Positions 1-64,000 of a DNA stretch of 64,000 nucleotides are shown here, one piece after another. How positions within the stretch are numbered: the stretch's first letter is position 1; every line of letters starts with the position of its first letter. The DNA is from Herbidospora yilanensis (GTDB taxonomy: Bacteria; Actinomycetota; Actinomycetes; Streptosporangiales; Streptosporangiaceae), in the NCBI RefSeq assembly GCF_001570565.1, contig NZ_BBXE01000021.1, positions 1-64,000 of the forward strand, written 5' to 3'. A program made the position numbers and the translations under genes. The notes under the pieces are model-generated. The model did not search any database, was not told where the DNA came from, and saw only the letters and a program-made list of their open reading frames with translations.

Positions 1-298
1 AGTCGAGGCCGTCCTTGCCCCGGTATTCGGCGCGGTCCCACGATGCGGTGCGGCGGGCGGCGAGTTCGGCGTTGACGTCGATGGTCTTCGTTCCCTCCCG
101 TGGAATCAGCCAGAGGAGGACCGGGCAGTCAGGGGTCCAGCGCATTGCGTTGTTGCCGTGGTGGCCGGACTCGTCCATGTCGGCGATCTCGGTCCTGATG
201 CGAGCGAGGGCAGCGCGCTCCCGGGCGTCCTCACTCGGGACGGCGCGGAAGGCCTCAGGCAGGACCGCCAAGGATCGACGCGGTCGACGGACGCTGGC
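1..298 (-). pseudogene. Open frame of unknown gene, runs off left edge
   Basis: One minus-strand frame stays open from about 298 to the window edge, continuing in the same frame as the C-terminal part of the integrase remnant next to it. The readable part includes MDESGHHGNNAMRW and the phrase VLLWLIPREGTKTIDVNAEL, with normal actinomycete codon bias. I do not recognise the family. Either it is the end of a separate small gene (starting at the ATG of MDESGH or at an upstream TTG) or a fragment joined to the integrase by deletion. Its true end lies outside the window. Confidence 0.35.
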
Positions 299-640
299 GT
301 GCCCCAGGCGGGGGATGTCCTTGATCGGGACTCCCAAGTCGGAGAGCGGCGAGACGAAGCTGTGCCATCTCGCGCGGCGACCAGTCGCGTTCCGGGAGAC
401 TGATGACCCTGCGGAAGTCGCGCCTCACGTTGTGCGCTGTGAGGGCGTTTCCCGTCTTCGTGCGGAACGAGATCCGAGGCGCCGGATGGCCGGCCTGTTC
501 CTCGTGGAGAGCCTTGAGGGCCTCCACGCACAGGCGCGGTCTTGGTGTCTCCTTATCCCGGACGGACTGCCGGACGTAGATGGCGAGCTGCTCGTACCCC
601 CGCCGGATTCGGCTCGGCACCCGGCCGAAGGCCACTTCGC
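299..640 (-). pseudogene. Tyrosine recombinase (phage-type integrase) remnant
   Basis: The reading frame from about 635 leftward encodes LCVEALKALHEEQAG, then TGNALTAHNVRRDFRRVI and DWSPREM, the classic approach to the second catalytic arginine of actinophage and integrative-element tyrosine integrases. At about 365 the frame shifts. The next frame gives HSFVSPLSDLGVPIKDI followed by GHAS, the usual box II continuation. The motif GDTKT near 545 sits in yet another frame, so there are at least two frameshifts. The N-terminal domain, the box II Arg context and the catalytic Tyr region are missing or broken. This is a dead integrase, presumably left by an element that once integrated here. No att repeat could be defined. 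Confidence 0.75.
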
Positions 641-663
641 CGAGACGACCAGCGGACGCGAAT

Positions 664-693
664 GCGGCCCTCGCCCAACGAGGCGAGGGCCGC
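664..693 (-). terminator. Stem-loop after the LVIVD-repeat gene
   Basis: Perfect 12-bp arms GCGGCCCTCGCC / GGCGAGGGCCGC with a 6-nt loop lie 13 nt beyond the stop codon of the minus-strand gene that ends at 707. There is no clear T-tract, which is common for actinomycete terminators. Confidence 0.7.
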
Positions 694-706
694 GAATCAG
701 GGCTGA

Positions 707-2098
707 CTAGTGCTTCTTGTCCTTGTAGGACGGCTGCGTCTGCACGTTGAAGTCGTCCATCTTCACGCTGTTGGCCTGGTTCGTACGGGGGTCGTTGATC
801 TTGAGCACATCGAAGCCCCGGGTGAACTCGGAACCGTAGATGTAACCGTTGTAGTAGTAGGCCGACCAGTAACCGTCACCGAGGTTCTCACCGGGACCGC
901 GCTCGAAGTAGCCGATCTCGTGCGGGTTGGCGGAGTCGGTGAAGTCCCAGATCGAGACACCTCCCTGGTACCAAGCCTGAACCATGATGTCGCGGCCCTT
1001 GACCGGGATCAGCGAGCCGTTGTGGGCCACGCAGTTCTCGGTGTCGGCCTGGTGGCGGGCGATCTTGTAGTAGCTGCGGAAGGTCATCTGACCGTCCGCG
1101 ATGTCGAAGATGGCGTTCGCGCCGCGGTTCGGTCCGATCGCCTCGTTGCAGGTGGCGGCGCTGCCGCCGCCCAGCTCGTCGGTGAAGATGACCTTGTCGC
1201 CCTCGTTGTTGAACGTGGCGGAGTGCCAGAAGGCGAAGTTCTCGTCGTCACGAACGACGTCGAGAACGGCGGGGGCCTCCGGGTTGCGGATGTCCAGCAG
1301 GATGCCCTCGCCCATGCACGCGCCCGCCGCGACACCCTTCTCCGGGTACGCGGTGATGTCGTGGCAGCCGCTGGTGGCCGACGTGCGGTAGGGGTAGGGG
1401 AGGCTCTCGCCCGGGTTGCCACCGTCCGGGAACAGATTCGGCGTGGCGACGACCGAGGCGGCGGTCGGGTCGTTCAGCGGCACCTTGACGATCGAGATCA
1501 GGTCATGGGGCGGCTGGCAGTCCGGGAACGACGCCGACGGGCTGTAGGAGGAGACGTACAGGTAGACGCTCGCCTTGTCCGTGCCGGGGACGAGCGTGTG
1601 GGTGTGCGAACCGCAGTTGGTCTCGATCGACTTGACGTAGCGCGGGTTGGCCTTGTCGCTGATGTCGAAGACCCGGATACCCTCCCACGACGCCTTGTTC
1701 GCGGCCGACTGGCTCACGCTGGTGCAGGAGTCGTCGCTGCGGGAGGAGTCAACGGAACCGAACAGCAGGTTGCCGTAGACGGAGATGTCCATCTGCGACC
1801 CGGGACACAGCACCGAACTGACCAGCTTCGGCTTCTTCGGGTGCTTGATGTCGTAGATGGAGAAGCCGCCGTAGTTTCCGACGTAGGCGTAGTCGCCCTG
1901 GAAGGCAATGTCGGTGTTGATGGTGGTGAGCAGGGAGTCGGGTCGCGGCAGGTTCGCGACGTGCTGAACGTTATCGCTCATGTCGATAGCGCCAGGGGGC
2001 AGGATGTCAGCGGCCTGAGCCGGTGTCGTGGAGAGCGTAAGCGCTCCGGCGGCACCGAGCACGGCGAGTAAACGCCCAACTCTGCGGAGGGGGGACAT
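707..2098 (-). CDS. Secreted LVIVD-repeat (beta-propeller) protein
   Basis: A 463-residue exported protein. Residues 1-29 form a Sec signal peptide (MSPLRR then a hydrophobic stretch ending PAQA-AD). The mature part repeats the pattern of a hydrophobic strand followed by VFDISDKANPRYV, IYDIKHPKKPKLV or IWDFTDSANPHEI, characteristic of LVIVD repeats that build a propeller-like fold. Cysteines in CPGSQ, DDSC, ETNC, DCQ and GCHD suggest disulfides in the exported protein. LVIVD proteins have no established enzymatic activity and are thought to act at the cell surface. The start at 2098 is chosen because a GGAGG box lies 7 nt upstream; a longer frame to 2173 has no such site. It is transcribed divergently from the DUF305 gene. 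Confidence 0.85.
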   Translation of the reverse strand: MSPLRRVGRLLAVLGAAGALTLSTTPAQAADILPPGAIDMSDNVQHVANLPRPDSLLTTINTDIAFQGDYAYVGNYGGFSIYDIKHPKKPKLVSSVLCPGSQMDISVYGNLLFGSVDSSRSDDSCTSVSQSAANKASWEGIRVFDISDKANPRYVKSIETNCGSHTHTLVPGTDKASVYLYVSSYSPSASFPDCQPPHDLISIVKVPLNDPTAASVVATPNLFPDGGNPGESLPYPYRTSATSGCHDITAYPEKGVAAGACMGEGILLDIRNPEAPAVLDVVRDDENFAFWHSATFNNEGDKVIFTDELGGGSAATCNEAIGPNRGANAIFDIADGQMTFRSYYKIARHQADTENCVAHNGSLIPVKGRDIMVQAWYQGGVSIWDFTDSANPHEIGYFERGPGENLGDGYWSAYYYNGYIYGSEFTRGFDVLKINDPRTNQANSVKMDDFNVQTQPSYKDKKH

Positions 2099-2324
2099 TG
2101 AGGGAACCTCCGGGTAAAAGGTTGCAAACACCCCTGATGGTTTCTTGACCCGGGCTCCCAAGCAAGTCGTCAATATGTCACATATTTCCTACGATCCGTC
2201 TCCTTTACTGTCACAAGCCCAGGCCATAGGTTCCTCAGGAGGACCGAAAGGGGGACGGGTGCGCACATCTCCCCTCATCATGACCAGGCACAATCGCTCC
2301 GCGACCACAGCCGAAAGGACCGAA

Positions 2325-3047
2325 ATGCGCAGAGCTCCCGCCGTCATCACGAGCCGCGTTCCCGCCCCGGGCGCCGATCCCCATGTGCTCAGAGCTCTCC
2401 CGCTCCGCCAGGCCGGGACCACCGCGGTCAAGGCTCTCCTGAGCATCGCGGGGGCCACCCTGCTCTTGACTGCCTGCTCGTCTCCCACCGACCCGCCCAA
2501 GGTCATCACCGACGCCCCGGTCATCGTCCCCGGCAAACCGGGCGAGGTCGCCGCCACCCTCACCCCCGGCCAGACCTTCGCCCCCCTGCCCTCCCCCACG
2601 ATCAACGCCACCGACGTCCGCTACGTCCAAGACATGATCGTCCACCACCGCCAAGCCCTCGAAATGGCCGCGCTGGCCCCCGACCGCGCCCAATCCCCCC
2701 GCCTGAAGTCCCTGGCCGACCGCATCTACGACGCCCAGGGCCCCGAAATCAATGCCATGACCACCTGGCTCGAAGAAGAGGGTCTGCGCGAACCCGACCA
2801 CCACGCCGACCACGCCACGATGCCCGGCATGGCCACCCCCGCCCAGCTCACCGACCTCCGCAACGCCAAGGGGGAATCCTTCGACACCCTCTTCCTCACC
2901 CTGATGATCGCCCACCACAAGGGCGCCATCACCATGGCCGAAACCCAATTGATCAACGGCTCCCACGACCGCGTCCTCACCTGGGCCCAGGACGTCGTCG
3001 CCGAACAAAGCGCCGAAATCACCCGCCTCCAACGCCTACTCGGCTAG
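2325..3047 (+). CDS. DUF305 lipoprotein
   Basis: A 240-residue predicted lipoprotein. A hydrophobic stretch (ALLSIAGATLLLTAC) ends in a lipobox with Cys51, preceded by an unusually long n-region of about 33 residues. The DUF305 domain (about 95-238) has two related halves with HH pairs at 107-108 (DMIVHHRQALEMA) and 197-198 (LMIAHHKGAITMA). DUF305 folds as a ferritin-like four-helix bundle, and members are often found beside copper or metal stress genes. The histidines plus Met/His-rich middle (HHADHATMPGM) fit metal binding, but no function is proven. The ATG at 2325 has AAAGGA 6 nt upstream. A GTG nearer the hydrophobic stretch is an alternative. Confidence 0.85.
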   Translation: MRRAPAVITSRVPAPGADPHVLRALPLRQAGTTAVKALLSIAGATLLLTACSSPTDPPKVITDAPVIVPGKPGEVAATLTPGQTFAPLPSPTINATDVRYVQDMIVHHRQALEMAALAPDRAQSPRLKSLADRIYDAQGPEINAMTTWLEEEGLREPDHHADHATMPGMATPAQLTDLRNAKGESFDTLFLTLMIAHHKGAITMAETQLINGSHDRVLTWAQDVVAEQSAEITRLQRLLG

Positions 3048-3319
3048 AAGGCCGCTGAAGATCTTGTCGGCGTGTGGCGCCCTGCACCTGTGCTGACCTC
3101 GGTTCCTCAGACGGGTGCCCGAGGGGCTTTCGGTTTCTCCCGCCTTGCACAGCTCAGTGAGTCCTCGCCTTCGACCTTTCTGAACTGGTCAGGTTCTCCG
3201 AGGTCTGAGGTGCCTTGACCGAACGCTCGCGAGCCGGAGATCAGGTCCGACAGGATGCAGGAATACGGCATGTCCGCAGGTCAGCGACCCAACAATCTGG
3301 TCTCCCAGGATGGCCGAGG
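3048..3319. other. Intergenic, no supported gene
   Basis: Between the DUF305 gene and the broken proline-rich gene I see no frame with a start, a ribosome site and consistent codon bias, and no convincing terminator hairpin. The G+C content falls slightly around 3100-3250. Confidence 0.4.
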
Positions 3320-3583
3320 TAACCCGGCGAAGCGCACCATCCGTCACAGGAACGTTCCGACTTCCCGATCTCCGGAGCCGCCGATGACTCAGCCGGCCCC
3401 TTCGACCCAAACCAGCCACAGCCCCAGCAGTGGCAGCAGCACTACCCGCCGCCGGGATACGGGTACCCGCCCCCTCCGCCGCCGCCCAAGCGGAGTAAGA
3501 CGCCCGCCATCCTCATGGTCTCCGCCGTGGTGTTCGTGCTGCTCGTCTTTGCCAGAGAGAAGGGCGAGTGGACGATCCCGTAG
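3320..3583 (+). pseudogene. Broken proline-rich single-span membrane protein
   Basis: The frame ending in TAG at 3581 reads DDSAGPFDPNQPQPQQWQ, then YPPPGYGYPPPPPPPKRSK, then a membrane span (TPAILMVSAVVFVLLVFA) and a short tail REKGEWTIP. This is the usual design of small actinomycete membrane proteins with a Pro/Gln-rich cytoplasmic N-terminus. The frame opens after a TAA at 3320 and contains no ATG, GTG or TTG before the proline-rich part, while an ATG at 3310 lies in another frame that stops at the proline-rich boundary. I read this as a gene damaged by a frameshift or truncation. A sequencing error would explain it equally well. Confidence 0.5.
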
Positions 3584-3631
3584 ACGGTCGCAGTGGCCGT
3601 CAACAGACCATCCGTACGGCTCCGCGCCGTC

Positions 3632-4225
3632 TCAGTGGACCTCGCGGGTCCGTCCGCCCGGGTCGAAGCGGAGCCGTATCAGGACGGGCAGGCGTTCCAG
3701 CCCCAGCGCGCTCCGCAGATCGGGCAGCGCCTCGTCGTGCAACCGGGTGATCAGGGCGTCCGGATGCGCCGGATCTCCTGACGTCACCCGCAGGTCGAGG
3801 GCGGGCGCGTCCGGCTTCCCGCGCAACGAGGCCCGCGCGTGCCGCACGCCCTCGTAGGCGCTCACCTGACCGGCCAGGGTTTCGCCGGCCTGCCTGCCGT
3901 CGATCTCGGTGACCCCGGACGGGCCGGACTCCAGCCGCATGCGACGCAGCCGGTCGAGTCGGAACTGAGCGAGCAGCCAGCTCAGCCCGATGGTGCCCAC
4001 CACGACGCCCCCGACCGCGACGGCCGGCCAGAGCCAGGGGGTGGAGCCGGCGAAGGTGGAGACGGAACCGGGCAGCAGGGGCGCCCGGGCCGCGTTCGCG
4101 CCGAAGACTCCCAGGCCGCGCGCCAGGGCGGCGGCGCCCGCCGCCAGAAGGATCAGGCCGAGCAGCACCAGGCCGGTTCGGTTGCCCCACGCGATGCCCC
4201 GGCCGAAGGGCCTGCCCGATGTCAT
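3632..4225 (-). CDS. AmaP-like Asp23 membrane anchor protein
   Basis: 197 residues. Two membrane spans (about 17-36, TGLVLLGLILLAAGAAAL; about 62-84, PAVAVGGVVVGTIGLSWLL) are followed by a cytoplasmic Asp23-like alpha/beta segment with VTEIDGRQ and a C-terminal stretch predicted as paired beta-strands. In Firmicutes the membrane anchor AmaP tethers Asp23 to the membrane, and this last gene of the operon has the matching layout. It starts in an ATGA overlap with the preceding gene. The equivalence to AmaP is inferred from topology and context rather than close similarity. Confidence 0.7.
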   Translation of the reverse strand: MTSGRPFGRGIAWGNRTGLVLLGLILLAAGAAALARGLGVFGANAARAPLLPGSVSTFAGSTPWLWPAVAVGGVVVGTIGLSWLLAQFRLDRLRRMRLESGPSGVTEIDGRQAGETLAGQVSAYEGVRHARASLRGKPDAPALDLRVTSGDPAHPDALITRLHDEALPDLRSALGLERLPVLIRLRFDPGGRTREVH

Positions 4226-4860
4226 GACGCACCTCTCACCTTGGTCTTGACCGTGTAGCGGCCGACCGGCGCGAGCTTGGCCAGCTCGCCCTCCACGGCG
4301 TCCCGTACACGTTCGCGCAGTGCGGCCGTGTCGCGCAGGTCGGTGCCCGCGTGTACGGTCACCCGCCGCCCGCGTACCCGTGCCCGGGCCCGGCGCACAC
4401 CGTCTACCTGAGCCGCGACCGTGCCGAGCACCCGGGCCAGCATGCGCCGTGGCGTGCTGATGATCATGTCGGGGTCGCTGCTGCGCAGTGCCACCAGCCG
4501 GGGTCGCCCGGAGACCGTCCCGATCAGGATGAGCAACAGTCCCACGATCCCCATGGCCCCGGCCCACGCCATGACCGCATTGTCCTGCCAGGTCGCGGCC
4601 CGAGCCCAGTCCGCCACCCGGTCGTACGGCACGATCCGTGCTGAGCGGCCGAACAGCGCCGAGATCGTTTCCACCGCGATCAGCAGCCCGGTGGCGAACA
4701 GGACGAGCGCCGCGATCGCCGCGGGCACCTTCCGCTTGGGGCGCAGGAAGCGCGCCGAGCCCCTCCCGCGCACGGACGCGCGGGAAGAAGCCGGTTCAGG
4801 GGTCTCCCCCTGGATTCGACGGGGTTCTGGGGATTCAGCTCCCGTGTGGAGAGTCGCCAT
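4222..4860 (-). CDS. DUF6286-type membrane protein of the Asp23 operon
   Basis: 212 residues. A basic, Pro/Arg-rich N-terminus (1-45) precedes two membrane spans (about 46-68, VPAAIAALVLFATGLLIAV; about 97-118, MAWAGAMGIVGLLLILIG) and a cytoplasmic C-terminal domain (about 125-212) with SSDPDMIISTPRRML and repeated VRRARARVRGRRVTV, resembling the DNA/RNA-free alpha/beta fold of Asp23 relatives. Such DUF6286 proteins are found only in actinobacterial Asp23 clusters. The gene overlaps the upstream Asp23-like gene by 26 nt and the downstream anchor gene by 4 nt. Confidence 0.75.
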   Translation of the reverse strand: MATLHTGAESPEPRRIQGETPEPASSRASVRGRGSARFLRPKRKVPAAIAALVLFATGLLIAVETISALFGRSARIVPYDRVADWARAATWQDNAVMAWAGAMGIVGLLLILIGTVSGRPRLVALRSSDPDMIISTPRRMLARVLGTVAAQVDGVRRARARVRGRRVTVHAGTDLRDTAALRERVRDAVEGELAKLAPVGRYTVKTKVRGAS

Positions 4861-5158
4861 AGCCGCTCCTCGGTTCTGACACGAGCCGGACGTCGACGTC
4901 GACGTTCTCGACGGCGATGCCGGTCAGGTCGCACACCCGGCTCATGAGCCGCTCGCGCGCCTCCGCCGCGACCTGACGCACGGGCGCCGGGTAGCGGACG
5001 GCGATGCCGAGACGCACGGCGGCGACGGTTCCGCTGACGGACGCCGCCACTCGTGGCTTTTCCGCGAGCCGGTCGTCGGCGGCGGCCACCTCTGTCGCGA
5101 TCTTCACGAACGCTCGCTCCGAGACCATGGTGGCGCCGTGCCCGGCCGTGGTGGTCAC
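4835..5158 (-). CDS. Asp23/Gls24-like protein (second paralogue)
   Basis: 107 residues, an Asp23-type domain alone: FVKIATEVAAADD, then VRLGIAVRYPAPVRQVAAEA, then a closing strand VENVDVDVRLV. The pattern (helix, hairpin, helix, strand ending in V-x-V-x-V) is that of Asp23/Gls24 envelope stress proteins, cytoplasmic proteins that coat the membrane through an anchor. The GTG start at 5158 overlaps the TGA of the DUF2273 gene (GTGA), so translation is probably coupled. A longer frame to 5323 exists but its extra part is Arg-rich and lies over the upstream gene. Confidence 0.75.
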   Translation of the reverse strand: MTTTAGHGATMVSERAFVKIATEVAAADDRLAEKPRVAASVSGTVAAVRLGIAVRYPAPVRQVAAEARERLMSRVCDLTGIAVENVDVDVRLVSEPRSGYGDSPHGS

Positions 5159-5340
5159 TGCCGCCTTGCCCGAAGCTTGGGCACCTGGATGCCGCCTTCG
5201 AGGGCGAGCCCGACGAAGAAGCCGACGACCCCCAGGACGAGCACGATGAGGAAGGCGTTGAGGCCGCCGAAGGCGCCCACGATTCCGAGGATCGTGCCGA
5301 ACACGAGTCCGACGATGGACCAAACTGGGAACTGGTTCAT
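5155..5340 (-). CDS. DUF2273-like small membrane protein
   Basis: 61 residues, almost all hydrophobic. Two spans with glycine packing motifs (VGLVFGTILGIVGAFGG and IVLVLGVVGFFVGLAL) are followed by a short basic tail KLRARRQ. DUF2273 proteins are small integral membrane partners encoded in Asp23 operons. Its start overlaps the end of the preceding gene by 4 nt and its stop overlaps the next start by 4 nt, so the six genes form one translationally coupled unit. Confidence 0.75.
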   Translation of the reverse strand: MNQFPVWSIVGLVFGTILGIVGAFGGLNAFLIVLVLGVVGFFVGLALEGGIQVPKLRARRQ

Positions 5341-5708
5341 GATGAACCTACCTTCCTGGCTTCTTCGGTGTTGGTGACGTCTTCGACCATCACGTCCACA
5401 CGCCTGTCGCCGGACAGCGGGCTTACGGCCTCGCGAACCTTGGCCACGATCTCGGGTATCGGCCTGCCGTACCGGACGGCCACATGAATCTCGATCGCCT
5501 CATCGCGCAGGCACACCCCCGGCACGGATCCGCCGGGAAGATACGTGGCGACCGTCCCGAACGGGCCGCGGGTGAGCGCGGCGACGCCGGGACACGAGGC
5601 CGCCGCCTCGGCGATCCGCCCTGCGTCCGGACGGGGCCGCGTGACCCCCGGGTTCGGCGGAGCCGCCGGATCGAACCGGGGGGCCGTACGGCCCCTGCGC
5701 CTGGTCAT
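5337..5708 (-). CDS. Small Asp23-like protein
   Basis: 123 residues. An Arg/Pro-rich N-terminus (1-30) precedes a compact Asp23-like region: VAALTRGPFGTVATYLPG, IEIHVAVRYGRPIPEIVAKV, then VDVMVEDV. The IPEIVAKVREAV helix followed by a V-x-V strand is the family hallmark. It starts in an ATGA overlap with the main Asp23 gene. It is shorter than classical Asp23 proteins (about 140-170 residues) and probably forms mixed assemblies with the other paralogues, which is inference. Confidence 0.7.
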   Translation of the reverse strand: MTRRRGRTAPRFDPAAPPNPGVTRPRPDAGRIAEAAASCPGVAALTRGPFGTVATYLPGGSVPGVCLRDEAIEIHVAVRYGRPIPEIVAKVREAVSPLSGDRRVDVMVEDVTNTEEARKVGSS

Positions 5709-6151
5709 TGGACCCGCGCGCCTTCCCTGACGCCCGAGGACTCGTCCTGGCTCGGCAGGTAGACGTCATCCACCGCGACGTTGACCTCGGTCACTTCAAG
5801 CCCGCACATCTGCCCGACGGCCGTGATCACGTGGTCTCGGACCGCTGCCGCGAGGTCCGGAATGGCCACGCCGTAGTCGACGACCAGATCGATGTCCACG
5901 GCCGCCTGGCGCTCGCCGACCTCGACGGCGATGCCGCGGGTGACGCCGTCCTCGGCGCCGAGTCTGCCCTTGAACGCGCCGAACGCGCGGGCCGGGCCGG
6001 TGCCGAAGTCGTGCACCCCGGAGATCTCCCGGGCGGCCACGCCGGCGATCTTCGCGACGACGTCCCCCGCGATGGTGGTGCGGCCGTGGTCAGGGGCACG
6101 CTCTCGCGAGACTGGCAGGCCCTGGGACGACAGCGTATTGGTCTCCGCCAT
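5705..6151 (-). CDS. Asp23/Gls24 family envelope stress protein
   Basis: 148 residues and first gene of the operon. It begins with a short disordered lead, then TTIAGDVVAKIAGVAAREI (family-typical opening helix), IAVEVGERQAAVDIDLVVDYG, IPDLAAAVRDHVITAV and VTEVNVAVDDVYLP, a full-length Asp23/Gls24 domain. In Staphylococcus Asp23 is an abundant membrane-associated protein linked to cell-wall stress; in actinomycetes the role is less clear. The start at 6151 follows a strong GGGGGG purine tract; a frame extending to 6184 lacks a site. Promoter signals should lie between here and the small gene at 6328. Confidence 0.85.
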   Translation of the reverse strand: MAETNTLSSQGLPVSRERAPDHGRTTIAGDVVAKIAGVAAREISGVHDFGTGPARAFGAFKGRLGAEDGVTRGIAVEVGERQAAVDIDLVVDYGVAIPDLAAAVRDHVITAVGQMCGLEVTEVNVAVDDVYLPSQDESSGVREGARVQ

Positions 6152-6327
6152 TTGAATCCCCCCTTTGACCTTTTTGACGGCCAAATCGGCTTATAGCCGT
6201 CTTCCTCCCTTAGTACCCCTTTTAATGAAGAATGGGATGAAGGCCAGGGTCAGGTTGCGTCACGGGCCTGCCTCGACTTGCCAAAACGTCTTCTTCGGCC
6301 AGACGTGCCACGGGCGATGCGGGCCGG

Positions 6328-6576
6328 GTGGCAGGAATCCGCGCGCTCGACAGGCAGCGGCTCGCCCGTCAACTGGGAGCCCCCCTGCCGCGTCTCCCTC
6401 ACGTGTCCACTCGCTGGTTCGAGATCATGTTGCTCGCCGTAGCCGTGATCGGCCTGCTGGCCCTCGTGGCTTTGGTGGTCGCCGGACTCAGGGTCATGCT
6501 CAGCCCTCCGGCCGCCGAGCCCACCAAGCCTCACGTCGTCGTGTCCACGGCCCAACCGGATCGGGAACGCCGTTAA
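6328..6576 (+). CDS. Small single-span membrane protein
   Basis: 82 residues from the GTG at 6328, or 57 from a GTG at 6403. One strong membrane span (IMLLAVAVIGLLALVALVVAGL) is followed by a Pro-rich cytoplasmic or periplasmic tail. Third codon positions are G/C-rich along its length, supporting coding. I do not recognise a family. It is divergent from the Asp23 operon, so it could share an envelope-related control region. Confidence 0.45.
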   Translation: MAGIRALDRQRLARQLGAPLPRLPHVSTRWFEIMLLAVAVIGLLALVALVVAGLRVMLSPPAAEPTKPHVVVSTAQPDRERR

Positions 6577-6604
6577 GAAGAGTCCCGGAAGCGACAAGAC
6601 CTTG

Positions 6605-7330
6605 TCACCGGGGCCGCTTGCCCTTCCCCTTACGGCTGGCCGGCACGGCCCGGCGGGCGGAGCCGTTCTGGGCGGGTTTCCGCGCCTGCCGCTGTGCCGG
6701 TTTCTCCGCGGGGGCGGCGGCACGGCCCCGTGAGCTGTTCACCGTCCGGCCCCGGACGACGCCGATGAAATCCTCCACCAGGTCGGTGGTCGCGTCCGTT
6801 GGCCAGGCCAGCGCGACCTGGGACTGCGACGCGTCCCGGACCGGCCGGTAGGTGAGGTCCCTGCGGTGGTGGAGGCGGGCCAGCGACTGCGGTACCAGGA
6901 GAAGCCCGCTGCCGGCCGCGACGAGCTCGACCGCTTCCCCCGTTGTGGCCGGGCGGGTGAACGCGGGCAGCCCTGGACGGGCCGTCCACTCGATGGTGTC
7001 GTCCAGAGGATGGAACACGTCCTCGTCGGTCAGGTCGGCGACGTCCACCTCGTCGGCGGCGGCCACCGTGTGGTCCTTCGGCACGACGACCACCGTGGTC
7101 TCCATGTAGAGGGGGATCACGCTGAGCCCGTCGCGGTCGACCGGCAGCCGGACGAAACCGGCGTCGGCGCCGCCGTCGCGCAGAAGTGCCACCACCTCGG
7201 CCGCGGGGACCGCGAGCAGGGTGATCGGTACGGCCGGCATCCTCTCGGTCCAGACGTTGACCCATTTCGCGGGTGTCACCCCGGGCACGTACGCCAGCCG
7301 GAACGCCCTGCCGGTCTCCCCATCAGTCAC
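6605..7330 (-). CDS. LysR-type substrate-binding domain protein lacking HTH
   Basis: 241 residues. From residue 8 it reads as the effector (periplasmic-binding-protein-like) half of a LysR regulator: FRLAYVPGVTPAKW, then LLRDGGADAGFVRLP, IPLYMETTVVVVPKDH, VFHPLDD and GSGLLLVPQSLARL. The N-terminal winged helix that LysR regulators need for DNA binding is absent, and no helix-turn-helix is encoded upstream in frame. The C-terminal 40 residues are basic and Ala/Pro-rich, ending RKGKGKRPR, which could bind nucleic acid. The GTG at 7330 sits 6 nt below a TACCCT box, so the transcript is probably leaderless; GTG 7336 is the alternative. It faces the DUF5997 gene, its usual neighbour in actinomycetes. 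Confidence 0.8.
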   Translation of the reverse strand: MTDGETGRAFRLAYVPGVTPAKWVNVWTERMPAVPITLLAVPAAEVVALLRDGGADAGFVRLPVDRDGLSVIPLYMETTVVVVPKDHTVAAADEVDVADLTDEDVFHPLDDTIEWTARPGLPAFTRPATTGEAVELVAAGSGLLLVPQSLARLHHRRDLTYRPVRDASQSQVALAWPTDATTDLVEDFIGVVRGRTVNSSRGRAAAPAEKPAQRQARKPAQNGSARRAVPASRKGKGKRPR

Positions 7331-7336
7331 TTCCAC

Positions 7337-7378
7337 AGGGTATCGATGTCGGGGAGACCCGTTCCGACTGACTATTCT
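7337..7378. promoter_or_regulatory. Divergent -10 boxes for the LysR-like and DUF5997 genes
   Basis: TACCCT on the minus strand (7342-7337) lies 6 nt before GTG 7330. TATTCT on the plus strand (7373-7378) lies 7 nt before ATG 7386. Both spacings match leaderless transcripts. Only 55 bp separate the two start codons, so the -35 regions overlap and the genes are probably co-regulated. Confidence 0.5.
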
Positions 7379-7385
7379 CAACGCC

Positions 7386-7757
7386 ATGACCTCGTCCAAA
7401 CCGAAGAACGTCCAGACGATGAAGCCCGAGACCGCGGCCAAGAAGCTGGACGTCCTGTTGTCGGCCACTCCCGCCGAGTTCCAGGAGGGCGTCGTCTCCA
7501 GGGACGAGCTGAACACGCTGCAGTCCGCACCTCCCGCCTGGCTGGTCGAGCTTCGGCGCAACGGCCCGCATCCCAAGCAGGTCGTGGCCGCCAAGCTCGG
7601 GGTCTCCATTTCCGGCCTGATCAGAAGCGGGATCACCGAGCCGCTCACCACTGCCGAGATCGATGCGCTGAAGGCGGAGAACCCGGCGTGGCTGGAGCGT
7701 GAGCGGGCCGTCCAGAAGGAGGCCCGCAAAGAGGCGCTTCGCCTCAAGCAGCGGTAG
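7386..7757 (+). CDS. DUF5997 family protein
   Basis: 123 residues, cytoplasmic and highly charged. The conserved opening (MKPETAAKKLDVLL) and the block WLVELRRNGPHPKQVVAAKLGVS identify DUF5997. The segment HPKQVVAAKLGVSISGLIRSGI looks like a helix-turn-helix: two short helices joined at a glycine, and a following helix rich in polar residues. No function is known for the family. Pairing with a LysR effector domain that has lost its own DNA-binding part suggests the two proteins may act together as a split regulator, which is inference. The ATG at 7386 is 7 nt below TATTCT. Confidence 0.8.
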   Translation: MTSSKPKNVQTMKPETAAKKLDVLLSATPAEFQEGVVSRDELNTLQSAPPAWLVELRRNGPHPKQVVAAKLGVSISGLIRSGITEPLTTAEIDALKAENPAWLERERAVQKEARKEALRLKQR

Positions 7758-7780
7758 TCACCTGATCGTCCGCATCCGCG

Positions 7781-9406
7781 TCAGCAGGCGGTGTCGGTGG
7801 CCGGGAGTTCACCGGTGGTGAGGTAGCGGGTGACAGTGGCGTTGAGGCAGGCGTTCCCGTAGTGCGGGAACGGGGCGTGGGTGTGGGCGTCGATCGTGAC
7901 CAGGCGTGACCCGCGGATGCGCGCGGCCACCGCCCTGCTCACAGACGGCGGCACCGCCACGTCCCGCAGGGCCGCGACGACCAGGGCGGCCGGCGCGCGG
8001 TTGCCGTCGAGCCGCACCGTCTCGTCCTTGGCGGGCGGCCAGAACGCGCAGGGGTTGATGTTGGCGTTGCCCGGGCCGAACAGCGGGTGGCGGTCCCGCT
8101 GGGAGGCGATGTCGCGCAGGTAGACGCGCGGGTCGCGCGGCCAGGGGGCGTCGGCGCAGCGGTAGGCGATGTTGGTGGCGGTGTGGTGGTCGGCGGGCAC
8201 GCCGGGCACGCCCTCGGGCCGCGGAGGGCCGATGGGGAAGGGCAGGAACGGCTCCCGTCCGGCCGCGACGGCCGCGAAGGCCGCGGCGACGACGCCGAAG
8301 GCGCGCTCGTCGTAGATCCCGGCCACCAGCAGGGCACCCAGCTCGCCGGCGGTCCAGGCGTGACCGCCGATGACGATGGGCGCTCGGGCGGCCCGGTCGA
8401 GGATCCCGGTGAGCGTGGCGTGCACCTGTGCGGTGGTCTCCCCCAGACCGTATTCGGCGTGCCGGACGGCGGCCCAGGCGGCGAGGGCCACCGTTCCCTC
8501 TTCGAACGCGGGGGTGCGGCCGATCTCGTAGGGCCGCCAGATGGTGTCGGCGTTCACCGGGCTGTCGAGTACGAACCGGTCCACGCGGTGCGGGAACAGC
8601 GTGCCGTAGACGGTGCCGAGCAGTCCCGCGTACGAGCCTCCCAGGTAGGAGATCTTCTCCTCGCCGAGGGCCGCGCGGATGAGGTCCATGTCGCGGGCGG
8701 CATTCGCGGTGGTGGCGTGCGGCAGGGCCCAGCCGGAGGCCCGTACGCAGTCCTCTGCGTACCGCCGGGCCTCGGCGGCTTCGGCGGGGAAGCGTCCGGG
8801 GGTCGCGGGGCGTACCCAGAACCCGCCGGGCTCCTCCTCGGGCTGCCCGCAGCCGATGGGCGTGCTGCGCTCGACGAATCTCATGTCGAACCCGATCAGG
8901 TCATACCGGGCGCGGACCTCGGCGGACAGCGCCGGGGCGAGGCTCACCGGCAGCGGGACGCCCGGCCCGCCGGGTCCGCCGCCGGTCGTGAGCAGAACGC
9001 CCCGGCGCCGCGCCGGGTCGGTGGCGGGCAGCCGGGAGACGACGACGGAGATGGTGCGGCCGCGCGGGCGGCGGTGGTCGAGGGGGACGGTGACCCGTGC
9101 GCATCGCAGGTCCGGCGTGCTCACCCCGGCGCACGCCTCCCACCGCAGCCCCTTGTCACCGGTGGCGGCACCGGGTGTGGCCACCGCGGGGGCGGCCAGC
9201 GCCGCGGCGGCGACCGGTGCGAGCGCGGCGGCCGTCACGGCACGGACGAGGCGTGCGAACCGGCCCCGCCCGCGTGCCGGGTCGGCCGGGACCACGCTGC
9301 CCTGCCTGCGGCGGTCCGCCACCGAAGCCGCGGCCGCGTGGTCGGAGAGCCGTGTCACCCGGGGCGGGCGAGCGCCGTCTGGGGAGTCGCCCGTGGTGTC
9401 CGTCAT
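7781..9406 (-). CDS. Secreted alpha/beta hydrolase, tripeptidyl aminopeptidase-like (S33)
   Basis: 541 residues. A long n-region precedes a hydrophobic Ala-rich export segment (about 56-77, ending AVATPGA), then an alpha/beta-hydrolase with C-terminal TAP-like domain. The oxyanion region is TTGGGPGGPGVP, the nucleophile elbow LGGSYAG places Ser258, the acid is probably the Asp in ALRDVAVP, and the His lies in IDAHTHAPF. The usual GFDPRGVG before the elbow is altered to GFDMRFVER, so substrate fit may differ from the tripeptidyl aminopeptidases of Streptomyces. Cysteines near both ends fit an exported, disulfide-bonded enzyme. Start at 9406 is supported by GGAGAG 7 nt upstream. Confidence 0.85.
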   Translation of the reverse strand: MTDTTGDSPDGARPPRVTRLSDHAAAASVADRRRQGSVVPADPARGRGRFARLVRAVTAAALAPVAAAALAAPAVATPGAATGDKGLRWEACAGVSTPDLRCARVTVPLDHRRPRGRTISVVVSRLPATDPARRRGVLLTTGGGPGGPGVPLPVSLAPALSAEVRARYDLIGFDMRFVERSTPIGCGQPEEEPGGFWVRPATPGRFPAEAAEARRYAEDCVRASGWALPHATTANAARDMDLIRAALGEEKISYLGGSYAGLLGTVYGTLFPHRVDRFVLDSPVNADTIWRPYEIGRTPAFEEGTVALAAWAAVRHAEYGLGETTAQVHATLTGILDRAARAPIVIGGHAWTAGELGALLVAGIYDERAFGVVAAAFAAVAAGREPFLPFPIGPPRPEGVPGVPADHHTATNIAYRCADAPWPRDPRVYLRDIASQRDRHPLFGPGNANINPCAFWPPAKDETVRLDGNRAPAALVVAALRDVAVPPSVSRAVAARIRGSRLVTIDAHTHAPFPHYGNACLNATVTRYLTTGELPATDTAC

Positions 9407-9746
9407 GTCGTCACTCTCCGTCCTGCGTGCGTGCACGTCCCTGCCGTGAACGGGCGGTTCGCGAGCGGCACCCGGGAGGCCGGGCCCTGACGATCACCTG
9501 GCGGGCGGGCCGTGTCAAGCCGGCGGCGGCGGTCCGATCATGTCGGCCTGGTCAGGCGGATCGCCGCCCCTGATCGTTTTCAGTGGGTTTTCACGGCGGC
9601 CGCCGGTGGGCGGGGGTCGCGGTCGTACAGAGACGACCATGAGAGATGCATCCTGCGGCAACGTCATGTTGGCCTGGGGTTCAGGTGAGGCTCCAAAGCT
9701 CTTCCGGTCGGGGACACACCGCCTGGCCGTACCGCAGGAGTTACCA
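9407..9746. other. Divergent promoter region, 340 bp
   Basis: This stretch separates the minus-strand hydrolase from the plus-strand PhoX-like gene and should hold both promoters. A GCAGGAG ribosome site for the PhoX-like gene lies at 9734-9740. No reading frame here has both a start and coding bias. A single GTTCAGG at about 9679 is too weak to be called a PHO box. Confidence 0.4.
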
Positions 9747-11243
9747 ATGAGCATTTCTCGCCGCCAGATCTTTTCCGGAAGCGCCGCCACCGCCGTCGGC
9801 CTCGCCGTCGGGGGCGTGCTGCCGACCCTTGGCGCGACCCCGGCCTCGGCCGCGTCCAGCACGGGGACCGCCGGGCGGCCGCTGCGTCCGTTCCCGCCGC
9901 TGAAGGACGACCCCAACGGCATCCTCGCGCTGCCCGAGGGCTTCTCTTACAAGATCGTCACCCGTGAGGGGCAGACCGACATGTCGTTCGGCCAGGGCAA
10001 GACGCCCGGCATGCACGACGGCACCGGTGTCGTGGGCATGAAGCACTCCGGCCTGACGTTCATCCTGAACCACGAGTCGGCGCCGCACGCGGTCCCGCAC
10101 GGCGTCCCGCACATCCCCGGCACCGTCTACGACCCGGGCGCGCCGAACGCGGGCGGCTGCACCGTCGTCACCACCGACCCCAACGGCAACCTGACCGGGC
10201 AGTGGGTCGGCATCTCCGGCACGGTCCGCAACTGCGCCGGCGGCGTCACCCCGTGGGGCACCTGGCTGACCTGCGAGGAGTCGTCGAACCGCGCGGGCAG
10301 CACCTGGTCGGGCGGCGGGCAGACCGGCACCTACCAGAAGGACCACGGTTACGTCTTCGAGGTCTACCCGGACCCCTCCGGCGCGCAGCTCCCCAAGCCG
10401 ATCAAGGCGTTCGGCCGCTTCGACCACGAGGCCCTCGCCGTCGAGCCGAAGCAGCGCCGCGTATACCTCTCCGAGGACGCCAGCGGGCCCAACGGCCTCT
10501 TCTACCGGTGGACGGCCAGCCAGGGCCGCCTGGAGAAGGGCATCGCCGACCAGCTCGGCGACACCGAGGGCACCCTTGAGGCGATGCAGATCCGCCTGGA
10601 CGACGGCAGCATCGTCCCCGACGTCGCCTACATCACCTCGGCGCAGCTCGGCCGTCCGTTCAACGTGACGTGGACGCCGGTCCCCGACCGTGACGCCAAG
10701 ACCACGCCCACCCGCCTCCAGTTCGCCGACGGCACCGTCACCCGGGGCAAGAAGTTCGAGGGCGTCTGGAGCAACGGCGACGGCTGCTACATCGTCAACA
10801 GCTACGCCTACGCCACCGCCGACCTGCCCCCGGACGCGGCCAAGCACGACGGCATGGTCTGGTTCTACGACTACAAGGACGAGACGATCACGCTGGTCAC
10901 GTACTTCCCGCACAACCCCTTCTCCGAGGGCGAGGGCGTGAACCCCAAGTACGCCGACATGACCTTCGACGGCCCCGACAACGTGACCGTCACCCCGTGG
11001 GGCACGCTGGTCCTGGCCGAGGACGGCGCCCGCGCCTCCCACGTCCTCAGCTCGATCCCGGGCGGACCCACCTACGCGATCGCCCGCAACCAGCTCCAGA
11101 TCGGCACCAGCAACGGCGCGCCGACCTACTCGGAGTTCACCGGCCCGACCTTCTCCCCTGACGGCAAGGTCCTGTTCGTGAACATCCAGACCCCCGGCAT
11201 CACCCTCGCCATCACCGGCCCGTGGCAGGACTACCTGCGCTGA
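9747..11243 (+). CDS. PhoX family (DUF839) phosphatase-like protein, Tat-exported
   Basis: 498 residues. A twin-arginine signal (SRRQIFSGSAATAVGLAVGG, with R5-R6) ends at ATPASA-A, so it is exported folded, as expected for a metal enzyme. The mature domain matches PhoX/DUF839: ALPEGFSYKIVTREG, MHDGTG, LNHES, GTWLTCEES, KDHGYVFEV, GRFDHEALAVEP, VYLSEDAS and DGPDNVTVTPWGTLVLAEDG. In PhoX, glutamate and aspartate side chains in such motifs hold calcium and iron, and the CEES and HEA/ED motifs are present. It likely hydrolyses phosphomonoesters outside the cell. A hairpin follows the gene. Confidence 0.85.
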   Translation: MSISRRQIFSGSAATAVGLAVGGVLPTLGATPASAASSTGTAGRPLRPFPPLKDDPNGILALPEGFSYKIVTREGQTDMSFGQGKTPGMHDGTGVVGMKHSGLTFILNHESAPHAVPHGVPHIPGTVYDPGAPNAGGCTVVTTDPNGNLTGQWVGISGTVRNCAGGVTPWGTWLTCEESSNRAGSTWSGGGQTGTYQKDHGYVFEVYPDPSGAQLPKPIKAFGRFDHEALAVEPKQRRVYLSEDASGPNGLFYRWTASQGRLEKGIADQLGDTEGTLEAMQIRLDDGSIVPDVAYITSAQLGRPFNVTWTPVPDRDAKTTPTRLQFADGTVTRGKKFEGVWSNGDGCYIVNSYAYATADLPPDAAKHDGMVWFYDYKDETITLVTYFPHNPFSEGEGVNPKYADMTFDGPDNVTVTPWGTLVLAEDGARASHVLSSIPGGPTYAIARNQLQIGTSNGAPTYSEFTGPTFSPDGKVLFVNIQTPGITLAITGPWQDYLR

Positions 11244-11275
11244 CGCGCGGCCTGACCACGGTCGAACTCGTCGGC

Positions 11276-11293
11276 GGCGCGGACGTCCGCGCC
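11276..11293 (+). terminator. Palindromic hairpin after the PhoX-like gene
   Basis: GGCGCGGAC/GTCCGCGCC is a perfect 18-bp inverted repeat 33 nt past the PhoX-like stop and just upstream of the -10 box of the next gene. It has no T-tract. It could terminate the PhoX-like transcript or bind a regulator of the next gene. Confidence 0.45.
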
Positions 11294-11309
11294 GTCGGCG
11301 GCCTCCGGT

Positions 11310-11315
11310 TATTCT
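11310..11315 (+). promoter_or_regulatory. -10 box TATTCT for the AlkD-like gene
   Basis: TATTCT ends 5 nt before the GTG at 11321, and there is no ribosome site between them, consistent with a leaderless transcript. Confidence 0.45.
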
Positions 11316-11320
11316 GTGCG

Positions 11321-12007
11321 GTGACCGACGTACAGGATGAGGCCGCGATGGTGGCCGAGGTGCTGGCCGAACTGGCCGAACTCGAAGATCCGAAGACGCG
11401 AGCGGTGAACGAGCGGCACGGCGACGACCACGGCGTCAACCTCGGCAAACTGCGTGCGCTCGCGAAGCGGCTGAAGACGCGGCACGACCTCGCCTGCCGC
11501 CTGTGGGAGACCGGCGACACCGCCGCGCGGCTGCTGGCGCTGCTGATCTGCCGCCCGAAGGCGTTCGGCGCGCCCGAACTCGACACCATGCTGCGCGAGG
11601 CCCGCGCCCCCAAGGTCCACGACTGGCTCGTCAACTACGTCGTGAAGAAGAGCCCCCACGCGGAGCGACTGCGCCTGTCCTGGACGGCCGACCCCGACCC
11701 GGTCGTCGCGAGCGCCGGCTGGGCGCTCACCACCGAGAACGTGACGAAGAAGCCCGGCGTCCTCGACCTGCCCGGCCTGCTCGACACCATCGAGGCCGAG
11801 ATGAAGCACGCCCCCGGCCGCCTGCAGTGGGCGATGAACCACTGCCTGGCCCAGATCGGCATCGACCACCCCGGACTCCGCACCCGCGCCGTCGACATCG
11901 GTGAGCGCCTTGAGGTGCTGAAGGACTACCCGACGCCTCCGGGCTGCACGTCGCCGTTCGCACCCATCTGGATCGCCGAGATCGTACGCAGGCAGTCCGC
12001 GCAGTAG
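11321..12007 (+). CDS. DNA alkylation repair (AlkD-like HEAT repeat) protein
   Basis: 228 residues, all helical. It opens with an acidic helix (VLAELAELEDPKTRAVNERHG), the typical start of AlkD-family glycosylases, then successive HEAT-like helix pairs containing GVNLGKLRALAKRLK, RLWETGDTAARLLALLI, WLVNYVVKK and VASAGWALTTE. AlkD releases bulky alkyl bases without flipping them. This family also includes members without proven glycosylase activity, so repair of alkylated DNA is the likely but not certain job. It begins at a GTG 5 nt below TATTCT. Confidence 0.75.
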   Translation: MTDVQDEAAMVAEVLAELAELEDPKTRAVNERHGDDHGVNLGKLRALAKRLKTRHDLACRLWETGDTAARLLALLICRPKAFGAPELDTMLREARAPKVHDWLVNYVVKKSPHAERLRLSWTADPDPVVASAGWALTTENVTKKPGVLDLPGLLDTIEAEMKHAPGRLQWAMNHCLAQIGIDHPGLRTRAVDIGERLEVLKDYPTPPGCTSPFAPIWIAEIVRRQSAQ

Positions 12008-12307
12008 CTCGTGTACGGCCCTGGTCGTCCCGGTGGGCGCGGGACTCGTCATGGGCCAGCGCAGCCGCGCTGGGGGCGCTGAAGACGGGAGGGGCGGCGC
12101 GCCCCGGCCAGTGCCGTGATCAAGAACGTGGCGGCCAGACCGTCGGGTCGCTCCAGACCGAGGACGCCGGAAACGGCGGCGCCGTATCCCAGCGTCGCAG
12201 CAACGCGGCAGCTATAACGAGCGTTTTTGAATCCGTCTTCTGCGGCGCCGTCACGATCGGCACCCGCTGGTTGTGCCTTCGTCGGGGAAGCGCGCATCCT
12301 GCTGGCC
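12008..12307. other. Intergenic, no supported gene
   Basis: The 300 bp between the AlkD-like gene and the small frame at 12308 contain no frame I can support. A short AT-rich patch (GAGCGTTTTTGAATC, about 12219-12233) could be part of a promoter for the next frame. Confidence 0.35.
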
Positions 12308-12505
12308 ATGAGCAGCGGAGATTTGTTCGGGCGGTGGGGGATGTGGTGGCGTTCTCTGATCGGCATCGCGGCCGATATCGCCCGGCCGGGCGCGACCACC
12401 GGGGCCGTGGTGAGGGTCCCGGTCATTCCGGGAGTGATGGAGCTGGTCGCTCTCCAGCTCGGGTTCGAACATGGCCTGATCCGGATCGCCACCTCGGAAG
12501 AATGA
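12308..12505 (+). CDS. Small hypothetical protein
   Basis: 65 residues, MSSGDLFGRWGMWWRSLIG at the start and a hydrophobic C-terminal half (VPVIPGVMELVALQLG). Third positions are mostly G/C. The stop codon leads straight into a perfect terminator palindrome, which supports transcription in this direction. No ribosome site is visible before the ATG, and I know no family. It could be a true small gene or a fragment. Confidence 0.4.
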   Translation: MSSGDLFGRWGMWWRSLIGIAADIARPGATTGAVVRVPVIPGVMELVALQLGFEHGLIRIATSEE

Positions 12506-12533
12506 AGGCCTTCCCCGCGCGGGGAAGGCCTTC
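12504..12533. terminator. Perfect 15-bp inverted repeat between convergent genes
   Basis: GAAGGCCTTCCCCGC pairs exactly with GCGGGGAAGGCCTTC with no unpaired loop bases between the arms. It lies between the small gene ending at 12505 and the reductase gene that ends at 12573 on the other strand, so it can terminate both. Confidence 0.75.
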
Positions 12534-12572
12534 GAGTGAGATCGTGATCAGGTCCGGGCCGACGCTGCCAGC

Positions 12573-13166
12573 CTACGCTTCGCGTCGCTGCGGCCCGACG
12601 CCCTCCGGTATGCCCGTGTGCAGGTGCGGAATGTACACGAGCTTCTGCGTGCGGCCGTCGAGCACGGTCGACTCGACGAGCTCGAGGTCGAAATCCGGGC
12701 CGTCGTGGAACAGGGACGCGTAGCCGGCCTTTCCGGTGATCGCGGGGAAGACCATCACCTCGAGGAAATCCACGAGCCCCGCCGCAAGCAGGGAGCGATT
12801 GAGAGAGATGCTGCCGTGGGATCGCATAGGCACGTCGGTCTCGCGCTTGAGCCGCTCCATCGCGGTCACGGCATCGTCCGAGATGACGGTCGAGTTCGAC
12901 CATCCGAGCGGCTCGCTCAGCGTGCTCGAGAACACGATCTTCGGTAGTGCCGTGAGGCTGTCGTAGTAAGGCTCGTCGTACTCAGCGACGAACTTACGGA
13001 ACTCGCGGAATGTCGTTGCTCCGTAGACCAGCACCTGGTCCTGCGCGTACTTCCGCACCAGGTAGTCCCGGAGATCGGGGCCCTCCTTGCCCCAGTACCC
13101 GGGCCAGCCGCGCGCCGAGCCGTTGCCGTCGAGGCTGCTGAAGAAGTCGACCGTCAGGGTGGCCAT
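12573..13166 (-). CDS. RibD C-terminal/dihydrofolate reductase-like protein
   Basis: 197 residues. The fold opens with MATLTVDFFSSLDG, the strand and Asp typical of the RibD-C/DHFR-like superfamily, then VLVYGATTFREF, LPKIVFSSTLSEP, DVPMRSHGSISLNRSLLAAGLVDFL and a final strand TQKLVYIPH. These proteins bind NADPH, and most actinomycete members have no assigned substrate. The ATG at 13166 has GGGAGAG upstream. The gene is alone, divergent from the XRE-cupin regulator, which may or may not control it. Confidence 0.8.
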   Translation of the reverse strand: MATLTVDFFSSLDGNGSARGWPGYWGKEGPDLRDYLVRKYAQDQVLVYGATTFREFRKFVAEYDEPYYDSLTALPKIVFSSTLSEPLGWSNSTVISDDAVTAMERLKRETDVPMRSHGSISLNRSLLAAGLVDFLEVMVFPAITGKAGYASLFHDGPDFDLELVESTVLDGRTQKLVYIPHLHTGIPEGVGPQRREA

Positions 13167-13479
13167 TAGATGCTCTCCCGTTCGCCGGTCCTGGTGGTAG
13201 TCATGTCGGTACTCCACATCCGGGTGGTCTGGTCGACCGCCGCTCAGTTAAGCCACGAAGGCCGCGACCCGTATCCGACAGGTCGCGCAGCTCCGTTACG
13301 CCTCATGTGTGCATAGTGGACGTACTGGGCGTCCTGTGGCAACAAGGCGTGCTGAAACGGCAACAGTGCGCCGCAGTTGACCGGCCTTCTCCGGATGGCC
13401 CAGAGAACGTTGATCCTGTCCGCCTGGAAAGGCATGCTGTTCTAGCAACATCGTGAGACGGAAGGGCAAGAGATCGAGC
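13167..13479. other. Divergent promoter region with a possible 46-codon leader frame
   Basis: This region holds the promoters of the reductase and the XRE-cupin gene. A 46-codon frame from GTG 13316 ends in a TGA that overlaps the GTG at 13453 (GTGA), just before the regulator. The overlap could couple translation, or the frame could be the residue of an older gene. No ribosome site supports its start. Confidence 0.3.
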
Positions 13480-14067
13480 ATGGGGGACGAGCTGTCCGCG
13501 GTCGGTCCCCGGTTGCGTGCGATCCGGGAGTCGCGGCGCATGACCATCAGGTCGGTGTCGGATGCCACGGGCATCTCGGCCAGCACACTCTCCCGGCTTG
13601 AGTCGGGGAACAGGCGCCCCCAGCTTGAGCTGCTGATGCCGTTAGCGAGACTCTACCGGCTGCCGCTTGACGACCTCGTCGGCGCACCTGCCCTCGGAGA
13701 TCCCCGGATCCACCCGCGTCCGCGAGTCCGGGACGGGGTCGTCACGATGCCGCTGTCCAGCGGCTCCGGGGCGTGGGAGGCCTTCAAGCAGGTGCATCCG
13801 CCAGCGCCGGGGAAGCCGATCAGGCAATGGGTCCACCCGGGATGGGACTGGATCTACGTGATCGCCGGACGGATGCGGCTCCTCATCGGCGAAGACGAGT
13901 TGATCGTCGACGCCGGCGACGCCGTCGAGTTCGACACGCGCGTGCCGCACGGCTTCGGCAACCCCGGGCCCGAGGTCCTCGAAGTGCTGTGCATGTTCAA
14001 CCCCGACGGAGCGAAGCTGCACAGCCGGGCAGTCGAGATGGGAGAGGAACCGGACGATGCCGGCTGA
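13480..14067 (+). CDS. XRE-family regulator with C-terminal cupin domain
   Basis: 195 residues. Residues 9-66 form an XRE helix-turn-helix: LRAIRESRRMTIRSVSDATG, ISASTLSRLESGNRRPQ. Residues about 95-190 form a single cupin barrel: WDWIYVIAGRMRLLIGEDEL and VEFDTRVPHGFGNPGP, with the HG histidine in the second cupin motif. This architecture is common in regulators of small-molecule catabolism or efflux, the cupin sensing a ligand or metal. ATG 13480 is preferred; GTG 13453, which adds nine basic residues, is possible and is preceded by an overlapping leader frame. Confidence 0.85.
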   Translation: MGDELSAVGPRLRAIRESRRMTIRSVSDATGISASTLSRLESGNRRPQLELLMPLARLYRLPLDDLVGAPALGDPRIHPRPRVRDGVVTMPLSSGSGAWEAFKQVHPPAPGKPIRQWVHPGWDWIYVIAGRMRLLIGEDELIVDAGDAVEFDTRVPHGFGNPGPEVLEVLCMFNPDGAKLHSRAVEMGEEPDDAG

Positions 14068-14293
14068 ATATCCGGCCGTGCGGTCGGGCGGTCTCAGTGA
14101 GAAATAACCCCGGAGATGTGCGACACGAAGTTGCGCGTAATGAGTGAACATGCTGATGGGAGGCTCGGCTGATGTCGTAGGCGTGGCCCAGGCCAGTGTT
14201 CGAGGCCTGTCCTCATCCGACGTGCGGCCGTGCAGACAACTTCCGAATCGACAGCTCTTCAAGCTCCAATACGCTCGCCAAGCGATGCAAGGC
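14068..14293. other. Intergenic, no supported gene
   Basis: 226 bp between convergent genes. No coding frame or clear hairpin terminator was found. Confidence 0.35.
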
Positions 14294-14686
14294 TTACTGC
14301 GGTAGTGCGGCGATCTGCGTCTGAGCCGTCGGGCCCGGCTCGCCGATCACGTACTGGCCGGCCCCTCGCTCGGCGAGCAACTCGCGCCACGTCTTGCTCC
14401 CGCGGGGCGGGGCTTGCCCCGCCGCCGTCAACTCCTGGACCCGGGCCGCTCGCTCGTACATCTCCCGGCGGCCCACCGGATCTCTGACCGAATCGCAGGC
14501 GATCAGCCACCACGTGTGGATGAACTCGTTCAGCCGCCCGAGATCCAGGCTCGCCCGCACTTCGGTGAGGACATGGTCGAGCCCGACGTCGAAACCGTCC
14601 CGATCCTGCGGCACGACCAGAGCATGACGGATGGCGCGCAGGTTCTTCTCCGGGAGAGGGGACGACTCCTGTGGCTGGGCGCTCAT
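14294..14686 (-). CDS. DUF6247 family protein
   Basis: 130 residues, soluble. The conserved core LRAIRHALVVPQDRDGFDVG is followed by WWLIACDSVRDPVGRREMYERAARV, the signature of DUF6247. Members are small and often encoded with toxin-like RelE partners; here no partner gene is visible, as the 3' neighbour is convergent and the 5' neighbour divergent. An orphan antitoxin-like role is possible but only inference. Confidence 0.7.
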   Translation of the reverse strand: MSAQPQESSPLPEKNLRAIRHALVVPQDRDGFDVGLDHVLTEVRASLDLGRLNEFIHTWWLIACDSVRDPVGRREMYERAARVQELTAAGQAPPRGSKTWRELLAERGAGQYVIGEPGPTAQTQIAALPQ

Positions 14687-14764
14687 GGCTCGAGTTCATG
14701 TACGCGCGGCCGGCGCGCCGGCGGCTTTGCCGAAACCGGTCCTTATGCGCTCTTAACAACTAGG

Positions 14765-14782
14765 CTCCTAAAGTACTAGGAG
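14765..14782 (+). promoter_or_regulatory. Palindromic operator upstream of the GntR gene
   Basis: CTCCTAAAGTACTAGGAG is an 18-bp inverted repeat (arms CTCCTA/TAGGAG around AGTACT) that ends 9 nt before the ATG at 14792. YtrA-type GntR regulators bind such repeats in their own promoters. TAGATA (14785-14790) could be the -10 box, in which case translation would start at GTG 14804 rather than 14792. Confidence 0.6.
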
Positions 14783-14791
14783 ACTAGATAA

Positions 14792-15199
14792 ATGGAGCGC
14801 TCAGTGATCGAGTTCCACCTGGACGGCAGGTCCGGCGTCTCGTCCTACCTGCAGCTCGTCCACCAGGTCCGTCAGGCCATGCGCCTCGGCCTTCTCCGCG
14901 AGGGAGACCAGCTCCCCACCGTCAAAGAGGTCGTCGCCCAGCTCGCGATCAACCCCAACACCGTCCTCAAGGCCTACCGCGAGCTCGAACACGAGGGCCT
15001 CGCGGCGGCCCGTCCGGGGGTCGGCACGTTCATCACCAGAACCCTCACCGACGCCTCCAGCCGGGCCGCGCAGGCGCCGCTCCGCCAGGACCTGCGGCGC
15101 TGGCTCACCAAGGCGCGCAAGGCGGGGCTCGACGACGAGTCGATCGAGGCCCTCTTCATGACCACGTTCCGTGCCGCGGCACAGGAGGACATCGCATGA
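14792..15199 (+). CDS. GntR family regulator, YtrA type
   Basis: 135 residues. The winged helix (about 12-78) contains YLQLVHQVRQAMRLGLLREG, QLPTVKEVVAQLAINPNTVLKAY and GVGTFITR. The tail is short (about 50 residues) and has no effector domain, which defines the YtrA subfamily that controls ABC transporter operons. It is the first gene of the operon, overlaps the ABC ATPase start (ATGA) and has a palindrome over its promoter, so it should repress the operon until a signal, typically a cell-envelope stress or antibiotic, is present. Confidence 0.85.
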   Translation: MERSVIEFHLDGRSGVSSYLQLVHQVRQAMRLGLLREGDQLPTVKEVVAQLAINPNTVLKAYRELEHEGLAAARPGVGTFITRTLTDASSRAAQAPLRQDLRRWLTKARKAGLDDESIEALFMTTFRAAAQEDIA

Positions 15200-16077
15200 C
15201 CCCCGTCCTGCAGGCCCGGGAACTGGGCAAGAGGTACGGCAGACGCTGGGCCCTCCGCGACTGCACGCTGGAGATCCCCAAAGGCCACGTCACCGGCCTG
15301 GTCGGCCCCAACGGAGCGGGCAAGACGACGCTCCTGAAGCTGGCCGGCGGCCAGCTCACCCCGTCGGAGGGCGAGTTGCGGATCCTGGGCGAGAAGCCCG
15401 GGACCACCCTCCCCAAGGTCGGGTTCGTCGCCCAGGACACCCCCGTCTACGCCGGCCTCACCGTCGGAGACCATCTCACGCTCGGCGCCCGGCTCAACAC
15501 GACCTGGGACGCCCGGCTGGCCGAGGACCGCATCGCCCGATTAGGCCTGGACCCCGGGCAGAAGGCCCGCAGGTTGTCGGGCGGCGAGCGGGCTCAACTG
15601 GCCCTCACGCTGGGCCTGGCCAAACGGCCGGAGCTGCTGATCCTCGACGAGCCGGTGGCCTCGCTCGACCCGCTGGCCCGCCGCGAGTTCCTCCAGGCCC
15701 TCATGGAGGCGACGGCGGCCGACGAGTTCGGCGTCGTCCTCTCGTCCCATCTCATCGCCGACCTGGAACGTGTCTGCGACTTCGTCATCGTGCTGGTCGA
15801 CTCCCGCGTCCTGGTGGCGGGAGAGGTCGACGTGCTGCTCGGCACCCACCACCGCCTGACCGGGCCGCGCCGCGACCCGGACCGGCTGCCCTCCGATCAG
15901 TACGTCGTCTCCGCCCGGCACACCGACCGGCAGAGCACCTACGTCGTCCGTACCGAGGAGCCGATTCTCGACCCGGCCTGGGTCGTCACCCCGCTCACGC
16001 TGGAGGATCTCGTCCTCGCCTACATGGAACGGCGTCCCGTCGCCGGCCGCCGGGCCGGGCTGGAGGTGCTGCGGTGA
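15196..16077 (+). CDS. ABC transporter ATP-binding protein
   Basis: 293 residues. Walker A is GPNGAGKTT at 37-45, the Q-loop follows in GFVAQDTPVY, the signature is LSGGERAQLALTLGLAKRP, Walker B is LLILDEP and the switch His sits in VLSSHLI. The C-terminal 80 residues are an extension seen in export-type ATPases of the YtrB/BcrA group. It pairs with the permease directly downstream (GTGA overlap) and is likely an exporter or envelope-stress transporter under YtrA-type control. Confidence 0.9.
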   Translation: MTPVLQARELGKRYGRRWALRDCTLEIPKGHVTGLVGPNGAGKTTLLKLAGGQLTPSEGELRILGEKPGTTLPKVGFVAQDTPVYAGLTVGDHLTLGARLNTTWDARLAEDRIARLGLDPGQKARRLSGGERAQLALTLGLAKRPELLILDEPVASLDPLARREFLQALMEATAADEFGVVLSSHLIADLERVCDFVIVLVDSRVLVAGEVDVLLGTHHRLTGPRRDPDRLPSDQYVVSARHTDRQSTYVVRTEEPILDPAWVVTPLTLEDLVLAYMERRPVAGRRAGLEVLR

Positions 16078-17123
16078 TCTGGCTGACCTGGCGGCAGTTC
16101 CGCGGCTCGGCCGCGATGACGGCGGCGCTGGTCGCCGTCTGCGCCGCGGTCCTGGCGCTGACCGGGCCCGGTCTGGCCGACCGCTACGCGCGGGGCGTCA
16201 CGGCGTGTGTGGCCGACGGCACGTGTGACCGTTTCTTCGACCGCTTCTTCGACGAATACCACCTGCTGTTCGTCCTGGTCGGCTTCGTGCTGCTGGCGCT
16301 GCCGGCGTTCATCGGGCTCGTCTGGGGGGCGCCGCTGATCACCCGGGAGCTGGAGGCGGGCACCCATCTGCTGGTGTGGAGCCAGGGCGTCAGCCGGGTG
16401 CGCTGGCTGGCCGTCAAGCTGGGGCTGATCGGGCTGGTCGCGGTGGGCACCGCCTGCGTGGCGGGGCTGGTGGTCACCTGGTGGTCGCGGCCCCTCGACG
16501 GTTCGGCGGTGCCGGAGCTCGCGCAGATGACCCCGCTCGTCTTCGGCGCGCGCGGCGTGGCGCCGATGGGGTACGCCGCGTTCGCGTTCGCCCTCGGGGT
16601 GACGGTCGGCATGCTGGTGCGGCGCACCCTGCCCGCCATGGCGCTGACCCTGGTCGTCTTCGTCGCCGTGCAGGTCGCGATGCCGATGCTGGTCCGGCCT
16701 CACTTCATGGCGCCGGTCACGGCGACGCACGAGCTCGGCCGCGCCAACGTGGGCGGGCTGTCCGTCCAGCAGGGCGGCGGCGAGGTCCGGATCGCCGTGC
16801 AGGCGGCCGTGCCCGGGCAGGCCGGCGCGTGGGTCTTGTCGAGCAGGCTGCTCGATCCGTCCGGGAAGGTGGTGTCGGCCGACGGCCAGGACACGCCGGT
16901 CGCGGTGTCGGGGACGTCGGGGCCCTGTTCGCCGCAGGGCGCCGGCGCGGGCATGGACGCCTGCTGGGCCGAGCTCAACTCACTGGGCTACCGGCAGCAG
17001 GCGGTCTACCACCCGATCGGGCGGTTCTGGTCGTTCCAGTGGATCGAGACCGGCCTCTACGCCGCCCTCACCCTGGGTCTGACCTGGCTCTCCTTCTGGC
17101 TGATCCGGAGACGGCTGTCATGA
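16074..17123 (+). CDS. ABC transporter permease
   Basis: 349 residues. It begins VIWLTWRQFRGSAAM, the amphipathic start common to actinomycete ABC-2 type permeases. Six spans can be seen, including LLFVLVGFVLLALPAFIGLV, LGLIGLVAVGTACVAGLVV, AAFAFALGVTVGMLV and the C-terminal TGLYAALTLGLTWLSFWLI. A long extracytoplasmic loop (about 205-315) between spans 5 and 6 contains two cysteines (GPCSPQ and DACWAEL). It forms the transporter with the preceding ATPase. Confidence 0.85.
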   Translation: MIWLTWRQFRGSAAMTAALVAVCAAVLALTGPGLADRYARGVTACVADGTCDRFFDRFFDEYHLLFVLVGFVLLALPAFIGLVWGAPLITRELEAGTHLLVWSQGVSRVRWLAVKLGLIGLVAVGTACVAGLVVTWWSRPLDGSAVPELAQMTPLVFGARGVAPMGYAAFAFALGVTVGMLVRRTLPAMALTLVVFVAVQVAMPMLVRPHFMAPVTATHELGRANVGGLSVQQGGGEVRIAVQAAVPGQAGAWVLSSRLLDPSGKVVSADGQDTPVAVSGTSGPCSPQGAGAGMDACWAELNSLGYRQQAVYHPIGRFWSFQWIETGLYAALTLGLTWLSFWLIRRRLS

Positions 17124-18424
17124 CCAGAGCCGTGGCTGCGGGGCTGCTGCTCCTGCTGGTGGTCGCCTGCACGACCCCCGAACCGCCCCGCGCCCAGGCG
17201 GGCGCCCCCGAGAGCACCGCCTGCGCGCCGCCCCAGGGCCCGCCCCGCGAGCAGGCCCCCACCACGATCGACGTCGTCGAGCAGGCCTACTTCTGCATCC
17301 TCGACCGGTACTACCGGGCGCCCGTCATGGACCCCCGTGACCTGCTCGTCGCCGGGTTCGCCGCGCTGACCCGGGCGATGCCCGAAGCGCCGCTGTCGCT
17401 GCCGGCGCTGACCGGCGACCGGCGGGCCGACTGGGCGGCGTTCGAGACGGCGTACCGGAAGATCACCGACCGGGAGGACCTGGCCGTGGTCACCCTGGAG
17501 GCCATCGTGGCGGCGCTCGGCGACGACCACGCCCGCTGGGCGCGCGACCCCGGCCGGCCGCCCGGCTACTACGACGGCGACGGCTACGGGCTGGGCTTCC
17601 AGGTGGCCGGCGACGATCCGCTGTTCGTCTCGGTCGTGGAGGGCGGCGCGGCGCGGAAGGCCGGGCTGCGGCCGGGCGACGTCATCGAGAACGTCGGCGA
17701 CCCCGAACTGCTGCGGCCGGGATATCCCGACGCCCGGCCGGTCGAGCTGCGCCTGCGGCGCGGCGACCGCCGCTGGAGCGTCACCCTCACGCCCGGCCTC
17801 TACCCGCGTGACCCGGCCACGCTCCGGACCGTCCAGTCGCGGGTGATCGACGACGCGGTGGTCTACGTACAGGTGCGCGGCTTCTCTCCCGACGCGGCGA
17901 ACCGGGTGTTCCGGGCGATCGCCCGCGCGCGGGCCGGCCGGAGCGTCAGCGGGATCGTGCTCGACCTGCGCGGGAACGGCGGCGGCAGCCCGGCGGAGGC
18001 GACCCGGCTGGTGAGCGCGTTCGTCCACGGGAAGGTCACCTCCTACCTGTGCACGGTCGACGAAAGATGCGAGCCCGGTCAGACCGACGACACGGTCCCG
18101 CTGGTCGGCCTGCCCGTCGTGGTGCTCGTCGACCGGGGCTGCGCCTCGGCGTGCGAGCACTTCAGCTCGGCGGTCAAGGACCACGGGGCCGGTTCGCTGG
18201 TCGGCACCCGGACGGCCGGGCTGATCTCCGGCCCGGCGCAGCCGTTCCTGCTCCGCGACAACACCCTGCTGAGCTTCCCCACCCGGCGTCATCTCGGCCC
18301 GAACCGGGAGGTCGTCGACCGGATCGGGGTGGCGCCCGACCATTTCGTCCCGCCGACCCCCGAAGACGCGGCGGCCGGGCACGACGCCGCGCTCGCCAAG
18401 GCCCTGACCCTGCTGGACGGATGA
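17120..18424 (+). CDS. S41 family peptidase, lipoprotein
   Basis: 434 residues. The lipobox is VVACTT with Cys at about 17. A PDZ-like domain (about 150-200, GLGFQVAGDDPLFVSVVEGG and AGLRPGDVIENVGD) precedes the S41 catalytic domain. The nucleophile is probably Ser343 in DRGCASACEHF. The Lys expected about 25 residues later in CtpA-type proteases is Leu (TRTAGLIS), while an upstream LGDDHARW supplies a His. It therefore fits the tricorn-type Ser/His branch of S41 rather than the Ser/Lys branch. As an exported protease encoded with an ABC exporter it may process or clear extracytoplasmic proteins. It starts in an ATGA overlap. Confidence 0.85.
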   Translation: MTRAVAAGLLLLLVVACTTPEPPRAQAGAPESTACAPPQGPPREQAPTTIDVVEQAYFCILDRYYRAPVMDPRDLLVAGFAALTRAMPEAPLSLPALTGDRRADWAAFETAYRKITDREDLAVVTLEAIVAALGDDHARWARDPGRPPGYYDGDGYGLGFQVAGDDPLFVSVVEGGAARKAGLRPGDVIENVGDPELLRPGYPDARPVELRLRRGDRRWSVTLTPGLYPRDPATLRTVQSRVIDDAVVYVQVRGFSPDAANRVFRAIARARAGRSVSGIVLDLRGNGGGSPAEATRLVSAFVHGKVTSYLCTVDERCEPGQTDDTVPLVGLPVVVLVDRGCASACEHFSSAVKDHGAGSLVGTRTAGLISGPAQPFLLRDNTLLSFPTRRHLGPNREVVDRIGVAPDHFVPPTPEDAAAGHDAALAKALTLLDG

Positions 18425-19569
18425 TGAGACGAACCCTCGCGGCCCTGCTCCTCCTGACCGCCTGCTCCGCCCCCGCCCCACCCCGCTCGGCCGCCCCCTC
18501 TCCGCGCCCGCCCGGACCCGCCACGCTGGCCGCCCCCACCGGGGAGCACCCGGTCGGCACGACGGTCCTGCACCTGACCGACGCCTCCCGCCCCGACCCG
18601 TGGAACCTCGACGCGAAGGCCAGGGAACTCAGGGTCACCCTGTGGTATCCGAGCGGGCGGGGGGAGGGCGAGCGGGCGGCGTACATGAGCCCCCGCGAGT
18701 CGGAACTCACGCTGACAGGCTCCGGCGCCGGAGGTGTCCCGCCCGACCTCCTGAGCAGAACGGTCGTGCACGCCACCACGAACGCCCCCGCGAAAGGCCG
18801 CTTCCCCCTGGTGGTGCTGTCGCCCGGCTTCACCAAACCGGTCAGCACCCTGACGTCGCTGGCCGAAGACCTGGCCAGCCGGGGCTACGTCGTGGCCGGC
18901 GTCGACCACGCCTACGAGAGTTACGCCACGACCCTCGCCGACGGCGAGGTGGCCGAGTGCCTCGCCTGCGACAGCGACACCGACCCGGGCTTCGGCACGG
19001 GCGTCGTCGCCACCCGCGCGGCGGACGTCTCCTTCGTCCTGGACGAACTCCTGGCCCGCGAACCCGCCCTGATCGACCACACCCGGATCGCGATGGCCGG
19101 CCAGTCGATCGGCGGTGCGAGCACCCTGGCCGCCATGGCCGCCGACCGGCGGATAGCCGCCGGCGTCAACCTCGACGGCACGACCTACGCCCGCCTCCCC
19201 CGCGGCTTCGCCCGCCCCTTCCTGTTCGTCGGCACCCCCGAGCACGCCCCCGGAGGCCGCGACAACTCATGGGACCGCGACTGGAAGCTGCTGACCGGCT
19301 GGAAACGCTGGATCGTGGTGACCGGCACCGACCACCAGTCGTTCACCGACCTCCCCCAGCTCCAGCCCGCCCTCGGCCTGAAACCGCTGCCGGGCGCACC
19401 GAGCGCCGCCCGCCTGGCCGAGATCACACGCACATACGTGGCGGCGTTCCTGGACGAACACCTCAGATCACGCCCCCAGCCGCTGTGGAAGGGCCCGTCG
19501 GCCCGCTATCCCGAGGTGACGTTCCAGGGCGCCGCGCCGGGCCCGCCCTCTGGTACTACGGATGGATGA
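18421..19569 (+). CDS. PAF acetylhydrolase-like alpha/beta hydrolase, lipoprotein
   Basis: 382 residues with a signal ending LLTACSAP, so probably a lipoprotein. The hydrolase domain has PLVVLSPGFTKP (oxyanion region), the nucleophile elbow AGQSIGG, VNLDGTTY and a C-terminal TDHQSF with the catalytic His. This pattern matches the plasma PAF-acetylhydrolase/lipase group that cleaves short acyl esters of phospholipids or polyesters. It overlaps the S41 gene by 4 nt, so it shares the operon, consistent with action in the cell envelope. The start may also be the adjacent ATG at 18424. Confidence 0.85.
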   Translation: MMRRTLAALLLLTACSAPAPPRSAAPSPRPPGPATLAAPTGEHPVGTTVLHLTDASRPDPWNLDAKARELRVTLWYPSGRGEGERAAYMSPRESELTLTGSGAGGVPPDLLSRTVVHATTNAPAKGRFPLVVLSPGFTKPVSTLTSLAEDLASRGYVVAGVDHAYESYATTLADGEVAECLACDSDTDPGFGTGVVATRAADVSFVLDELLAREPALIDHTRIAMAGQSIGGASTLAAMAADRRIAAGVNLDGTTYARLPRGFARPFLFVGTPEHAPGGRDNSWDRDWKLLTGWKRWIVVTGTDHQSFTDLPQLQPALGLKPLPGAPSAARLAEITRTYVAAFLDEHLRSRPQPLWKGPSARYPEVTFQGAAPGPPSGTTDG

Positions 19570-19898
19570 CGCGCAGCCGCAACTACCAGGTTCTCGCCGC
19601 CGCCAAGGCCGTCGCCCGCGCGCTCGGCCACGATCCCGCCGACGCGAACCTCCTCGCCGTCGAACTGGCCGCCGAGGGGCGGCTCGACTGGGAGAACAGC
19701 GAGCTCCTGCTGCTGGCCCTGGAACGCCTCGCCGACCTGGTCGGGCCGGCGGGCGCGGCCGGGCTCCTCGGCGTGCCGCCCGAGGAGTTCCGCGAGCTGG
19801 CCGCACGTCCCGATTTCCCGCCCGCCCTGTACGACCTGGCCTCCGGCCGCCTCTGGGCGAGGAACGACGTCACCGCCTGGCCTCACGCCGAGGGGTGA
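19566..19898 (+). CDS. Small protein with C-terminal HTH-like motif
   Basis: 110 residues, soluble and Ala/Leu-rich. The last 45 residues (LGVPPEEFRELAARPDFPPA followed by YDLASGRLWARNDVTAWPHA) match the DNA-binding pattern of AlpA/excisionase-like small regulators, where a helix-turn-helix is followed by a short strand carrying LASGR-W. The first 60 residues form two helices, possibly a dimer interface. It ends the GntR operon (4-nt overlap) and overlaps the MarR gene tail by 16 nt on the other strand. Its target is unknown. Confidence 0.6.
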   Translation: MTRSRNYQVLAAAKAVARALGHDPADANLLAVELAAEGRLDWENSELLLLALERLADLVGPAGAAGLLGVPPEEFRELAARPDFPPALYDLASGRLWARNDVTAWPHAEG

Positions 19899-20356
19899 AC
19901 GTCGTCGTCCCGGTCGAGGAACACGGTGCCCACCGTGTTGTCCCTGACGATCCTCCCGAGCAGGTCGGCCAGCATCTCCCGCTCCCCCGCCCCGAGACCC
20001 CCGGACACCTTGGCGACGCGGTCGCACGTCTCGGCGTGGAAGGTCGCCGCGGCGGCGGCGCCCTGGCCGGTGAGCGCCACCAGCACCGCCCGGCCGTCGG
20101 ACGGGTCGGGTTCGCGCCTGACGAGCCCGCGCTGCGACGTGCGGTCGACGAGTTCGGTCAGGCTCGACTTGGCCAGGCGCAGGGTCGCGCCCAGGTCGTT
20201 CATGCGGTAGGGGCGGCCCATCAGAACGCACAACAACTGGCCCTGCTGCGGGGTCAGGCCGTGGTCGCGGGCCGATTCGGCGTAGACGGCCGAGATCAGG
20301 AACGAGGCCCGCACGAGCGCCGCGACCATTCCGAGGTTCTCTTCCCGACCACCCAT
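19883..20356 (-). CDS. MarR family transcriptional regulator
   Basis: 157 residues. The winged helix (about 37-103) has LTPQQGQLLCVLMGRPYRM, LGATLRLAKSSLTELVDR and LVRREPDPSDGRAVLVALT, the last being the wing with the DxRA signature of MarR proteins. Flanking helices make the dimer. An ATG at 20356 lies 7 nt below TAGTTT, suggesting a leaderless transcript; the TTG at 20365 is less likely. No obvious target operon is adjacent. Confidence 0.85.
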   Translation of the reverse strand: MGGREENLGMVAALVRASFLISAVYAESARDHGLTPQQGQLLCVLMGRPYRMNDLGATLRLAKSSLTELVDRTSQRGLVRREPDPSDGRAVLVALTGQGAAAAATFHAETCDRVAKVSGGLGAGEREMLADLLGRIVRDNTVGTVFLDRDDDVHPSA

Positions 20357-20390
20357 GCGGGCCAAACTAGTACGGAAAGGAGAGAGGAGG

Positions 20391-20486
20391 CTGCCGGCCC
20401 ACGCCGCCGCAGGGTGTGCAGGTCACCCACACCTCTTCGCCGCCCTCGCCTCTGCACGTCCGGCAGATCGGCGGCAGACGGAAACT
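20391..20486 (-). pseudogene. In-frame zinc-ribbon extension beyond the stop of the nuclease-like gene
   Basis: Reading on past the UGA at 20489-20487 in the same frame gives ICRTCRGEGGEEVWV, then TCTPCGGVGR, two CxxCxGxG knuckles as in DnaJ-type zinc modules, before a stop near 20370. There is no ATG, GTG or TTG before the first CxxC. It is therefore either the C-terminal part of the nuclease-like protein separated by a nonsense change, a readthrough product, or a small gene with an unusual start such as CTG at 20477. Confidence 0.5.
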
Positions 20487-21023
20487 TCAGGCGGCCCGCC
20501 GCAACGGTTCGGGGCGCGCGGCCCGGGTCATCCGCCACGTCGGCCCGGGGGCCGGGGCGCGGGCCGGCCGGTAGAAGTGGTGGGATCCGCCGAGTTCCTC
20601 CCGCTGGCAGGCCCAGCACCGGCCGTCGTACCAGGCGAACCGGTTCTGCCGCTCGCCACACTCGACCAGCCAGCACGACCCCACCGGCACATGCCAGCTC
20701 GCGGCGTCGCCCGGCCCCGGCGCTTCGAGCACGACGACGTGGACCTGCTCCCACCATCCGGCCCCGCCGGCGACGGCCAGGGTGGCCCGCAGCTCCACGG
20801 GTTTGGCGAGCCGCTCCCAGTGGGGGCCCTTCACCTCGGCCCAGGCGTTCAACGCCGGCAGGTAGAAGTCGGGCACGTAGACGGCGCCGCTCGGCAGCCG
20901 GAGGGCGAGCGGTTCGTACTGCCAGTAGATGCCCAGGGCGTCGAGCGTGGCCGCCCAGTCGGCCTCCAGGGTCGAGCGGAACATGACCCCGTCGTAGACG
21001 AGCGGCACCGCGCTGATGTCCAT
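20487..21023 (-). CDS. PD-(D/E)XK nuclease-like protein (TnsA-type fold)
   Basis: 178 residues. The first 75 residues read as a restriction-endonuclease-like core: YDGVMFRSTLEADWAATLD carries the early Glu, YVPDFYLP the Asp (about residue 53), and AWAEVKGP the ExK (about 65-67). Similar cores occur in TnsA and in many small actinomycete proteins of unknown role. A later CGERQNRFAWYDGRCWACQ segment offers four cysteines for a zinc site. It is a lone minus-strand gene, and its stop codon is followed in frame by another zinc-binding motif. A DNA-cleaving role is inferred from the motif only. Confidence 0.6.
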   Translation of the reverse strand: MDISAVPLVYDGVMFRSTLEADWAATLDALGIYWQYEPLALRLPSGAVYVPDFYLPALNAWAEVKGPHWERLAKPVELRATLAVAGGAGWWEQVHVVVLEAPGPGDAASWHVPVGSCWLVECGERQNRFAWYDGRCWACQREELGGSHHFYRPARAPAPGPTWRMTRAARPEPLRRAA

Positions 21024-21158
21024 CCCGGCACCCTGTCACCGCCGCGACCGGCCGCGATCGATGCCGGAGCCTCCTGTGGACAACCACATGATCGATACCC
21101 ACGCTGCGCATGTGGGAGACGAGGCTAGAGTGGCCGAGTTCTCCAGGAAAGGATCATC

Positions 21159-21515
21159 ATGCTCAGCATTGTCCGGCGTTCTGCCCTCGCAGGCGCGCTC
21201 GCGATGAGCCTCGCCGTGGCCACCGTCGGCTTGGCACCCCCCTCGGCCGCGGCGACACCGCCGTACGGACTCCTCAAGCTGGTCTTCAGGTGTGCCCACG
21301 TGGGGGGTGTGTCGGTCACGGTCAAGGGTCCGGGCGTCGCGGCCAGCGCGCGGGACGACAACGGCACGTACTACTTCCGGGGCCGGCCCGGCGCCTACCG
21401 GGTGAAGCGCCTCGCGAACGGACGGATCGCACCGAGATCCAGGCTCATCCAGATCCCCAAGTTCTCGACCCGCACCGTCAATGTCTGCTCCCTCAAGTGG
21501 CCCGGACGCCCCTGA
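21159..21515 (+). CDS. Small secreted protein
   Basis: 118 residues. A Sec signal (MLSIVRRSALAGALAMSLAV, cleaved near PSAAA-TPP) precedes a mature protein of about 85 residues with two cysteines (FRCAHVGG and VNVCSLKW), likely one disulfide. The middle (VSVTVKGPGVAASARDDNGTY and YYFRGRPGAYRVKRL) looks like a small beta-sandwich. I do not recognise a family. AGGAAAGGA 6 nt upstream of the ATG gives a good ribosome site. Confidence 0.75.
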   Translation: MLSIVRRSALAGALAMSLAVATVGLAPPSAAATPPYGLLKLVFRCAHVGGVSVTVKGPGVAASARDDNGTYYFRGRPGAYRVKRLANGRIAPRSRLIQIPKFSTRTVNVCSLKWPGRP

Positions 21516-21573
21516 CCCTGGGCCGCCTTTCTTACGTCGGGCCCCTCCGGCCCCAGCCCTTGGGGTCACTCAT

Positions 21574-22311
21574 CTAGTCGGAGACCTCCAGCCGGACGCG
21601 CCGGAACCCCCTGCCCTTGCTCTCGATCTTGGCCACCCGGACCCGGCCGATCTGCCTGGTGGAGGCGACATGGGTGCCGCCGTCGGCCTGGCAGTCGAGC
21701 CCGACGATGTCGACGATCCGCACCTCGTCCACGTCGTCGGGCACCAGGTTGGTGGCGGTCCGGATGATGTCGGGGATGGCGAAGGCCTCGGCCCTGGGCA
21801 GCACTCGCACGTCGATCCGCCGGTCGGCCTCGATCTCGGCGTTGCAGGCGGCCTCGACGGCCTCCTTGAAGCCGGGGGGCACCTCCGGCAGGTTGAAGTC
21901 CATGCGCGCGGTGCCGACCACGCCGGGGGTGGCGGCGACGTCCATGTTGCCGCCGGTCACCAGCGATCCGTAGTCGCGGAACACCACGCCGCACAACACG
22001 TGCAGGCCGGAGTGGGTGCGCATCAGGGCACTGCGCCGCTCGTCGGCCAGCGCGGCCCGTACGACCGTCCCGACGGCCGGCAGCGGATCGCCCTCGGCGG
22101 GGATGAGCACGAGGTCGTCGCCCTTGCGCACCCCGGCGATGCGGGTCTCCACGCCCTGCCACAACAGGGTGCCCTGGTCGGCGGGCTGCCCGCCGCCGCC
22201 CGGGTAGAAGGCCGACCGGTTCAGCACGATGCCGTCGGGAGTGGCGTCGAGCACCGTGGCCTCCCAGTCGCGCAGGTCCTGGTCGGTGAGTTCGAGCCGT
22301 TCCGTCCGCAT
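21574..22311 (-). CDS. Alanyl-tRNA editing protein (AlaX type)
   Basis: 245 residues. It opens with an OB-like region (LVLNRSAFYPGGGGQPADQG pattern, residues about 25-50) and continues into the editing domain: RTHSGLHVLCG holds two zinc ligands, and DCQADGGTHVAS the others (Cys and His). AlaX proteins are free-standing homologues of the AlaRS editing domain that hydrolyse Ser- or Gly-tRNA(Ala). Length and the GGGGQ motif match the mid-size AlaX-M group. It is followed at 10 bp by the hemerythrin gene. Confidence 0.85.
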   Translation of the reverse strand: MRTERLELTDQDLRDWEATVLDATPDGIVLNRSAFYPGGGGQPADQGTLLWQGVETRIAGVRKGDDLVLIPAEGDPLPAVGTVVRAALADERRSALMRTHSGLHVLCGVVFRDYGSLVTGGNMDVAATPGVVGTARMDFNLPEVPPGFKEAVEAACNAEIEADRRIDVRVLPRAEAFAIPDIIRTATNLVPDDVDEVRIVDIVGLDCQADGGTHVASTRQIGRVRVAKIESKGRGFRRVRLEVSD

Positions 22312-22321
22312 GCGCGGCAGC

Positions 22322-22777
22322 CTAGTGCGTCATCTGCGACAACACGGCTCCGAGCGACTCCTCCTCGTACGCCAGATGTGCCAGGAACCGGTCGGCGAGC
22401 GCGTCGAGGGCCTTGACCAGCCGCGCCCGGTCGTCGTCGGCGCGGGCGGCGGCCTCGACCTCGCCGAGCAGCCCCGACACGGCGGCGTGGTCGGCCTCCA
22501 GCCGGTCGACGGCCGCGTTCAGTTCGGGCGCGAGCACCCGGATGCGCGGGAACAACGTGGCACTCTCGATGCCGTGATGGGTGTGCACGATCGAGCAGTA
22601 GCTCAGGCAGTTGGCCTTGAGCTGGAACAACGGCCCCCGCGTGGCGAGCTCGCGCAACCCCTGGCGGACCTCGGCCAGGTCTCCCCCGGCGGCGGCCGAC
22701 TCGGCCATCCGCCGGATCGTGGCGAGGTCGCGGCGGAGCATGTTGTGGACGAAGGTCAGTTCGGACAGCAGCGACAT
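22322..22777 (-). CDS. Hemerythrin-like domain protein
   Basis: 151 residues, a four-helix bundle. Candidate iron ligands are His in FVHNMLRRDL (helix 1), HTHHGIESATLFPRI (the HHxxE motif, helix 2), EADHAAV (helix 3) and FLAHLAYEEESL (HxxxE, helix 4). This pattern matches HHE-cation-binding proteins that hold a di-iron site and sense or buffer oxygen, NO or iron. ATG 22777 is the best start; no strong ribosome site is visible. It is close to the WYL gene and may be co-transcribed with it. Confidence 0.8.
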   Translation of the reverse strand: MSLLSELTFVHNMLRRDLATIRRMAESAAAGGDLAEVRQGLRELATRGPLFQLKANCLSYCSIVHTHHGIESATLFPRIRVLAPELNAAVDRLEADHAAVSGLLGEVEAAARADDDRARLVKALDALADRFLAHLAYEEESLGAVLSQMTH

Positions 22778-22812
22778 CGTTCGGGCCCCCGGGTCGGATG
22801 CCCTCCAGACAA

Positions 22813-23271
22813 TCAGAGCGGCAGGGCCGACGTCATCTCCGAGAGCCGCCGCTCGTCGGGCTCGGGGTAACGCTCGTCGAGCACCTCGGCCCGGGTGATG
22901 CGGTCGAGCCGGAACACCCGGACGTCCTCGCGTAACCGGCACCACGCCACCAGGTACCAGAAACCGCCGCGCCCGCCCAGCATGATGCTGGGCTCCACGT
23001 CGCGGGTGCTGACCTCGCTCTTGCTGTTCAGGTAGTCGATCCGCAGGACCCGGCGGCCGGTCAGCGCCCGGTCGACGGCGCGTTTGACCTCTTCGGCCCC
23101 GTCGATGGTGTAACCGCCCGGGTCGAGCCGGATCGGCACGCCCTCGCCCTGGAGCCTGGCGATGTCGCGGATCACGGTCCGTCTGCTCACCCCGAGCCGG
23201 TCGGCGAGGTCGGTGGCCGACAATCGCCCGTTGCTCCGTAACTCCTCTACCAGCGCACGTCGACGGTCCAT
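22813..23271 (-). CDS. WYL-domain transcriptional regulator (short)
   Basis: 152 residues. The N-terminal HTH_11 (RRALVEELRSNGRLSATDLA, LGVSRRTVIRDIARLQGEG) is followed directly by a WYL domain (about 75-150): RRVLRIDYLNSKSEVSTRDV and GGFWYLVAWCRLREDVRVF. It lacks the longer C-terminal extension of full-length YafY/PafBC-type proteins (about 300 residues). WYL domains bind nucleic acids or nucleotide ligands and often control stress genes. ATG 23271 lies 7 nt below TAACGT, so the message may be leaderless. It follows the PHP gene by 47 bp. Confidence 0.8.
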   Translation of the reverse strand: MDRRRALVEELRSNGRLSATDLADRLGVSRRTVIRDIARLQGEGVPIRLDPGGYTIDGAEEVKRAVDRALTGRRVLRIDYLNSKSEVSTRDVEPSIMLGGRGGFWYLVAWCRLREDVRVFRLDRITRAEVLDERYPEPDERRLSEMTSALPL

Positions 23272-23318
23272 AACGCCGACGTTACGTGCCGTGAACGACA
23301 AATCCTGGTATTTCGCAC

Positions 23319-24323
23319 CTAACTCAGCGGCCATACACCCGTATTGACCACACGTTCCGGTTCCACACCACACAGGGCGGCGCGCTCACATCCGTACGCG
23401 AGCCAGTCGAGCTGCCCCGGAGCGTGGGCGTCGCTGTCGATCGCGAACAGGCAGCCCATCTCGTAGGCGAGGCGCAGCAGCCGCTTGGGCGGGTCGAGCC
23501 GGTCGGGCCGGGAGTTGATCTCGACCGCGACCCCGAACCGCCGGCACGCCTCGAAGACGATCTCCGCGTCGAACCGCGACTCCGCGCGCAGCCCGCCGCG
23601 TTTCCCCCCGGCCTTCACGATCCGGCCGGTGCAGTGCCCGAGCACGTCGACGTTGGGGTCGGCGACGGCGGCGACCATCCGGCGGGTCATCTCATCGGCG
23701 TCCATCTTCAGCGAGGAGTGCACCGAGGCGACCACGCAGTCGAGCCGGGCCAGCAGGGCGGGGTCCTGGTCGAGCGACCCGTCGGCGAGGATGTCGACCT
23801 CGATGCCGGTGCGGATCTGGAAGGGCGCGAACCGCTCCCGCAGCCCCTCGATGACCTCGATCTGCTCGGTCAGCCGCTCGGCCGACAGGCCGCGCGCCAC
23901 CGTGAGCCGGGGCGAGTGGTCGGTGATCGTCAGGTAGGAGTGCCCGATGGCCCGCGCCGCCTCGGCCATCTCCTCGATCGGCGACCCGCCGTCGCTCCAC
24001 GTGGTGTGGCTGTGCAGATCGCCCTGCAACGCCTCCCGTAGCCGGGCGGCGGCCTCCGGCAGGTCGGTCCCGGACGTCGCCTCCAGGCGGCGCAGGTAGG
24101 TGGGCGTCTGACCGGCCAGCGCCTCGGTGACCGCCAGCGCGGTCACCTTGCCGACGCCGGGCAGCTCGGTCAGCGTCCCGGCGAGGGCGCGCTCCTCCAG
24201 TTCCGCACGCGGCAGCTCCTCGACGACCTTGGCGGCGCCCCGGAAGGCGCGGACCCGGTAGGTGGGTTCACCGGCCCGTTCCAGCAGGAACGCGATTTGG
24301 CGCAGGGCGTCAAGAGGCTCCAT
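23319..24323 (-). CDS. PHP-domain phosphoesterase with N-terminal HhH (PolX-like)
   Basis: 334 residues. Residues 1-90 are a PolX-like helix-hairpin-helix region (LTELPGVGKVTALAV). Residues about 95-330 are a PHP domain with DLHSHTTWSDG, ITDHSPR, GIEVDILADG, ASVHSS, GHCTGR, EINSRPD and AIDSDAHAP, a complete set of metal ligands. In family X polymerases this PHP domain is a 3'-5' exonuclease; here the polymerase catalytic core is absent. A DNA repair or phosphoesterase role is likely. The promoter must share the 93-bp gap with the divergent plus-strand operon. Confidence 0.85.
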   Translation of the reverse strand: MEPLDALRQIAFLLERAGEPTYRVRAFRGAAKVVEELPRAELEERALAGTLTELPGVGKVTALAVTEALAGQTPTYLRRLEATSGTDLPEAAARLREALQGDLHSHTTWSDGGSPIEEMAEAARAIGHSYLTITDHSPRLTVARGLSAERLTEQIEVIEGLRERFAPFQIRTGIEVDILADGSLDQDPALLARLDCVVASVHSSLKMDADEMTRRMVAAVADPNVDVLGHCTGRIVKAGGKRGGLRAESRFDAEIVFEACRRFGVAVEINSRPDRLDPPKRLLRLAYEMGCLFAIDSDAHAPGQLDWLAYGCERAALCGVEPERVVNTGVWPLS

Positions 24324-24357
24324 GCCGAAGACGTTATCAACCGGCCAGAATTGATGT

Positions 24358-24387
24358 TTGTACCGTTCAAACAGACACCGATAGGCT
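24358..24387 (+). promoter_or_regulatory. Candidate promoter of the ATP-grasp/DUF350 operon
   Basis: TTGTAC (24358-24363) and TAGGCT (24382-24387) are separated by 18 bp and lie 30 bp before the ATG at 24417. This is a fair match to a HrdB-type promoter. Confidence 0.4.
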
Positions 24388-24416
24388 TGCCCGACCTCAA
24401 GGAATCATGGAGCCTT

Positions 24417-24845
24417 ATGGCCGCCTCACCCCCACCAGCGGGACCGCCGACGTTCCCCATGGCCGGCGGTCCGCCGCCGAAGAAGAACAAGAAGGCCTCC
24501 ACCGCCGTCAAGCTGGGCGCCATCGGCGTGTTGTCGGTTCTGGTCGTGGGTTTCTGCGCGGCCGTCGACGACGACTACGAGGAGGTCGACGCCGACTGCG
24601 TCGACATGAACAACCCGCTGCCCGACGGGTCCTACCCGATCGTCGACGACGACCTGTGCGACGACGACGGCCGGGTCTACCACGGCTCCCACGGCGCCTA
24701 CGGGTGGTATTACGGCGGCGTCCGCAGCGGCGCGCACATCCGGGGCGGCACCACGCTGCGCCCGGCGAACGCGCAGATCTCCACCCGGTCCGGCAAGGTC
24801 ATCCAGCGGGGCGGCTTCGGCTCGCGCAGCAGCGGCGGCAGCTGA
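24417..24845 (+). CDS. Acidic single-span membrane protein
   Basis: 142 residues. A Pro-rich cytoplasmic lead ends in KKNKK, then one membrane span (VKLGAIGVLSVLVVGFCAAV), then a strongly acidic stretch (DDDYEEVDADCVDMNN) and a Gly/Tyr/Ser-rich tail (YGWYYGGVRSGAH) with a Gly/Ser end. Four cysteines flank or follow the acidic part. Similar small proteins precede ATP-grasp/DUF350 pairs in actinomycetes, in the position held by ygiB (DUF1190) in E. coli; the analogy is positional. GGAG 4 nt upstream fixes the ATG. It ends 3 nt before the ATP-grasp gene. Confidence 0.75.
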   Translation: MAASPPPAGPPTFPMAGGPPPKKNKKASTAVKLGAIGVLSVLVVGFCAAVDDDYEEVDADCVDMNNPLPDGSYPIVDDDLCDDDGRVYHGSHGAYGWYYGGVRSGAHIRGGTTLRPANAQISTRSGKVIQRGGFGSRSSGGS

Positions 24846-24848
24846 CCC

Positions 24849-26009
24849 GTGCGCAGGGAACGGTCCGCACCCCGGCACGGCTGGGAGACCACGGTCGAGA
24901 GCCACGGCCTGGCCTACCACCGCTCCGCCCACCCGAGCGGAGTCGACCGGCCCTACTGGGACGAGAGCGTCCACTACGTCTTCTCGATGGACGAGGTGCT
25001 CACGCTGGAGGCCCAGGTCGAGGAGCTCCATCGCATGTGCCTGGAGGCGGTCGACCACGTCGTGGCCACCGGCCGCTTCCACGACTTCGCCGTGCCCCCC
25101 GAGTGGACGCAAGCGATCAAGGACTCCTGGTATCGCCGCGAACCCCACCTGTTCGGCCGCTTCGACCTCCGCTACGACGGCTCCGGCCCGGCGAAGCTGC
25201 TCGAATACAACGCCGACACCCCGACCAGCCTGCTAGAGAGCTCGGTCGTCCAGTGGTACTGGCTGAAAGACGTCTTCCCCGACGACGACCAGTGGAACTC
25301 CATCCACGAACGCCTGGTCGACCGCTGGAAGGCCATCGCCGCGACCCTCCCGACGGGCCCCTCCCACTTCGCCTGGACGAGCCTCGACACCTCCGGCGAG
25401 GAGGCGATGACCCTCGGCTACCTCCAGGAGACCGCCACCCAGGCCGGGCTGGCCACCGTCTCCATCGCCATGGAGGACATCGGCTGGGACGCGCTCAACC
25501 GCCGGTTCGTCGACGTCGAGGAGCGGGTCATCCGGTCGCTCTGCAAGCTCTATCCGTGGGAGTGGATCGTGCACGAGCCGTTCGGCGCCCACGCGCTGCG
25601 GCTGATGCCGTCGATGACCTGGATCGAACCGGCGTGGAAGATGCTGCTGTCGAACAAGGCGCTGCTGGCGGTGCTCTGGGAGCTCTACCCCGGCCACCCG
25701 AACCTGCTGCCCGCCTACCTCGACGGCCCCCGTGACCTGGCAGGATTCATCCGCAAGCCGCTCTTGGGCCGCGAGGGCGCGTCGATGACGATCCTGTCGC
25801 CCGCACACTCCCTGGAGACCGGAGGCTCCTATGGCGCCGAAGGGTTCGTCTTCCAGGAGTTCCAGGCCCTGCCCGACTTCGACGGCCAGCGGCCCGTTCT
25901 GGGCGCCTGGGTGGTGGAGGACGAGTCGGCCGGGCTCGGCATCCGGGAGACGGCCGGCCTGATCACCGACGACACCTCGTCGTTCGTCCCCCATCGAATC
26001 AACGGTTAA
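24849..26009 (+). CDS. Glutathionylspermidine synthase-like ATP-grasp protein
   Basis: 386 residues. It begins with YHRSAHPSGVDRPYWDESVHY, then FGRFDLRYDGSGPAKLLEYNADTP, the N-terminal and ATP-grasp start of the GspS synthetase domain, followed by LPAYLDGPRDLAGFIRKPLLGREGAS and a final ATP-binding segment near 340-375. The amidase domain of bifunctional GspS is missing, as in E. coli YgiC/YjfC. The expected reaction is ligation of an amine to a carboxylate with ATP; the true substrates in actinomycetes, which make mycothiol rather than glutathione, are unknown. GTG start is 3 nt after the previous stop. Confidence 0.85.
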   Translation: MRRERSAPRHGWETTVESHGLAYHRSAHPSGVDRPYWDESVHYVFSMDEVLTLEAQVEELHRMCLEAVDHVVATGRFHDFAVPPEWTQAIKDSWYRREPHLFGRFDLRYDGSGPAKLLEYNADTPTSLLESSVVQWYWLKDVFPDDDQWNSIHERLVDRWKAIAATLPTGPSHFAWTSLDTSGEEAMTLGYLQETATQAGLATVSIAMEDIGWDALNRRFVDVEERVIRSLCKLYPWEWIVHEPFGAHALRLMPSMTWIEPAWKMLLSNKALLAVLWELYPGHPNLLPAYLDGPRDLAGFIRKPLLGREGASMTILSPAHSLETGGSYGAEGFVFQEFQALPDFDGQRPVLGAWVVEDESAGLGIRETAGLITDDTSSFVPHRING

Positions 26010-26033
26010 CACCCCCCAATAGGAGCAGGGTCA

Positions 26034-26474
26034 ATGGACACCACTTCGTTCGGCGAGGTCCTCGGCAACGGCGCCCTGGCGATCGCCGCCTACGCCGTCC
26101 TCGGCGTGCTGCTGCTGATCGTCGGTTTCTACGTCATCGACATGGCCACGCCGGGCAAGCTCAGCAAGCTCATCCGGGAAGACCGCAACCCCAACGCGAC
26201 CGCCCTCACCTCGGCGGGCCTGGCGGCCGTCGGGCTGATCGTGGCCGCCTCGATCTTCTCCTCCGGCGGCCGGCTCCAGGAGGGGCTGATCGCCACCGCC
26301 GTGTTCGGCGTGCTCGGCATCGCCGTGCAGACACTCGGCATGTTCGCCTTCGACAAGGTGGCCGGCATCTCCATCCGCGCCCTGGTCGCCGAGCCGACCC
26401 TCCAGCCCGCCGCCGTCCTGCTCTCGGTCACCCACGTCGCCATCGGCCTCATCACGGCCGTCGCGGTCATCTGA
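26034..26474 (+). CDS. DUF350 membrane protein
   Basis: 146 residues with four spans: IAAYAVLGVLLLIVGFYVID, AGLAAVGLIVAASIF, GLIATAVFGVLGIAVQTLGM and AAVLLSVTHVAIGLITAVAV. The loop TPGKLSKLIREDRNPNATAL and the following span are typical of DUF350. DUF350 proteins are repeatedly linked in bacterial genomes with ATP-grasp synthetases and envelope-stress genes. It is third in this operon, 24 bp after the synthetase gene, and likely the membrane element of the system. Confidence 0.85.
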   Translation: MDTTSFGEVLGNGALAIAAYAVLGVLLLIVGFYVIDMATPGKLSKLIREDRNPNATALTSAGLAAVGLIVAASIFSSGGRLQEGLIATAVFGVLGIAVQTLGMFAFDKVAGISIRALVAEPTLQPAAVLLSVTHVAIGLITAVAVI

Positions 26475-26527
26475 CCCCGTCCGATTCCTTCAAGACGGTC
26501 CCGTACGCGGTCTCGTACCGTCGGACC

Positions 26528-26914
26528 ATGGCAATTCAGTTCAACGTCATCGGCCTGGTCGTCAGCGACATGGGCCGGTCGCTCGCCTTCTACCGCCGCC
26601 TCGGCCTGGACCTCCCGGCCGAGGCCGACGGCGAGCCCCACGTCGAGGTGACCCTGCCCGGCGGCTTCCGCCTGTGCTGGGACACCGAGGAGACCATCAG
26701 GTCGTTCGACCCCGAATGGACCCCGGGCCCCGGCCGGACCGGCCTGGCGTTCCAGTGTGACGGTCCGGCCGAGGTCGACAGGACCTACGCCGCGATGGCG
26801 GAGTTCGGCCACCTGCCGCCCTGGGACGCCTTCTGGGGGCAGCGCTACGCCGTCCTGACCGACCCCGACGGCATCAGCGTCGATCTGTACGCCCCACGAG
26901 ATCCGTCAGCGTGA
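26528..26914 (+). CDS. VOC family protein
   Basis: 128 residues, a glyoxalase/bleomycin-resistance-like fold with two beta-alpha-beta-beta-beta units: FNVIGLVVSDMGRSLAFYRRLGLDL, with the first-strand position of the usual metal His taken by Asn/Val, and AVLTDPDGISVDLYA with the final acidic ligand replaced by Asp. It therefore may not bind metal like glyoxalase I. The role (isomerase, dioxygenase-like or binding protein) cannot be told. Its last 41 nt overlap the end of the convergent AraC gene. Confidence 0.8.
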   Translation: MAIQFNVIGLVVSDMGRSLAFYRRLGLDLPAEADGEPHVEVTLPGGFRLCWDTEETIRSFDPEWTPGPGRTGLAFQCDGPAEVDRTYAAMAEFGHLPPWDAFWGQRYAVLTDPDGISVDLYAPRDPSA

Positions 26915-27548
26915 CCCCGGTCAGCGCCCGCACCTCCCGCGCGAGGTGGGCCTGGTCGGCGTAGCCCTCGTCGTGGGCCACCTGGGCGAACGCGCCCCCC
27001 GACCGGGCCCTCTCCAGCGCCCGGTTCATCCGCAGGATGCGGCCCAGCGTCTTCGGCCCGTAGCCGAAGGCACGCAGGCAGAGCCGGTGGAAGCGGCGCT
27101 CGCCCAGATCGAGCCGGCCGGCCGCGGCGGCCACGCCCAGCCCGCCGCCGATCAGCCCCACGGCGGCGCGCACCACCGGATCGGGCCGCAGATCGGCGGC
27201 CACGGCCTCGATCCCCCCGCCTCCGCGCAGCCGGTTCTCCAGGGCCCGCACCCGGCCCGCCGTCCAGACCTCGTCGAGCGGGACCCGGCGGTCGCGCAGC
27301 TCACCGGCCGGCACGCCGAGCAGCTCAGGCAGGTCGCCGGGGGCGAACCGCAGGCCGGTGTAGTCGGCCCCCGGGGTGATCGTCGTCTGGTAGGCGACCG
27401 AATCCGGCCCGGCCACGACGAGGCGGCCGGACGTCCACAGCAGGTCCATGCAGCCGTCGGGCAGGACCCGGCGCGCGGTCTCGGCTGCCACAGCGGGCGT
27501 GTGCCACACGACCGCGCCCGGAATGACCGACGGCCGTTCCCGGTACAC
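26874..27548 (-). CDS. AraC family transcriptional regulator
   Basis: 224 residues. The N-terminal half (RRVLPDGCMDLLWTSGRLVV, TTITPGADYTGLRFAPG) is the DUF6597-type sensor common in actinomycetes. The C-terminal half is an AraC DNA-binding domain: LDLGERRFHRLCLRAFGYGP, KTLGRILRMNRALERA, then AHDEGYADQAHLAREV with the second helix-turn-helix. The GTG at 27548 is the best start; longer frames run into the divergent fasR promoter region. Its target may be the convergent VOC gene or genes elsewhere. Confidence 0.8.
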   Translation of the reverse strand: MYRERPSVIPGAVVWHTPAVAAETARRVLPDGCMDLLWTSGRLVVAGPDSVAYQTTITPGADYTGLRFAPGDLPELLGVPAGELRDRRVPLDEVWTAGRVRALENRLRGGGGIEAVAADLRPDPVVRAAVGLIGGGLGVAAAAGRLDLGERRFHRLCLRAFGYGPKTLGRILRMNRALERARSGGAFAQVAHDEGYADQAHLAREVRALTGVTLTDLVGRTDRR

Positions 27549-27612
27549 CGTCCCAGCTTGCCACGGCCCCACCGTTGGCGAATCCGCACAGGCGACCTGG
27601 CACGCTATAACC

Positions 27613-28761
27613 GTGAACGACAGGGTGCGTGAAGACACGGCGCGGCGGCTCGACCGCGCCATGGGGAGTCTGGGCACCGCCGCGATGGCCCGCATGGAGG
27701 AGCAGCTCGCCTGGTACCGCGCCCTGTCGGCCGAGGACCGTTCCTGGGTCGGCCTGGTCGCCCAGGCCGGGATCGCCGCCTTCGTCGAGTGGTTCGGCCA
27801 CGCCGGGCAGGGCCGCCCGACCCCGAGCATCGAGTTCTTCGGCACCGCGCCCCGCGAGCTCAAACGCAGCGTCTCCCTCCAGCAGACCGTCGACCTGGTC
27901 CGCATCGTGGTCGAGGTGGTCGAGGCCGAGGTCGAGGAGCTCGCCGCGCCCGGCGGCGAGGAGGTGCTGCGCAACGCGATGTTGCGCTACACCCGCGACG
28001 TCGCCTTCGCCGCCGCCCAGGTGTACGCCCGCGAGGCCGAGGCCCGGGGGTCGTGGGACGCCCGGCTGGAGGCCCTGATCGTCGACGCGCTGGTGCGGGG
28101 CGAGGTCGACGACGGCCTCCACTCCTGGGCCGCCGCCCTCGGCTGGACCTCCGCCCCCGTGGTCGTCTTCGCCGGCCACGCCCCGGGCGACGACCCCCAG
28201 AGCGTCATCGACGGCCTGCGCGACCGGGGCCGGCGGGCGGGCCACGACCTGCTCGCCGGGGTCCAGGGCGACCGGCTGATCGTGATCGTCGGCGGGGCCG
28301 ACAGCATGAAGGAGGCCGCCCGCCTGGTCGTGCCGAGGTTCGCCGCCGGTCCGATCGTGATCGGCCCCGAGGTGCCCGACCTGCACGCCGCCGCCCGGTC
28401 GGCGCGGGCCGCCATCGCCGGGCTGCGGGCCGCCGCGGGGTGGCCCGACGCGCCCCGGCCCGTGCTCGCCGACGACCTGCTCGCCGAACGGGCCATCGAC
28501 GGCGACGAGGACGCCCGCGCGGCGCTGGTCGAGAACGTGTTCAAACCGCTGGCCGGCACCCCGCTGCTCGACACCCTCGCGACCTACCTCGAACAGGGCA
28601 CCTCGCTGGAGGCGACGGCGCGGCTGCTGTTCGTCCATCCGAACACGGTGCGTTACCGGCTCCGGAAGATCGCCGAACTGACGGGCTACACGCCGACGGA
28701 GGGGCGGTCCGCATTCACCCTTCAGGTTGGGTTGATACTCGGTCGACTGACCGTAATCTGA
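27613..28761 (+). CDS. fasR: PucR/CdaR-type activator of fatty acid synthesis
   Basis: 382 residues. The C-terminal 60 residues form the PucR-type helix-turn-helix: LATYLEQGTSLEATARLLFV then HPNTVRYRLRKIAELTG. The N-terminal two-thirds are the helical and GGDEF-like sensor part of this family. In Streptomyces the FasR regulator sits immediately upstream of fabD-fabH-acpP-fabF and activates it, and the same order is seen here. The GTG at 27613 is only 1 nt below TATAAC (27606-27611); if that is the -10 box, translation starts at GTG 27625 on a nearly leaderless message. Confidence 0.85.
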   Translation: MNDRVREDTARRLDRAMGSLGTAAMARMEEQLAWYRALSAEDRSWVGLVAQAGIAAFVEWFGHAGQGRPTPSIEFFGTAPRELKRSVSLQQTVDLVRIVVEVVEAEVEELAAPGGEEVLRNAMLRYTRDVAFAAAQVYAREAEARGSWDARLEALIVDALVRGEVDDGLHSWAAALGWTSAPVVVFAGHAPGDDPQSVIDGLRDRGRRAGHDLLAGVQGDRLIVIVGGADSMKEAARLVVPRFAAGPIVIGPEVPDLHAAARSARAAIAGLRAAAGWPDAPRPVLADDLLAERAIDGDEDARAALVENVFKPLAGTPLLDTLATYLEQGTSLEATARLLFVHPNTVRYRLRKIAELTGYTPTEGRSAFTLQVGLILGRLTVI

Positions 28762-28764
28762 CCG

Positions 28765-28781
28765 CCGCATATTAATTGCGG
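28765..28781 (+). promoter_or_regulatory. Inverted repeat between fasR and fabD
   Basis: CCGCATATTAATTGCGG has 5-bp arms around an AT-rich centre, 4 nt past the fasR stop and about 97 bp before fabD. It may be a FasR binding site for the fab promoter or a weak terminator of fasR. The AT-rich core is unusual for this genome. Confidence 0.35.
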
Positions 28782-28877
28782 AGAAACCGGAACTGTAGGG
28801 ATTCCACAACAGAGGCGGGCAGAAGTTCGTTCGGATCCCCAGCTCTGTGTCGAAGGGCTACAGGGCAGGGTGGTACC

Positions 28878-29789
28878 GTGCTCGTCATCGTCGCGCCGGG
28901 ACAAGGCGCCCAAACTCCAGGCTTCCTGAGTCCGTGGCTGGAGCTCCCCGGATTCCGTGACCGTCTGTCAGCATGGTCGGAGATCGCGAAGCTCGATCTC
29001 GTCGCCTACGGCACCACCGCCGAGGCCGAGGAGATCCGCGACACGGCCGTCGCGCAGCCCCTTCTGGTGGCCGCCGCGCTGGCCGCCTTCGAGGAGCTCG
29101 GCGTCACCGCCGACCTGGTCGCCGGCCACAGCGTCGGTGAGTTCGCCGCGGCCGCCCTGGCCGGAGTGATCACCGCCGACCAGGCCGTCTCGCTGGTCGC
29201 CGAGCGCGGCCGGGCGATGGCCGAGGCCGCCGCCGTCACCGCGACCGGCATGACCGCCGTCCTGGGCGGCGTCGACGTCCTCGACGCCCTCGCCAAGCAC
29301 GGCCTTACCCCCGCCAACAACAACGGCGCCGGTCAGATCGTCGCGGGCGGCACGCTGGAGCAGCTTGAGGCCCTCCAGGCCGACCCGCCGCAGCGGGCCC
29401 GCCTGCGTGCCCTCGCGGTCGCCGGGGCCTTCCACACCCACCACATGGCTCCGGCCGTCGAGCGGCTGCGCGCCGCCGCGGCCGACGTCACCCCGGCCGA
29501 CCCGGCGATCCGGCTGCTGTCCAACGCCGACGGCGCGATCGTCATGTCGGGCCGCGACGCCGTCGACCGCATGGTCAACCAGGTCAGCAACCCGGTCCGC
29601 TGGGACCTGTGCATGGAGACCATGGCCCAGGAGGCCGGCGACACCCCCGTCACCATGATCGAGCTGCTGCCCGGCGGCACCCTGACCGGCCTGGCCAAGC
29701 GTGGCCTGCCCGGTTCCGTGACCGTCGCGCTGAAGACCCCCGCCGACCTGACCCCGGCCCTCGACGCCGCCAAGGAGGCGATCAAGTGA
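28878..29789 (+). CDS. fabD: Malonyl CoA-acyl carrier protein transacylase
   Basis: 303 residues. The acyltransferase fold starts VAPGQGAQTPGFL, the nucleophile is Ser85 in GHSVGEF, and the catalytic His lies in GAFHTHHMAPA. ALLPGG-type end (IELLPGGTLTGLAKRG) completes the domain. It moves malonyl from CoA to AcpP for the type II fatty acid synthase. Starts at GTG 28878 behind an AGGG purine run and overlaps fabH by 4 nt. Confidence 0.95.
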   Translation: MLVIVAPGQGAQTPGFLSPWLELPGFRDRLSAWSEIAKLDLVAYGTTAEAEEIRDTAVAQPLLVAAALAAFEELGVTADLVAGHSVGEFAAAALAGVITADQAVSLVAERGRAMAEAAAVTATGMTAVLGGVDVLDALAKHGLTPANNNGAGQIVAGGTLEQLEALQADPPQRARLRALAVAGAFHTHHMAPAVERLRAAAADVTPADPAIRLLSNADGAIVMSGRDAVDRMVNQVSNPVRWDLCMETMAQEAGDTPVTMIELLPGGTLTGLAKRGLPGSVTVALKTPADLTPALDAAKEAIK

Positions 29790-30742
29790 AGCTGCCCGCG
29801 GGGGCGCCGGGCGCCAAGGTGCTGGCCTTCGGCCACTACCAGCCGGCGAACGTGGTCACCAACGACGATCTCGCCAAGATCATCGAGACCAACGACGAGT
29901 GGATCCAGAGCCGGGTCGGCATCAAGGAGCGCCGCTTCGCCGGTCCCGAGGAGTCCGAGATCGATCTGGCCGTGCAGGCCGGCGGCAAGGCTCTGGCCGC
30001 GAGCGGCCTGGCGGCCGCCGACATCGACCTGGTGATCGTCGCCACCTGCACCCCCGAGGCCCCGATCCCGAACCTGGCCGGGCGGGTCGCCCACCGGCTC
30101 GGCGTCCAGGCGCCGGGCGCCTACGACCTCAACGCGGCCTGCGCGGGCTTCTGTTACGCCCTCGCCGCGGCCAGCGACTCGATCCGCGCGGGCTCGGCCA
30201 GGAACGTGCTGGTCATCGGCACCGAGAAGCTCACCCAGTGGGTCGACGTCAACGACCGCGCCACCTCGGTGATCTTCGCCGACGGGGCCGGCGCGGCGGT
30301 CGTCGTCCCGTCCGAGACCCCGGCCATCGGCCCGGTCGTGTGGGGCAGCGCGGGCGACAAGGCCGACGCCATCATGATCCAAGACCGGTCGTCGTCCCTT
30401 CACCAGGAAGGTCAGACGGTGTTCCGCTGGGCCACCACGGCCCTTCACCCGGTGGCCAAAGAGGCGTGCGAGCGTGCGGGCGTGGCCCCCGCCGACCTGG
30501 CGGCGTTCGTGCCCCACCAGGCGAACCTGCGCATCATCGAGGCCATCGCGCGCAAGCTCGGCGCCGACAAGGCCGTCGTCGCCCGCGACATCGTGCTGGC
30601 CGGCAACACCTCGGCCGCGTCGATCCCGCTCGCGCTGTCCCGCATGATCGAACAGGGCGAGGTGCCCTCGGGCGGCCTCGCGCTCCTCCTGGGCTTCGGG
30701 GCGGGCCTGACCTACGCCTCCCAGGTCATCGAGATCCCTTAA
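29786..30742 (+). CDS. fabH: 3-oxoacyl-ACP synthase III
   Basis: 318 residues. The KAS III triad is Cys119 in NAACAGF, His244 in PHQANLR and Asn274 in GNTSAAS. It condenses an acyl-CoA starter with malonyl-ACP to begin each chain; in actinomycetes it accepts branched starters that give iso and anteiso fatty acids. A strong AAGGAGG lies 7 nt before its GTG, which overlaps the fabD stop (GTGA). Confidence 0.95.
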   Translation: MKLPAGAPGAKVLAFGHYQPANVVTNDDLAKIIETNDEWIQSRVGIKERRFAGPEESEIDLAVQAGGKALAASGLAAADIDLVIVATCTPEAPIPNLAGRVAHRLGVQAPGAYDLNAACAGFCYALAAASDSIRAGSARNVLVIGTEKLTQWVDVNDRATSVIFADGAGAAVVVPSETPAIGPVVWGSAGDKADAIMIQDRSSSLHQEGQTVFRWATTALHPVAKEACERAGVAPADLAAFVPHQANLRIIEAIARKLGADKAVVARDIVLAGNTSAASIPLALSRMIEQGEVPSGGLALLLGFGAGLTYASQVIEIP

Positions 30743-30797
30743 TGCCTGTACGGTCTTCGCCGTACGAAAACCCAGAAACACCACTCAAAGGAGAGAC

Positions 30798-31037
30798 ATG
30801 GCAGTCACCGAGCAGGAGATCCTGGCTGGCCTCGGCAAGATCGTCAACGAGATCACCGGTATCCCGGCCTCCGAGGTGACCCCGGAGAAGAGCTTCGTCG
30901 ACGACCTGGACATCGACTCGCTGTCGATGGTCGAGATCGCCGTGGCGGCCCAGGACGAGTTCGGCGCGGAGATCCCCGACGACCAGCTCAAGCACCTGAA
31001 GACCGTCAAGGACGTCATCAACTTCATCCAGAACTGA
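30798..31037 (+). CDS. acpP: Acyl carrier protein
   Basis: 79 residues, acidic. The phosphopantetheine site is Ser41 in DLDIDSLSMVEI. Helices before and after match type II ACPs. AAAGGAGAGA precedes the ATG. It carries the growing chain between FabD, FabH and FabF, which flank it. Confidence 0.95.
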   Translation: MAVTEQEILAGLGKIVNEITGIPASEVTPEKSFVDDLDIDSLSMVEIAVAAQDEFGAEIPDDQLKHLKTVKDVINFIQN

Positions 31038-31080
31038 GTTCCCCAGCGCAACCGTTCGACCGTAGAGGAGTGCAGCCAAA

Positions 31081-32313
31081 GTGAGTACCAACCGGGTGCG
31101 AGTCGTCGTCACCGGACTCGGCACGACGACGCCCCTTGGTGGAGACGTCGCCTCGACCTGGGCGGCGCTCCTCGACGGGCGGTCGGGCATCCGCACCCTC
31201 ACCGAAGACTGGGTCGACACCGTCCCGGCGAAGTTCGCCGGCGTCGCCGCGGTCGACCCCGGTGAGGTGCTGCCCCGACCCGAGGCCAGGCGTCTCGACC
31301 GCTACGAGCAGTTCGCCCTGATCGCCGCCCGGCAGGCCTGGCAGGACGCCGGCGCGCCCGAGGTCGAGCCGACCCGGCTCGGCGTGGTCGTCGGCTCCGG
31401 CATCGGCGGCATCAACACGATCCTGCAGGCCTACGACACCTACCGCGACAAGGGGTGGAACCGGCTCTCGCCGTACACCGTCCCGATGCTCATGCCCAAC
31501 GGCGCCGCGGGCTGGATCTCCATCGACCTGGGCGCCCAGGCGGGCACCCACGCGGCGGTCAGCGCCTGCGCGACCGGCGCCGAGTCGATCGGCCAGGCCA
31601 TCGAGATGATCCGCTCCGGCCGCGCCGACGTCGTCGTCGCCGGCGGCAGCGAGGCGGCCATCCACCCGCTGAACATGGCCTCGTTCGCGGCCATGCGCGC
31701 CATGTCGACCCGCAACGACGAGCCCCACCGCGCCTCGCGCCCCTTCGACAAGGGCCGCGACGGGTTCGTGCTCGGCGAGGGCGCCGGCATCGTCGTCCTG
31801 GAGTCGGAGGCCCACGCGAAGGCGCGCGGCGCGAAGATCTACGCGGTCGCGGCCGGCGTCGGCATCACCTCCGACGGCCACCACATCTCCGCGCCGGAGC
31901 CGAGCGGCATCGGCGGCAAGACCGCGATGCTGACGGCCATCGCCGACGCGGGCATCAGCGCCGCCGACGTGCGCCACGTCAACGCCCACGCCACCTCGAC
32001 GCCCGTCGGCGACGAGATCGAGGCGCGGGCCATCCGCGAGGCGCTCCCCGGCTCCCCGCTCGTCACCTCGACCAAGTCGATGACCGGTCACCTGCTGGGC
32101 GGCGCGGGCGGCATCGAGTCCGTCTTCACGATCCTGGCGCTGAGCGAGCGCGTCGTGCCCGCCACCGCGAACCTCGACGACCCGGCCGACGGCCTCGACG
32201 TGGACATCGTGCGCGGCGAGCCGCGCAAGCTCCCCGACGGGCAACTCGCCGCGATCAACAACTCCTTCGGCTTCGGCGGCCACAACGTCGCCGTCGCCTT
32301 CACCACTGCTTGA
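31081..32313 (+). CDS. fabF: 3-oxoacyl-ACP synthase II
   Basis: 410 residues. The KAS II triad is Cys163 (SACATGAES), His303 (NAHATSTPVGD) and His337 (TGHLLGGAGG). It performs the elongating condensations of fatty acid synthesis. It begins at GTG 31081 behind AGAGGAG and is followed 22 bp later by the carboxyltransferase gene, so it is in the same operon. Confidence 0.95.
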   Translation: MSTNRVRVVVTGLGTTTPLGGDVASTWAALLDGRSGIRTLTEDWVDTVPAKFAGVAAVDPGEVLPRPEARRLDRYEQFALIAARQAWQDAGAPEVEPTRLGVVVGSGIGGINTILQAYDTYRDKGWNRLSPYTVPMLMPNGAAGWISIDLGAQAGTHAAVSACATGAESIGQAIEMIRSGRADVVVAGGSEAAIHPLNMASFAAMRAMSTRNDEPHRASRPFDKGRDGFVLGEGAGIVVLESEAHAKARGAKIYAVAAGVGITSDGHHISAPEPSGIGGKTAMLTAIADAGISAADVRHVNAHATSTPVGDEIEARAIREALPGSPLVTSTKSMTGHLLGGAGGIESVFTILALSERVVPATANLDDPADGLDVDIVRGEPRKLPDGQLAAINNSFGFGGHNVAVAFTTA

Positions 32314-32335
32314 TCAGCCGTCTGAGAGGGACGCA

Positions 32336-33760
32336 ATGACTGTCGTTGACAACAGGGTGGTGACCGCCGCCTCCGACCAGGAGGCGGCCGACCCCCGCGA
32401 TCCCGTCGTCCGGCTGGGCCACCTGCTCGACGAGGGTTCCATGCGGCTGATCTCGCCGCAGGACAAGAGCGGGGCCCTGGCGGTCACCGGCCGCGTCGAG
32501 GGCGTCCCCGTCGTGGCGTTCTGCAGCGACGCCCGCGTCCAGGGCGGCGCGATGGGCGCCGAGGGCTGCGAGCACATCGTCCACGCCTACGACGTGGCGG
32601 TCCGCGAGCGCGTGCCGATCATCGGCGTCTGGCACTCGGGCGGCGCCCGCCTCGCCGAGGGCGTGGAGTCGCTCCACGCCGTGGGCCGCGTCTTCGCGGC
32701 CATGACGAAGGCGTCGGGCATCGTGCCCCAGATCTCCGTCGTGGTCGGCGCGGCGGCGGGCGGGGCGGCCTACGGCCCGGCGCTGACCGACATCGTGATC
32801 CTCGCCGACGAGGGCCGCATCTTCGTGACCGGCCCCGACGTCGTCCGTTCCGTGACCGGCGAGACGATCGACATGGCGTCGCTGGGCGGCCCCGAGCCCC
32901 ACAGCAAGCGCAGCGGCGTGGTCCACATCGTGACCAAGTCGGAGCCCGAGGCCCTGCTGAAGGCCCGCCAGGTCGCCACCCTGCTCGGTCACCAGGGCCG
33001 GGTCCGGCTGGGCGAGGTCGGCGAAGTCGACTTCTCGACCCTGCTGCCCGACAACGTGCGCCGCGCCTACGACGTGAAGCCGCTGGTCAACGGCCTGCTC
33101 GACGAGCCGGGCGTGGAGCTCCACCCCAAGTGGGCGCCCAACATCGTGACGTCCCTGGGCCGTCTCGGCGGCCGGACCGTCGGCGTCATCGCCAACAACC
33201 CGATGCGCCTCGGCGGTTGCCTCGACTCGACCTCCGCCGAGAAGGCGGCCCGGTTCGTGCGCATGTGCGACGCGTTCGGGGTGCCGCTGGTCGTGCTGGT
33301 CGACGTGCCCGGCTACCTGCCGGGCGTCGGCCAGGAGCACGACGGCGTCGTCCGCCGCGGGGCCAAGCTCCTCCACGCGTTCGCCGAGGCCTCGGTGCCC
33401 CGGGTGACGCTGGTGACCCGCAAGTCCTACGGCGGGGCCTACATCGCGATGAACTCCCGCGCCCTCGGCGCGACCCGCGTGTTCGCCTGGCCGACGGCCC
33501 AGATCGCGGTCATGGGCGCGGTCGCGGCGGTGCGCATCCTGAAGCGGCGCGAGCTGGCCGCCGTCCCCGACGAGGAGCGGGCCGACCTCGAGAACCGCCT
33601 GGCCGAGGAGCACGAGAAGATCGCCGGCGGCCTCGACCGCGCGGTCGACCTGGGCGTGGTCGACGAGGTCATCAAGCCCGAGGAGACCCGCGGGGCCATC
33701 GCCAAGGTGATCGCCCGCGCGACGCCGGCACGGGGCGCCCACGGGAACATCCCGCTCTAG
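32336..33760 (+). CDS. Acyl-CoA carboxylase carboxyltransferase (beta) subunit
   Basis: 474 residues. The two crotonase-like halves are visible: VVAFCSDARVQGGAMGAEG, HSGGARLAEGVESL and VVGAAAGGAAYGPAL in the first, VGVIANNPMRLGGCLDSTSAEKAARF, VDVPGYLPGVGQEHDG and SYGGAYIAMNSRALGA in the second. It transfers carboxyl from biotin to an acyl-CoA. Position at the end of the fab operon resembles accD6 of Mycobacterium, which provides malonyl-CoA for FAS II. The biotin carboxylase/carrier (alpha) subunit is not in this window. Propionyl-CoA specificity cannot be excluded. Confidence 0.85.
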   Translation: MTVVDNRVVTAASDQEAADPRDPVVRLGHLLDEGSMRLISPQDKSGALAVTGRVEGVPVVAFCSDARVQGGAMGAEGCEHIVHAYDVAVRERVPIIGVWHSGGARLAEGVESLHAVGRVFAAMTKASGIVPQISVVVGAAAGGAAYGPALTDIVILADEGRIFVTGPDVVRSVTGETIDMASLGGPEPHSKRSGVVHIVTKSEPEALLKARQVATLLGHQGRVRLGEVGEVDFSTLLPDNVRRAYDVKPLVNGLLDEPGVELHPKWAPNIVTSLGRLGGRTVGVIANNPMRLGGCLDSTSAEKAARFVRMCDAFGVPLVVLVDVPGYLPGVGQEHDGVVRRGAKLLHAFAEASVPRVTLVTRKSYGGAYIAMNSRALGATRVFAWPTAQIAVMGAVAAVRILKRRELAAVPDEERADLENRLAEEHEKIAGGLDRAVDLGVVDEVIKPEETRGAIAKVIARATPARGAHGNIPL

Positions 33761-33779
33761 TTCTCCGCACGTCCTGAGC

Positions 33780-33806
33780 GCCGCTCCCGCCGCTGGCGGG
33801 GGCGGC
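33780..33806 (+). terminator. Hairpin terminator of the fab operon
   Basis: GCCGCTCCCGCC and GGCGGGGGCGGC (one U-G pair) form a 12-bp stem with a 3-nt loop 19 nt past the carboxyltransferase stop codon. There is only a weak T-rich stretch after it. Confidence 0.65.
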
Positions 33807-34360
33807 GTTCCGGCGTTCCCGGCTCTATTCGGAGCGTTTCCTGCGGGGTGCGGCCGAGCGGGGCGGCAGGGCGCGCATGTGGCCGACGCCGGGACCCTGC
33901 GCATCGACGTCGCCGGCCGCTGACCGACCTGGCCGCCGTCCACGACGAGGCGGCCACCGGCAGGCTCACCCGGCAGGACCGTTCTGTTCCCGGTCTGAGG
34001 ACTGGGGTGGCGAAAGGGTGAGCCTCCCGTCACCTACATCCCCAGGCGTGGATCCGCAATCGGGCGGGCGTCTGAACCGAAACGCTTCCGCTTGGCGAGA
34101 GAAGTCCCGAACCGACGGGGATGCGCGGGCATCTGAAACCGTCACACGGGGAGGCGGCGCCTCCGCCGGGCACCTGGTCCACGTGGCGGAAGGCTCGGGC
34201 GGTCCAGGCCGATGGGCACCCAGCGCCCGGTGTGTCGCAGAAGCGGGCAGAACGCCGGGCGGCATGCGGCACGGGAGGTGGCGGCCGGGTGAGGCGGCCC
34301 CGGCCGGTGGGCGTGGTGGAGGGCGGGTGGGCGCGCGGCCGGGGGGGGCGCGCGCCCTCG
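33807..34360. other. Intergenic, 550 bp, no supported gene
   Basis: Frames exist on both strands but none has a family match, a ribosome site or steady third-position bias. The plus strand between 33880 and 33980 briefly reads like the end of a decayed enzyme gene (DLAAVHDEAATGRL), too short to classify. A run of nine G residues lies at about 34341. Confidence 0.35.
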
Positions 34361-34858
34361 CTAGACGGCCGCGTGGAGCCAGCGGACCGGAGCGCCCTCG
34401 CCGGCGTACCGGAAGGACTCCAGTTCCTCGTCCCACTGCTTGCCGAGCAGTTTGTCGAGTTCGTCTTCCAGCACCGCGCGACCCTGGCTGGCCATCAGCA
34501 TGACGTTCCGGAGGCGGTCCTCCGGGATCAGGATGTCGCCGTTGACGCCTATGGTCGCCGTGAAGGCGCCCAGGGCGGGGGTGTACGCGTGACGGGAGCC
34601 GTCGCTGCCCGGCGACGGGTCTTCGGTGATCTCGAAGCGGATGCGCTGCCACCCCATGAGCGAAGAGGTGATCTTGGCGGCGACGCCGGCGGGCCCCTCC
34701 CATTCGGCCTGGGCGCGCAGGGCGCCCGGCGCAGCGGGCTGGGGCGTCCACGTCAGGTCGACGGGAACGCCAAGAATGCCTGCGACGGCCCACTCGATGT
34801 GTGGGCACAGCGCAGGCTGAGCCGAGTGGACGTACAGGACGCCACGAGCAGCAGCCAC
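34361..34858 (-). CDS. DUF3145 family protein
   Basis: 165 residues. The conserved blocks ARGVLYVHSAQPALCPHIEW and WEGPAGVAAKITSSLMGWQRIRFEITEDPS, and the end GKQWDEELESFRYAGE, identify DUF3145, a soluble actinobacterial family usually encoded next to the fatty acid synthase genes. Function is unknown. GTG start with GGGAGG 5 nt upstream. It is divergent from the sigma factor gene. Confidence 0.85.
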   Translation of the reverse strand: MAAARGVLYVHSAQPALCPHIEWAVAGILGVPVDLTWTPQPAAPGALRAQAEWEGPAGVAAKITSSLMGWQRIRFEITEDPSPGSDGSRHAYTPALGAFTATIGVNGDILIPEDRLRNVMLMASQGRAVLEDELDKLLGKQWDEELESFRYAGEGAPVRWLHAAV

Positions 34859-35168
34859 CGGACCTCCCGATTCGTACGAGGTGCGCCTTCCCCAACGGCC
34901 TCATACTGGGATGATCACAAGTGACTCTAGGAGAGACTACCGTCCGTCGCGGCGGGGCACCAGAGGAGGGTCATACCGATTCCCGCTTGGCCGCCAAGCG
35001 AATCGGTCTCTCCTGAAGGCGTAAATCGGCGCGATCGTGGAAGTTGGCCGTCCTTCCGGAATTCCGCGATCTCACCGGGCCGCGCCGGACACCATGGTTA
35101 GAGTTGCTCACGCAACGCTCCTCTGTCAGCACCGTCGGTGAGGTCGGTGCGGAAAGGGTCAGTGACGC
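34859..35168. promoter_or_regulatory. Divergent promoter region of DUF3145 and the sigma/CHAT module
   Basis: This 310-bp gap contains three inverted repeats. A stem-loop at 34976-35006 pairs CCGATTC..GCTTGG with CCAAGCGAATCGG with a 2-nt bulge and 3-nt loop. CGGAATTCCG lies at 35057-35066. GTTGC-TCAC-GCAAC lies at 35103-35116, about 55 bp before the sigma factor start. One or more could be operators or autoregulated promoter elements. No coding frame is supported. Confidence 0.4.
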
Positions 35169-35726
35169 GTGCTTTTCGAGGTCCACGACGAATCGATCCC
35201 TCTCGATCTGCTCGACGACCACGCATGGTCTGAGCTGGTCGCCAGTTTCAACGGTCAGATGTGGGCCGTGGCGCGGGCGGCGGGTCTGGGGGCGGCGGAC
35301 GCGGCCGACGCCGTACAGGGAGCGTGGCTCCGGCTGGTCGAGAGCGTCGACCGCATCCGCGACCCGCGGGCGGTCGGCGCGTGGCTGATGACGACGACGC
35401 GGCGCGAGGCGTTGCGGCTCGGCCGCCGGGCCGGGCAGGAGTTCCCGGCCGACCCGCCCGACCTCTACGAACATCCCACGCTGGCGGCGCCCGACCCGAC
35501 GACCGAGATCGTCGACGCCGACTACGGGCGCACCCTCTGGTCGCGCGTGTCCCGGCTCAGCGAGCCGTGCCGGACCATGCTCCGGCTCTTCGCCCTCAAC
35601 CCCGACGTGCGGTACGCGCAGGTCGCGGCCCGCATGCACCTGCCCCTGGGCAGCGTGGGGCCGACCCGGGCCCGGTGTTCGGCCAAACTCCGGAATCTGC
35701 TCGCGGAGGATCCCCTTGAGTGCTGA
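35169..35726 (+). CDS. Sigma-70 family (ECF-like) RNA polymerase sigma factor
   Basis: 185 residues. Region 2 (about 22-88) has ASFNGQMWAVARAAGLGAADA, AWLRLVESVDRIRDPRAVGAWLMTTTRREALRLGR, with the WLMTTTRREA stretch of sigma2.3-2.4. Region 4 (about 125-180) has LSEPCRTMLRLFALNPDVRYAQVAARM, LPLGSVGPTRARCSAKLRNLL, a helix-turn-helix ending in the ARC-KLR pattern of ECF-type factors. It has no region 1.1 or region 3. The next two genes overlap it and each other, so it is probably controlled by them. Confidence 0.85.
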   Translation: MLFEVHDESIPLDLLDDHAWSELVASFNGQMWAVARAAGLGAADAADAVQGAWLRLVESVDRIRDPRAVGAWLMTTTRREALRLGRRAGQEFPADPPDLYEHPTLAAPDPTTEIVDADYGRTLWSRVSRLSEPCRTMLRLFALNPDVRYAQVAARMHLPLGSVGPTRARCSAKLRNLLAEDPLEC

Positions 35727-36177
35727 CGAGGCGGCGCTGGAGACGTACATGCTGGCCGCGATGCGTCTGGCGGCCCAGGCCGACCCGGTGCCCGGACGCC
35801 TGGCGGCCGACGCCATGGCCGCTCTCGCGATGCGCCTGCCGGGCTGCGTCGTCGCGACCCCGGCCGACCTGGCAGCCGCCTCGGGCGCACGGGCGGGCGG
35901 AAAGCCGCAGATGCACCGGTTCGCGGCCGGCGACACGACCCTCGACGTCGAGACGACCATCAACGAGGGCCGCCTGGAGATCGCCGGCCAGGTGAGCCCG
36001 CCGCCCGCGCCCAGCGCCTACGTGGAGGTCCGCACCCCTCACGTGACGAAGGTCCGGGTGCCCTCCGCCGACGGCCAGTTCGCCGTTGCCGGGCTCCCGC
36101 CCGGCTGGGTGAGCGTGGCCTACCACCGCCCGAGCGACGCCCCGGTGGTCACCCGCTGGCTGCGTGTCCGCGCCTGA
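35716..36177 (+). CDS. Small partner protein with C-terminal beta-sandwich
   Basis: 153 residues, TTG start overlapping the sigma stop by 11 nt. Residues 1-60 are helical (ALETYMLAAMRLAAQADPVPGRLAADAMAALAMR). Residues about 70-150 are beta-rich: TTLDVETTINEGRLEIAGQV, YVEVRTPHVTKVRVPSADGQ, FAVAGLPPGWVSVAYHRP, resembling small carboxypeptidase-regulatory or T-like sandwich domains. There is no membrane span. By position and overlap it is a candidate regulator of the sigma factor, for example an unusual soluble anti-sigma protein and possible substrate of the CHAT protease that follows. This is inference. Confidence 0.65.
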   Translation: MSADEAALETYMLAAMRLAAQADPVPGRLAADAMAALAMRLPGCVVATPADLAAASGARAGGKPQMHRFAAGDTTLDVETTINEGRLEIAGQVSPPPAPSAYVEVRTPHVTKVRVPSADGQFAVAGLPPGWVSVAYHRPSDAPVVTRWLRVRA

Positions 36178-38323
36178 GTCCTACGGCCCGTTCGCGGCGG
36201 CCCGCCGCGCCGACATCCTGGCGGCGTTCGACGTCCATCTGACCGCCGAGGATCGCCTGTACGAGTCCCCGGAGCGCCTGGCCCTCACCCGAGCCGAGTT
36301 CGCCTCGGCCCTCGTCGGAGCGCGCCTCCCGGGCGAGGCCCGGATGCTCCTCGAACTGGCCCTGCCCGACCTGGCCTCGACCCGCCCGGCGACCGCCCAC
36401 GCCCGGCTGCTGCTCGCGACGGTCGAGTTGCTGACGGGAGACGTGCGGCGCGCGGAGGACACGGCTTCGACGGCCCTGACGGAGTTCCGGCGGCTGGGAC
36501 GGGCGACGTGGGAACCGAGAGCGCGGGACGTGTTGTTGCGGGCACGACTGGCCCAGTGGTCGGAGATCGGGCACGAGCCCGGACCACCGACACGCGTGGG
36601 CGAGAGTGGGCACGAGCCCGGACCACCGACACGCGTGACCGAAAGCGGGCACCAGCACGGGCCACCGACGCCGGCGGCCGAAAGCGGGCACGAGCACGGA
36701 CCGCCGACGCCGGCGGCCGAGAGCGGGCTCGAATACACACCGCCGGCGGGGCGGCCGAATCAGGCGGGTGAAACCGGGCTCGACGACGGGTTTCTCGGCG
36801 AGTGCGCGGCCGGGGCCGACGGGCTGGAGGTTGCGGGGTGGCGGTCGGAGGCCGACGAACTGCGGTTGTTCGCGGTGTCGGCGTTCGTGCGACGGTGCGG
36901 TCGCGGGCTCGGCGGGCTGGTGGTGGCGCAGCGGATGCTGGACCGGGTTCGGGACGGGTCCGCGTGTGCGGCCACGCGGTTCCACGCGGAGGCGGTGCGG
37001 CGATGGGCGGGCGGCGATCTCGGCGAGGCGCTCGAACTGACCCGGCTGGGGTTCGCCGAGTCGCTCCGGGAGATGTCCCGGCTGGCCTCGGACACGACTC
37101 CCGGGCACCCGGCTCCTGAGCCGCCTGCCTCGATGACGACCGAGGGAGATCCGCCCGGCCTCCGCCGCGCCACGCCGCCACCGATCCCGGAGCCCGGCCC
37201 CGCCATTCGCACGTCCCGAAATTTCGGGACATCGACGCTGGGTGCCGTGCCGCACGTGAAGCGGCTCGCCGACGAACGCTGGCGGGCCTCCCGGGTGGCC
37301 GAGGAGATCGCGACGCTGGGGCTGGAGCTGTCAATCAGGCAGGAGAACGCCGGCAAGGTGCTGCTCTGGTCGGAGCGGTGGCGGGCTCTCGTCAGCGGTG
37401 CGGAGCCGGTGGCCGGGCGGCCCGAGGTGCTGGTCGAGCTGGTACGCGACCAGGACGCCCTCCACGCCGTGGTCGCCCACGCCGACCGAATCTCCCTGCA
37501 CGGCCTGGGTTCGTTGTCGGCGGTCACCGAGGCGATGGTGCGGATCCGCTACAACCTGCGCAGGAGGAACCTCCGCGACACCCGGCCCGAGGGTGAGGAG
37601 GGGCTGTCGCCCGGCCTGCTGCGGGAGTTGTCCGCGCTCGACGAGGCACTGGTCCGGCCGCTCGGGCTGCCGCCGGGGGCCGTCAGCGTGGTCCCCACCG
37701 CCGCGCTGCACTCCCTGCCCTGGTCGCTGCTGCCGTCGCTGCGCGGGCGGGCCGTGTCGGTCGCGCCCTCGGCCGCGCTGGCCGTCGCGCGCCGGGAGGC
37801 CGACGGGCCCGTGGTGGCGCTCGCGGGGCCCGATCTGGCCCATGCGGAGCAGGAGGTGGCGGCGGTGGTGGGCGTACACGAGAAGGGAGAGCGGGTGCCC
37901 GCCACGCGGGGCGCGCTGCTGGCGGCCCTCGGGCGGGCGGGCATCGTGCACATCGCCGCGCACGGCATCTTCTCCGGGCGGCGGCCGATGATGTCGAGCA
38001 TCCTCCTGGACGACGGTCCGCTGCTGGTGCACGAGTTCTTCCGCCTGACGCGGGTGCCGCCCCTGGTGGTGTTGTCCTCGTGCGACGCCGGAATGGCCTC
38101 GGCTCCCGCCGACGGTGCGGCGTTCGGGCTGGCGGGAGCCTTCCTCGACCGCGGGGCGCGCACGGTGATCGCGGGCATCGTGCCGGTCCGCGACGACGAG
38201 GCGGCCCGCCTGATGGTGGAGTTCCACCGGCTGCTCGCCCGGGGGCGGTCCCCGGCTCAGGCCCTCGCGGCGGCGGCCACGGCCACCGATGTGCCGGGAT
38301 TCGCCTGCTTCGGTGCCGGTTGA
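36164..38323 (+). CDS. CHAT-domain protease with helical repeats
   Basis: 719 residues, GTG start overlapping the previous gene by 14 nt. Residues about 5-130 are TPR-like helices (ARMLLELALPDLASTRPATA, ARLLLATVELLTGDVRRAED). Residues about 136-200 hold a 13-residue tandem repeat. More helices follow, then a CHAT domain (about 430-719): AVSVVPTAALHSLPWSLLPSL, HIAAHGIFSGRRP with His600, and VVLSSCDAGMASA with Cys640, the caspase-like dyad, and the final AGAFLDRGARTVIAGIVPVRDDEAA. CHAT proteases cut partner proteins on a signal sensed by attached repeats. Operonic position behind a sigma factor suggests the cut releases or destroys a sigma-control protein. Confidence 0.85.
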   Translation: MSAPESYGPFAAARRADILAAFDVHLTAEDRLYESPERLALTRAEFASALVGARLPGEARMLLELALPDLASTRPATAHARLLLATVELLTGDVRRAEDTASTALTEFRRLGRATWEPRARDVLLRARLAQWSEIGHEPGPPTRVGESGHEPGPPTRVTESGHQHGPPTPAAESGHEHGPPTPAAESGLEYTPPAGRPNQAGETGLDDGFLGECAAGADGLEVAGWRSEADELRLFAVSAFVRRCGRGLGGLVVAQRMLDRVRDGSACAATRFHAEAVRRWAGGDLGEALELTRLGFAESLREMSRLASDTTPGHPAPEPPASMTTEGDPPGLRRATPPPIPEPGPAIRTSRNFGTSTLGAVPHVKRLADERWRASRVAEEIATLGLELSIRQENAGKVLLWSERWRALVSGAEPVAGRPEVLVELVRDQDALHAVVAHADRISLHGLGSLSAVTEAMVRIRYNLRRRNLRDTRPEGEEGLSPGLLRELSALDEALVRPLGLPPGAVSVVPTAALHSLPWSLLPSLRGRAVSVAPSAALAVARREADGPVVALAGPDLAHAEQEVAAVVGVHEKGERVPATRGALLAALGRAGIVHIAAHGIFSGRRPMMSSILLDDGPLLVHEFFRLTRVPPLVVLSSCDAGMASAPADGAAFGLAGAFLDRGARTVIAGIVPVRDDEAARLMVEFHRLLARGRSPAQALAAAATATDVPGFACFGAG
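36569..36751 (+). repeat. 39-bp coding minisatellite inside the CHAT gene
   Basis: Four full 39-nt units (36569-36607, 36608-36646, 36647-36685, 36686-36724) and a decayed fifth encode G-H-E-P-G-P-P-T-R/P plus linker, of 13 residues each. The first two units are nearly identical to each other and so are the third and fourth, showing stepwise duplication. Copy number is likely to vary between strains. Confidence 0.8.
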
Positions 38324-38342
38324 GAAGCCGGTTGAAGCGTGT

Positions 38343-39323
38343 TCAGCTCGCCGGGCCGGGAAGCTCCAGGTCCGCGAAGACGCCCTTGTGGTCGGTGCCC
38401 GGGAGGAGGTGGACCGAGAAGGCGTGCACCGCCGTCCGGTCGTCGGCCAGGACGTGGTCGATGGCCACGGGCGGGATGGGCAGCCCGTGAAGGTCGCGGG
38501 GAAGGGCCGGCCAGGTCGTGAGAAGCCCGTCGCCGGTCGCCTCGGCCGCGTCGCGGTAGCCGGAGGCGAGCAGGTCGCGGACTCTGGCATGGTCCACCGT
38601 CGCGTTGAAGTCGCCGATCAGGATCCTGGCCGGGCCGCCGGGTCTGGGAAGCGCGTCGAGGCCCTCGCCCCAGCACCGGTGCAGCCTCCCCGTGTAGGGC
38701 GCGCACGGGTGGACCGACACCATGTCGACGACCACGCCGTCGACGTCCAGCCGCCCCATGAGCTGGCCGAACCCGCCGAAGTCGAGCAACCCCACGCGGG
38801 TCACCGGGAAACGCGAGTAGATGCCCGACCCGCGGGTGCCCGGCCGGTCTTCCGTCACCCGGTGGGGCAGCAGGGCGTCGATGCCCGCGCGCCCCATCGC
38901 CTCCACCGCGGAAGGGGTCAGCTCCTGGAAGGCGACCGCGTCGGCCCGGAGCTCCCGGACCAGCCGCACGATCTCCTCCGCGGGCGCCCCGCCCGCGAGC
39001 AGGTTCACCGCCAGTACCCGCAGCCTGGGCCCTCCCCCACCGGAGGGGCTCTCGCCGACCATCCGAGGCACGACGATCACCGCGAACACCAGGCACACCA
39101 CCAGCGCGGCGCCACCCGCCGCCCATCGGCGGGTCAGCAACGCCAGGACAAGGGCCACCGGCGACGCCAACGCCGCATAGGGGGTGAACGCCACCAGTTG
39201 CACCCACACGAACGCCACGTCGCCGGGGAAGAGCCACAACCCCGCCCACACGGCGAACACCGCGACGATCACCCAGACGGCCACCGTCACCCATATCCGC
39301 CGTCGAGCCGGGGAAAAGGCCAC
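38343..39323 (-). CDS. Membrane-anchored endonuclease/exonuclease/phosphatase (EEP) protein
   Basis: 326 residues. Three N-terminal spans (IWVTVAVWVIVAVFAVWAGL, AFTPYAALASPVALVLAL, GAALVVCLVFAVIVVP) lead into an extracytoplasmic EEP domain (about 105-325): RVLAVNLLAG, AVAFQELTP with the metal Glu, VSVHPCAPY, ILIGDFNAT with Asp/Asn, AIDHVLAD and GTDHKGVFADL with the catalytic Asp-His. EEP enzymes cut phosphodiesters in nucleic acids or phospholipids. GTG 39323 is the only plausible start, and it follows the rhodanese stop by 15 bp in the same operon. Confidence 0.8.
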   Translation of the reverse strand: MAFSPARRRIWVTVAVWVIVAVFAVWAGLWLFPGDVAFVWVQLVAFTPYAALASPVALVLALLTRRWAAGGAALVVCLVFAVIVVPRMVGESPSGGGGPRLRVLAVNLLAGGAPAEEIVRLVRELRADAVAFQELTPSAVEAMGRAGIDALLPHRVTEDRPGTRGSGIYSRFPVTRVGLLDFGGFGQLMGRLDVDGVVVDMVSVHPCAPYTGRLHRCWGEGLDALPRPGGPARILIGDFNATVDHARVRDLLASGYRDAAEATGDGLLTTWPALPRDLHGLPIPPVAIDHVLADDRTAVHAFSVHLLPGTDHKGVFADLELPGPAS

Positions 39324-39337
39324 GGGATCGGTGTCGA

Positions 39338-40144
39338 TCAGGGCCTCTCCACCGGACGGCCGGGGTCGGTGATCCACTCGGACCACGATCCGGCGTACAG
39401 GGACGCCGTGATGCCGGCCGACTCCAGCGCCAGCACCTCGTGGGCCGCCGTCACGCCGCTGCCGCAGTAGGCGCCCACCGGCACGCCCTCGACGACGCCG
39501 AGGGTGTTGAAGCGCTCGCGCAGGAACTCGGGCCGGTGGAAACGGCCGCCGGGCTCCAGGTTCTCGGTCGTCGGCGCGTTGACCGCGCCGGGGATGTGCC
39601 CGGCCACGGGGTCGACCGGCTCCACCTCGCCCCGGTAGCGCTCGGGGGCGCGGGCGTCGAGGAGGACGCCGTCGTCGGCGAGGATCGCCGCCTGGGCGGC
39701 GGTGATCAGCGGCATGCCGCCGGGGCGGGCGGTGAAGTCGCCGGGGGCCACGTCGGGCGTGTCCTTGGACGACTCGCCCGTCCAGGCCTTCAGTCCGCCG
39801 TCGAGCACCCGGACGTCGGGGTGCCCGAAGTAGCGCAGGCACCACCAGGCGCGGGCGGCGGCCAGGGCGTTCCAGTCGTCGTACACGACGACCGGACGGC
39901 CGCCGGAGACGCCGAGGGCCCGCATGGACGCCTCGAACGCGGCGGCGGAGGGCAGCGGGTGACGCCCGCCCGCGCCCGCCGGGGCCGCGAGGGCGGTGTC
40001 GAGGTCGCAGTAGACCGCGCCGGGGATGTGGCCGAGGGCGTATTCGGCCGGGCCGGGCGGGCCGCCGAGACGCCAGCGCACGTCGAGGACGGTCACCCCG
40101 CCCAGGTCGTCGGCGAGTTCGGCGGCGGTGATCAGTGGGCTCAT
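39338..40144 (-). CDS. Two-domain rhodanese sulfurtransferase
   Basis: 268 residues, two rhodanese folds. The first (LDVRWRLGGPPGPAEYALGH, HIPGAVYCDLDTALA, VVVYDDWNALAAAR) has no active cysteine; the second ends with AYCGSGVTAAHEVLAL, where the Cys (about residue 230) starts the active loop CGSGVTA typical of thiosulfate/3-mercaptopyruvate sulfurtransferases. Length matches the family. It starts in an ATGA overlap with the phosphodiesterase gene. Confidence 0.9.
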   Translation of the reverse strand: MSPLITAAELADDLGGVTVLDVRWRLGGPPGPAEYALGHIPGAVYCDLDTALAAPAGAGGRHPLPSAAAFEASMRALGVSGGRPVVVYDDWNALAAARAWWCLRYFGHPDVRVLDGGLKAWTGESSKDTPDVAPGDFTARPGGMPLITAAQAAILADDGVLLDARAPERYRGEVEPVDPVAGHIPGAVNAPTTENLEPGGRFHRPEFLRERFNTLGVVEGVPVGAYCGSGVTAAHEVLALESAGITASLYAGSWSEWITDPGRPVERP

Positions 40145-41229
40145 CGGCGGATCTCCAAGAAGGGCACGTTCTGTTCGGCGGGGGTGACCGACCCGTGATA
40201 GCCGGTCATCGACCACTCCAGCGGTTCTGTCCGGGACGACGCGATCACACACTCCCCGCCGGCCACGGCGACGACGTCGCCGACCCGGCCCAGCAGGGCG
40301 GGGTCGACCGGGCCGAACCAGCCGGCGTCGACCGCCTCTTCGCGGGTGGCGACCCCGGCCCGGTCGCCGAGCACCGAGCGCCACGTCTGGAGCACCGCGC
40401 CTGCCGCGCCGGGGACCGTGTAGAGGTGGCGCAGCCGGGCCTCGCCGCCGACCAGGGCGACGCCCTCGGTGAGTTCGGGGTGGCGGTCGAGGTCGACCTT
40501 GTCGGTGGCGTTGACCATGCCGTGGTCGGCGGTGACGTAGAGGACCCCGCCGGGCGGCAGCGCCGCGGCGAGCCGTTCGGCCAGGCCGTCGACGATCTCC
40601 AGTTGGTCGAGCCATTCGGGCGAGCCCCAGCCGGTCATGTGGCCCATCGCGTCGAGCTCGCCGTAATAGCAGGTCACGTAGGCCCTGGGGGTCGCGCGCA
40701 GGGCGGCGTGCACACCCGCGACCCGTTCGTCGAGGGTGTCGGCCGGGATGTAGCGCACGCCCCGGTAGACCGCCTCGGTGAGGCCGGTGCCATTGAAGGC
40801 GGCGGGCGCGACGTAGGAGGAGGCGACGTCGAGGCGGGCCAGCCGCTGGAACACGGTGTCGACGGGCTGCCAGGTCAGCGGGTCGACGGGCGGGCCGTCG
40901 GTCTTCCAGCGCAGGCAGTTGAGCAGGCGGTTCTCGCCGGGCACCGCGACGGTGATGCCGAGCATCCCGTGGTTGCCCGACAGGACGCCGGTCCCGATGG
41001 TCGCCAGGCTGGTCGGGGTCGACGACGGCAGGCCGGCCGTGAGCACCCGGGCGAGGGCCGAGGACAGGAACGGCGCCCGGGACGGGTGGGCGGCGAGCAG
41101 GTCGGCGCCCATGCCGTCGACGATGAACAGGCACACCTTCTCGGCCGGGTCGAGCCCCAGCGTGCCGCCGCCGGCTCCGTCGAAGGTGGCGTGGACGGAA
41201 CCGGCGATGTCGGCGAGGGTGGCCATCAC
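40141..41229 (-). CDS. Alkaline phosphatase superfamily phosphodiesterase
   Basis: 362 residues. The nucleotide pyrophosphatase/phosphodiesterase core is clear: VCLFIVDGMGADLL (first metal Asp), SSTPTSLATIGTGV with the nucleophile Thr, YGELDAMGHMTGWG with Asp-x3-His, and VTADHGM with the metal Asp-His pair. There is no signal peptide, so it acts in the cytoplasm, or is exported by an unseen route. It overlaps DUF5998 at GTGA (41226-41229) and the rhodanese gene at ATGA, so all are translated together. The substrate is unknown. Confidence 0.85.
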   Translation of the reverse strand: MMATLADIAGSVHATFDGAGGGTLGLDPAEKVCLFIVDGMGADLLAAHPSRAPFLSSALARVLTAGLPSSTPTSLATIGTGVLSGNHGMLGITVAVPGENRLLNCLRWKTDGPPVDPLTWQPVDTVFQRLARLDVASSYVAPAAFNGTGLTEAVYRGVRYIPADTLDERVAGVHAALRATPRAYVTCYYGELDAMGHMTGWGSPEWLDQLEIVDGLAERLAAALPPGGVLYVTADHGMVNATDKVDLDRHPELTEGVALVGGEARLRHLYTVPGAAGAVLQTWRSVLGDRAGVATREEAVDAGWFGPVDPALLGRVGDVVAVAGGECVIASSRTEPLEWSMTGYHGSVTPAEQNVPFLEIRR

Positions 41230-41810
41230 GTGCGCGCCGTCGCCTCCGACAGGGCACGGGCGAAGGCCAGGACGTGGCGCACGGCCTCGGGGCCGTCGGC
41301 GGCCTCGCTGACGCGGAGCTGGAGGTCGTCGGCGGTGATCGAGCCGGTGTAGCCGTGGTCGGCCTCGCAGTTCTCGTCACCGCAGGTGGCGGGTTCGAGG
41401 TCGACGTGGGAGATGGCGCCCCAGCCGATGGTGAGCGTCACCTCGCTGGGGGCGACGCCGGGCGAGTAGGACGCGGGGTCGGGGACGAGCCGGGTGAGCG
41501 CGACGGACTGGACCCGGCTCAACCGGACCGCCTCGGTCGTCGTGGACGCGTGGGAGGCGGGGTTTCCCTCGGCGGGCGGGTGTTCGTCGGTGTGGCAGAC
41601 GAGCAACCGGGTGGGCGACAACACCAGGACCGTGACATGCCGGCGCACTTCCATGGCCGGGTCGAACGTGGCCTCGTGGTGGACGACGTAGGCGCTGACG
41701 CTCTCCTTGCCCAGGGCGGAATCGACGGCGTCGGCGACCAGGTCGGGGTAGTAGCCACTTCGGTCGATGGCCTCGCGCAGACCTGCAGCCGAGACTCGGG
41801 TATCCCTCAT
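41226..41810 (-). CDS. DUF5998 family protein
   Basis: 194 residues. GLREAIDRSGYYPDLVADAVDSAL, FDPAMEVRRHVTVLVLSPTRLLVCHTDEH and SRVQSVALTRLVPDP identify DUF5998, a soluble actinobacterial family of unknown role. A CGDENCEADHGYTG segment (about 150-163) puts two Cys and one His together and may bind zinc. First gene of the four-gene operon; start at ATG 41810, as the longer frame has no site. Confidence 0.8.
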   Translation of the reverse strand: MRDTRVSAAGLREAIDRSGYYPDLVADAVDSALGKESVSAYVVHHEATFDPAMEVRRHVTVLVLSPTRLLVCHTDEHPPAEGNPASHASTTTEAVRLSRVQSVALTRLVPDPASYSPGVAPSEVTLTIGWGAISHVDLEPATCGDENCEADHGYTGSITADDLQLRVSEAADGPEAVRHVLAFARALSEATART

Positions 41811-41867
41811 GGGACCATCCTGCCCTGTCACCCACCCTGATTTCACCGGGGTGATAACACGGGGCTG

Positions 41868-44438
41868 TCAGGATGGGAGCCGCCGGGGGCCGACGTCCGG
41901 GCGCGGCCCGGTGACGGCCTTCAGCACCGCCCGTGCGCCCAGCACGTGGACACCGTTCTCACCCACCAGGACGGGATCGAGGCGCAGCGCCGCGACCTGC
42001 GGATGCGCGTCGGCCAGCCGCCCGATCCGGCACAGCAGCTCCTCCAGATCGGCCACCGCCACGGGCGGATAGCCGTGCGCGCCGAACAGCAGCGGCGCGG
42101 CCTTGGGCGCCCGGACCAGCCCGGCGGCGTCTTCAGCCGTCAGCGGAGCGAGCCGGTAGGCGTCGTCGCCGAGCAGCCGGGCGGCGATCTCGCCCAGCCC
42201 GAACGACACGACGGCCCCGAAGTCGCGGTCCTGCACCGAGGTGACCACGGTCGGCACGGCGGGCTGCGGCGCCATCCGCTGGACCGCCAGCCGGGGCCCG
42301 AGAACCCCTTCCAGGTCCGTGTACGCCCGCGCGACCGCCCCTTCGTCGGGCAGGGCCAGGCGGACCGTCCCGGCGCGGCCGGTGCCGTCCCACTTGACCA
42401 CGACGGGAAAACCCAGCCGCCGGGCCGCCGCGACCGCCTCCTCGGGCGAGCTCACGGTCTCCGAGGGCCAGACCTCCACGCCGTAGGCCCGCAGGAGATC
42501 GGCGGCGTCGATCTCGACCGGCTCCTCGGCCGCCCGGCAGACGATCTCCCGGGCGGCGACCACGTCGATCCCGCCGAGTTCGGGGATCGTGCCCTCGTCG
42601 CCGCGGCGCCACTGCGCGTGGCGTACCGCCAGAGCCAGGGCCCTGACCGCCTCCTCGGGCGCCGGATAGGACGGGATCGAACCCCGCGCGGGACCCTCTC
42701 CCGGCGCGCGCAGCGCGGCCGGGACCCCGGCCTCGCCCCGGAAGGTGGCCAGCACCGGCTTGCCGCTCTCCCCCGCGACCCGCACCAGCTCGGCGGCGAC
42801 CTCGGCGTCGGGGCCGGGACCCGGCGGCATGTAGACGACCACGGCCGCGTCGACGTCCGGGAGGACCGATGAGAGCGCCGCGCCGAACTCGGCGGCCCCG
42901 GCGCGGGCGCCGAGGTCGGCGGTCGACGGGGCGAGGCCCGCGCTGACGCAGGCGTGGGCGGCCAGCCGGGCCAGGGCGTCGGAGTTGCTGACGATCCCGA
43001 CGCGCGGCCCTTCGGGGAGCGGCTGGCAGGCGAGCAACTGGGCGACGTCGAAGAGCTGGGTGAGGTCGTCGACCCGGATCACGCCGGCCTGCTCGAACAG
43101 CGTCGACACCGCGCCGTCGGGCAGCCCGAACTCGGTGGCCTGCGACTTCACCGCCACGATCGGCTTGGTGCGGGAGATGCGCCGGGCCAGGCGGGTGAAC
43201 TTGCGCGGGTTGCCCATCGACTCCAGATAGAGGAGGACGACCTCGGTCGCGGGGTCCTCCTCCCAGTACTGGAGCAGGTCGTTGCCGGACACGTCGGCCC
43301 GGTTCCCGGCGGAGACGAAGGTGGAGATGCCCAGGCCGCGCTGGTCGACGCGGTGCAGCAGGGCGGTGCCGAGTGCGCCCGACTGGCTGAAGAAGCCGAT
43401 GCGGCCGCGCGCGGGCAGCCGTTCGGCCAGGGTGGCGTTGAGCTTGATCGACCGGTCGGTGTTGGCGATGCCGAGGCAGTTGGGCCCGACGACCCGCATG
43501 CCGTAGGCGCGGGAGATCCGCACCAGTTCCTGCTCGCGCCGCCGCCCCTCCTCACCCGTCTCGGCGAAGCCGCTGGAGACCACGACCAGGCCCTTCACCC
43601 CTTTCTGGGCGCACTCCTCGACCACGTCCAGCACGCTCTCGGCCGGGACGGCCACGACCGCCAGGTCGACCTCCTCGTCGATCGCGGCCATGTTCCTGTA
43701 CGCCCGCACCCCCGCGACCGCCCGCACCTCTCTGTGCACCGGGTAGACCGGCCCGGTGAACTCGGCCCGGAGCAGGTTGCGCAGCACGGTCTGCCCGATT
43801 CCGCCCGGCTCCCGGCTGGCCCCGATGACGACGACCGACTCGGGCTTGAGCAGCCGCTCGATCGACCGGGCCTCGGCGCGGTGCTCCCGCCCGGTCACCA
43901 CCTCGACCGAGTCGGGGGTGCTCGCGAGGTCGAGGGTCATCCGGACGACGCCGTCCTCGAACGTGCTCTGCGCCGTGTATCCGGCCTGCCGGAACATCTG
44001 GGTCATCCGGTGGTTGGCGGGCAGCACGTCGGCGATGAAGGTCCGGATGCCGCGCTCGCGGGCGGCGGCGCGCAGGTGTTCGAGCAGCACCGCCGCGAGC
44101 CCGCGCCCCTGGTGGGCGTCTTCGACGAGGAAGGCCACCTCGGCGTGGTCGGCGGGCTTGACCCGGTCGTAACGGACGACCGCCACCATCTCCGTTCCGA
44201 TGGTGGCGATCAGGGCGAGCCGGTCGTTGTAGTCGACCGTCGTGAAGCGGGTGACCTCCCGTTCCGAGAGGCGCGGACGGGGGCCGAAGAAACGGAAGTA
44301 GATCGACTGGGCGGAGAGGCGGGAGTAGAAGGAACGCAACGGTTCGGCGTCATCGGGGCGGATGGGCCGCAGGTGAGCGGTGCCGCCGTCGGCCAGGACG
44401 ACGTCGGCCTCCCAGTGCGGCGGATACGCGGGTTCCAC
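41868..44438 (-). CDS. GNAT acetyltransferase fused to ADP-forming acyl-CoA synthetase (Pat type)
   Basis: 856 residues. Residues about 8-165 are a GNAT domain (LRPIRPDDAEPLRSFYSRLS, VEDAHQGRGLAAVLLEHL as the acetyl-CoA loop, NHRMTQMFRQAGY). Then a CoA-binding domain (VVVIGASREPGGIGQTVLRNL), ligase domains (GFFSQSGALGTALL, STFVSAGNRADVSGNDLLQY) and an ATP-grasp (about 640-850, AARRLGFPVVVKWDGTG). This is the architecture of actinobacterial protein acetyltransferases that acetylate acyl-CoA synthetases; the synthetase part is often inactive and serves as a sensor. The order here is GNAT first, opposite to E. coli PatZ. GTG 44438 is 6 nt below TACCCT, so the message may be leaderless. Confidence 0.85.
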   Translation of the reverse strand: MEPAYPPHWEADVVLADGGTAHLRPIRPDDAEPLRSFYSRLSAQSIYFRFFGPRPRLSEREVTRFTTVDYNDRLALIATIGTEMVAVVRYDRVKPADHAEVAFLVEDAHQGRGLAAVLLEHLRAAARERGIRTFIADVLPANHRMTQMFRQAGYTAQSTFEDGVVRMTLDLASTPDSVEVVTGREHRAEARSIERLLKPESVVVIGASREPGGIGQTVLRNLLRAEFTGPVYPVHREVRAVAGVRAYRNMAAIDEEVDLAVVAVPAESVLDVVEECAQKGVKGLVVVSSGFAETGEEGRRREQELVRISRAYGMRVVGPNCLGIANTDRSIKLNATLAERLPARGRIGFFSQSGALGTALLHRVDQRGLGISTFVSAGNRADVSGNDLLQYWEEDPATEVVLLYLESMGNPRKFTRLARRISRTKPIVAVKSQATEFGLPDGAVSTLFEQAGVIRVDDLTQLFDVAQLLACQPLPEGPRVGIVSNSDALARLAAHACVSAGLAPSTADLGARAGAAEFGAALSSVLPDVDAAVVVYMPPGPGPDAEVAAELVRVAGESGKPVLATFRGEAGVPAALRAPGEGPARGSIPSYPAPEEAVRALALAVRHAQWRRGDEGTIPELGGIDVVAAREIVCRAAEEPVEIDAADLLRAYGVEVWPSETVSSPEEAVAAARRLGFPVVVKWDGTGRAGTVRLALPDEGAVARAYTDLEGVLGPRLAVQRMAPQPAVPTVVTSVQDRDFGAVVSFGLGEIAARLLGDDAYRLAPLTAEDAAGLVRAPKAAPLLFGAHGYPPVAVADLEELLCRIGRLADAHPQVAALRLDPVLVGENGVHVLGARAVLKAVTGPRPDVGPRRLPS

Positions 44439-44589
44439 CTTTCGAGGGTATCTGTGCACAAACGCGGGGGTTGGGCAACGGATGTGCATCGACTGTGTAC
44501 GAGTGTCCGCCTCACCCCCCACGAAGCTTGCAGAAGCTGTTAAGTTTCCGGGGTCAGCGTCGATTTGCAGTAAGCAAGGTGGTGACATC

Positions 44590-45483
44590 ATGACGCGGGT
44601 CGTCGTGGTGGGCGATCTCATGACCGACGCGGTCGCCCGCGCCAGGTATCCGCTCGCCCGGGCTAGCGACACTCCGGCCGTGGTGACCATGCACGGTGGC
44701 GGCTCCGGGGCCAACATCGCCTCGTGGCTCGCCGTCGAGGGCTCCGAGGTCGCCTTCATCGGGCGTCGCGGCGCCGACATCACCGGCCGCAACCGCGACA
44801 TGGAGCTGATGGGCTACGGCGTCGACGCCCGGCTCGTCATGGATCCCGAGCGCCCCACCGGCACCTGCGTCGTCCTGGTCACCCACAAGGGCGAGCGCAC
44901 GATGCTCTCCGACCCCGGCGCCAACGCCGCGCTGTCGCCGGAAGACCTGCCCCGTGACCTGTTCACCCAGGGCGGTCACCTGCACATGTCGGGTTACACG
45001 CTGATCTGCGAGGGCTCCCGCGATGCCGGTCTGGCCGCCCTCGACCTGGCCCGCCGCGCCGGCATGTCGATCTCGGTCGACTGCGCCTCCTCCGCGCCGG
45101 TCGAGCGCACCGGCGCCGAGCCGTTCCTCGAATGGACCCACGGCGCGAAGTTGCTGTTCGCCAACGCCGACCAGGCCAAGGTGCTGACCGGCCGCGACGA
45201 GCCCGAGGCGGCCGCCAAGGTGCTGACCGCCTGGTTCCCGCAGGTCGTGATCAAGTGCAACGCCGACGGCGCGCTCTGGTACAGCAACAACCGGTCCGAC
45301 GCCGTCAAGGTCCCGGCCGAGCAGGTCGAGCGGGTCGTCGACGGCACCGGCGCGGGTGACGCGTTCGCCGCCGGGTTCCTGCCGAGCTGGCTCGACGGCA
45401 AGCAGCCGGCCGACGCCCTGGCGGCGGGCAACGCCCTGGCCGCCAAGTGCCTGGCCAACCTGGGCGCGCGCCCCCGGCTCTAG
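44590..45483 (+). CDS. PfkB family carbohydrate kinase
   Basis: 297 residues. The ribokinase/PfkB fold shows MHGGGSGANIASWLAVEG near the N-terminus, and DGTGAGDAFAAGFLPSWLDG (catalytic Asp in GAGD about 257) near the C-terminus. The substrate is a sugar or nucleoside; close relatives in actinomycetes are annotated only as carbohydrate kinases. ATG with AAGGTGG 9 nt upstream. It is divergent from the PatA-type gene, though the shared gap is only 150 bp. Confidence 0.85.
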   Translation: MTRVVVVGDLMTDAVARARYPLARASDTPAVVTMHGGGSGANIASWLAVEGSEVAFIGRRGADITGRNRDMELMGYGVDARLVMDPERPTGTCVVLVTHKGERTMLSDPGANAALSPEDLPRDLFTQGGHLHMSGYTLICEGSRDAGLAALDLARRAGMSISVDCASSAPVERTGAEPFLEWTHGAKLLFANADQAKVLTGRDEPEAAAKVLTAWFPQVVIKCNADGALWYSNNRSDAVKVPAEQVERVVDGTGAGDAFAAGFLPSWLDGKQPADALAAGNALAAKCLANLGARPRL

Positions 45484-45577
45484 CCGAAAGTACGCCCGAT
45501 CGCCGGCCGTTGGAACGATCAGGCCGGGGCCGTTGGCGCGATGTGAACGGGCGCCCCCGACCGCGACGATCTGAGGC

Positions 45578-46189
45578 ATGACCGTCAGACGTCTGTGGAT
45601 GTTGCCCACCGGGCTCGTGCTGCTCGCCCTCGTCCCCTCACTGGCCGGTGGCCTCCGGCTGGCCGAACTCTCCGGCGGCGGCCCCGTCACGCCGGACAAC
45701 GTCCGCTTCTTCGACATGCCGCTGCCCGTCGTGGCCCACATCGTCGGCGCGGTGATCTACGCCCTGCTGGGCGCGTTCCAGTTCGTCCCCTCACTCCGGC
45801 GCGGCCCCTGGCATCGGCGGGCCGGGCGGGTGCTGGCGGTGGCCGGGCTCACGGTGGCCCTCAGCGGGATCTGGATGGCCCTCTGGTACGACCTGCCGGA
45901 GACCGACGACGGACTGCCGATGACGATCATGCGGGTGGGCGTCGGCGGGGTGATGGCCTTCGCCGTCGTGTACGCCGTCGTGGCGGTCCGCCGGCGGGAT
46001 TTCGCCACCCACCGGGCCTGGATGATCCGCGCCTACGCGCTGGCGATGGGCGCCGGCACCCAGGCGTTCACCCATGTGCCGTTCGCCGTCGCCGGGATCA
46101 CCCCCGACGACACCGGGCGGTTCGTCGCGATGGCCGCCGGGTGGGCGATCAACCTCGCCGTGGCGGAATGGGCGATCAGGCGTTCCTGA
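45578..46189 (+). CDS. DUF2306 membrane protein
   Basis: 203 residues with five or six spans (LWMLPTGLVLLALVPSLAG, MPLPVVAHIVGAVIYALLGA, VLAVAGLTVALSGIWMAL, VGVGGVMAFAVVYAVVAV, ATHRAWMIRAYALAMGAGTQ). The conserved HRRAGR and ATHRAWMIR motifs and transmembrane His residues match DUF2306, a family that resembles heme-binding cytochrome-like membrane proteins, but no function is established. Its last 14 nt overlap the end of the response regulator gene. Confidence 0.8.
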   Translation: MTVRRLWMLPTGLVLLALVPSLAGGLRLAELSGGGPVTPDNVRFFDMPLPVVAHIVGAVIYALLGAFQFVPSLRRGPWHRRAGRVLAVAGLTVALSGIWMALWYDLPETDDGLPMTIMRVGVGGVMAFAVVYAVVAVRRRDFATHRAWMIRAYALAMGAGTQAFTHVPFAVAGITPDDTGRFVAMAAGWAINLAVAEWAIRRS

Positions 46190-46811
46190 TCCGGCCCGTC
46201 TCGTAGGCCCACATCGCGATCTCGACCCGGTTCCGGGCGCCGAGCTTGGCCATGAGGCTGGCGATGTGGGTCTTCACCGTGCTGACCGAGATGTGGAGCT
46301 CGTCGGCGATCTCATGGTTGGTCCGTCCCCGGGCCACGGTCGTGATGATCTGCTCCTCCCGGTCGGTCAGCGGCTCGAACGGCTGGACCGGGTCGGCCGT
46401 GCCGGCGAAGGCGCGCAGCAGGCGGGCGGTCACGTTCGGCGCGATCAGGGCGTCACCGCCGGCGGCGGCCCGGACCGCCTGCGCGAGCAGCGCCGACCCG
46501 GCGTCCTTCAGCAGGAAGCCCCGCGCGCCCGCGCGCAGCGCGGCGTAGACGTACTCGTCGAGGTCGAAGGTGGTGATGACGACCACGGCGACCTCGCCGG
46601 ACAGCTCGCGGGTGGCCTCGATGCCGTTCATCCCGGGCATCCGGATGTCGAGCAGGCACACGTCGGGCCTGAGCCTGCGCGCCAGCTCGACCGCGCGGCG
46701 GCCGTCGGCGGCCTGGCCGACGACCTCGATGTCGTCGTGGGCCTCCAGGATCATCACCAGGCCGGTCCGGACGATCTCCTGGTCGTCGGCCACGATCACG
46801 CGAATGGTCAT
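46176..46811 (-). CDS. NarL/FixJ family response regulator
   Basis: 211 residues. Receiver domain 1-120: IRVIVADDQEIVRTGL (acidic pocket), CLLDIRMPGMNG with phosphorylation at Asp55, VVVITTFDLDEYV, GFLLKDA (Lys). LuxR-type HTH 145-205: LTDREEQIITTVARGRTNHEIA, LHISVSTVKTHIASLMAKL. It overlaps its kinase by 4 nt (ATGA). Confidence 0.9.
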   Translation of the reverse strand: MTIRVIVADDQEIVRTGLVMILEAHDDIEVVGQAADGRRAVELARRLRPDVCLLDIRMPGMNGIEATRELSGEVAVVVITTFDLDEYVYAALRAGARGFLLKDAGSALLAQAVRAAAGGDALIAPNVTARLLRAFAGTADPVQPFEPLTDREEQIITTVARGRTNHEIADELHISVSTVKTHIASLMAKLGARNRVEIAMWAYETGRIRNA

Positions 46812-47878
46812 GCGGTCCTCGGGAGCACGGCGGTGACGGTCCAGCCACGGCCGGGGGCGGGGCCCGCCTCGCAGGTGCCGCCGAGGAGGGTGGCCCGTTC
46901 GGCCATGCCGAGCAGACCATAACCCGTCGCCCCCGGTTCGGGGGACTCCCCGTCGTCGGTGACCCGCAGCCTGACCCGGTCGCCGTCGGCGGCGACGAGC
47001 ACGTGGATGCGGGTGGCGTGGCGGGCGTGCCGCCGGGCGTTGGTGACCGACTCCTGGGCCAGCCGGAAGATCGCGGCGTCGGTCGGGGGCGGGAGCTCCC
47101 CGAGATCGCCGAGCACCTCGACGTCGACGGGCACGCCGGAGCCCTTCTGGAGTTCCGGCAGATCGGCGACGCCCCGGGCCGGGTCGAGGTCGGCGGGGTG
47201 GCGCAGCACCCGGACCATGGTCCGCATCTCGGCCAGCGCCCGGGACGCCTCGGCCTCGATGACCTTCAGCGCCTCCACGGCCGCGTCGGGGTCCTTGTGG
47301 GCGCGGGCCAGCCCGGCCTGGGCCCGGATCGCCATCGCCGACACGTGGTGGGCGACGGTGTCGTGCAGGTCGCGGGCCAGGCGTTCGCGTTCGAGCAGCT
47401 TCACCCGCTCGCGGTCGCGCTGCTGGACCCGGACCCGGAACCTGACGGCGATCCCGGCGAGCAACGCGATCGAGACGACGGCGAGGGCCCCGACCAGGTC
47501 GGTGGCCGCCGGGACCGACAGGGCGACGTTGCCCAGCACGACCGCCGCGCCCGCCAGGACCTCGCGCCCCGACCCCCACCGGCCCAGCGTGTAGGGCAGG
47601 ATCAGCAGGAACGCCGACGTGTGGGTGTCGTCGGGGCCGCCCATCAGCCGGTCGGCCACGAGGGTGCCGCCGAAGGCGACCACGACCACGAGCAGCGGAT
47701 GGGCCCGCCGCCACCACAACGTCGGCACCAGCGCGAGCGTCAGCGCCACCACCGGCCAGGGCAGCTCAGGCCGCAGCACCCCTTCGAGCACGACGGCCGG
47801 GGCCAGCAGCGCGATCAGCGCGTGGTCACGCCAGACCCGCTTGGGGGGAGGCGGAAGAGGACGCGGCTCGTTCCACAC
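46808..47878 (-). CDS. Sensor histidine kinase, NarL-partner type
   Basis: 356 residues. Five or six spans without a large external loop (VALTLALVPTLWW, PLLVVVVAFGGTLVA, VLAGAAVVLGNVALS, ALAVVSIALLAGIAV) mark an intramembrane sensor, often found in kinases that detect envelope damage. The HisKA_3 box is ERLARDLHDTVAHHVSAMAI. The ATPase has the N box in RLAQESVTNARRHARH, DDGESPEPGATGYGLLGMAERA and a G-box end. GTG start. It lies right after the GH10 gene but is likely a separate unit. Confidence 0.9.
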   Translation of the reverse strand: MWNEPRPLPPPPKRVWRDHALIALLAPAVVLEGVLRPELPWPVVALTLALVPTLWWRRAHPLLVVVVAFGGTLVADRLMGGPDDTHTSAFLLILPYTLGRWGSGREVLAGAAVVLGNVALSVPAATDLVGALAVVSIALLAGIAVRFRVRVQQRDRERVKLLERERLARDLHDTVAHHVSAMAIRAQAGLARAHKDPDAAVEALKVIEAEASRALAEMRTMVRVLRHPADLDPARGVADLPELQKGSGVPVDVEVLGDLGELPPPTDAAIFRLAQESVTNARRHARHATRIHVLVAADGDRVRLRVTDDGESPEPGATGYGLLGMAERATLLGGTCEAGPAPGRGWTVTAVLPRTA

Positions 47879-47882
47879 GCCG

Positions 47883-49073
47883 TCATGGTACGAGTTCGCA
47901 CTCGATCGCGGATCGGCCTGAAGTACTACCGTTTCCGAGGGTGACCGTGCCCGTCCGGCCCTGGTGTTCGATCGTGTACGTCCCCCGGAAGCCCCGCAGC
48001 GGGAGCCGGCCCTCCTCGTCGGTCCTCATGGTCGTCTCGGGCAGCCACCACTCGCCCCTGACCAGGTTCCGCAGGGCGTGGTAGGAGGGCTTGGGGGTGC
48101 CGTCGGCCCGGACGAATCCGCCGGGCGCGCCCAGCCAGGCGCCGTCCTGGAGGCCCCAGTAGGTGATCGCCCGCACGGCCGGGTGGCCGACCAGGGTGCG
48201 GTAGTGGCGGACGATCTCGTCGGCCTGCCGCTCCTCGCCCTCGGGCGTGGAGGGCCAGTCGTCGATCTGGTAGTCGTTCAGGTCGACGATCTCGGGCGGC
48301 ATCAGGTGCCCCGACACGATGGTCGTCTCGGTGAAGTGGATCGGCAGGCCGTACCGGGAGAAGCGGTCGAGGGTCTCCAGGGTGCGCTCCTCGCCCCAGT
48401 AGCCCTGGTGCATGTGGCTCTGCAGGCCGAGCGCGTCGACGCGGACGCCCGCTTCGAGCACGCCCTCGATGAGGCACTCGTAGGCGGCCGACATGTCGAA
48501 GTCGTTGAGGAGCAGGGTCGCGCCGGGGTTGGCGTGGCGGGCGGCCTCGAACACCATCCGGATCATGGGGATGCGGCCGATGTCGCGGCACAGGCGGGTG
48601 ATGCCGTTGTCGTACTTGTCGAAGATCGGCATGATGACGACCTCGTTGATCACGTCCCACATGTCGATCACGCCGGCGAAGCCGGTGACCTCGCGGGTGA
48701 TGCGGGCGACCTGGGCGGCGGCGATCTCGCCGTTGTTGAGGTCGAGCAGCCAGTCGGGGGCGAGGGTGTGCCAGGCCAGTGGGTGGCCTTTCACCGGCAC
48801 CCCCCGGTCCGTGAAGAACCTGGCCATCTCCATCAGCTTCTCGGTCTGCGGGCTGCCCATCTCGCCCTCGAACTGGGCCCAGTAGAAGGGCAGCGTGGCG
48901 AAGTTGAACAGCTCGAACCACTGGTCGGCCAGGGGGATGTCGCGTTCGAATCCGGTGCAGCCGAACAGGAACTCGTGATCGGTCTGCCGGACGAGCACGT
49001 CCTGCCCGGCGACGGGGTTCTGGCCGGCGGTGACGGTGACGAGGGCGTCCGCGACGCGGTGGGAGGGAAGCAC
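47883..49073 (-). CDS. Glycoside hydrolase family 10 enzyme, no signal peptide
   Basis: 396 residues. An N-terminal strand module (ADALVTVTAGQNPVAGQDVLVRQ) leads into a GH10 barrel with acid/base Glu144 in WDVINEVV and nucleophile Glu249 in HFTETT, plus HPLAWH and ITYWGLQDG. GH10 covers endo-xylanases, but actinomycete members without a signal peptide and with this N-terminal module act inside the cell, presumably on oligosaccharides. GTG 49073 is 6 nt below TATAGG, so the message is probably leaderless. A C-terminal beta module (GFRGTYTIEHQGRTGTVTL) extends the barrel. Confidence 0.85.
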   Translation of the reverse strand: MLPSHRVADALVTVTAGQNPVAGQDVLVRQTDHEFLFGCTGFERDIPLADQWFELFNFATLPFYWAQFEGEMGSPQTEKLMEMARFFTDRGVPVKGHPLAWHTLAPDWLLDLNNGEIAAAQVARITREVTGFAGVIDMWDVINEVVIMPIFDKYDNGITRLCRDIGRIPMIRMVFEAARHANPGATLLLNDFDMSAAYECLIEGVLEAGVRVDALGLQSHMHQGYWGEERTLETLDRFSRYGLPIHFTETTIVSGHLMPPEIVDLNDYQIDDWPSTPEGEERQADEIVRHYRTLVGHPAVRAITYWGLQDGAWLGAPGGFVRADGTPKPSYHALRNLVRGEWWLPETTMRTDEEGRLPLRGFRGTYTIEHQGRTGTVTLGNGSTSGRSAIECELVP

Positions 49074-49086
49074 CCCTCCCCTATAC

Positions 49087-51159
<2,073 letters not shown>

Positions 51160-51166
51160 GGTGTCC

Positions 51167-51182
51167 TTAGTACCAGTAAATT
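51167..51182. promoter_or_regulatory. Back-to-back -10 boxes for recQ-like and GNAT genes
   Basis: TACTAA on the minus strand (51172-51167) lies 7 nt before GTG 51159. TAAATT on the plus strand (51177-51182) lies 6 nt before GTG 51189. Only 29 bp lie between the two start codons, so each promoter's -35 region must lie inside the other gene's coding sequence. Confidence 0.5.
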
Positions 51183-51188
51183 CCTCAT

Positions 51189-51674
51189 GTGGACGTCACC
51201 ACCTGGTACCTCGAACAGACCTCCCCCTCCGATCTGCGCCCGGCCCGGCCCCCACGCGACGATGTCGACATCGTCCGGGCCGAGATCCCGTCGGCCGATT
51301 TCCACCGGTTCCTCTACTCGGCCGTGGGCGGCGGCTGGCAGTGGACCGACCGTCGCGACTGGACCGACGAGCAGTGGCTCTCCTGGCTCGGCCTGGGCGT
51401 GGAGACCTGGGTGGCCTACCTCCGTGGCACCCCGGCGGGCTACATCGCCCTGGAACCCCAGGGCGCTTCCGTGGAGATCGCCTATTTCGGGCTGATGCCC
51501 TTCGCGATCGGCAAGGGGCTCGGCGGCCACCTCCTGCACCACGGCACCGCCAAAGCGTGGACGTCGGCCGAACGGGTCTGGGTGCACACCTGTTCACTCG
51601 ACTCCCCGGCGGCCCGCGGGAACTACGAGGCCAGGGGATTCCGCCTGTACAAGACGGAAGTCTCGAAGGTCTGA
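51189..51674 (+). CDS. GNAT family N-acetyltransferase
   Basis: 161 residues. [20 protein letters not shown] (strands 2-4), then [27 protein letters not shown] as the acetyl-CoA loop, and [21 protein letters not shown] near the end. The GKGLGG loop replaces the usual Q/RxxGxG/A. Substrate unknown. It starts 29 bp from the divergent helicase gene. Confidence 0.8.
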
Positions 51675-51711
51675 GTCGCGGGTGTCGGCGGGGACCGGCA
51701 AAATGTTCGAC

Positions 51712-54153
51712 ATGGCCCGACGAACCACCAGCCCCCCGCCCGACGAGGACTTCGAGGAGCGGATCGTCGACATCGACGTGTCCGCGGAGATGCGCACCAG
51801 CTTCCTGGAATACGCCTACAGCGTCATCTACCAGCGTGCGCTCCCCGACGCCCGCGACGGGCTCAAGCCCGTGCAGCGCCGCATCCTCTACTCGATGAAC
51901 GAAATGGGGCTGCGCCCCGACCGGGGCCACGTGAAGTCGTCCCGCGTCGTCGGCGAGGTCATGGGCAAGCTCCACCCCCACGGCGACGGCGCGATCTACG
52001 ACGCGCTGGTCCGCCAGGCCCAGCCGTTCTCGATGCGGCTGCCGCTGGTCGACGGCCACGGCAACTTCGGCTCGCCCGACGACCTGCCGGCCGCCATGCG
52101 TTACACCGAGGCCCGCCTGTCCGACGCGGCGATGCTGATGGTGCAGTCGATCGACGAGGACACGGTCGACTTCAAGCCCAACTACGACGGCCAGGAGACC
52201 GAGCCCTCGGTCCTGGGCTCGGCGTTCCCCAACCTGCTGGTCAACGGCTCGACGGGCATCGCGGTCGGCATGGCCACCAACATGGCCCCCCACAACCTGG
52301 TCGAGGTCGTGGCCGCCGCGCGGCACCTGCTGAAGCACCCCGACGCGACGCTCGACGACCTGATGAACTTCATCCCCGGCCCCGACCTGCCCACGGGCGG
52401 CTACGTCAACGGCCTGTCGGGCATCCACGATGCCTACCGGACCGGCCGGGGCACCTTCAAGATGCGGGCCACCGCGACGATCGAGAACGTCACCCCGCGC
52501 CGCAAGGGCCTGGTCATCACCGCGCTCCCCTACAACGTGGGCCCCGAGCGCGTCGTCACCAAGATCAAGGAACTGGTGACGGCCAAGAAGCTGACCGGCA
52601 TCGCCGACCTCAAAGACCTCACCGACCGGCACAAGGGCCTCCAGCTGGTCATCGAGATCAAGAACGGTTTCAACCCCGAGGCGGTGCTCGAGGAGCTCTA
52701 CCGGCTGACGCCGATGGAGGAGACCTTCGGCATCAACAACGTGGCCCTCGTCGACGGCCAGCCGCGCACCCTGGGGCTGCGCGAACTCCTCTCCGTGTAC
52801 GTCGAGCACCGCCTCGACGTCGTCCGCCGCCGGTCCCTCTACCGGCGGCGCAAGCGCGAGGAGCGGCTCCACCTGGTCGAGGGCCTGATCGTCGCCCTGC
52901 TGAACATCGACGAGGTCATCCAGGTCATCCGCACCTCCGACGACTCGGCGGCGGCCCGCGGCGGCCTGATGGAGCGCTTCTCGCTCAGCGAGATCCAGGC
53001 CAACTACATCCTCGACACCCCGCTGCGCCGCCTGACCCGCTACGACAACCTGGAGCTCGACAAGGAGAAGGCGACGCTGACCCGCGAGATCGCCGAGCTC
53101 ACCGAGATCCTCTCCTCCGACCTGAAGCTCCGGAAGGTCGTCTCCGACGAACTGGCCCAGGTCGCCAAGACCTACGGCACCCCCCGCCGCACCCTCCTGC
53201 TCGAGGGCGGCGTGGCCGCGGTCGCGCCGGTGCCCCTGGAGGTCGCCGACGACCCGTGCCTGGTCCTGCTCTCCTCCACCGGCCTGCTCGCCCGCACGGC
53301 CGACGCCTCGCCGCTGCCCGCCGAGGGCGAGCGCACCGTCCACGACGTGCTCGTGTCGGCCGTGCGCTCGACCGTCCGGGGCGAGGTCGGGGTGGTGACC
53401 TCGCTCGGCCGCATGATCCGCGTGAGCGTGGTCGACCTGCCGACCCTGCCGGCCTCGGCGAACCCGCCCTCCCTGGCGGGCGGCCACCCGGTGGCCGAAT
53501 ACGTCTCCCTGGCCGCCGACGAGACCGTGGTGGGCATCGGCTCCCTCGACCCCGACGGCCCCGGCCTGGCCCTCGGCACCGAACAGGGCGTCGTGAAGCG
53601 GGTGGTCCCCGACTACCCGGCCAACCGCGACGAGTTCGAGGTCATCACCCTCCGCGACGGCGACACGGTCGTGGGCGCGGTCGAGCTGACCTCCGAAGAC
53701 CACGACCTGGTGTTCATCACCTCCGACGCCCAGCTCCTGCGCTACTCAGCGACCAACGTCCGGCCCCAGGGCCGCCCGGCGGGCGGCATGGCCGGCATCC
53801 GCGTCGAACCCGGTGCCAGGGTGATCTGGTTCGGCGCGATCGACCCGTCCCGCGAGTCGCGTGTGGTGACCATCGCGGGTTCGTCCACCGCCCTGCCCGG
53901 CACCCAGATCGGCGGCGGCAAGATCTCCGACTACGCCGAGTTCCCCCCGAAGGGCCGCGCGACGGGCGGCGTCCGCGCCCAGCGTTTCCTGAAGGGCGAA
54001 GACGTCCTCCTGCTCGCCTGGGCCGGTCCCGGCCCCGCCAAGGCCGTGTCGTCGGTCGGCAAGCCGGTGCCCCTGCCCGAGGAGATCGGCCGGCGCGACG
54101 GCTCGGGCGTGCGGCTGACCCACACCGTGGCGGCGATCGGCGGCGCCTTGTGA
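51712..54153 (+). CDS. parC: DNA topoisomerase IV subunit A
   Basis: 813 residues. The catalytic Tyr131 is in [10 protein letters not shown]. The QRDR reads [14 protein letters not shown], with Gly93 at the position of Ser83 of E. coli GyrA and Asp97 at Asp87. The tower and exit-gate regions ([20 protein letters not shown] and [20 protein letters not shown] type motifs) follow, then a six-bladed C-terminal domain without the GyrA box, so it is the ParC-type paralogue rather than gyrase. It acts with ParE (57677-59743). ATG 51712 matches the MARR start of relatives; other ATGs at 51703 and GTG 51682 are alternatives. Confidence 0.9.
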
Positions 54154-54323
54154 CCGAGATCCTGGAGGCCGCCGACCGCCTGTGCGCGGCCATCCGGGCT
54201 CACGCCGAGGCGCTGACCAGCACGCCCCGCCTGTCCACGGTGGTGGTCCCGGCAGCCGTCGAGGTCGCCTGCCGGGATCGCCGACGCCGGGTGGCTTCGC
54301 GTCAGGACAGCTTGGTCTCGTAG
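54150..54323 (+). CDS. Small hypothetical protein overlapping parC
   Basis: 57 residues from a GTG that overlaps the parC stop (GTGA). It reads [19 protein letters not shown] then [17 protein letters not shown], a helix and a hydrophobic segment with two cysteines, ending over the convergent SRPBCC gene. Coding bias is normal up to about 54290, then weak. It may be a real coupled gene or the truncated start of a lost one. Confidence 0.35.
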
Positions 54324-54793
54324 GCGTCGTGGAGGTCCTGCCAGCCGTGGGCCAGGGCGTCGTCGCCGACGGCGCGGCCCTGCGGGGTGCCCGCCAGGAG
54401 GAGGTCGGCGGTGTCGAGGCAGACGTGCCAGCCGGCCGCGTTGCGGGCCGCCCATTCCGGGCCGGGCATGGTGTGGGAGAGGCGTAGCCGGGTGCCCGAC
54501 TCCGTCGGTTCCAGCTCCCAGCGCAGGAGGTCGCCGCCCCACGTGTATTCGAGCAGGCGGGGGCGGTCGGCCTTGAGGATGGTCTCCTCGGTGCCGGCTC
54601 CGTCCATCACCAGGGTGGCGGCGCCGGGTGTGGCGAGGTCGCGGTCGGGCTCGAAGGGGGCCCACTGCTTGAGCCGGCCCGGTTCGGTCAGCGCGGCCCA
54701 GACCTTCTCGGGCGGGTGGCGGAGGTCGCGGGTGAAGACGAGGGTCCAGCGGCCGTCGTCCGCCGGATGGGCCGTGACGTCTGCGAGTTCCAT
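54302..54793 (-). CDS. SRPBCC (AHSA1-type) family protein
   Basis: 163 residues. The START/Bet v1-like AHSA1 pattern is clear: LVFTRDLRHPPEKVWAALTEPGRLKQWAPF, EETILKADRPRLLEYTWGGDLLRWEL, GTRLRLSHTM, and a C-terminal long helix. These proteins bind hydrophobic ligands. It starts 3 nt after the end of the ArsR gene, its common partner, so the regulator and protein are one operon. Confidence 0.85.
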   Translation of the reverse strand: MELADVTAHPADDGRWTLVFTRDLRHPPEKVWAALTEPGRLKQWAPFEPDRDLATPGAATLVMDGAGTEETILKADRPRLLEYTWGGDLLRWELEPTESGTRLRLSHTMPGPEWAARNAAGWHVCLDTADLLLAGTPQGRAVGDDALAHGWQDLHDAYETKLS

Positions 54794-54796
54794 GGC

Positions 54797-55093
54797 CTAC
54801 TCCTGCCGGTCGAGGTGGGTTTCGAGGGCGTCGAGGCGGTCGTCCCAGAGGCGGCGGTAGGGCGCCAGCCATTCGTCCAGGGCGGCCAGCGGACGCGACT
54901 CGACGCGGTAGATGCGCTGCTGCGCCGCCGTACGCGACGAGACCAGCCCGGCCTCCCGGAGCACCTTGAGGTGCTTGGAGACGGCGGGCTGGCCCATCGA
55001 CAACTCCCGCACGAGCTCTCCGACGCTGCTCTCCGACCGGCGCAACCGGTCGAGTATGCGACGCCGGGCCGGCTCGGCGAGTACGGCGAACAC
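54797..55093 (-). CDS. ArsR family transcriptional regulator
   Basis: 98 residues. FAVLAEPARRRILDRLRRSE, LSMGQPAVSKHLKVLREAGLVSS (recognition helix) and RIYRVESRPLAALDEWL are typical. It lacks the metal-binding Cys motif of ArsR/SmtB sensors, as do the ArsR proteins paired with AHSA1 genes. GTG 55093 has AAGAGG at 6 nt; GTG 55099 and TTG 55135 are less likely, the latter because it would put the operator inside the gene. Confidence 0.8.
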   Translation of the reverse strand: MFAVLAEPARRRILDRLRRSESSVGELVRELSMGQPAVSKHLKVLREAGLVSSRTAAQQRIYRVESRPLAALDEWLAPYRRLWDDRLDALETHLDRQE

Positions 55094-55102
55094 GTCCACC
55101 CT

Positions 55103-55128
55103 CTTATATTCCCCTTCAGGAATATAAG
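55103..55128 (-). promoter_or_regulatory. Perfect 10-bp inverted repeat operator before ArsR
   Basis: CTTATATTCC and GGAATATAAG flank a 6-nt spacer 9 nt upstream of the ArsR start. TTGACG (55135-55130) is a -35 candidate on the same strand, and AATATA/TATAAG within the right arm could be the -10, so the repressor would block its own promoter. The VOC gene stop lies at 55132, so the -35 box is inside the VOC gene end. Confidence 0.65.
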
Positions 55129-55131
55129 ACG

Positions 55132-55494
55132 TCAATCACAGAGGCAGAAAAGGTGGCCGGCCGGGTCGAGGTAGACGACGAAACCCTGCTCGTTCCCCGG
55201 CTGGTGGTGGTGCTTGACGGCCCCGAGGGCGACGACCTTCTCCCCGGCCTCGACCAGGTCGTCGACGACGACGTCGAGGTGGGCCTGCTGCGGATGGTCG
55301 GCCTGCGGCCAGACCGGGGGAACGTAGTTGGGGGCGTGCTGGAACGCCAGCTGCACCGGCCCGCCGTCACCGATGGTGACCCAGTCGGTGTCGTTCTTCA
55401 CGATCTCCCAGCCGAGGAGTTCCGCGTAGAAGCCGGCGAGGGCCTTGGGGTCGGGGCAGTCGTACACGAACGAATGGAGGGTGGCGATGGCCAT
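55132..55494 (-). CDS. VOC family protein
   Basis: 120 residues. ATLHSFVYDCPDPKALAGFYAELLGW, DWVTIGDGGPVQLAFQHAPNYVPP, and a second half AHLDVVVDDLVEAGEKVVAL ending VYLDPAGHLFCLCD. Metal-ligand positions (His in the first strand and His in the second half) are partly present. Likely a binding or small-molecule-modifying protein. GGAG lies 6 nt upstream of ATG 55494. It may be transcribed with the ArsR/SRPBCC pair. Confidence 0.8.
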   Translation of the reverse strand: MAIATLHSFVYDCPDPKALAGFYAELLGWEIVKNDTDWVTIGDGGPVQLAFQHAPNYVPPVWPQADHPQQAHLDVVVDDLVEAGEKVVALGAVKHHHQPGNEQGFVVYLDPAGHLFCLCD

Positions 55495-55720
55495 GGACGT
55501 CTCCTGCTTTCCCAGAACGATGTAACCGGCTAAGAACCTATACCGGTGTCGCCGGATAAGCCAGGCAATTACCCCACCCCGCCGAGGCCCCCGCCTCCCC
55601 GCCCCTAGCCAGACGTCGGCTCGCCAAACCGACACCCTGGCCGCCTCCGCTCCGGACCGGTTCGGCCCCTTCTCCAGGCGGCCCCGACAACGTCTCCCCG
55701 GCCGCCGCGCGCGTGACGTG

Positions 55721-56008
55721 TTACCTCGCCAAGGCCTCCAGGAGCCGCGCCGGGTCGCCGCCCGCCCAGTCGGCCAGCACCTGCGATTCGCGGTCGCCCG
55801 GCTCGAACGCGTCCGGCTTCAGCATCCCGGTCTCACACAGGGCCACGATCAACGGGTCGTCTTCCGGCAGCGTGTCCACATAACAGGCCGCGTCGATGAG
55901 CGCGAGGGCCAGGCGGGCGTTGCGGCCCTCGTCAGACGGCTCCACACGGTCGAGGCGGTGCCGGGCGCGGGCGCGGAGATGGTCGGACAGGGGCGCGGTG
56001 GTGCTCAT
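55721..56008 (-). CDS. Small hypothetical protein
   Basis: 95 residues, soluble and acidic, probably helical: HLRARARHRLDRVEP, ARLALALIDAACYVDTLPEDDPL, VLADWAGGDPARLLEAL. No family is recognised. Coding bias is strong and no gene overlaps it on the other strand. Single gene between convergent and divergent neighbours. Confidence 0.6.
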   Translation of the reverse strand: MSTTAPLSDHLRARARHRLDRVEPSDEGRNARLALALIDAACYVDTLPEDDPLIVALCETGMLKPDAFEPGDRESQVLADWAGGDPARLLEALAR

Positions 56009-56145
56009 GCTCTCGGGTCTCCTCAGACGGTCGGCGACTTTACGTCACGGATAATTACCTAGGGTGACACGAGTTCGGGGGTGCTTCATCGCATTGGTAG
56101 ACCCCGGGAAAGGTCACGAATGCGGTCTGCGGGAACATTCCGTAC

Positions 56146-56664
56146 ATGAACGGTGCCTTCGATGATCTGCTCTCGGCCAACGAGACCTACTCCGCCACGT
56201 TCACGGGTTCCGGCCTGACCGGCACGGCGGCCCGCGGACTGGCCGTCGTCACCTGTATGGACTCCCGTATCGACCCCCTCGGCCTGCTGGGCCTCAAGCC
56301 CGGCGACGCCAAGATCCTCCGCAACGCGGGCGCCCGCGTGACCGACGACGTGCTGCGTACCCTCGTCGTCGCCGTGTTCGTCCTCGGGGTCAACCGGGTC
56401 CTCGTGATGCCGCACACCGACTGCGGCATGACGAAGGTCACCGACGACGACATCCACGACCTGGCCATGGCCCAGGGTGTCGACACCCGGAGCCTCGACT
56501 TCCACACGGTGCCCGACCAGAACGCCGCCCTGCGGCACGACCTCATCCGCATCCGCACCAGCCCGTTCCTCGACGGCGTGGTGTCCGTCGGCGGGGCGAT
56601 CTACGACGTCCGGACCGGCAAGCTGACGCCGATCGAGGAACTCCGCCGGAACGCCGCCGCGTAG
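56146..56664 (+). CDS. Beta-class carbonic anhydrase
   Basis: 172 residues. Zinc ligands Cys37 (in TCMDSR), His90 and Cys93 (PHTDCGM), with Asp39 and Arg41 of the CxDxR dyad, all present. The active-site loop and short length match the smaller beta-CA group. It interconverts CO2 and bicarbonate, supplying bicarbonate for the acyl-CoA carboxylases. Confidence 0.9.
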   Translation: MNGAFDDLLSANETYSATFTGSGLTGTAARGLAVVTCMDSRIDPLGLLGLKPGDAKILRNAGARVTDDVLRTLVVAVFVLGVNRVLVMPHTDCGMTKVTDDDIHDLAMAQGVDTRSLDFHTVPDQNAALRHDLIRIRTSPFLDGVVSVGGAIYDVRTGKLTPIEELRRNAAA

Positions 56665-57417
56665 ATGACCGAGCTCGACCGGATCCTCCGGTTCAAAGAG
56701 GATCACATCCGCTCCCAGGCCGACGACGTCCAGGAGCACCTCTTCGGGTTCGCGGTCCGCAATCGCCGGTACGCCGCCTCGCACCACCACAACAAGGTCG
56801 TGATCACCGGCCCGGCGGACGCACAGGAGATCCTGGCCTTGGCCGACCACGCCCTCGGCGGGTCGGCCCACCGCCTGGTGGAGATCCACCACGAGCCCAC
56901 GGCGCGGGCCGTGACCGGCGCGCTGACCGAGGCCGGCTACGACCACGAGTGCAACCTGCTGATGCTCCACCAGGGCGCCCCACCGCCTCCGGCGCCCGGT
57001 GTGGTCACCGTGACCCTGGCCGACCTCCACGAGCCCGTACGGGCGAGCTGGGCGGCCGAACTGCCCCATCTCAGCCCGGAGGAGCTCGACCAGCTCACCG
57101 AACGCCGCGCCACCCTCCTCCAGGACGGCTACGAGACCACCTTCCTGGCCGTGAAGGACGCGGGGGCCTCCATCGTCTGCCACGGCGACCTCTACATCCA
57201 CCGGCCCTCGGGCATGGCCCAGTTCGAAGACCTGTCGACCCACCCCGACCACCGGCGCCGGGGCCACGCCCGCGCCGTGGTGACGGAGGCGATCCACCGA
57301 GCGGGCGAGCTGACCCTGTTCCTGGAAGCCGACGGGGCCGACTGGCCGAAGGACTTCTACGGCCGCCTGGGCTTCACCCCGGTCGGCCGGACCCACCACT
57401 TCCGCAGAATGCTCTGA
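56665..57417 (+). CDS. GNAT family N-acetyltransferase (long form)
   Basis: 250 residues, ATG directly after the carbonic anhydrase stop. Residues about 1-110 are a GNAT-related domain (FGFAVRNRRYAASHHHNKVVI) without a clear acetyl-CoA loop. Residues about 111-250 contain the second domain with IVCHGDLYIHRPSGMAQFEDLS, THPDHRRRGHARAVVTEAIH as the acetyl-CoA loop and WPKDFYGRLGFTPVGRTHHF. It is therefore a tandem GNAT. The substrate is unknown. Confidence 0.8.
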   Translation: MTELDRILRFKEDHIRSQADDVQEHLFGFAVRNRRYAASHHHNKVVITGPADAQEILALADHALGGSAHRLVEIHHEPTARAVTGALTEAGYDHECNLLMLHQGAPPPPAPGVVTVTLADLHEPVRASWAAELPHLSPEELDQLTERRATLLQDGYETTFLAVKDAGASIVCHGDLYIHRPSGMAQFEDLSTHPDHRRRGHARAVVTEAIHRAGELTLFLEADGADWPKDFYGRLGFTPVGRTHHFRRML

Positions 57418-57420
57418 CCC

Positions 57421-57462
57421 GGGCAGGCCGCCCACCCCGTGGCATCCCCTGAAGGCCTGCCC
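57421..57462 (+). terminator. Hairpin after the GNAT gene
   Basis: GGGCAGGCC and GGCCTGCCC form a 9-bp stem with a 24-nt loop, 3 nt past the stop codon. Confidence 0.4.
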
Positions 57463-57676
57463 TACAGGCGACCACGACGGGTGGGCACGCGACTCACACC
57501 TCTGCTCAAACATCCGCCCACTTCGGCGCAGGCCCGGTCACCTCGGCACGCCTGATCAGCCCGCCGCCGACCAAGCCACCCCGACGCCGGTCTCTTCTTC
57601 GACGCAGGCCCCCTGACATCAGGCAGCGGCCATTCAAAACGAAACCTGGCCGCCGACACAGGCGGCGCCCAATTGG
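57463..57676. other. Short intergenic between convergent genes, with a parE terminator candidate
   Basis: No coding frame. On the minus strand, GCCGCC-TGTGTC-GGCGGC (57666-57649) lies 10 nt past the parE stop and is followed by a T-rich run (GGTTTCGTTTT), a plausible terminator of parE. Confidence 0.5.
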
Positions 57677-59743
57677 TCAGGCGTCGATGTGGTCGCGGTC
57701 GATGTCGGAGGCCGAGCTCACGATGAACTCTCGCCGGGGCGCCACATCGCTGCCCATCAGCAGATCGAAGATGCGCTCACCCTCTTCCACGTCTTCGATC
57801 CGGATCCGCCGCAGCACCCGGTGACGCGGGTCCATGGTCGTCTCCGCCAACTGGTCGGCGTCCATCTCGCCGAGACCCTTGTAGCGCTGGGGCGGTTCCT
57901 TCCACTTCTTGTTCCGCTTGCGCAGCCCGGCCAGCACCTTGTGCAACTCGGCGTCGGAGTAGCAGTAGATGTACTTCTCCTGGCCCCGCCCCGGATTGGT
58001 GAGCTCCACCCGGTGCAGCGGCGGCACGGCCGCGAACACCCGCCCGGCCTCCACCATCGGCCGCATGTAGCGGTGGAACAGGGTCAGCAGCAGGCACCGG
58101 ATGTGGGCCCCGTCGACGTCGGCGTCGGCCATCAGGATGATCTTGCCGTACCGCGCCTGCTCGATGTCGAACGAGCGGCCCGACCCGGCGCCCACGACCT
58201 GGATGATCGCCGCGCACTCGGCGTTCTTCAGCATGTCGCTGACCGACGCCTTCTGCACGTTGAGGATCTTGCCCCGGATGGGCAGCAGCGCCTGGAACTC
58301 CGAGTCGCGGGCCAGTTTGGCGGTGCCCAGCGCCGAGTCGCCCTCGACGATGAACAACTCGCTGCGGTCGACGCCGTCGCTGCGGCAGTCGACCAGCTTC
58401 GCCGGCAGCGCCGAGCTCTCCAGGGCGGTCTTGCGGCGCTGGTTGTCGCGGTGTTCCCGGGCCGCGATGCGGGCCTTGGCCGCCGCGACGATCTTCTCCA
58501 GGACGGCCCTGAGCTGCTGCTTGGCCCCGCGCGGCGGGTTGGTGAAGGTCTCGCGGAGCTCCCGCGAGACGACCGTCGAGACGATGCGGGTCGCCGCGGA
58601 GGTGCCGAGCACCTCCTTGGTCTGGCCCTCGAACTGCGGCTCGGCCACCCGCACGGTCACCACGCCGGTCAGACCTTCGAGGATGTCCTCCTTGGTCACA
58701 CCATCGTCGTTGGCCCTGAGCAGCCGGGACTCACGCAGTAACTCGTTCATGGTCCGGACCAGCGCCCGCTCGAAGCCGAGCACGTGGGTGCCGCCCTTGG
58801 GCGTGGCGATCACGTTGACGAACGACCGCACGGTCGAGTCGTAGCCCTTGCCCCAGCGCACCGCGACGTCGACGACCATCTCGCGCTCGACCTTGGTCGG
58901 CGTCATGTGGCCCTGCTCGTCGAGCACCGGCACGGTCTCGTGGAAGTGGCCCTGGCCCTGCATGCGCAGCACGTCGCAGACGCCCTCGTCGCGGGCCAGG
59001 AACTCGGTGAACTCGCTGATGCCGCCGTCGAACCGGAAGGTCTCCTCGGAGCCCTCCTCAGTGCGGCTGTCGCGCACCGACAACGTCAGGCCGGGCACCA
59101 GGAACGCGGTCTGCCGCAGCCGGACGTGGATCTCGTCGAGCGAGACCTCGGCCTCGGGCAGGAAGATCTGCCGGTCGGCCCAGAACCGCACGCGCGTGCC
59201 GGTGACACGGGAGCCGAGCGGCCCGCCGTCGCGGAGGCCGGACTTCTTCTTGAACTTGGCCGCGGGGCCCGCGCCGTCGAAGATCCCGGGCACGCCGCGC
59301 CGGAAGCTGATCTCGTGGACCCGCCCGTCGCGGTCGACCTCGACGTCGAGCCGGGACGACAGGGCGTTCACCACCGAGGCGCCCACGCCGTGGAGGCCGC
59401 CGGAGGCGCCGTAGGACCCGCCGCCGAACTTCCCGCCCGCGTGGAGCTTGGTGTAGACCAGCTCGACGCCCGCGAGCCCGCTCTTGGGCTCGACGTCGAC
59501 CGGAATGCCGCGGCCGTCGTCACGCACCTCGATCGAACCGTCTGGATGGAGCTCCACCTCGATGAGGGAGCAGTATCCGGCCAGCGCCTCGTCGACACAG
59601 TTGTCGACGATCTCCCACAGGCAGTGCATGAGCCCGCGGCTGTCGGTCGACCCGATGTACATACCTGGGCGCTTGCGGACGGCTTCGAGACCTTCCAGAA
59701 CCGACAGATGACGAGCCGTGTAACCCGTCTCCGCTACCGTCAC
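57677..59743 (-). CDS. parE: DNA topoisomerase IV subunit B
   Basis: 688 residues. GHKL ATPase: WEIVDNCVDEALAG, DDGRGIPVDVEPKSG, GGKFGGGSYGASGGLHGVG. Transducer and TOPRIM: EGDSALGTAK, DADVDGAHIRCLLL with the metal acidic cluster, and PPLHRVELTNPGRGQEKYIY. It lacks the long insert of GyrB and ends with the ParE-type tail. It acts with ParC (51712-54153) in decatenation. GTG 59743 has GGGAG 6 nt upstream; TTG 59761 is an alternative. Confidence 0.9.
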   Translation of the reverse strand: MTVAETGYTARHLSVLEGLEAVRKRPGMYIGSTDSRGLMHCLWEIVDNCVDEALAGYCSLIEVELHPDGSIEVRDDGRGIPVDVEPKSGLAGVELVYTKLHAGGKFGGGSYGASGGLHGVGASVVNALSSRLDVEVDRDGRVHEISFRRGVPGIFDGAGPAAKFKKKSGLRDGGPLGSRVTGTRVRFWADRQIFLPEAEVSLDEIHVRLRQTAFLVPGLTLSVRDSRTEEGSEETFRFDGGISEFTEFLARDEGVCDVLRMQGQGHFHETVPVLDEQGHMTPTKVEREMVVDVAVRWGKGYDSTVRSFVNVIATPKGGTHVLGFERALVRTMNELLRESRLLRANDDGVTKEDILEGLTGVVTVRVAEPQFEGQTKEVLGTSAATRIVSTVVSRELRETFTNPPRGAKQQLRAVLEKIVAAAKARIAAREHRDNQRRKTALESSALPAKLVDCRSDGVDRSELFIVEGDSALGTAKLARDSEFQALLPIRGKILNVQKASVSDMLKNAECAAIIQVVGAGSGRSFDIEQARYGKIILMADADVDGAHIRCLLLTLFHRYMRPMVEAGRVFAAVPPLHRVELTNPGRGQEKYIYCYSDAELHKVLAGLRKRNKKWKEPPQRYKGLGEMDADQLAETTMDPRHRVLRRIRIEDVEEGERIFDLLMGSDVAPRREFIVSSASDIDRDHIDA

Positions 59744-59991
59744 TCCAGCTCCCACGCTCAACAGTCGAACACGCGTACGCAGCTTAGCGCTAGGCGTGGT
59801 TTTACGCCTACCAGCTTGCCAGTTGTCGAGGGCTTCTCGTTACCTGCGGTGTGATCCACGTCACCTTTCGGAACATTCCGCTCTCGGCGTAGTCAGGAGG
59901 TGATTGGGAACGCCCTCATCCGGTTAGATGTTGTCCCAAGTGACTGTGACGCCAACATCCCCGGTCAACGGGGTGACCCGAAAGGCGATAC

Positions 59992-60222
59992 GTGACTGGA
60001 GCTCTCGCCCCCACCAAGCCGCTGACCGCCCTAGACCGCTGCGACCGATGCGGCGCTCAGGCCTACATTCGCGCGACTCTTCCGGTAGGCGCCGAACTCC
60101 TGTTCTGCGCACACCACGGCCGACAGCACGTGGCCGCATTGCGCGACAAGGGCGCTGAGATCCAGGACGAGTCGGCCCGACTCAGTTCAACCCCCGCCTC
60201 CGCCGCTCCCGACGAGCGGTGA
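59992..60222 (+). CDS. DUF7455 family protein
   Basis: 76 residues. A zinc-ribbon-like core: DRCDRCGAQAYIRATLPVGAE, FCAHHGRQH, matching CxxC and CxxH. These short proteins are encoded near the principal sigma factor and ParE in many actinomycetes. Function is unknown. GTG 59992 starts after GCGATAC. A strong terminator follows. Confidence 0.75.
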   Translation: MTGALAPTKPLTALDRCDRCGAQAYIRATLPVGAELLFCAHHGRQHVAALRDKGAEIQDESARLSSTPASAAPDER

Positions 60223-60241
60223 TCCGGCGGCCGAAATCGAC

Positions 60242-60286
60242 GACGACGGCGTGACCAGGCTCTCCCTGGTCACGCCGTCGTCTTTT
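60242..60286 (+). terminator. Strong intrinsic terminator
   Basis: GACGACGGCGTGACCAGG and CCTGGTCACGCCGTCGTC make a perfect 18-bp stem with a 5-nt loop (CTCTC), followed by TTTT (60283-60286). It ends the DUF7455 transcript. Confidence 0.9.
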
Positions 60287-60373
60287 CCGTCACGGCTCCG
60301 CCCACCCCGAGAACCGTCGGCCTGAGAGCAGATGTTCCCCGGCACCGCGTGCCACTGGCCTGGGGTTTCGCCC

Positions 60374-60379
60374 TAGGCT
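60374..60379 (+). promoter_or_regulatory. -10 box TAGGCT before YaaA
   Basis: TAGGCT ends 6 nt before GTG 60386; no ribosome site lies between, so the transcript is probably leaderless. Confidence 0.45.
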
Positions 60380-60385
60380 AGGCGC

Positions 60386-61117
60386 GTGCTGATCCTCCTG
60401 CCGCCCTCGGAGGGCAAGGCGGCCTCCGGCCGGGGTCGTCCCGTCGATCTCGACTCGCTGAGCTTCCCGGAGCTGACCTCCTCCCGCGAGAAGGTCCTCG
60501 ACGCGCTCATCGACCTCTGCCACACCCCCGAGCAGGCCCGCCAGGTTCTCGGCCTGCCTCCCGGCCTGGCCGGCGAGATCGGCCGCAACCAGGGGCTGCG
60601 ATCAGCCCGCACCGTCAAGGTCTCCGATCTCTACACCGGCGTCCTCTACGACGCCCTCAGCCTCGCCACGCTCGATTCCAAGGCCAGGGCCCGCGCCACG
60701 AAACGGCTCGTCGTGTTCTCGGGGCTCTGGGGGGCGCTCAGGCTCGGCGACCGGGTCCCGCCCTACCGGCTCTCGATGGGGGTCCGCCTGCCGCCGGTCG
60801 GCGGCCTGGCCGCGTTCTGGAAGCCGGGCCTCGCCCAGGTCCTCGACGGGGGCGCGGGGCTCGTGGTCGATCTCCGGTCGTCGACCTACGCCGCGGCCTG
60901 GAAACCCAGGAGGGAGACGGTCGCGGTCAGGGTTTTGCGGCACGACGGCACCGTCGTCAGCCACATGGCCAAGCTCACCCGGGGTCTGATCGCCCGGTCG
61001 CTGGTGGAGAGCCCCGCCCCGGCGAAGGACGCCGGCGAGCTCGCCCACCTGCTGACCAGGCTCGGTCATGCCGTCGAGCTCCACCCCGGCAGGCTCGACG
61101 TGGTGCTCAGTTCGTGA
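60386..61117 (+). CDS. yaaA: YaaA/DUF328 peroxide stress protein
   Basis: 243 residues. LILLPPSEGKAASGRG, DLYTGVLYDALSLATL, RLVVFSGLWGALRLGDRVPPYRLSMG and VVDLRSSTYAAAW are the DUF328 motifs. In E. coli YaaA lowers free iron and protects DNA and proteins from peroxide. Its last 11 nt overlap the end of the next, convergent gene. Confidence 0.85.
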   Translation: MLILLPPSEGKAASGRGRPVDLDSLSFPELTSSREKVLDALIDLCHTPEQARQVLGLPPGLAGEIGRNQGLRSARTVKVSDLYTGVLYDALSLATLDSKARARATKRLVVFSGLWGALRLGDRVPPYRLSMGVRLPPVGGLAAFWKPGLAQVLDGGAGLVVDLRSSTYAAAWKPRRETVAVRVLRHDGTVVSHMAKLTRGLIARSLVESPAPAKDAGELAHLLTRLGHAVELHPGRLDVVLSS

Positions 61118-62084
61118 TGACGTTCAGTTTGTGGCAGGCCCGCTGAAACTGGTTCTCCGGTTCCCCGCCGAGGTGTGACCACGGCAGTCTGCTGAACCGG
61201 CCGCCCGTCCGCGTGAGATGTCCCCTCGCCGGACGTCGCAGGTCGGACAGGAAGAAGGCGGCTCCGAAGGCGTTGTGGGCCTCGATGGATCGCGGATGGG
61301 CGGGGCCGATCCGGCGCTGCGACCACCGGCCGGCCGCGGCGACGATCTCTCGCTGGGCGTCGAAGCCGAACCAGCCGCCACGTGACATGGGAGTGCGTTC
61401 GGCGGCGACGTTCTCGAAGTGGGCCAGGGGGATCAGGGCCGGCAGGGGGCTGCCCTCGGGGGCGTTGGCGACCACCGTACGGGCGAATTCCAGCATTTCG
61501 GTCGCGGTGCCGCCCCAGCCGGGCGACAGGGTGATCAGCCGGGCCACGTTGGCCGGATAGAGCGTCGGCCAGCGGCGGGCGCATTCGTACCAGACGGAGT
61601 CCTTGTCGCTCCGCGGCCGTTCGAGGCCGACGGCGAGCCAGAGCATCGACTCCCACGGGACCGGGTCGGCGGGCATCAGGCCGGCCGCGGTCACGAGCGG
61701 CTGGCGGGCCGACTCCATGGCGGAGTGGTAGGCCTCCAACCGGCGGGCCTGCACGGCCCGCGCCTTCACTTCGGGTTTTATCTCGAAGGCCTCCTCGATT
61801 CTGGTCCTGCCGAGCCACAACCATAAATCGGGATTCGACTGATCTCTGGCGATGAGGCTCTCGATGCCGCGGCTCATTCCGATCGCGGCGCGGGAGAGGG
61901 CCTCGATACGCAGCGCGCGCACTTCGGGATCGCCTCTGGTGGCGGCCAGGATCGGGACGGCCGCCTCGACGTTACGGCGCTGAACGGCCAGAACCGCCTC
62001 GTCCAGCATGATGTCCGCCCATGGGCGGTCCGGGATCACTCGTGGCCCCCGAGCACGTGCTCGATCCACTTCGATTACTCCCAT
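61107..62084 (-). CDS. Hypothetical protein, helical
   Basis: 325 residues, soluble, helical and repeat-like (AVLAVQRRNVEAAVPILAATRG, RALRIEALSRAAIGMSRGIE, NPDLWLWLGRTRIEEAFEI), resembling TPR arrays in the first half. The second half has WESMLWLAVGLERPRSDKDS and WGGTATEMLEFARTVVANAP. I do not recognise a family. The longer frame to 62150 is not needed; a -10 TATGCT (62098-62093) fits ATG 62084. Confidence 0.6.
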   Translation of the reverse strand: MGVIEVDRARARGPRVIPDRPWADIMLDEAVLAVQRRNVEAAVPILAATRGDPEVRALRIEALSRAAIGMSRGIESLIARDQSNPDLWLWLGRTRIEEAFEIKPEVKARAVQARRLEAYHSAMESARQPLVTAAGLMPADPVPWESMLWLAVGLERPRSDKDSVWYECARRWPTLYPANVARLITLSPGWGGTATEMLEFARTVVANAPEGSPLPALIPLAHFENVAAERTPMSRGGWFGFDAQREIVAAAGRWSQRRIGPAHPRSIEAHNAFGAAFFLSDLRRPARGHLTRTGGRFSRLPWSHLGGEPENQFQRACHKLNVITN

Positions 62085-62101
62085 GGGGCGGCAGCATAGA
62101 A

Positions 62102-62117
62102 GTGACGAGTTGGTCAC
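62102..62117 (-). promoter_or_regulatory. Inverted repeat GTGAC-N6-GTCAC in a promoter
   Basis: GTGAC (62102-62106) and GTCAC (62113-62117) lie within the promoter region of the minus-strand gene starting at 62084, between a TTGCGT (-35-like) and TATGCT (-10-like). A repressor site is possible. Confidence 0.35.
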
Positions 62118-62155
62118 ACGCAACTTTCGTGTTACGCCCAAGTAAAACAAGCACG

Positions 62156-62199
62156 TTAATACGGCCCGGTACGCAATATTGCGTGCCGGGCCGTATTAA
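62156..62199. terminator. Long palindrome after the principal sigma factor
   Basis: A nearly perfect palindrome with 21-nt arms (ACGGCCCGG core, one G-U mismatch) and almost no loop lies 11 nt after the sigma factor stop. It ends in TTAA on both sides. It is a bidirectional terminator or, less likely, a transcription factor site. Confidence 0.65.
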
Positions 62200-62209
62200 C
62201 GGACATCCG

Positions 62210-63880
62210 TTAGTCGAGGTAGTCGCGCAGGACCTGCGAACGCGACGGGTGACGCAGCTTGGACATCGTCTTCGACTCGATCTGGCGGATGCGCTCGCGC
62301 GTCACGCCGTAGACCTTGCCGATCTCGTCGAGGGTCTTGGGCTGACCGTCGGTCAGACCGAACCGCATCGAGACGACGCCCGCCTCGCGCTCGGACAGGG
62401 TGTCCAGAACGCTGTGGAGCTGCTCCTGGAGGAGCGTGAAGCTGACGGCGTCGGCCGGGACGATGGCCTCGGAGTCTTCGATCAGGTCACCGAACTCGCT
62501 GTCGCCCTCCTCTCCGAGGGGGGTGTGGAGCGAGATCGGCTCGCGGCCGTACTTCTGGACCTCGATGACCTTCTCGGGGGTCATGTCGAGCTCGCGGGCC
62601 AGCTCCTCCGGGGTGGGCTCGCGGCCCAGGTCCTGGAGCATCTGGCGCTGCACGCGGGCCAGCTTGTTGATCACTTCGACCATGTGGACCGGGATGCGGA
62701 TGGTCCGCGCCTGGTCGGCCATGGCCCGGGTGATCGCCTGCCGGATCCACCACGTGGCGTAGGTCGAGAACTTGTAGCCCTTGGTGTAGTCGAACTTCTC
62801 GACGGCGCGGATCAGACCGAGGTTGCCCTCCTGGATCAGGTCCAGGAACAACATGCCGCGGCCGGTGTAGCGCTTGGCCAGCGAGACCACCAGGCGGAGG
62901 TTGGCCTCCAGCAGGTGGTTCTTGGCCCGGCGGCCGTCTTCGGCGATCCACTCCAGCTCGGCGCGGACGTCGACGGGGAGCTGGTCACCGTCGGTGCCGA
63001 GCTGCTCCTCGGCGAACAGGCCGGCCTCGATGCGCTTGGCGAGCTCGACCTCCTGCTCGGCGTTGAGCAGGGGGACCTTGCCGATCTGCTTCAGATAGTC
63101 CTTCACCGGGTCGGCGGTGGCGCCGGCGGCGGCGACCTGCGCCACGGGCGCGTCGTCGTCGTCGTCGGTGAGGATCAGGACCTCTTCTTCGACCTTGGCC
63201 ACGACCTCGGCGCCCTTGGGCTCGTCGGTCGTCTCCTCTTCGGAGTCGCCCTCGCCCTCGGACTCGTCGGTCTCGACGTCGACCTCGACGTCTTCGATGT
63301 CCTCGATGTCGAAGTCTTCGATGTCGACGTCTTCGATGTCGTCGTCGTCTTCGGACAGCTCGGCCGACTTGGGCTTCGGCTCGGCCTTACCCGCGGGGGT
63401 GGCGGGACCGGTGGCCGGCGCCTCGCCGGCCTTGGGCTTCGCGGCGGGGACGGTCTTCTTCGCGGACGCGGCGGGCTTCGCAGCCGGGGCGGCCTTCTTG
63501 GCGGCCGGCTTCTTCGCGGCCGGAGCGGGCGCCGGATCGGTCACCACGGCGGTGACGGTCTCGGGCTGCGACTCCTTGGCGGCGGCGGCCTTGGTGGACG
63601 TCTTCTTGACGGGCGCGGCCTTGGTACGGCTCTTCGCGGGGGGCTTCGCCTTCTTCGGCCCCGCGGAGTCTTCGGCGGTGAGCCTGACGATGATGCCCTC
63701 TTTGCTGAGGCTGCGCAGGATTCCAGCGACTTGCGGTACCGGAATGTCCGCTTCCTCGACCGCCCGGCGGACATCCTCGGCTTCGAGGAAACCCTGCGAG
63801 CGCCCACGCTCGAGGAGCTGCTGAATCACTGGCTCGTTCAGCTCCGACGGCTTCGAGCGAGTCGAACTTGCAGGCGACAC
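62210..63880 (-). CDS. Principal RNA polymerase sigma factor (RpoD/HrdB)
   Basis: 556 residues. Region 1.1-like start, then a long variable, Lys/Ala- and acidic-rich segment (about 75-270, [16 protein letters not shown] and [20 protein letters not shown]). Region 1.2-2.4: [65 protein letters not shown]. Regions 3 and 4: [52 protein letters not shown]. It serves the growth-phase promoters. GTG 63880 has GAGAGG at 5 nt; upstream starts are unlikely. Confidence 0.95.
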
Positions 63881-64000
63881 GAACACCTCTCGAACGAACG
63901 CATGGCGAGAATGGACCCAGGTGGTTGCTTCTTTTCCGATGGCGAGGCCGCGCGGAGGGCGACAAACCATTCTGGCACGCCGCCACACCCCGTACGGCCA

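Follow-up and report, generated by a model that had tools for sequence, protein, structure and literature searches.

Three overlapping genes in the soil actinomycete Herbidospora yilanensis raise the question of whether a sigma factor, a small two-domain protein and a CHAT protease together constitute a regulatory switch. The window analysed is a stretch of 64,000 nucleotides (contig NZ_BBXE01000021.1), and all three genes lie on its + strand. The first (S; 35169..35726, GTG start) encodes an ECF-type sigma factor of 185 aa. The second (M; 35716..36177, TTG start with GGAGG upstream) encodes a protein of 153 aa that, on the basis of an AlphaFold2 model and profile searches, is a candidate anti-sigma factor and CHAT substrate. 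The third (C; 36164..38323, GTG start) encodes a TPR-CHAT protein of 719 aa. Gene coordinates confirmed that S and M overlap by 11 nt and M and C by 14 nt. A first-pass annotation of the locus had assigned regions 2 and 4 to the sigma factor; region 2 was recovered with Pfam (Sigma70_r2, 1.3e-9), whereas region 4 rests on the whole-length match to TIGR02937 (7.7e-14), because no Pfam region 4 model was listed for S up to E 1.

If the three proteins act together, their genes would be expected to keep company in relatives. The same order, S-M-C on one strand, was found in 62 of the 66 Streptosporangiaceae loci fetched, indicating that the arrangement is more than chance. M adjoins S on the same strand at all 66 of these loci, and a CHAT gene is present within the fetched stretch at 65. 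The surroundings recur as well, with DUF3145 beside the set in 60/66 family loci and a rhodanese or phosphodiesterase gene in 50/66; in the window, the gap between DUF3145 and S is only 310 bp. Further afield, M lies beside a sigma gene at every one of the 19 class loci L104-L122 and at 9 of 11 phylum loci, though not at L103. At some split loci (L108, L112, L117, L134, L137, L142) M stays with S, apart from C. Conversely, no clear S adjoins M at L103, L135 and L138, so that M may also serve C alone, and both L103 and the second set of L143 carry M with C and a subtilase gene but without S. Two records in a plasmid collection matched M, the better of them from Nonomuraea gerenzanensis with the order subtilase-S-M-C, unannotated there.

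Profile searches extended this linkage to whole genomes. Within the family, 183 of 200 genomes gave a match to the M profile; across the class the figure was 94 of 296. The set looks vertically inherited, because it occupies one chromosomal place in the family and M is so widespread there. Orthologues of C (E up to 1e-20) and of S (E up to 1e-15) were each found in 20/20 M-positive genomes and in 0/20 M-negative genomes. The M-positive sample consisted of G166, 14 class genomes and five of 15 same-phylum matches (one of these five, G506, has extra M copies, one of them near C and S on contig 248); G226 was left out as it was already covered by a separate search, in which C was present in 8/8 M-positive genomes. 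The M-negative sample comprised the first 20 class genomes listed without an M match, each from another family and with smaller genomes on the whole. M and C are separated in four of the 20 M-positive genomes (G576, G546, G616, G641). The pattern that would speak against the initial proposal, a sigma-CHAT pair lacking M, did not occur among the 20 M-negative genomes. Across 150 family genomes, nine had no CHAT match and eight of these also lacked an M match, the ninth (G024) having a weak one (8.9e-6). Five others had a CHAT match without an M match; this match was weak in G035 (9.0e-8), G055 (3.7e-16) and G093 (6.4e-8), while that of G052 (3.6e-48) lies at a contig start and that of G082 (3.5e-33) comes from an assembly that is 67% complete; these two may be real exceptions or assembly gaps. 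Co-variation of the three proteins, which the first-pass annotation had suggested examining, was also observed: S, M and C protein distances co-vary beyond control genes, with partial correlations of 0.60-0.66 for S-C, 0.48 and 0.72 for M-C, and 0.36 and 0.51 for S-M. Co-variation between S and C is thus about as strong as that of the pairs involving M, and the correlations do not allow either domain of M to be assigned to S or to C. Taken as a set, the sigma-M-CHAT genes are real and conserved; gene order and co-occurrence constitute linkage, from which a direction of control does not follow.

By sequence, C belongs with the caspase-like CHAT proteases. Its CHAT domain (residues 488-705; 37625..38278) was recognized by Pfam (1.1e-31), and the catalytic dyad anticipated from the sequence, His600 (codon 37961..37963) and Cys640 (codon 38081..38083), is invariant in 48/48 aligned C proteins. 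In predicted structure, C matched Csx29 as it stands in complex with Csx30 (E 1.5e-11), in keeping with the parallel drawn earlier to the TPR-CHAT protein of type III-E CRISPR systems, and DdvA (8rot/8rw5; E 7e-11 for the fold and 3.3e-9 for the CHAT sequence). The model also superimposed on separase (Z 26.1, rmsd 3.2, 294 residues). In human separase the P1 arginine of the substrate is contacted by D2070, according to the accessible text of PMC12609080. By analogy, two conserved acids of C could hold a P1 arginine: Glu564 (codon 37853..37855), a glutamate in 48/48 proteins and a candidate S1-pocket residue from the separase model, and Asp677 (codon 38192..38194), an aspartate in 47/48 with one gap and the likely counterpart of D2070. 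Elsewhere in C, a low-confidence insert of the model coincides with tandem repeats of 39 nt (13 aa; 36563..36757), and the C of the Herbidospora locus has a later start than that of most relatives.

M carries a candidate for such a P1 arginine. The AlphaFold2 model of M (mean pLDDT 89) bears out the predicted helical N-terminus and beta-sandwich C-terminus, with helices at residues 3-21 and 27-38 (35722..35829 for residues 3-38, putatively sigma-facing) and strands from residue 65 to 151 (35908..36168) that form an Ig/FN3-like sandwich of weak likeness to known structures (best Z 8.1). Between them lies a linker (residues 51-64; 35866..35907) that is partly disordered (pLDDT under 50 at residues 56-61). 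The linker segment ranges from 19 to 62 residues across 61 aligned rows and nevertheless retains an arginine in the context [V/A]-R-[S/G], as a cut site might look. This residue, Arg59 (codon 35890..35892), is an arginine in 60/61 rows and a candidate P1 residue; its column carries 3.25 bits, whereas the remaining columns of 51-64 average 1.07. The linker alignment is gappy, however, and an aligner then tends to stack arginines. The pattern [AVILT]R[SGADT] occurs in 55/61 linkers compared with 22.1 +/- 3.6 after shuffling; the strict motif is missing from six, and linkers hold 2.4 arginines on average. The motif recurs in M sequences of the class and phylum, and a second M of the same genome keeps it with no sigma gene beside it.

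Homology searches gave M no established function. No anti-sigma model was listed for it in Pfam or NCBIfam, and its profile had no match among PDB sequences up to E 1. The best Pfam match was CarboxypepD_reg, a regulatory-like domain, at E 0.028 and below its cut-off; by these profile tests M appears not to be a peptidase. Fold comparison gave no clear fold, and neither an anti-sigma factor nor Csx30 stood among the matches displayed, where a missing entry excludes nothing.

According to the model we favour, and to which we give about an even chance of being right, the three proteins would form a three-part switch with M as the anti-sigma factor. M would hold S in check until the TPR part of C reads a signal; the CHAT protease would then cleave M after Arg59, parting the N-terminal helices from the Ig-like domain and freeing S, so that cleavage changes S activity. 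Support at the level of sequence comes from the conservation of the genes as a set, of the dyad and two acids of C, and of a single arginine in an M linker that is otherwise variable in both residues and length.

Several other models would account for part of these observations. M could instead inhibit or adapt the CHAT protease as a securin-like pseudosubstrate, engaging it through the V-R motif, with the sigma factor as readout or driver of the set. Securin mimics a substrate and thereby blocks the active site of separase (PMC12609080, accessible text), the M-C partial correlations exceed those of S-M, and M occurs with C and a subtilase but no S at L103 and in the second set of L143; at the six split loci, however, M remains with S rather than C, and we hold this model to be rather unlikely. 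It is also unlikely that the sigma factor is the direct target of CHAT and subtilase, in a system lacking an anti-sigma factor where M is an accessory or scaffold. Proteolysis of this kind is reported as proposed for ECF54 in the accessible text of PMC8999054, the gene context matches, and S-C distances co-vary strongly, but in 40 genomes M keeps to S and C as strictly as these keep to each other, and M carries a substrate-like conserved arginine in a disordered linker (sites were examined in M only).

The subtilase raises the question of which protease would act on M. An S8 subtilase gene precedes S on the same strand at 42/60 non-Herbidospora family loci, is found at 15/19 of the class loci L104-L122 in some orientation, and occurs at 58/86 M-bearing loci overall (Pfam PF00082 in three examples). 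Where present, it could be the real M protease, with CHAT as a downstream effector or sensor. None of the six Herbidospora loci has one, and in the window none lies between DUF3145 and S, yet Arg59 is kept; a subtilase encoded on another contig of the same genome might act in trans, and we judge cleavage of M by subtilase to be quite improbable. Finally, the set could serve in defence or abortive infection, S and M timing the killing of the cell by CHAT or subtilase. PADLOC models matched C (BovA, residues 612-684, E 7.2e-10) and the L114 subtilase ('subtilase', E 1.3e-12), and caspase-like domains are described alongside ECF sigma factors and TPR proteins in bacterial conflict neighbourhoods (PMC8195603, accessible text). 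Neither S nor M had a PADLOC match, and the apparent vertical inheritance points away from such a role, which we regard as very improbable.

The idea that S might control its own operon fared less well. Of 57 upstream regions, between 0 and 6 contained any one of the few ECF-type -35/-10 patterns tried, leaving autoregulation unsupported. Aligned Herbidospora upstream regions instead share a conserved block with a housekeeping-like -10, TAGAGT (35099..35104, + strand), and similar blocks occur at L042, L055 and L071. The strongest shared upstream motifs fall in the leader of DUF3145, a gene oriented divergently.

How does the proposed switch relate to systems already described? The nearest studied parallels are Csx29-Csx30-CASP-sigma and DdvA-DdvS. 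The former (Craspase) likewise combines a TPR-CHAT protease with an ECF sigma factor and a two-domain protein that is cut in a flexible loop. Csx30 inhibits CASP-sigma, relief by Csx30 cleavage has been proposed, and in alanine scanning no Csx30 residue was essential for cleavage (PMC10028731, accessible text); Csx30 differs in being far larger than M, and Csx29 has a serine in the Asp677 column of C. As had been surmised, the present set is free of CRISPR: no CRISPR-like array was found in 33000-42000, where the only direct repeats are those inside C, and eight neighbours in 31081-44801 matched other Pfam families but not Cas7-11 or Cas-like ones. DdvA-DdvS of Myxococcus xanthus is likewise a CRISPR-free pair of ECF sigma and anti-sigma factor, in which DdvS is active once DdvA is inactivated (PMC4374960, accessible text). 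DdvA, a transmembrane anti-sigma factor by its entry title, is however the anti-sigma factor itself, whereas S-M-C places a separate small protein between CHAT and sigma. Separase shares the predicted protease fold of C, whose conserved acids are likely counterparts of those holding P1 arginine, but is a eukaryotic cohesin protease with ExxR sites and no sigma factor. The caspase-ECF sigma-TPR conflict neighbourhoods are centred on TRADD-N and EACC2 domains, with no M-like partner named in the accessible part of PMC8195603.

The link between sigma and CHAT is itself not new, because the ECF54 review already ties these sigma factors to CHAT genes, alongside subtilase and 'carboxypeptidase' domain genes (PMC8999054, accessible text). 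The likeness to S-M-C is one of gene context, and the Herbidospora loci differ in lacking the subtilase. The published 'carboxypeptidase' is probably M; the accessible part of the review describes no anti-sigma factor. A literature search, with most subscription papers outside its coverage, returned no paper recognised as naming M or testing the module and none on the DdvA structure. The small protein M and its likely cut site seem to be new.

For a CHAT protease family of many Actinomycetota, these findings point to a candidate substrate and, within it, to a single residue at which it may be cut. How ECF54-type sigma factors are controlled, a question still open, could thereby be addressed by testing one residue. 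If the model is correct, Craspase-type protease-controlled sigma switches would exist without CRISPR, as core regulators.

Three overlapping genes on the forward strand make up the set: S, encoding an ECF-type sigma factor (35169–35726), M, encoding a protein of 153 residues from a TTG start (35716–36177), and C, encoding a TPR-CHAT protein of 719 residues (36164–38323). M overlaps both of its neighbours, and the coordinates, the overlaps and the His/Cys dyad of the CHAT domain agree with those of the first-pass annotation. S matches the Pfam sigma region 2 and is covered along its length by the ECF model TIGR02937, while the CHAT domain of C is recognised by Pfam at 1.1e-31. Tandem repeats of 39 nt within C (36563–36757) encode a 13-residue repeat in an insert modelled with low confidence. 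The same genome carries a second S on contig 35 (40035–40541); on contig 37 (L103, 5080–10117) lie a second M and a second CHAT gene, accompanied by an S8 subtilase but no sigma factor.

The M profile matched 183 of 200 genomes of the family, 94 of 296 of the class and 20 of 198 of the phylum, 15 of the last lying outside the class; across six named Herbidospora genomes M is 84–97% identical. The first-pass annotation had proposed looking for the same gene order in actinomycete genomes, and among 66 family loci (60 fetched plus the six from Herbidospora) the one-strand order S-M-C was found in 62. M was adjoined by S on the same strand in all 66; C lies on the opposite strand in L094, L096 and L098, and no C was seen in the fetched stretch of L093. 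In L093 (1519–3271), close to the contig end, one S is flanked by two M genes on opposite strands. S accompanied M in 19/19 class loci (L104–L122), with C inside the stretch in 16 and elsewhere in the genome for the other three (L108, L112, L117). Among 11 phylum loci, S accompanied M in 9 and C was within the stretch in 6. In one locus (L143, 6743–18181) M, CHAT and subtilase genes occur as two neighbouring sets, with a sigma factor only in the first.

Co-occurrence was assessed in 20 M-positive and 20 M-negative genomes, accepting orthologues at E up to 1e-20 for C and up to 1e-15 for S. Each was present in 20/20 M-positive and 0/20 M-negative genomes (p = 7e-12 if genomes are independent; the genomes are related and their sizes unmatched). 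M and C are apart in four genomes (G576, G546, G616, G641), and five M-negative family genomes contain some CHAT match. The protein distances of the three co-vary more than those of control genes, the S–C pair no less than the pairs with M; this co-variation lends the set weak support.

The surroundings, named by the Pfam names of the window genes, are also kept. DUF3145 stands beside the set in 60/66 family loci, 50/66 have a rhodanese or phosphodiesterase gene there, and downstream neighbours were seen again in other families (L108, L109, L112, L113, L114, L117). Because these neighbours are kept, the set looks vertically inherited rather than part of a defence island, despite matches of PADLOC models to C (BovA, 7.2e-10) and to one subtilase (1.3e-12). 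Many family loci retain the order ketoacyl synthase, carboxyltransferase, DUF3145, rhodanese, phosphodiesterase, DUF5998 (31081–44801) around the set. The DUF3145 gene is divergently oriented, and conservation of its leader (34859–34960) is striking: the leader's 8-mers recur in roughly 20 of the 37 upstream regions taken as representatives.

M is modelled (pLDDT 89) as a pair of N-terminal helices joined by a linker to an Ig/FN3-like sandwich; residues 56–61 of the linker fall under pLDDT 50, and among homologues the linker segment spans 19 to 62 residues. Column 59 is arginine in 60/61 rows and carries 3.25 bits, against a mean of 1.07 for the other linker columns within 51–64. Since gaps let arginines stack in an alignment, the motif [AVILT]R[SGADT] was also counted independently of columns: it occurs in 55/61 linkers versus 22.1 ± 3.6 after shuffling, and at under 70% identity in 36/40 versus 15.3 ± 3.0. 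The class and phylum M sequences inspected have V-R-G/S or near variants, with L116 ambiguous. In C, His600, Cys640 and Glu564 are unchanged in 48/48 proteins and Asp677 in 47/48, the remaining row being a gap. The model of C is nearest to Csx29, DdvA and separases; human separase contacts the P1 arginine through D2070 (PMC12609080), and a C. elegans separase model employs Glu917 and Asp1082 (PMC4626109). Judged from position and fold, Glu564 and Asp677 may be counterparts of these acids; the Asp677 column holds Ser in Csx29 and Asp in DdvA (HMMER alignment). As far as comparison of sequences goes, these data establish a conserved S-M-C set with an intact protease dyad and a substrate-like M linker.

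C is not the only candidate protease for that linker. An S8 subtilase gene (assignment checked by Pfam in three examples) lies 5′ of S on the same strand in 42/60 non-Herbidospora family loci and in 0/6 Herbidospora loci, and a subtilase could act on M in trans. We favour C, because Herbidospora, whose loci lack a subtilase, keeps Arg59 and because M tracks C across genomes. In 41/48 aligned C proteins the predicted start lies further in front than in Herbidospora, the commonest excess being 114 residues.

The link between sigma factor and CHAT protein is itself not new, since the gene context is that of ECF54; according to a review, proteolytic control without an anti-sigma factor was proposed for ECF54 from the carboxypeptidase, subtilase and CHAT genes around it (PMC8999054). 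Conflict neighbourhoods joining caspase, ECF sigma and TPR genes have also been described (PMC8195603). Among mechanisms of this kind, Csx29-Csx30-CASP-sigma is the one that has been studied (PMC10028731); DdvA-DdvS is a CRISPR-free relative, but there the CHAT-like DdvA is itself the anti-sigma factor (PMC4374960). Apparently new, and not found described in the literature searched, are the third partner M, which is not recognisable as a peptidase, the conserved arginine of its linker, the S-M-C co-occurrence test and the Herbidospora form without subtilase.

The first-pass annotation had proposed a CRISPR-free switch in which M inhibits S and the CHAT protease cleaves M. Its observations are confirmed, and its interpretation, partly anticipated in print, stays plausible and is now sharper: M would restrain S, C would cut M at Arg59, and the TPR part of C would read a signal, a chain to which, taken whole, we give about an even chance.
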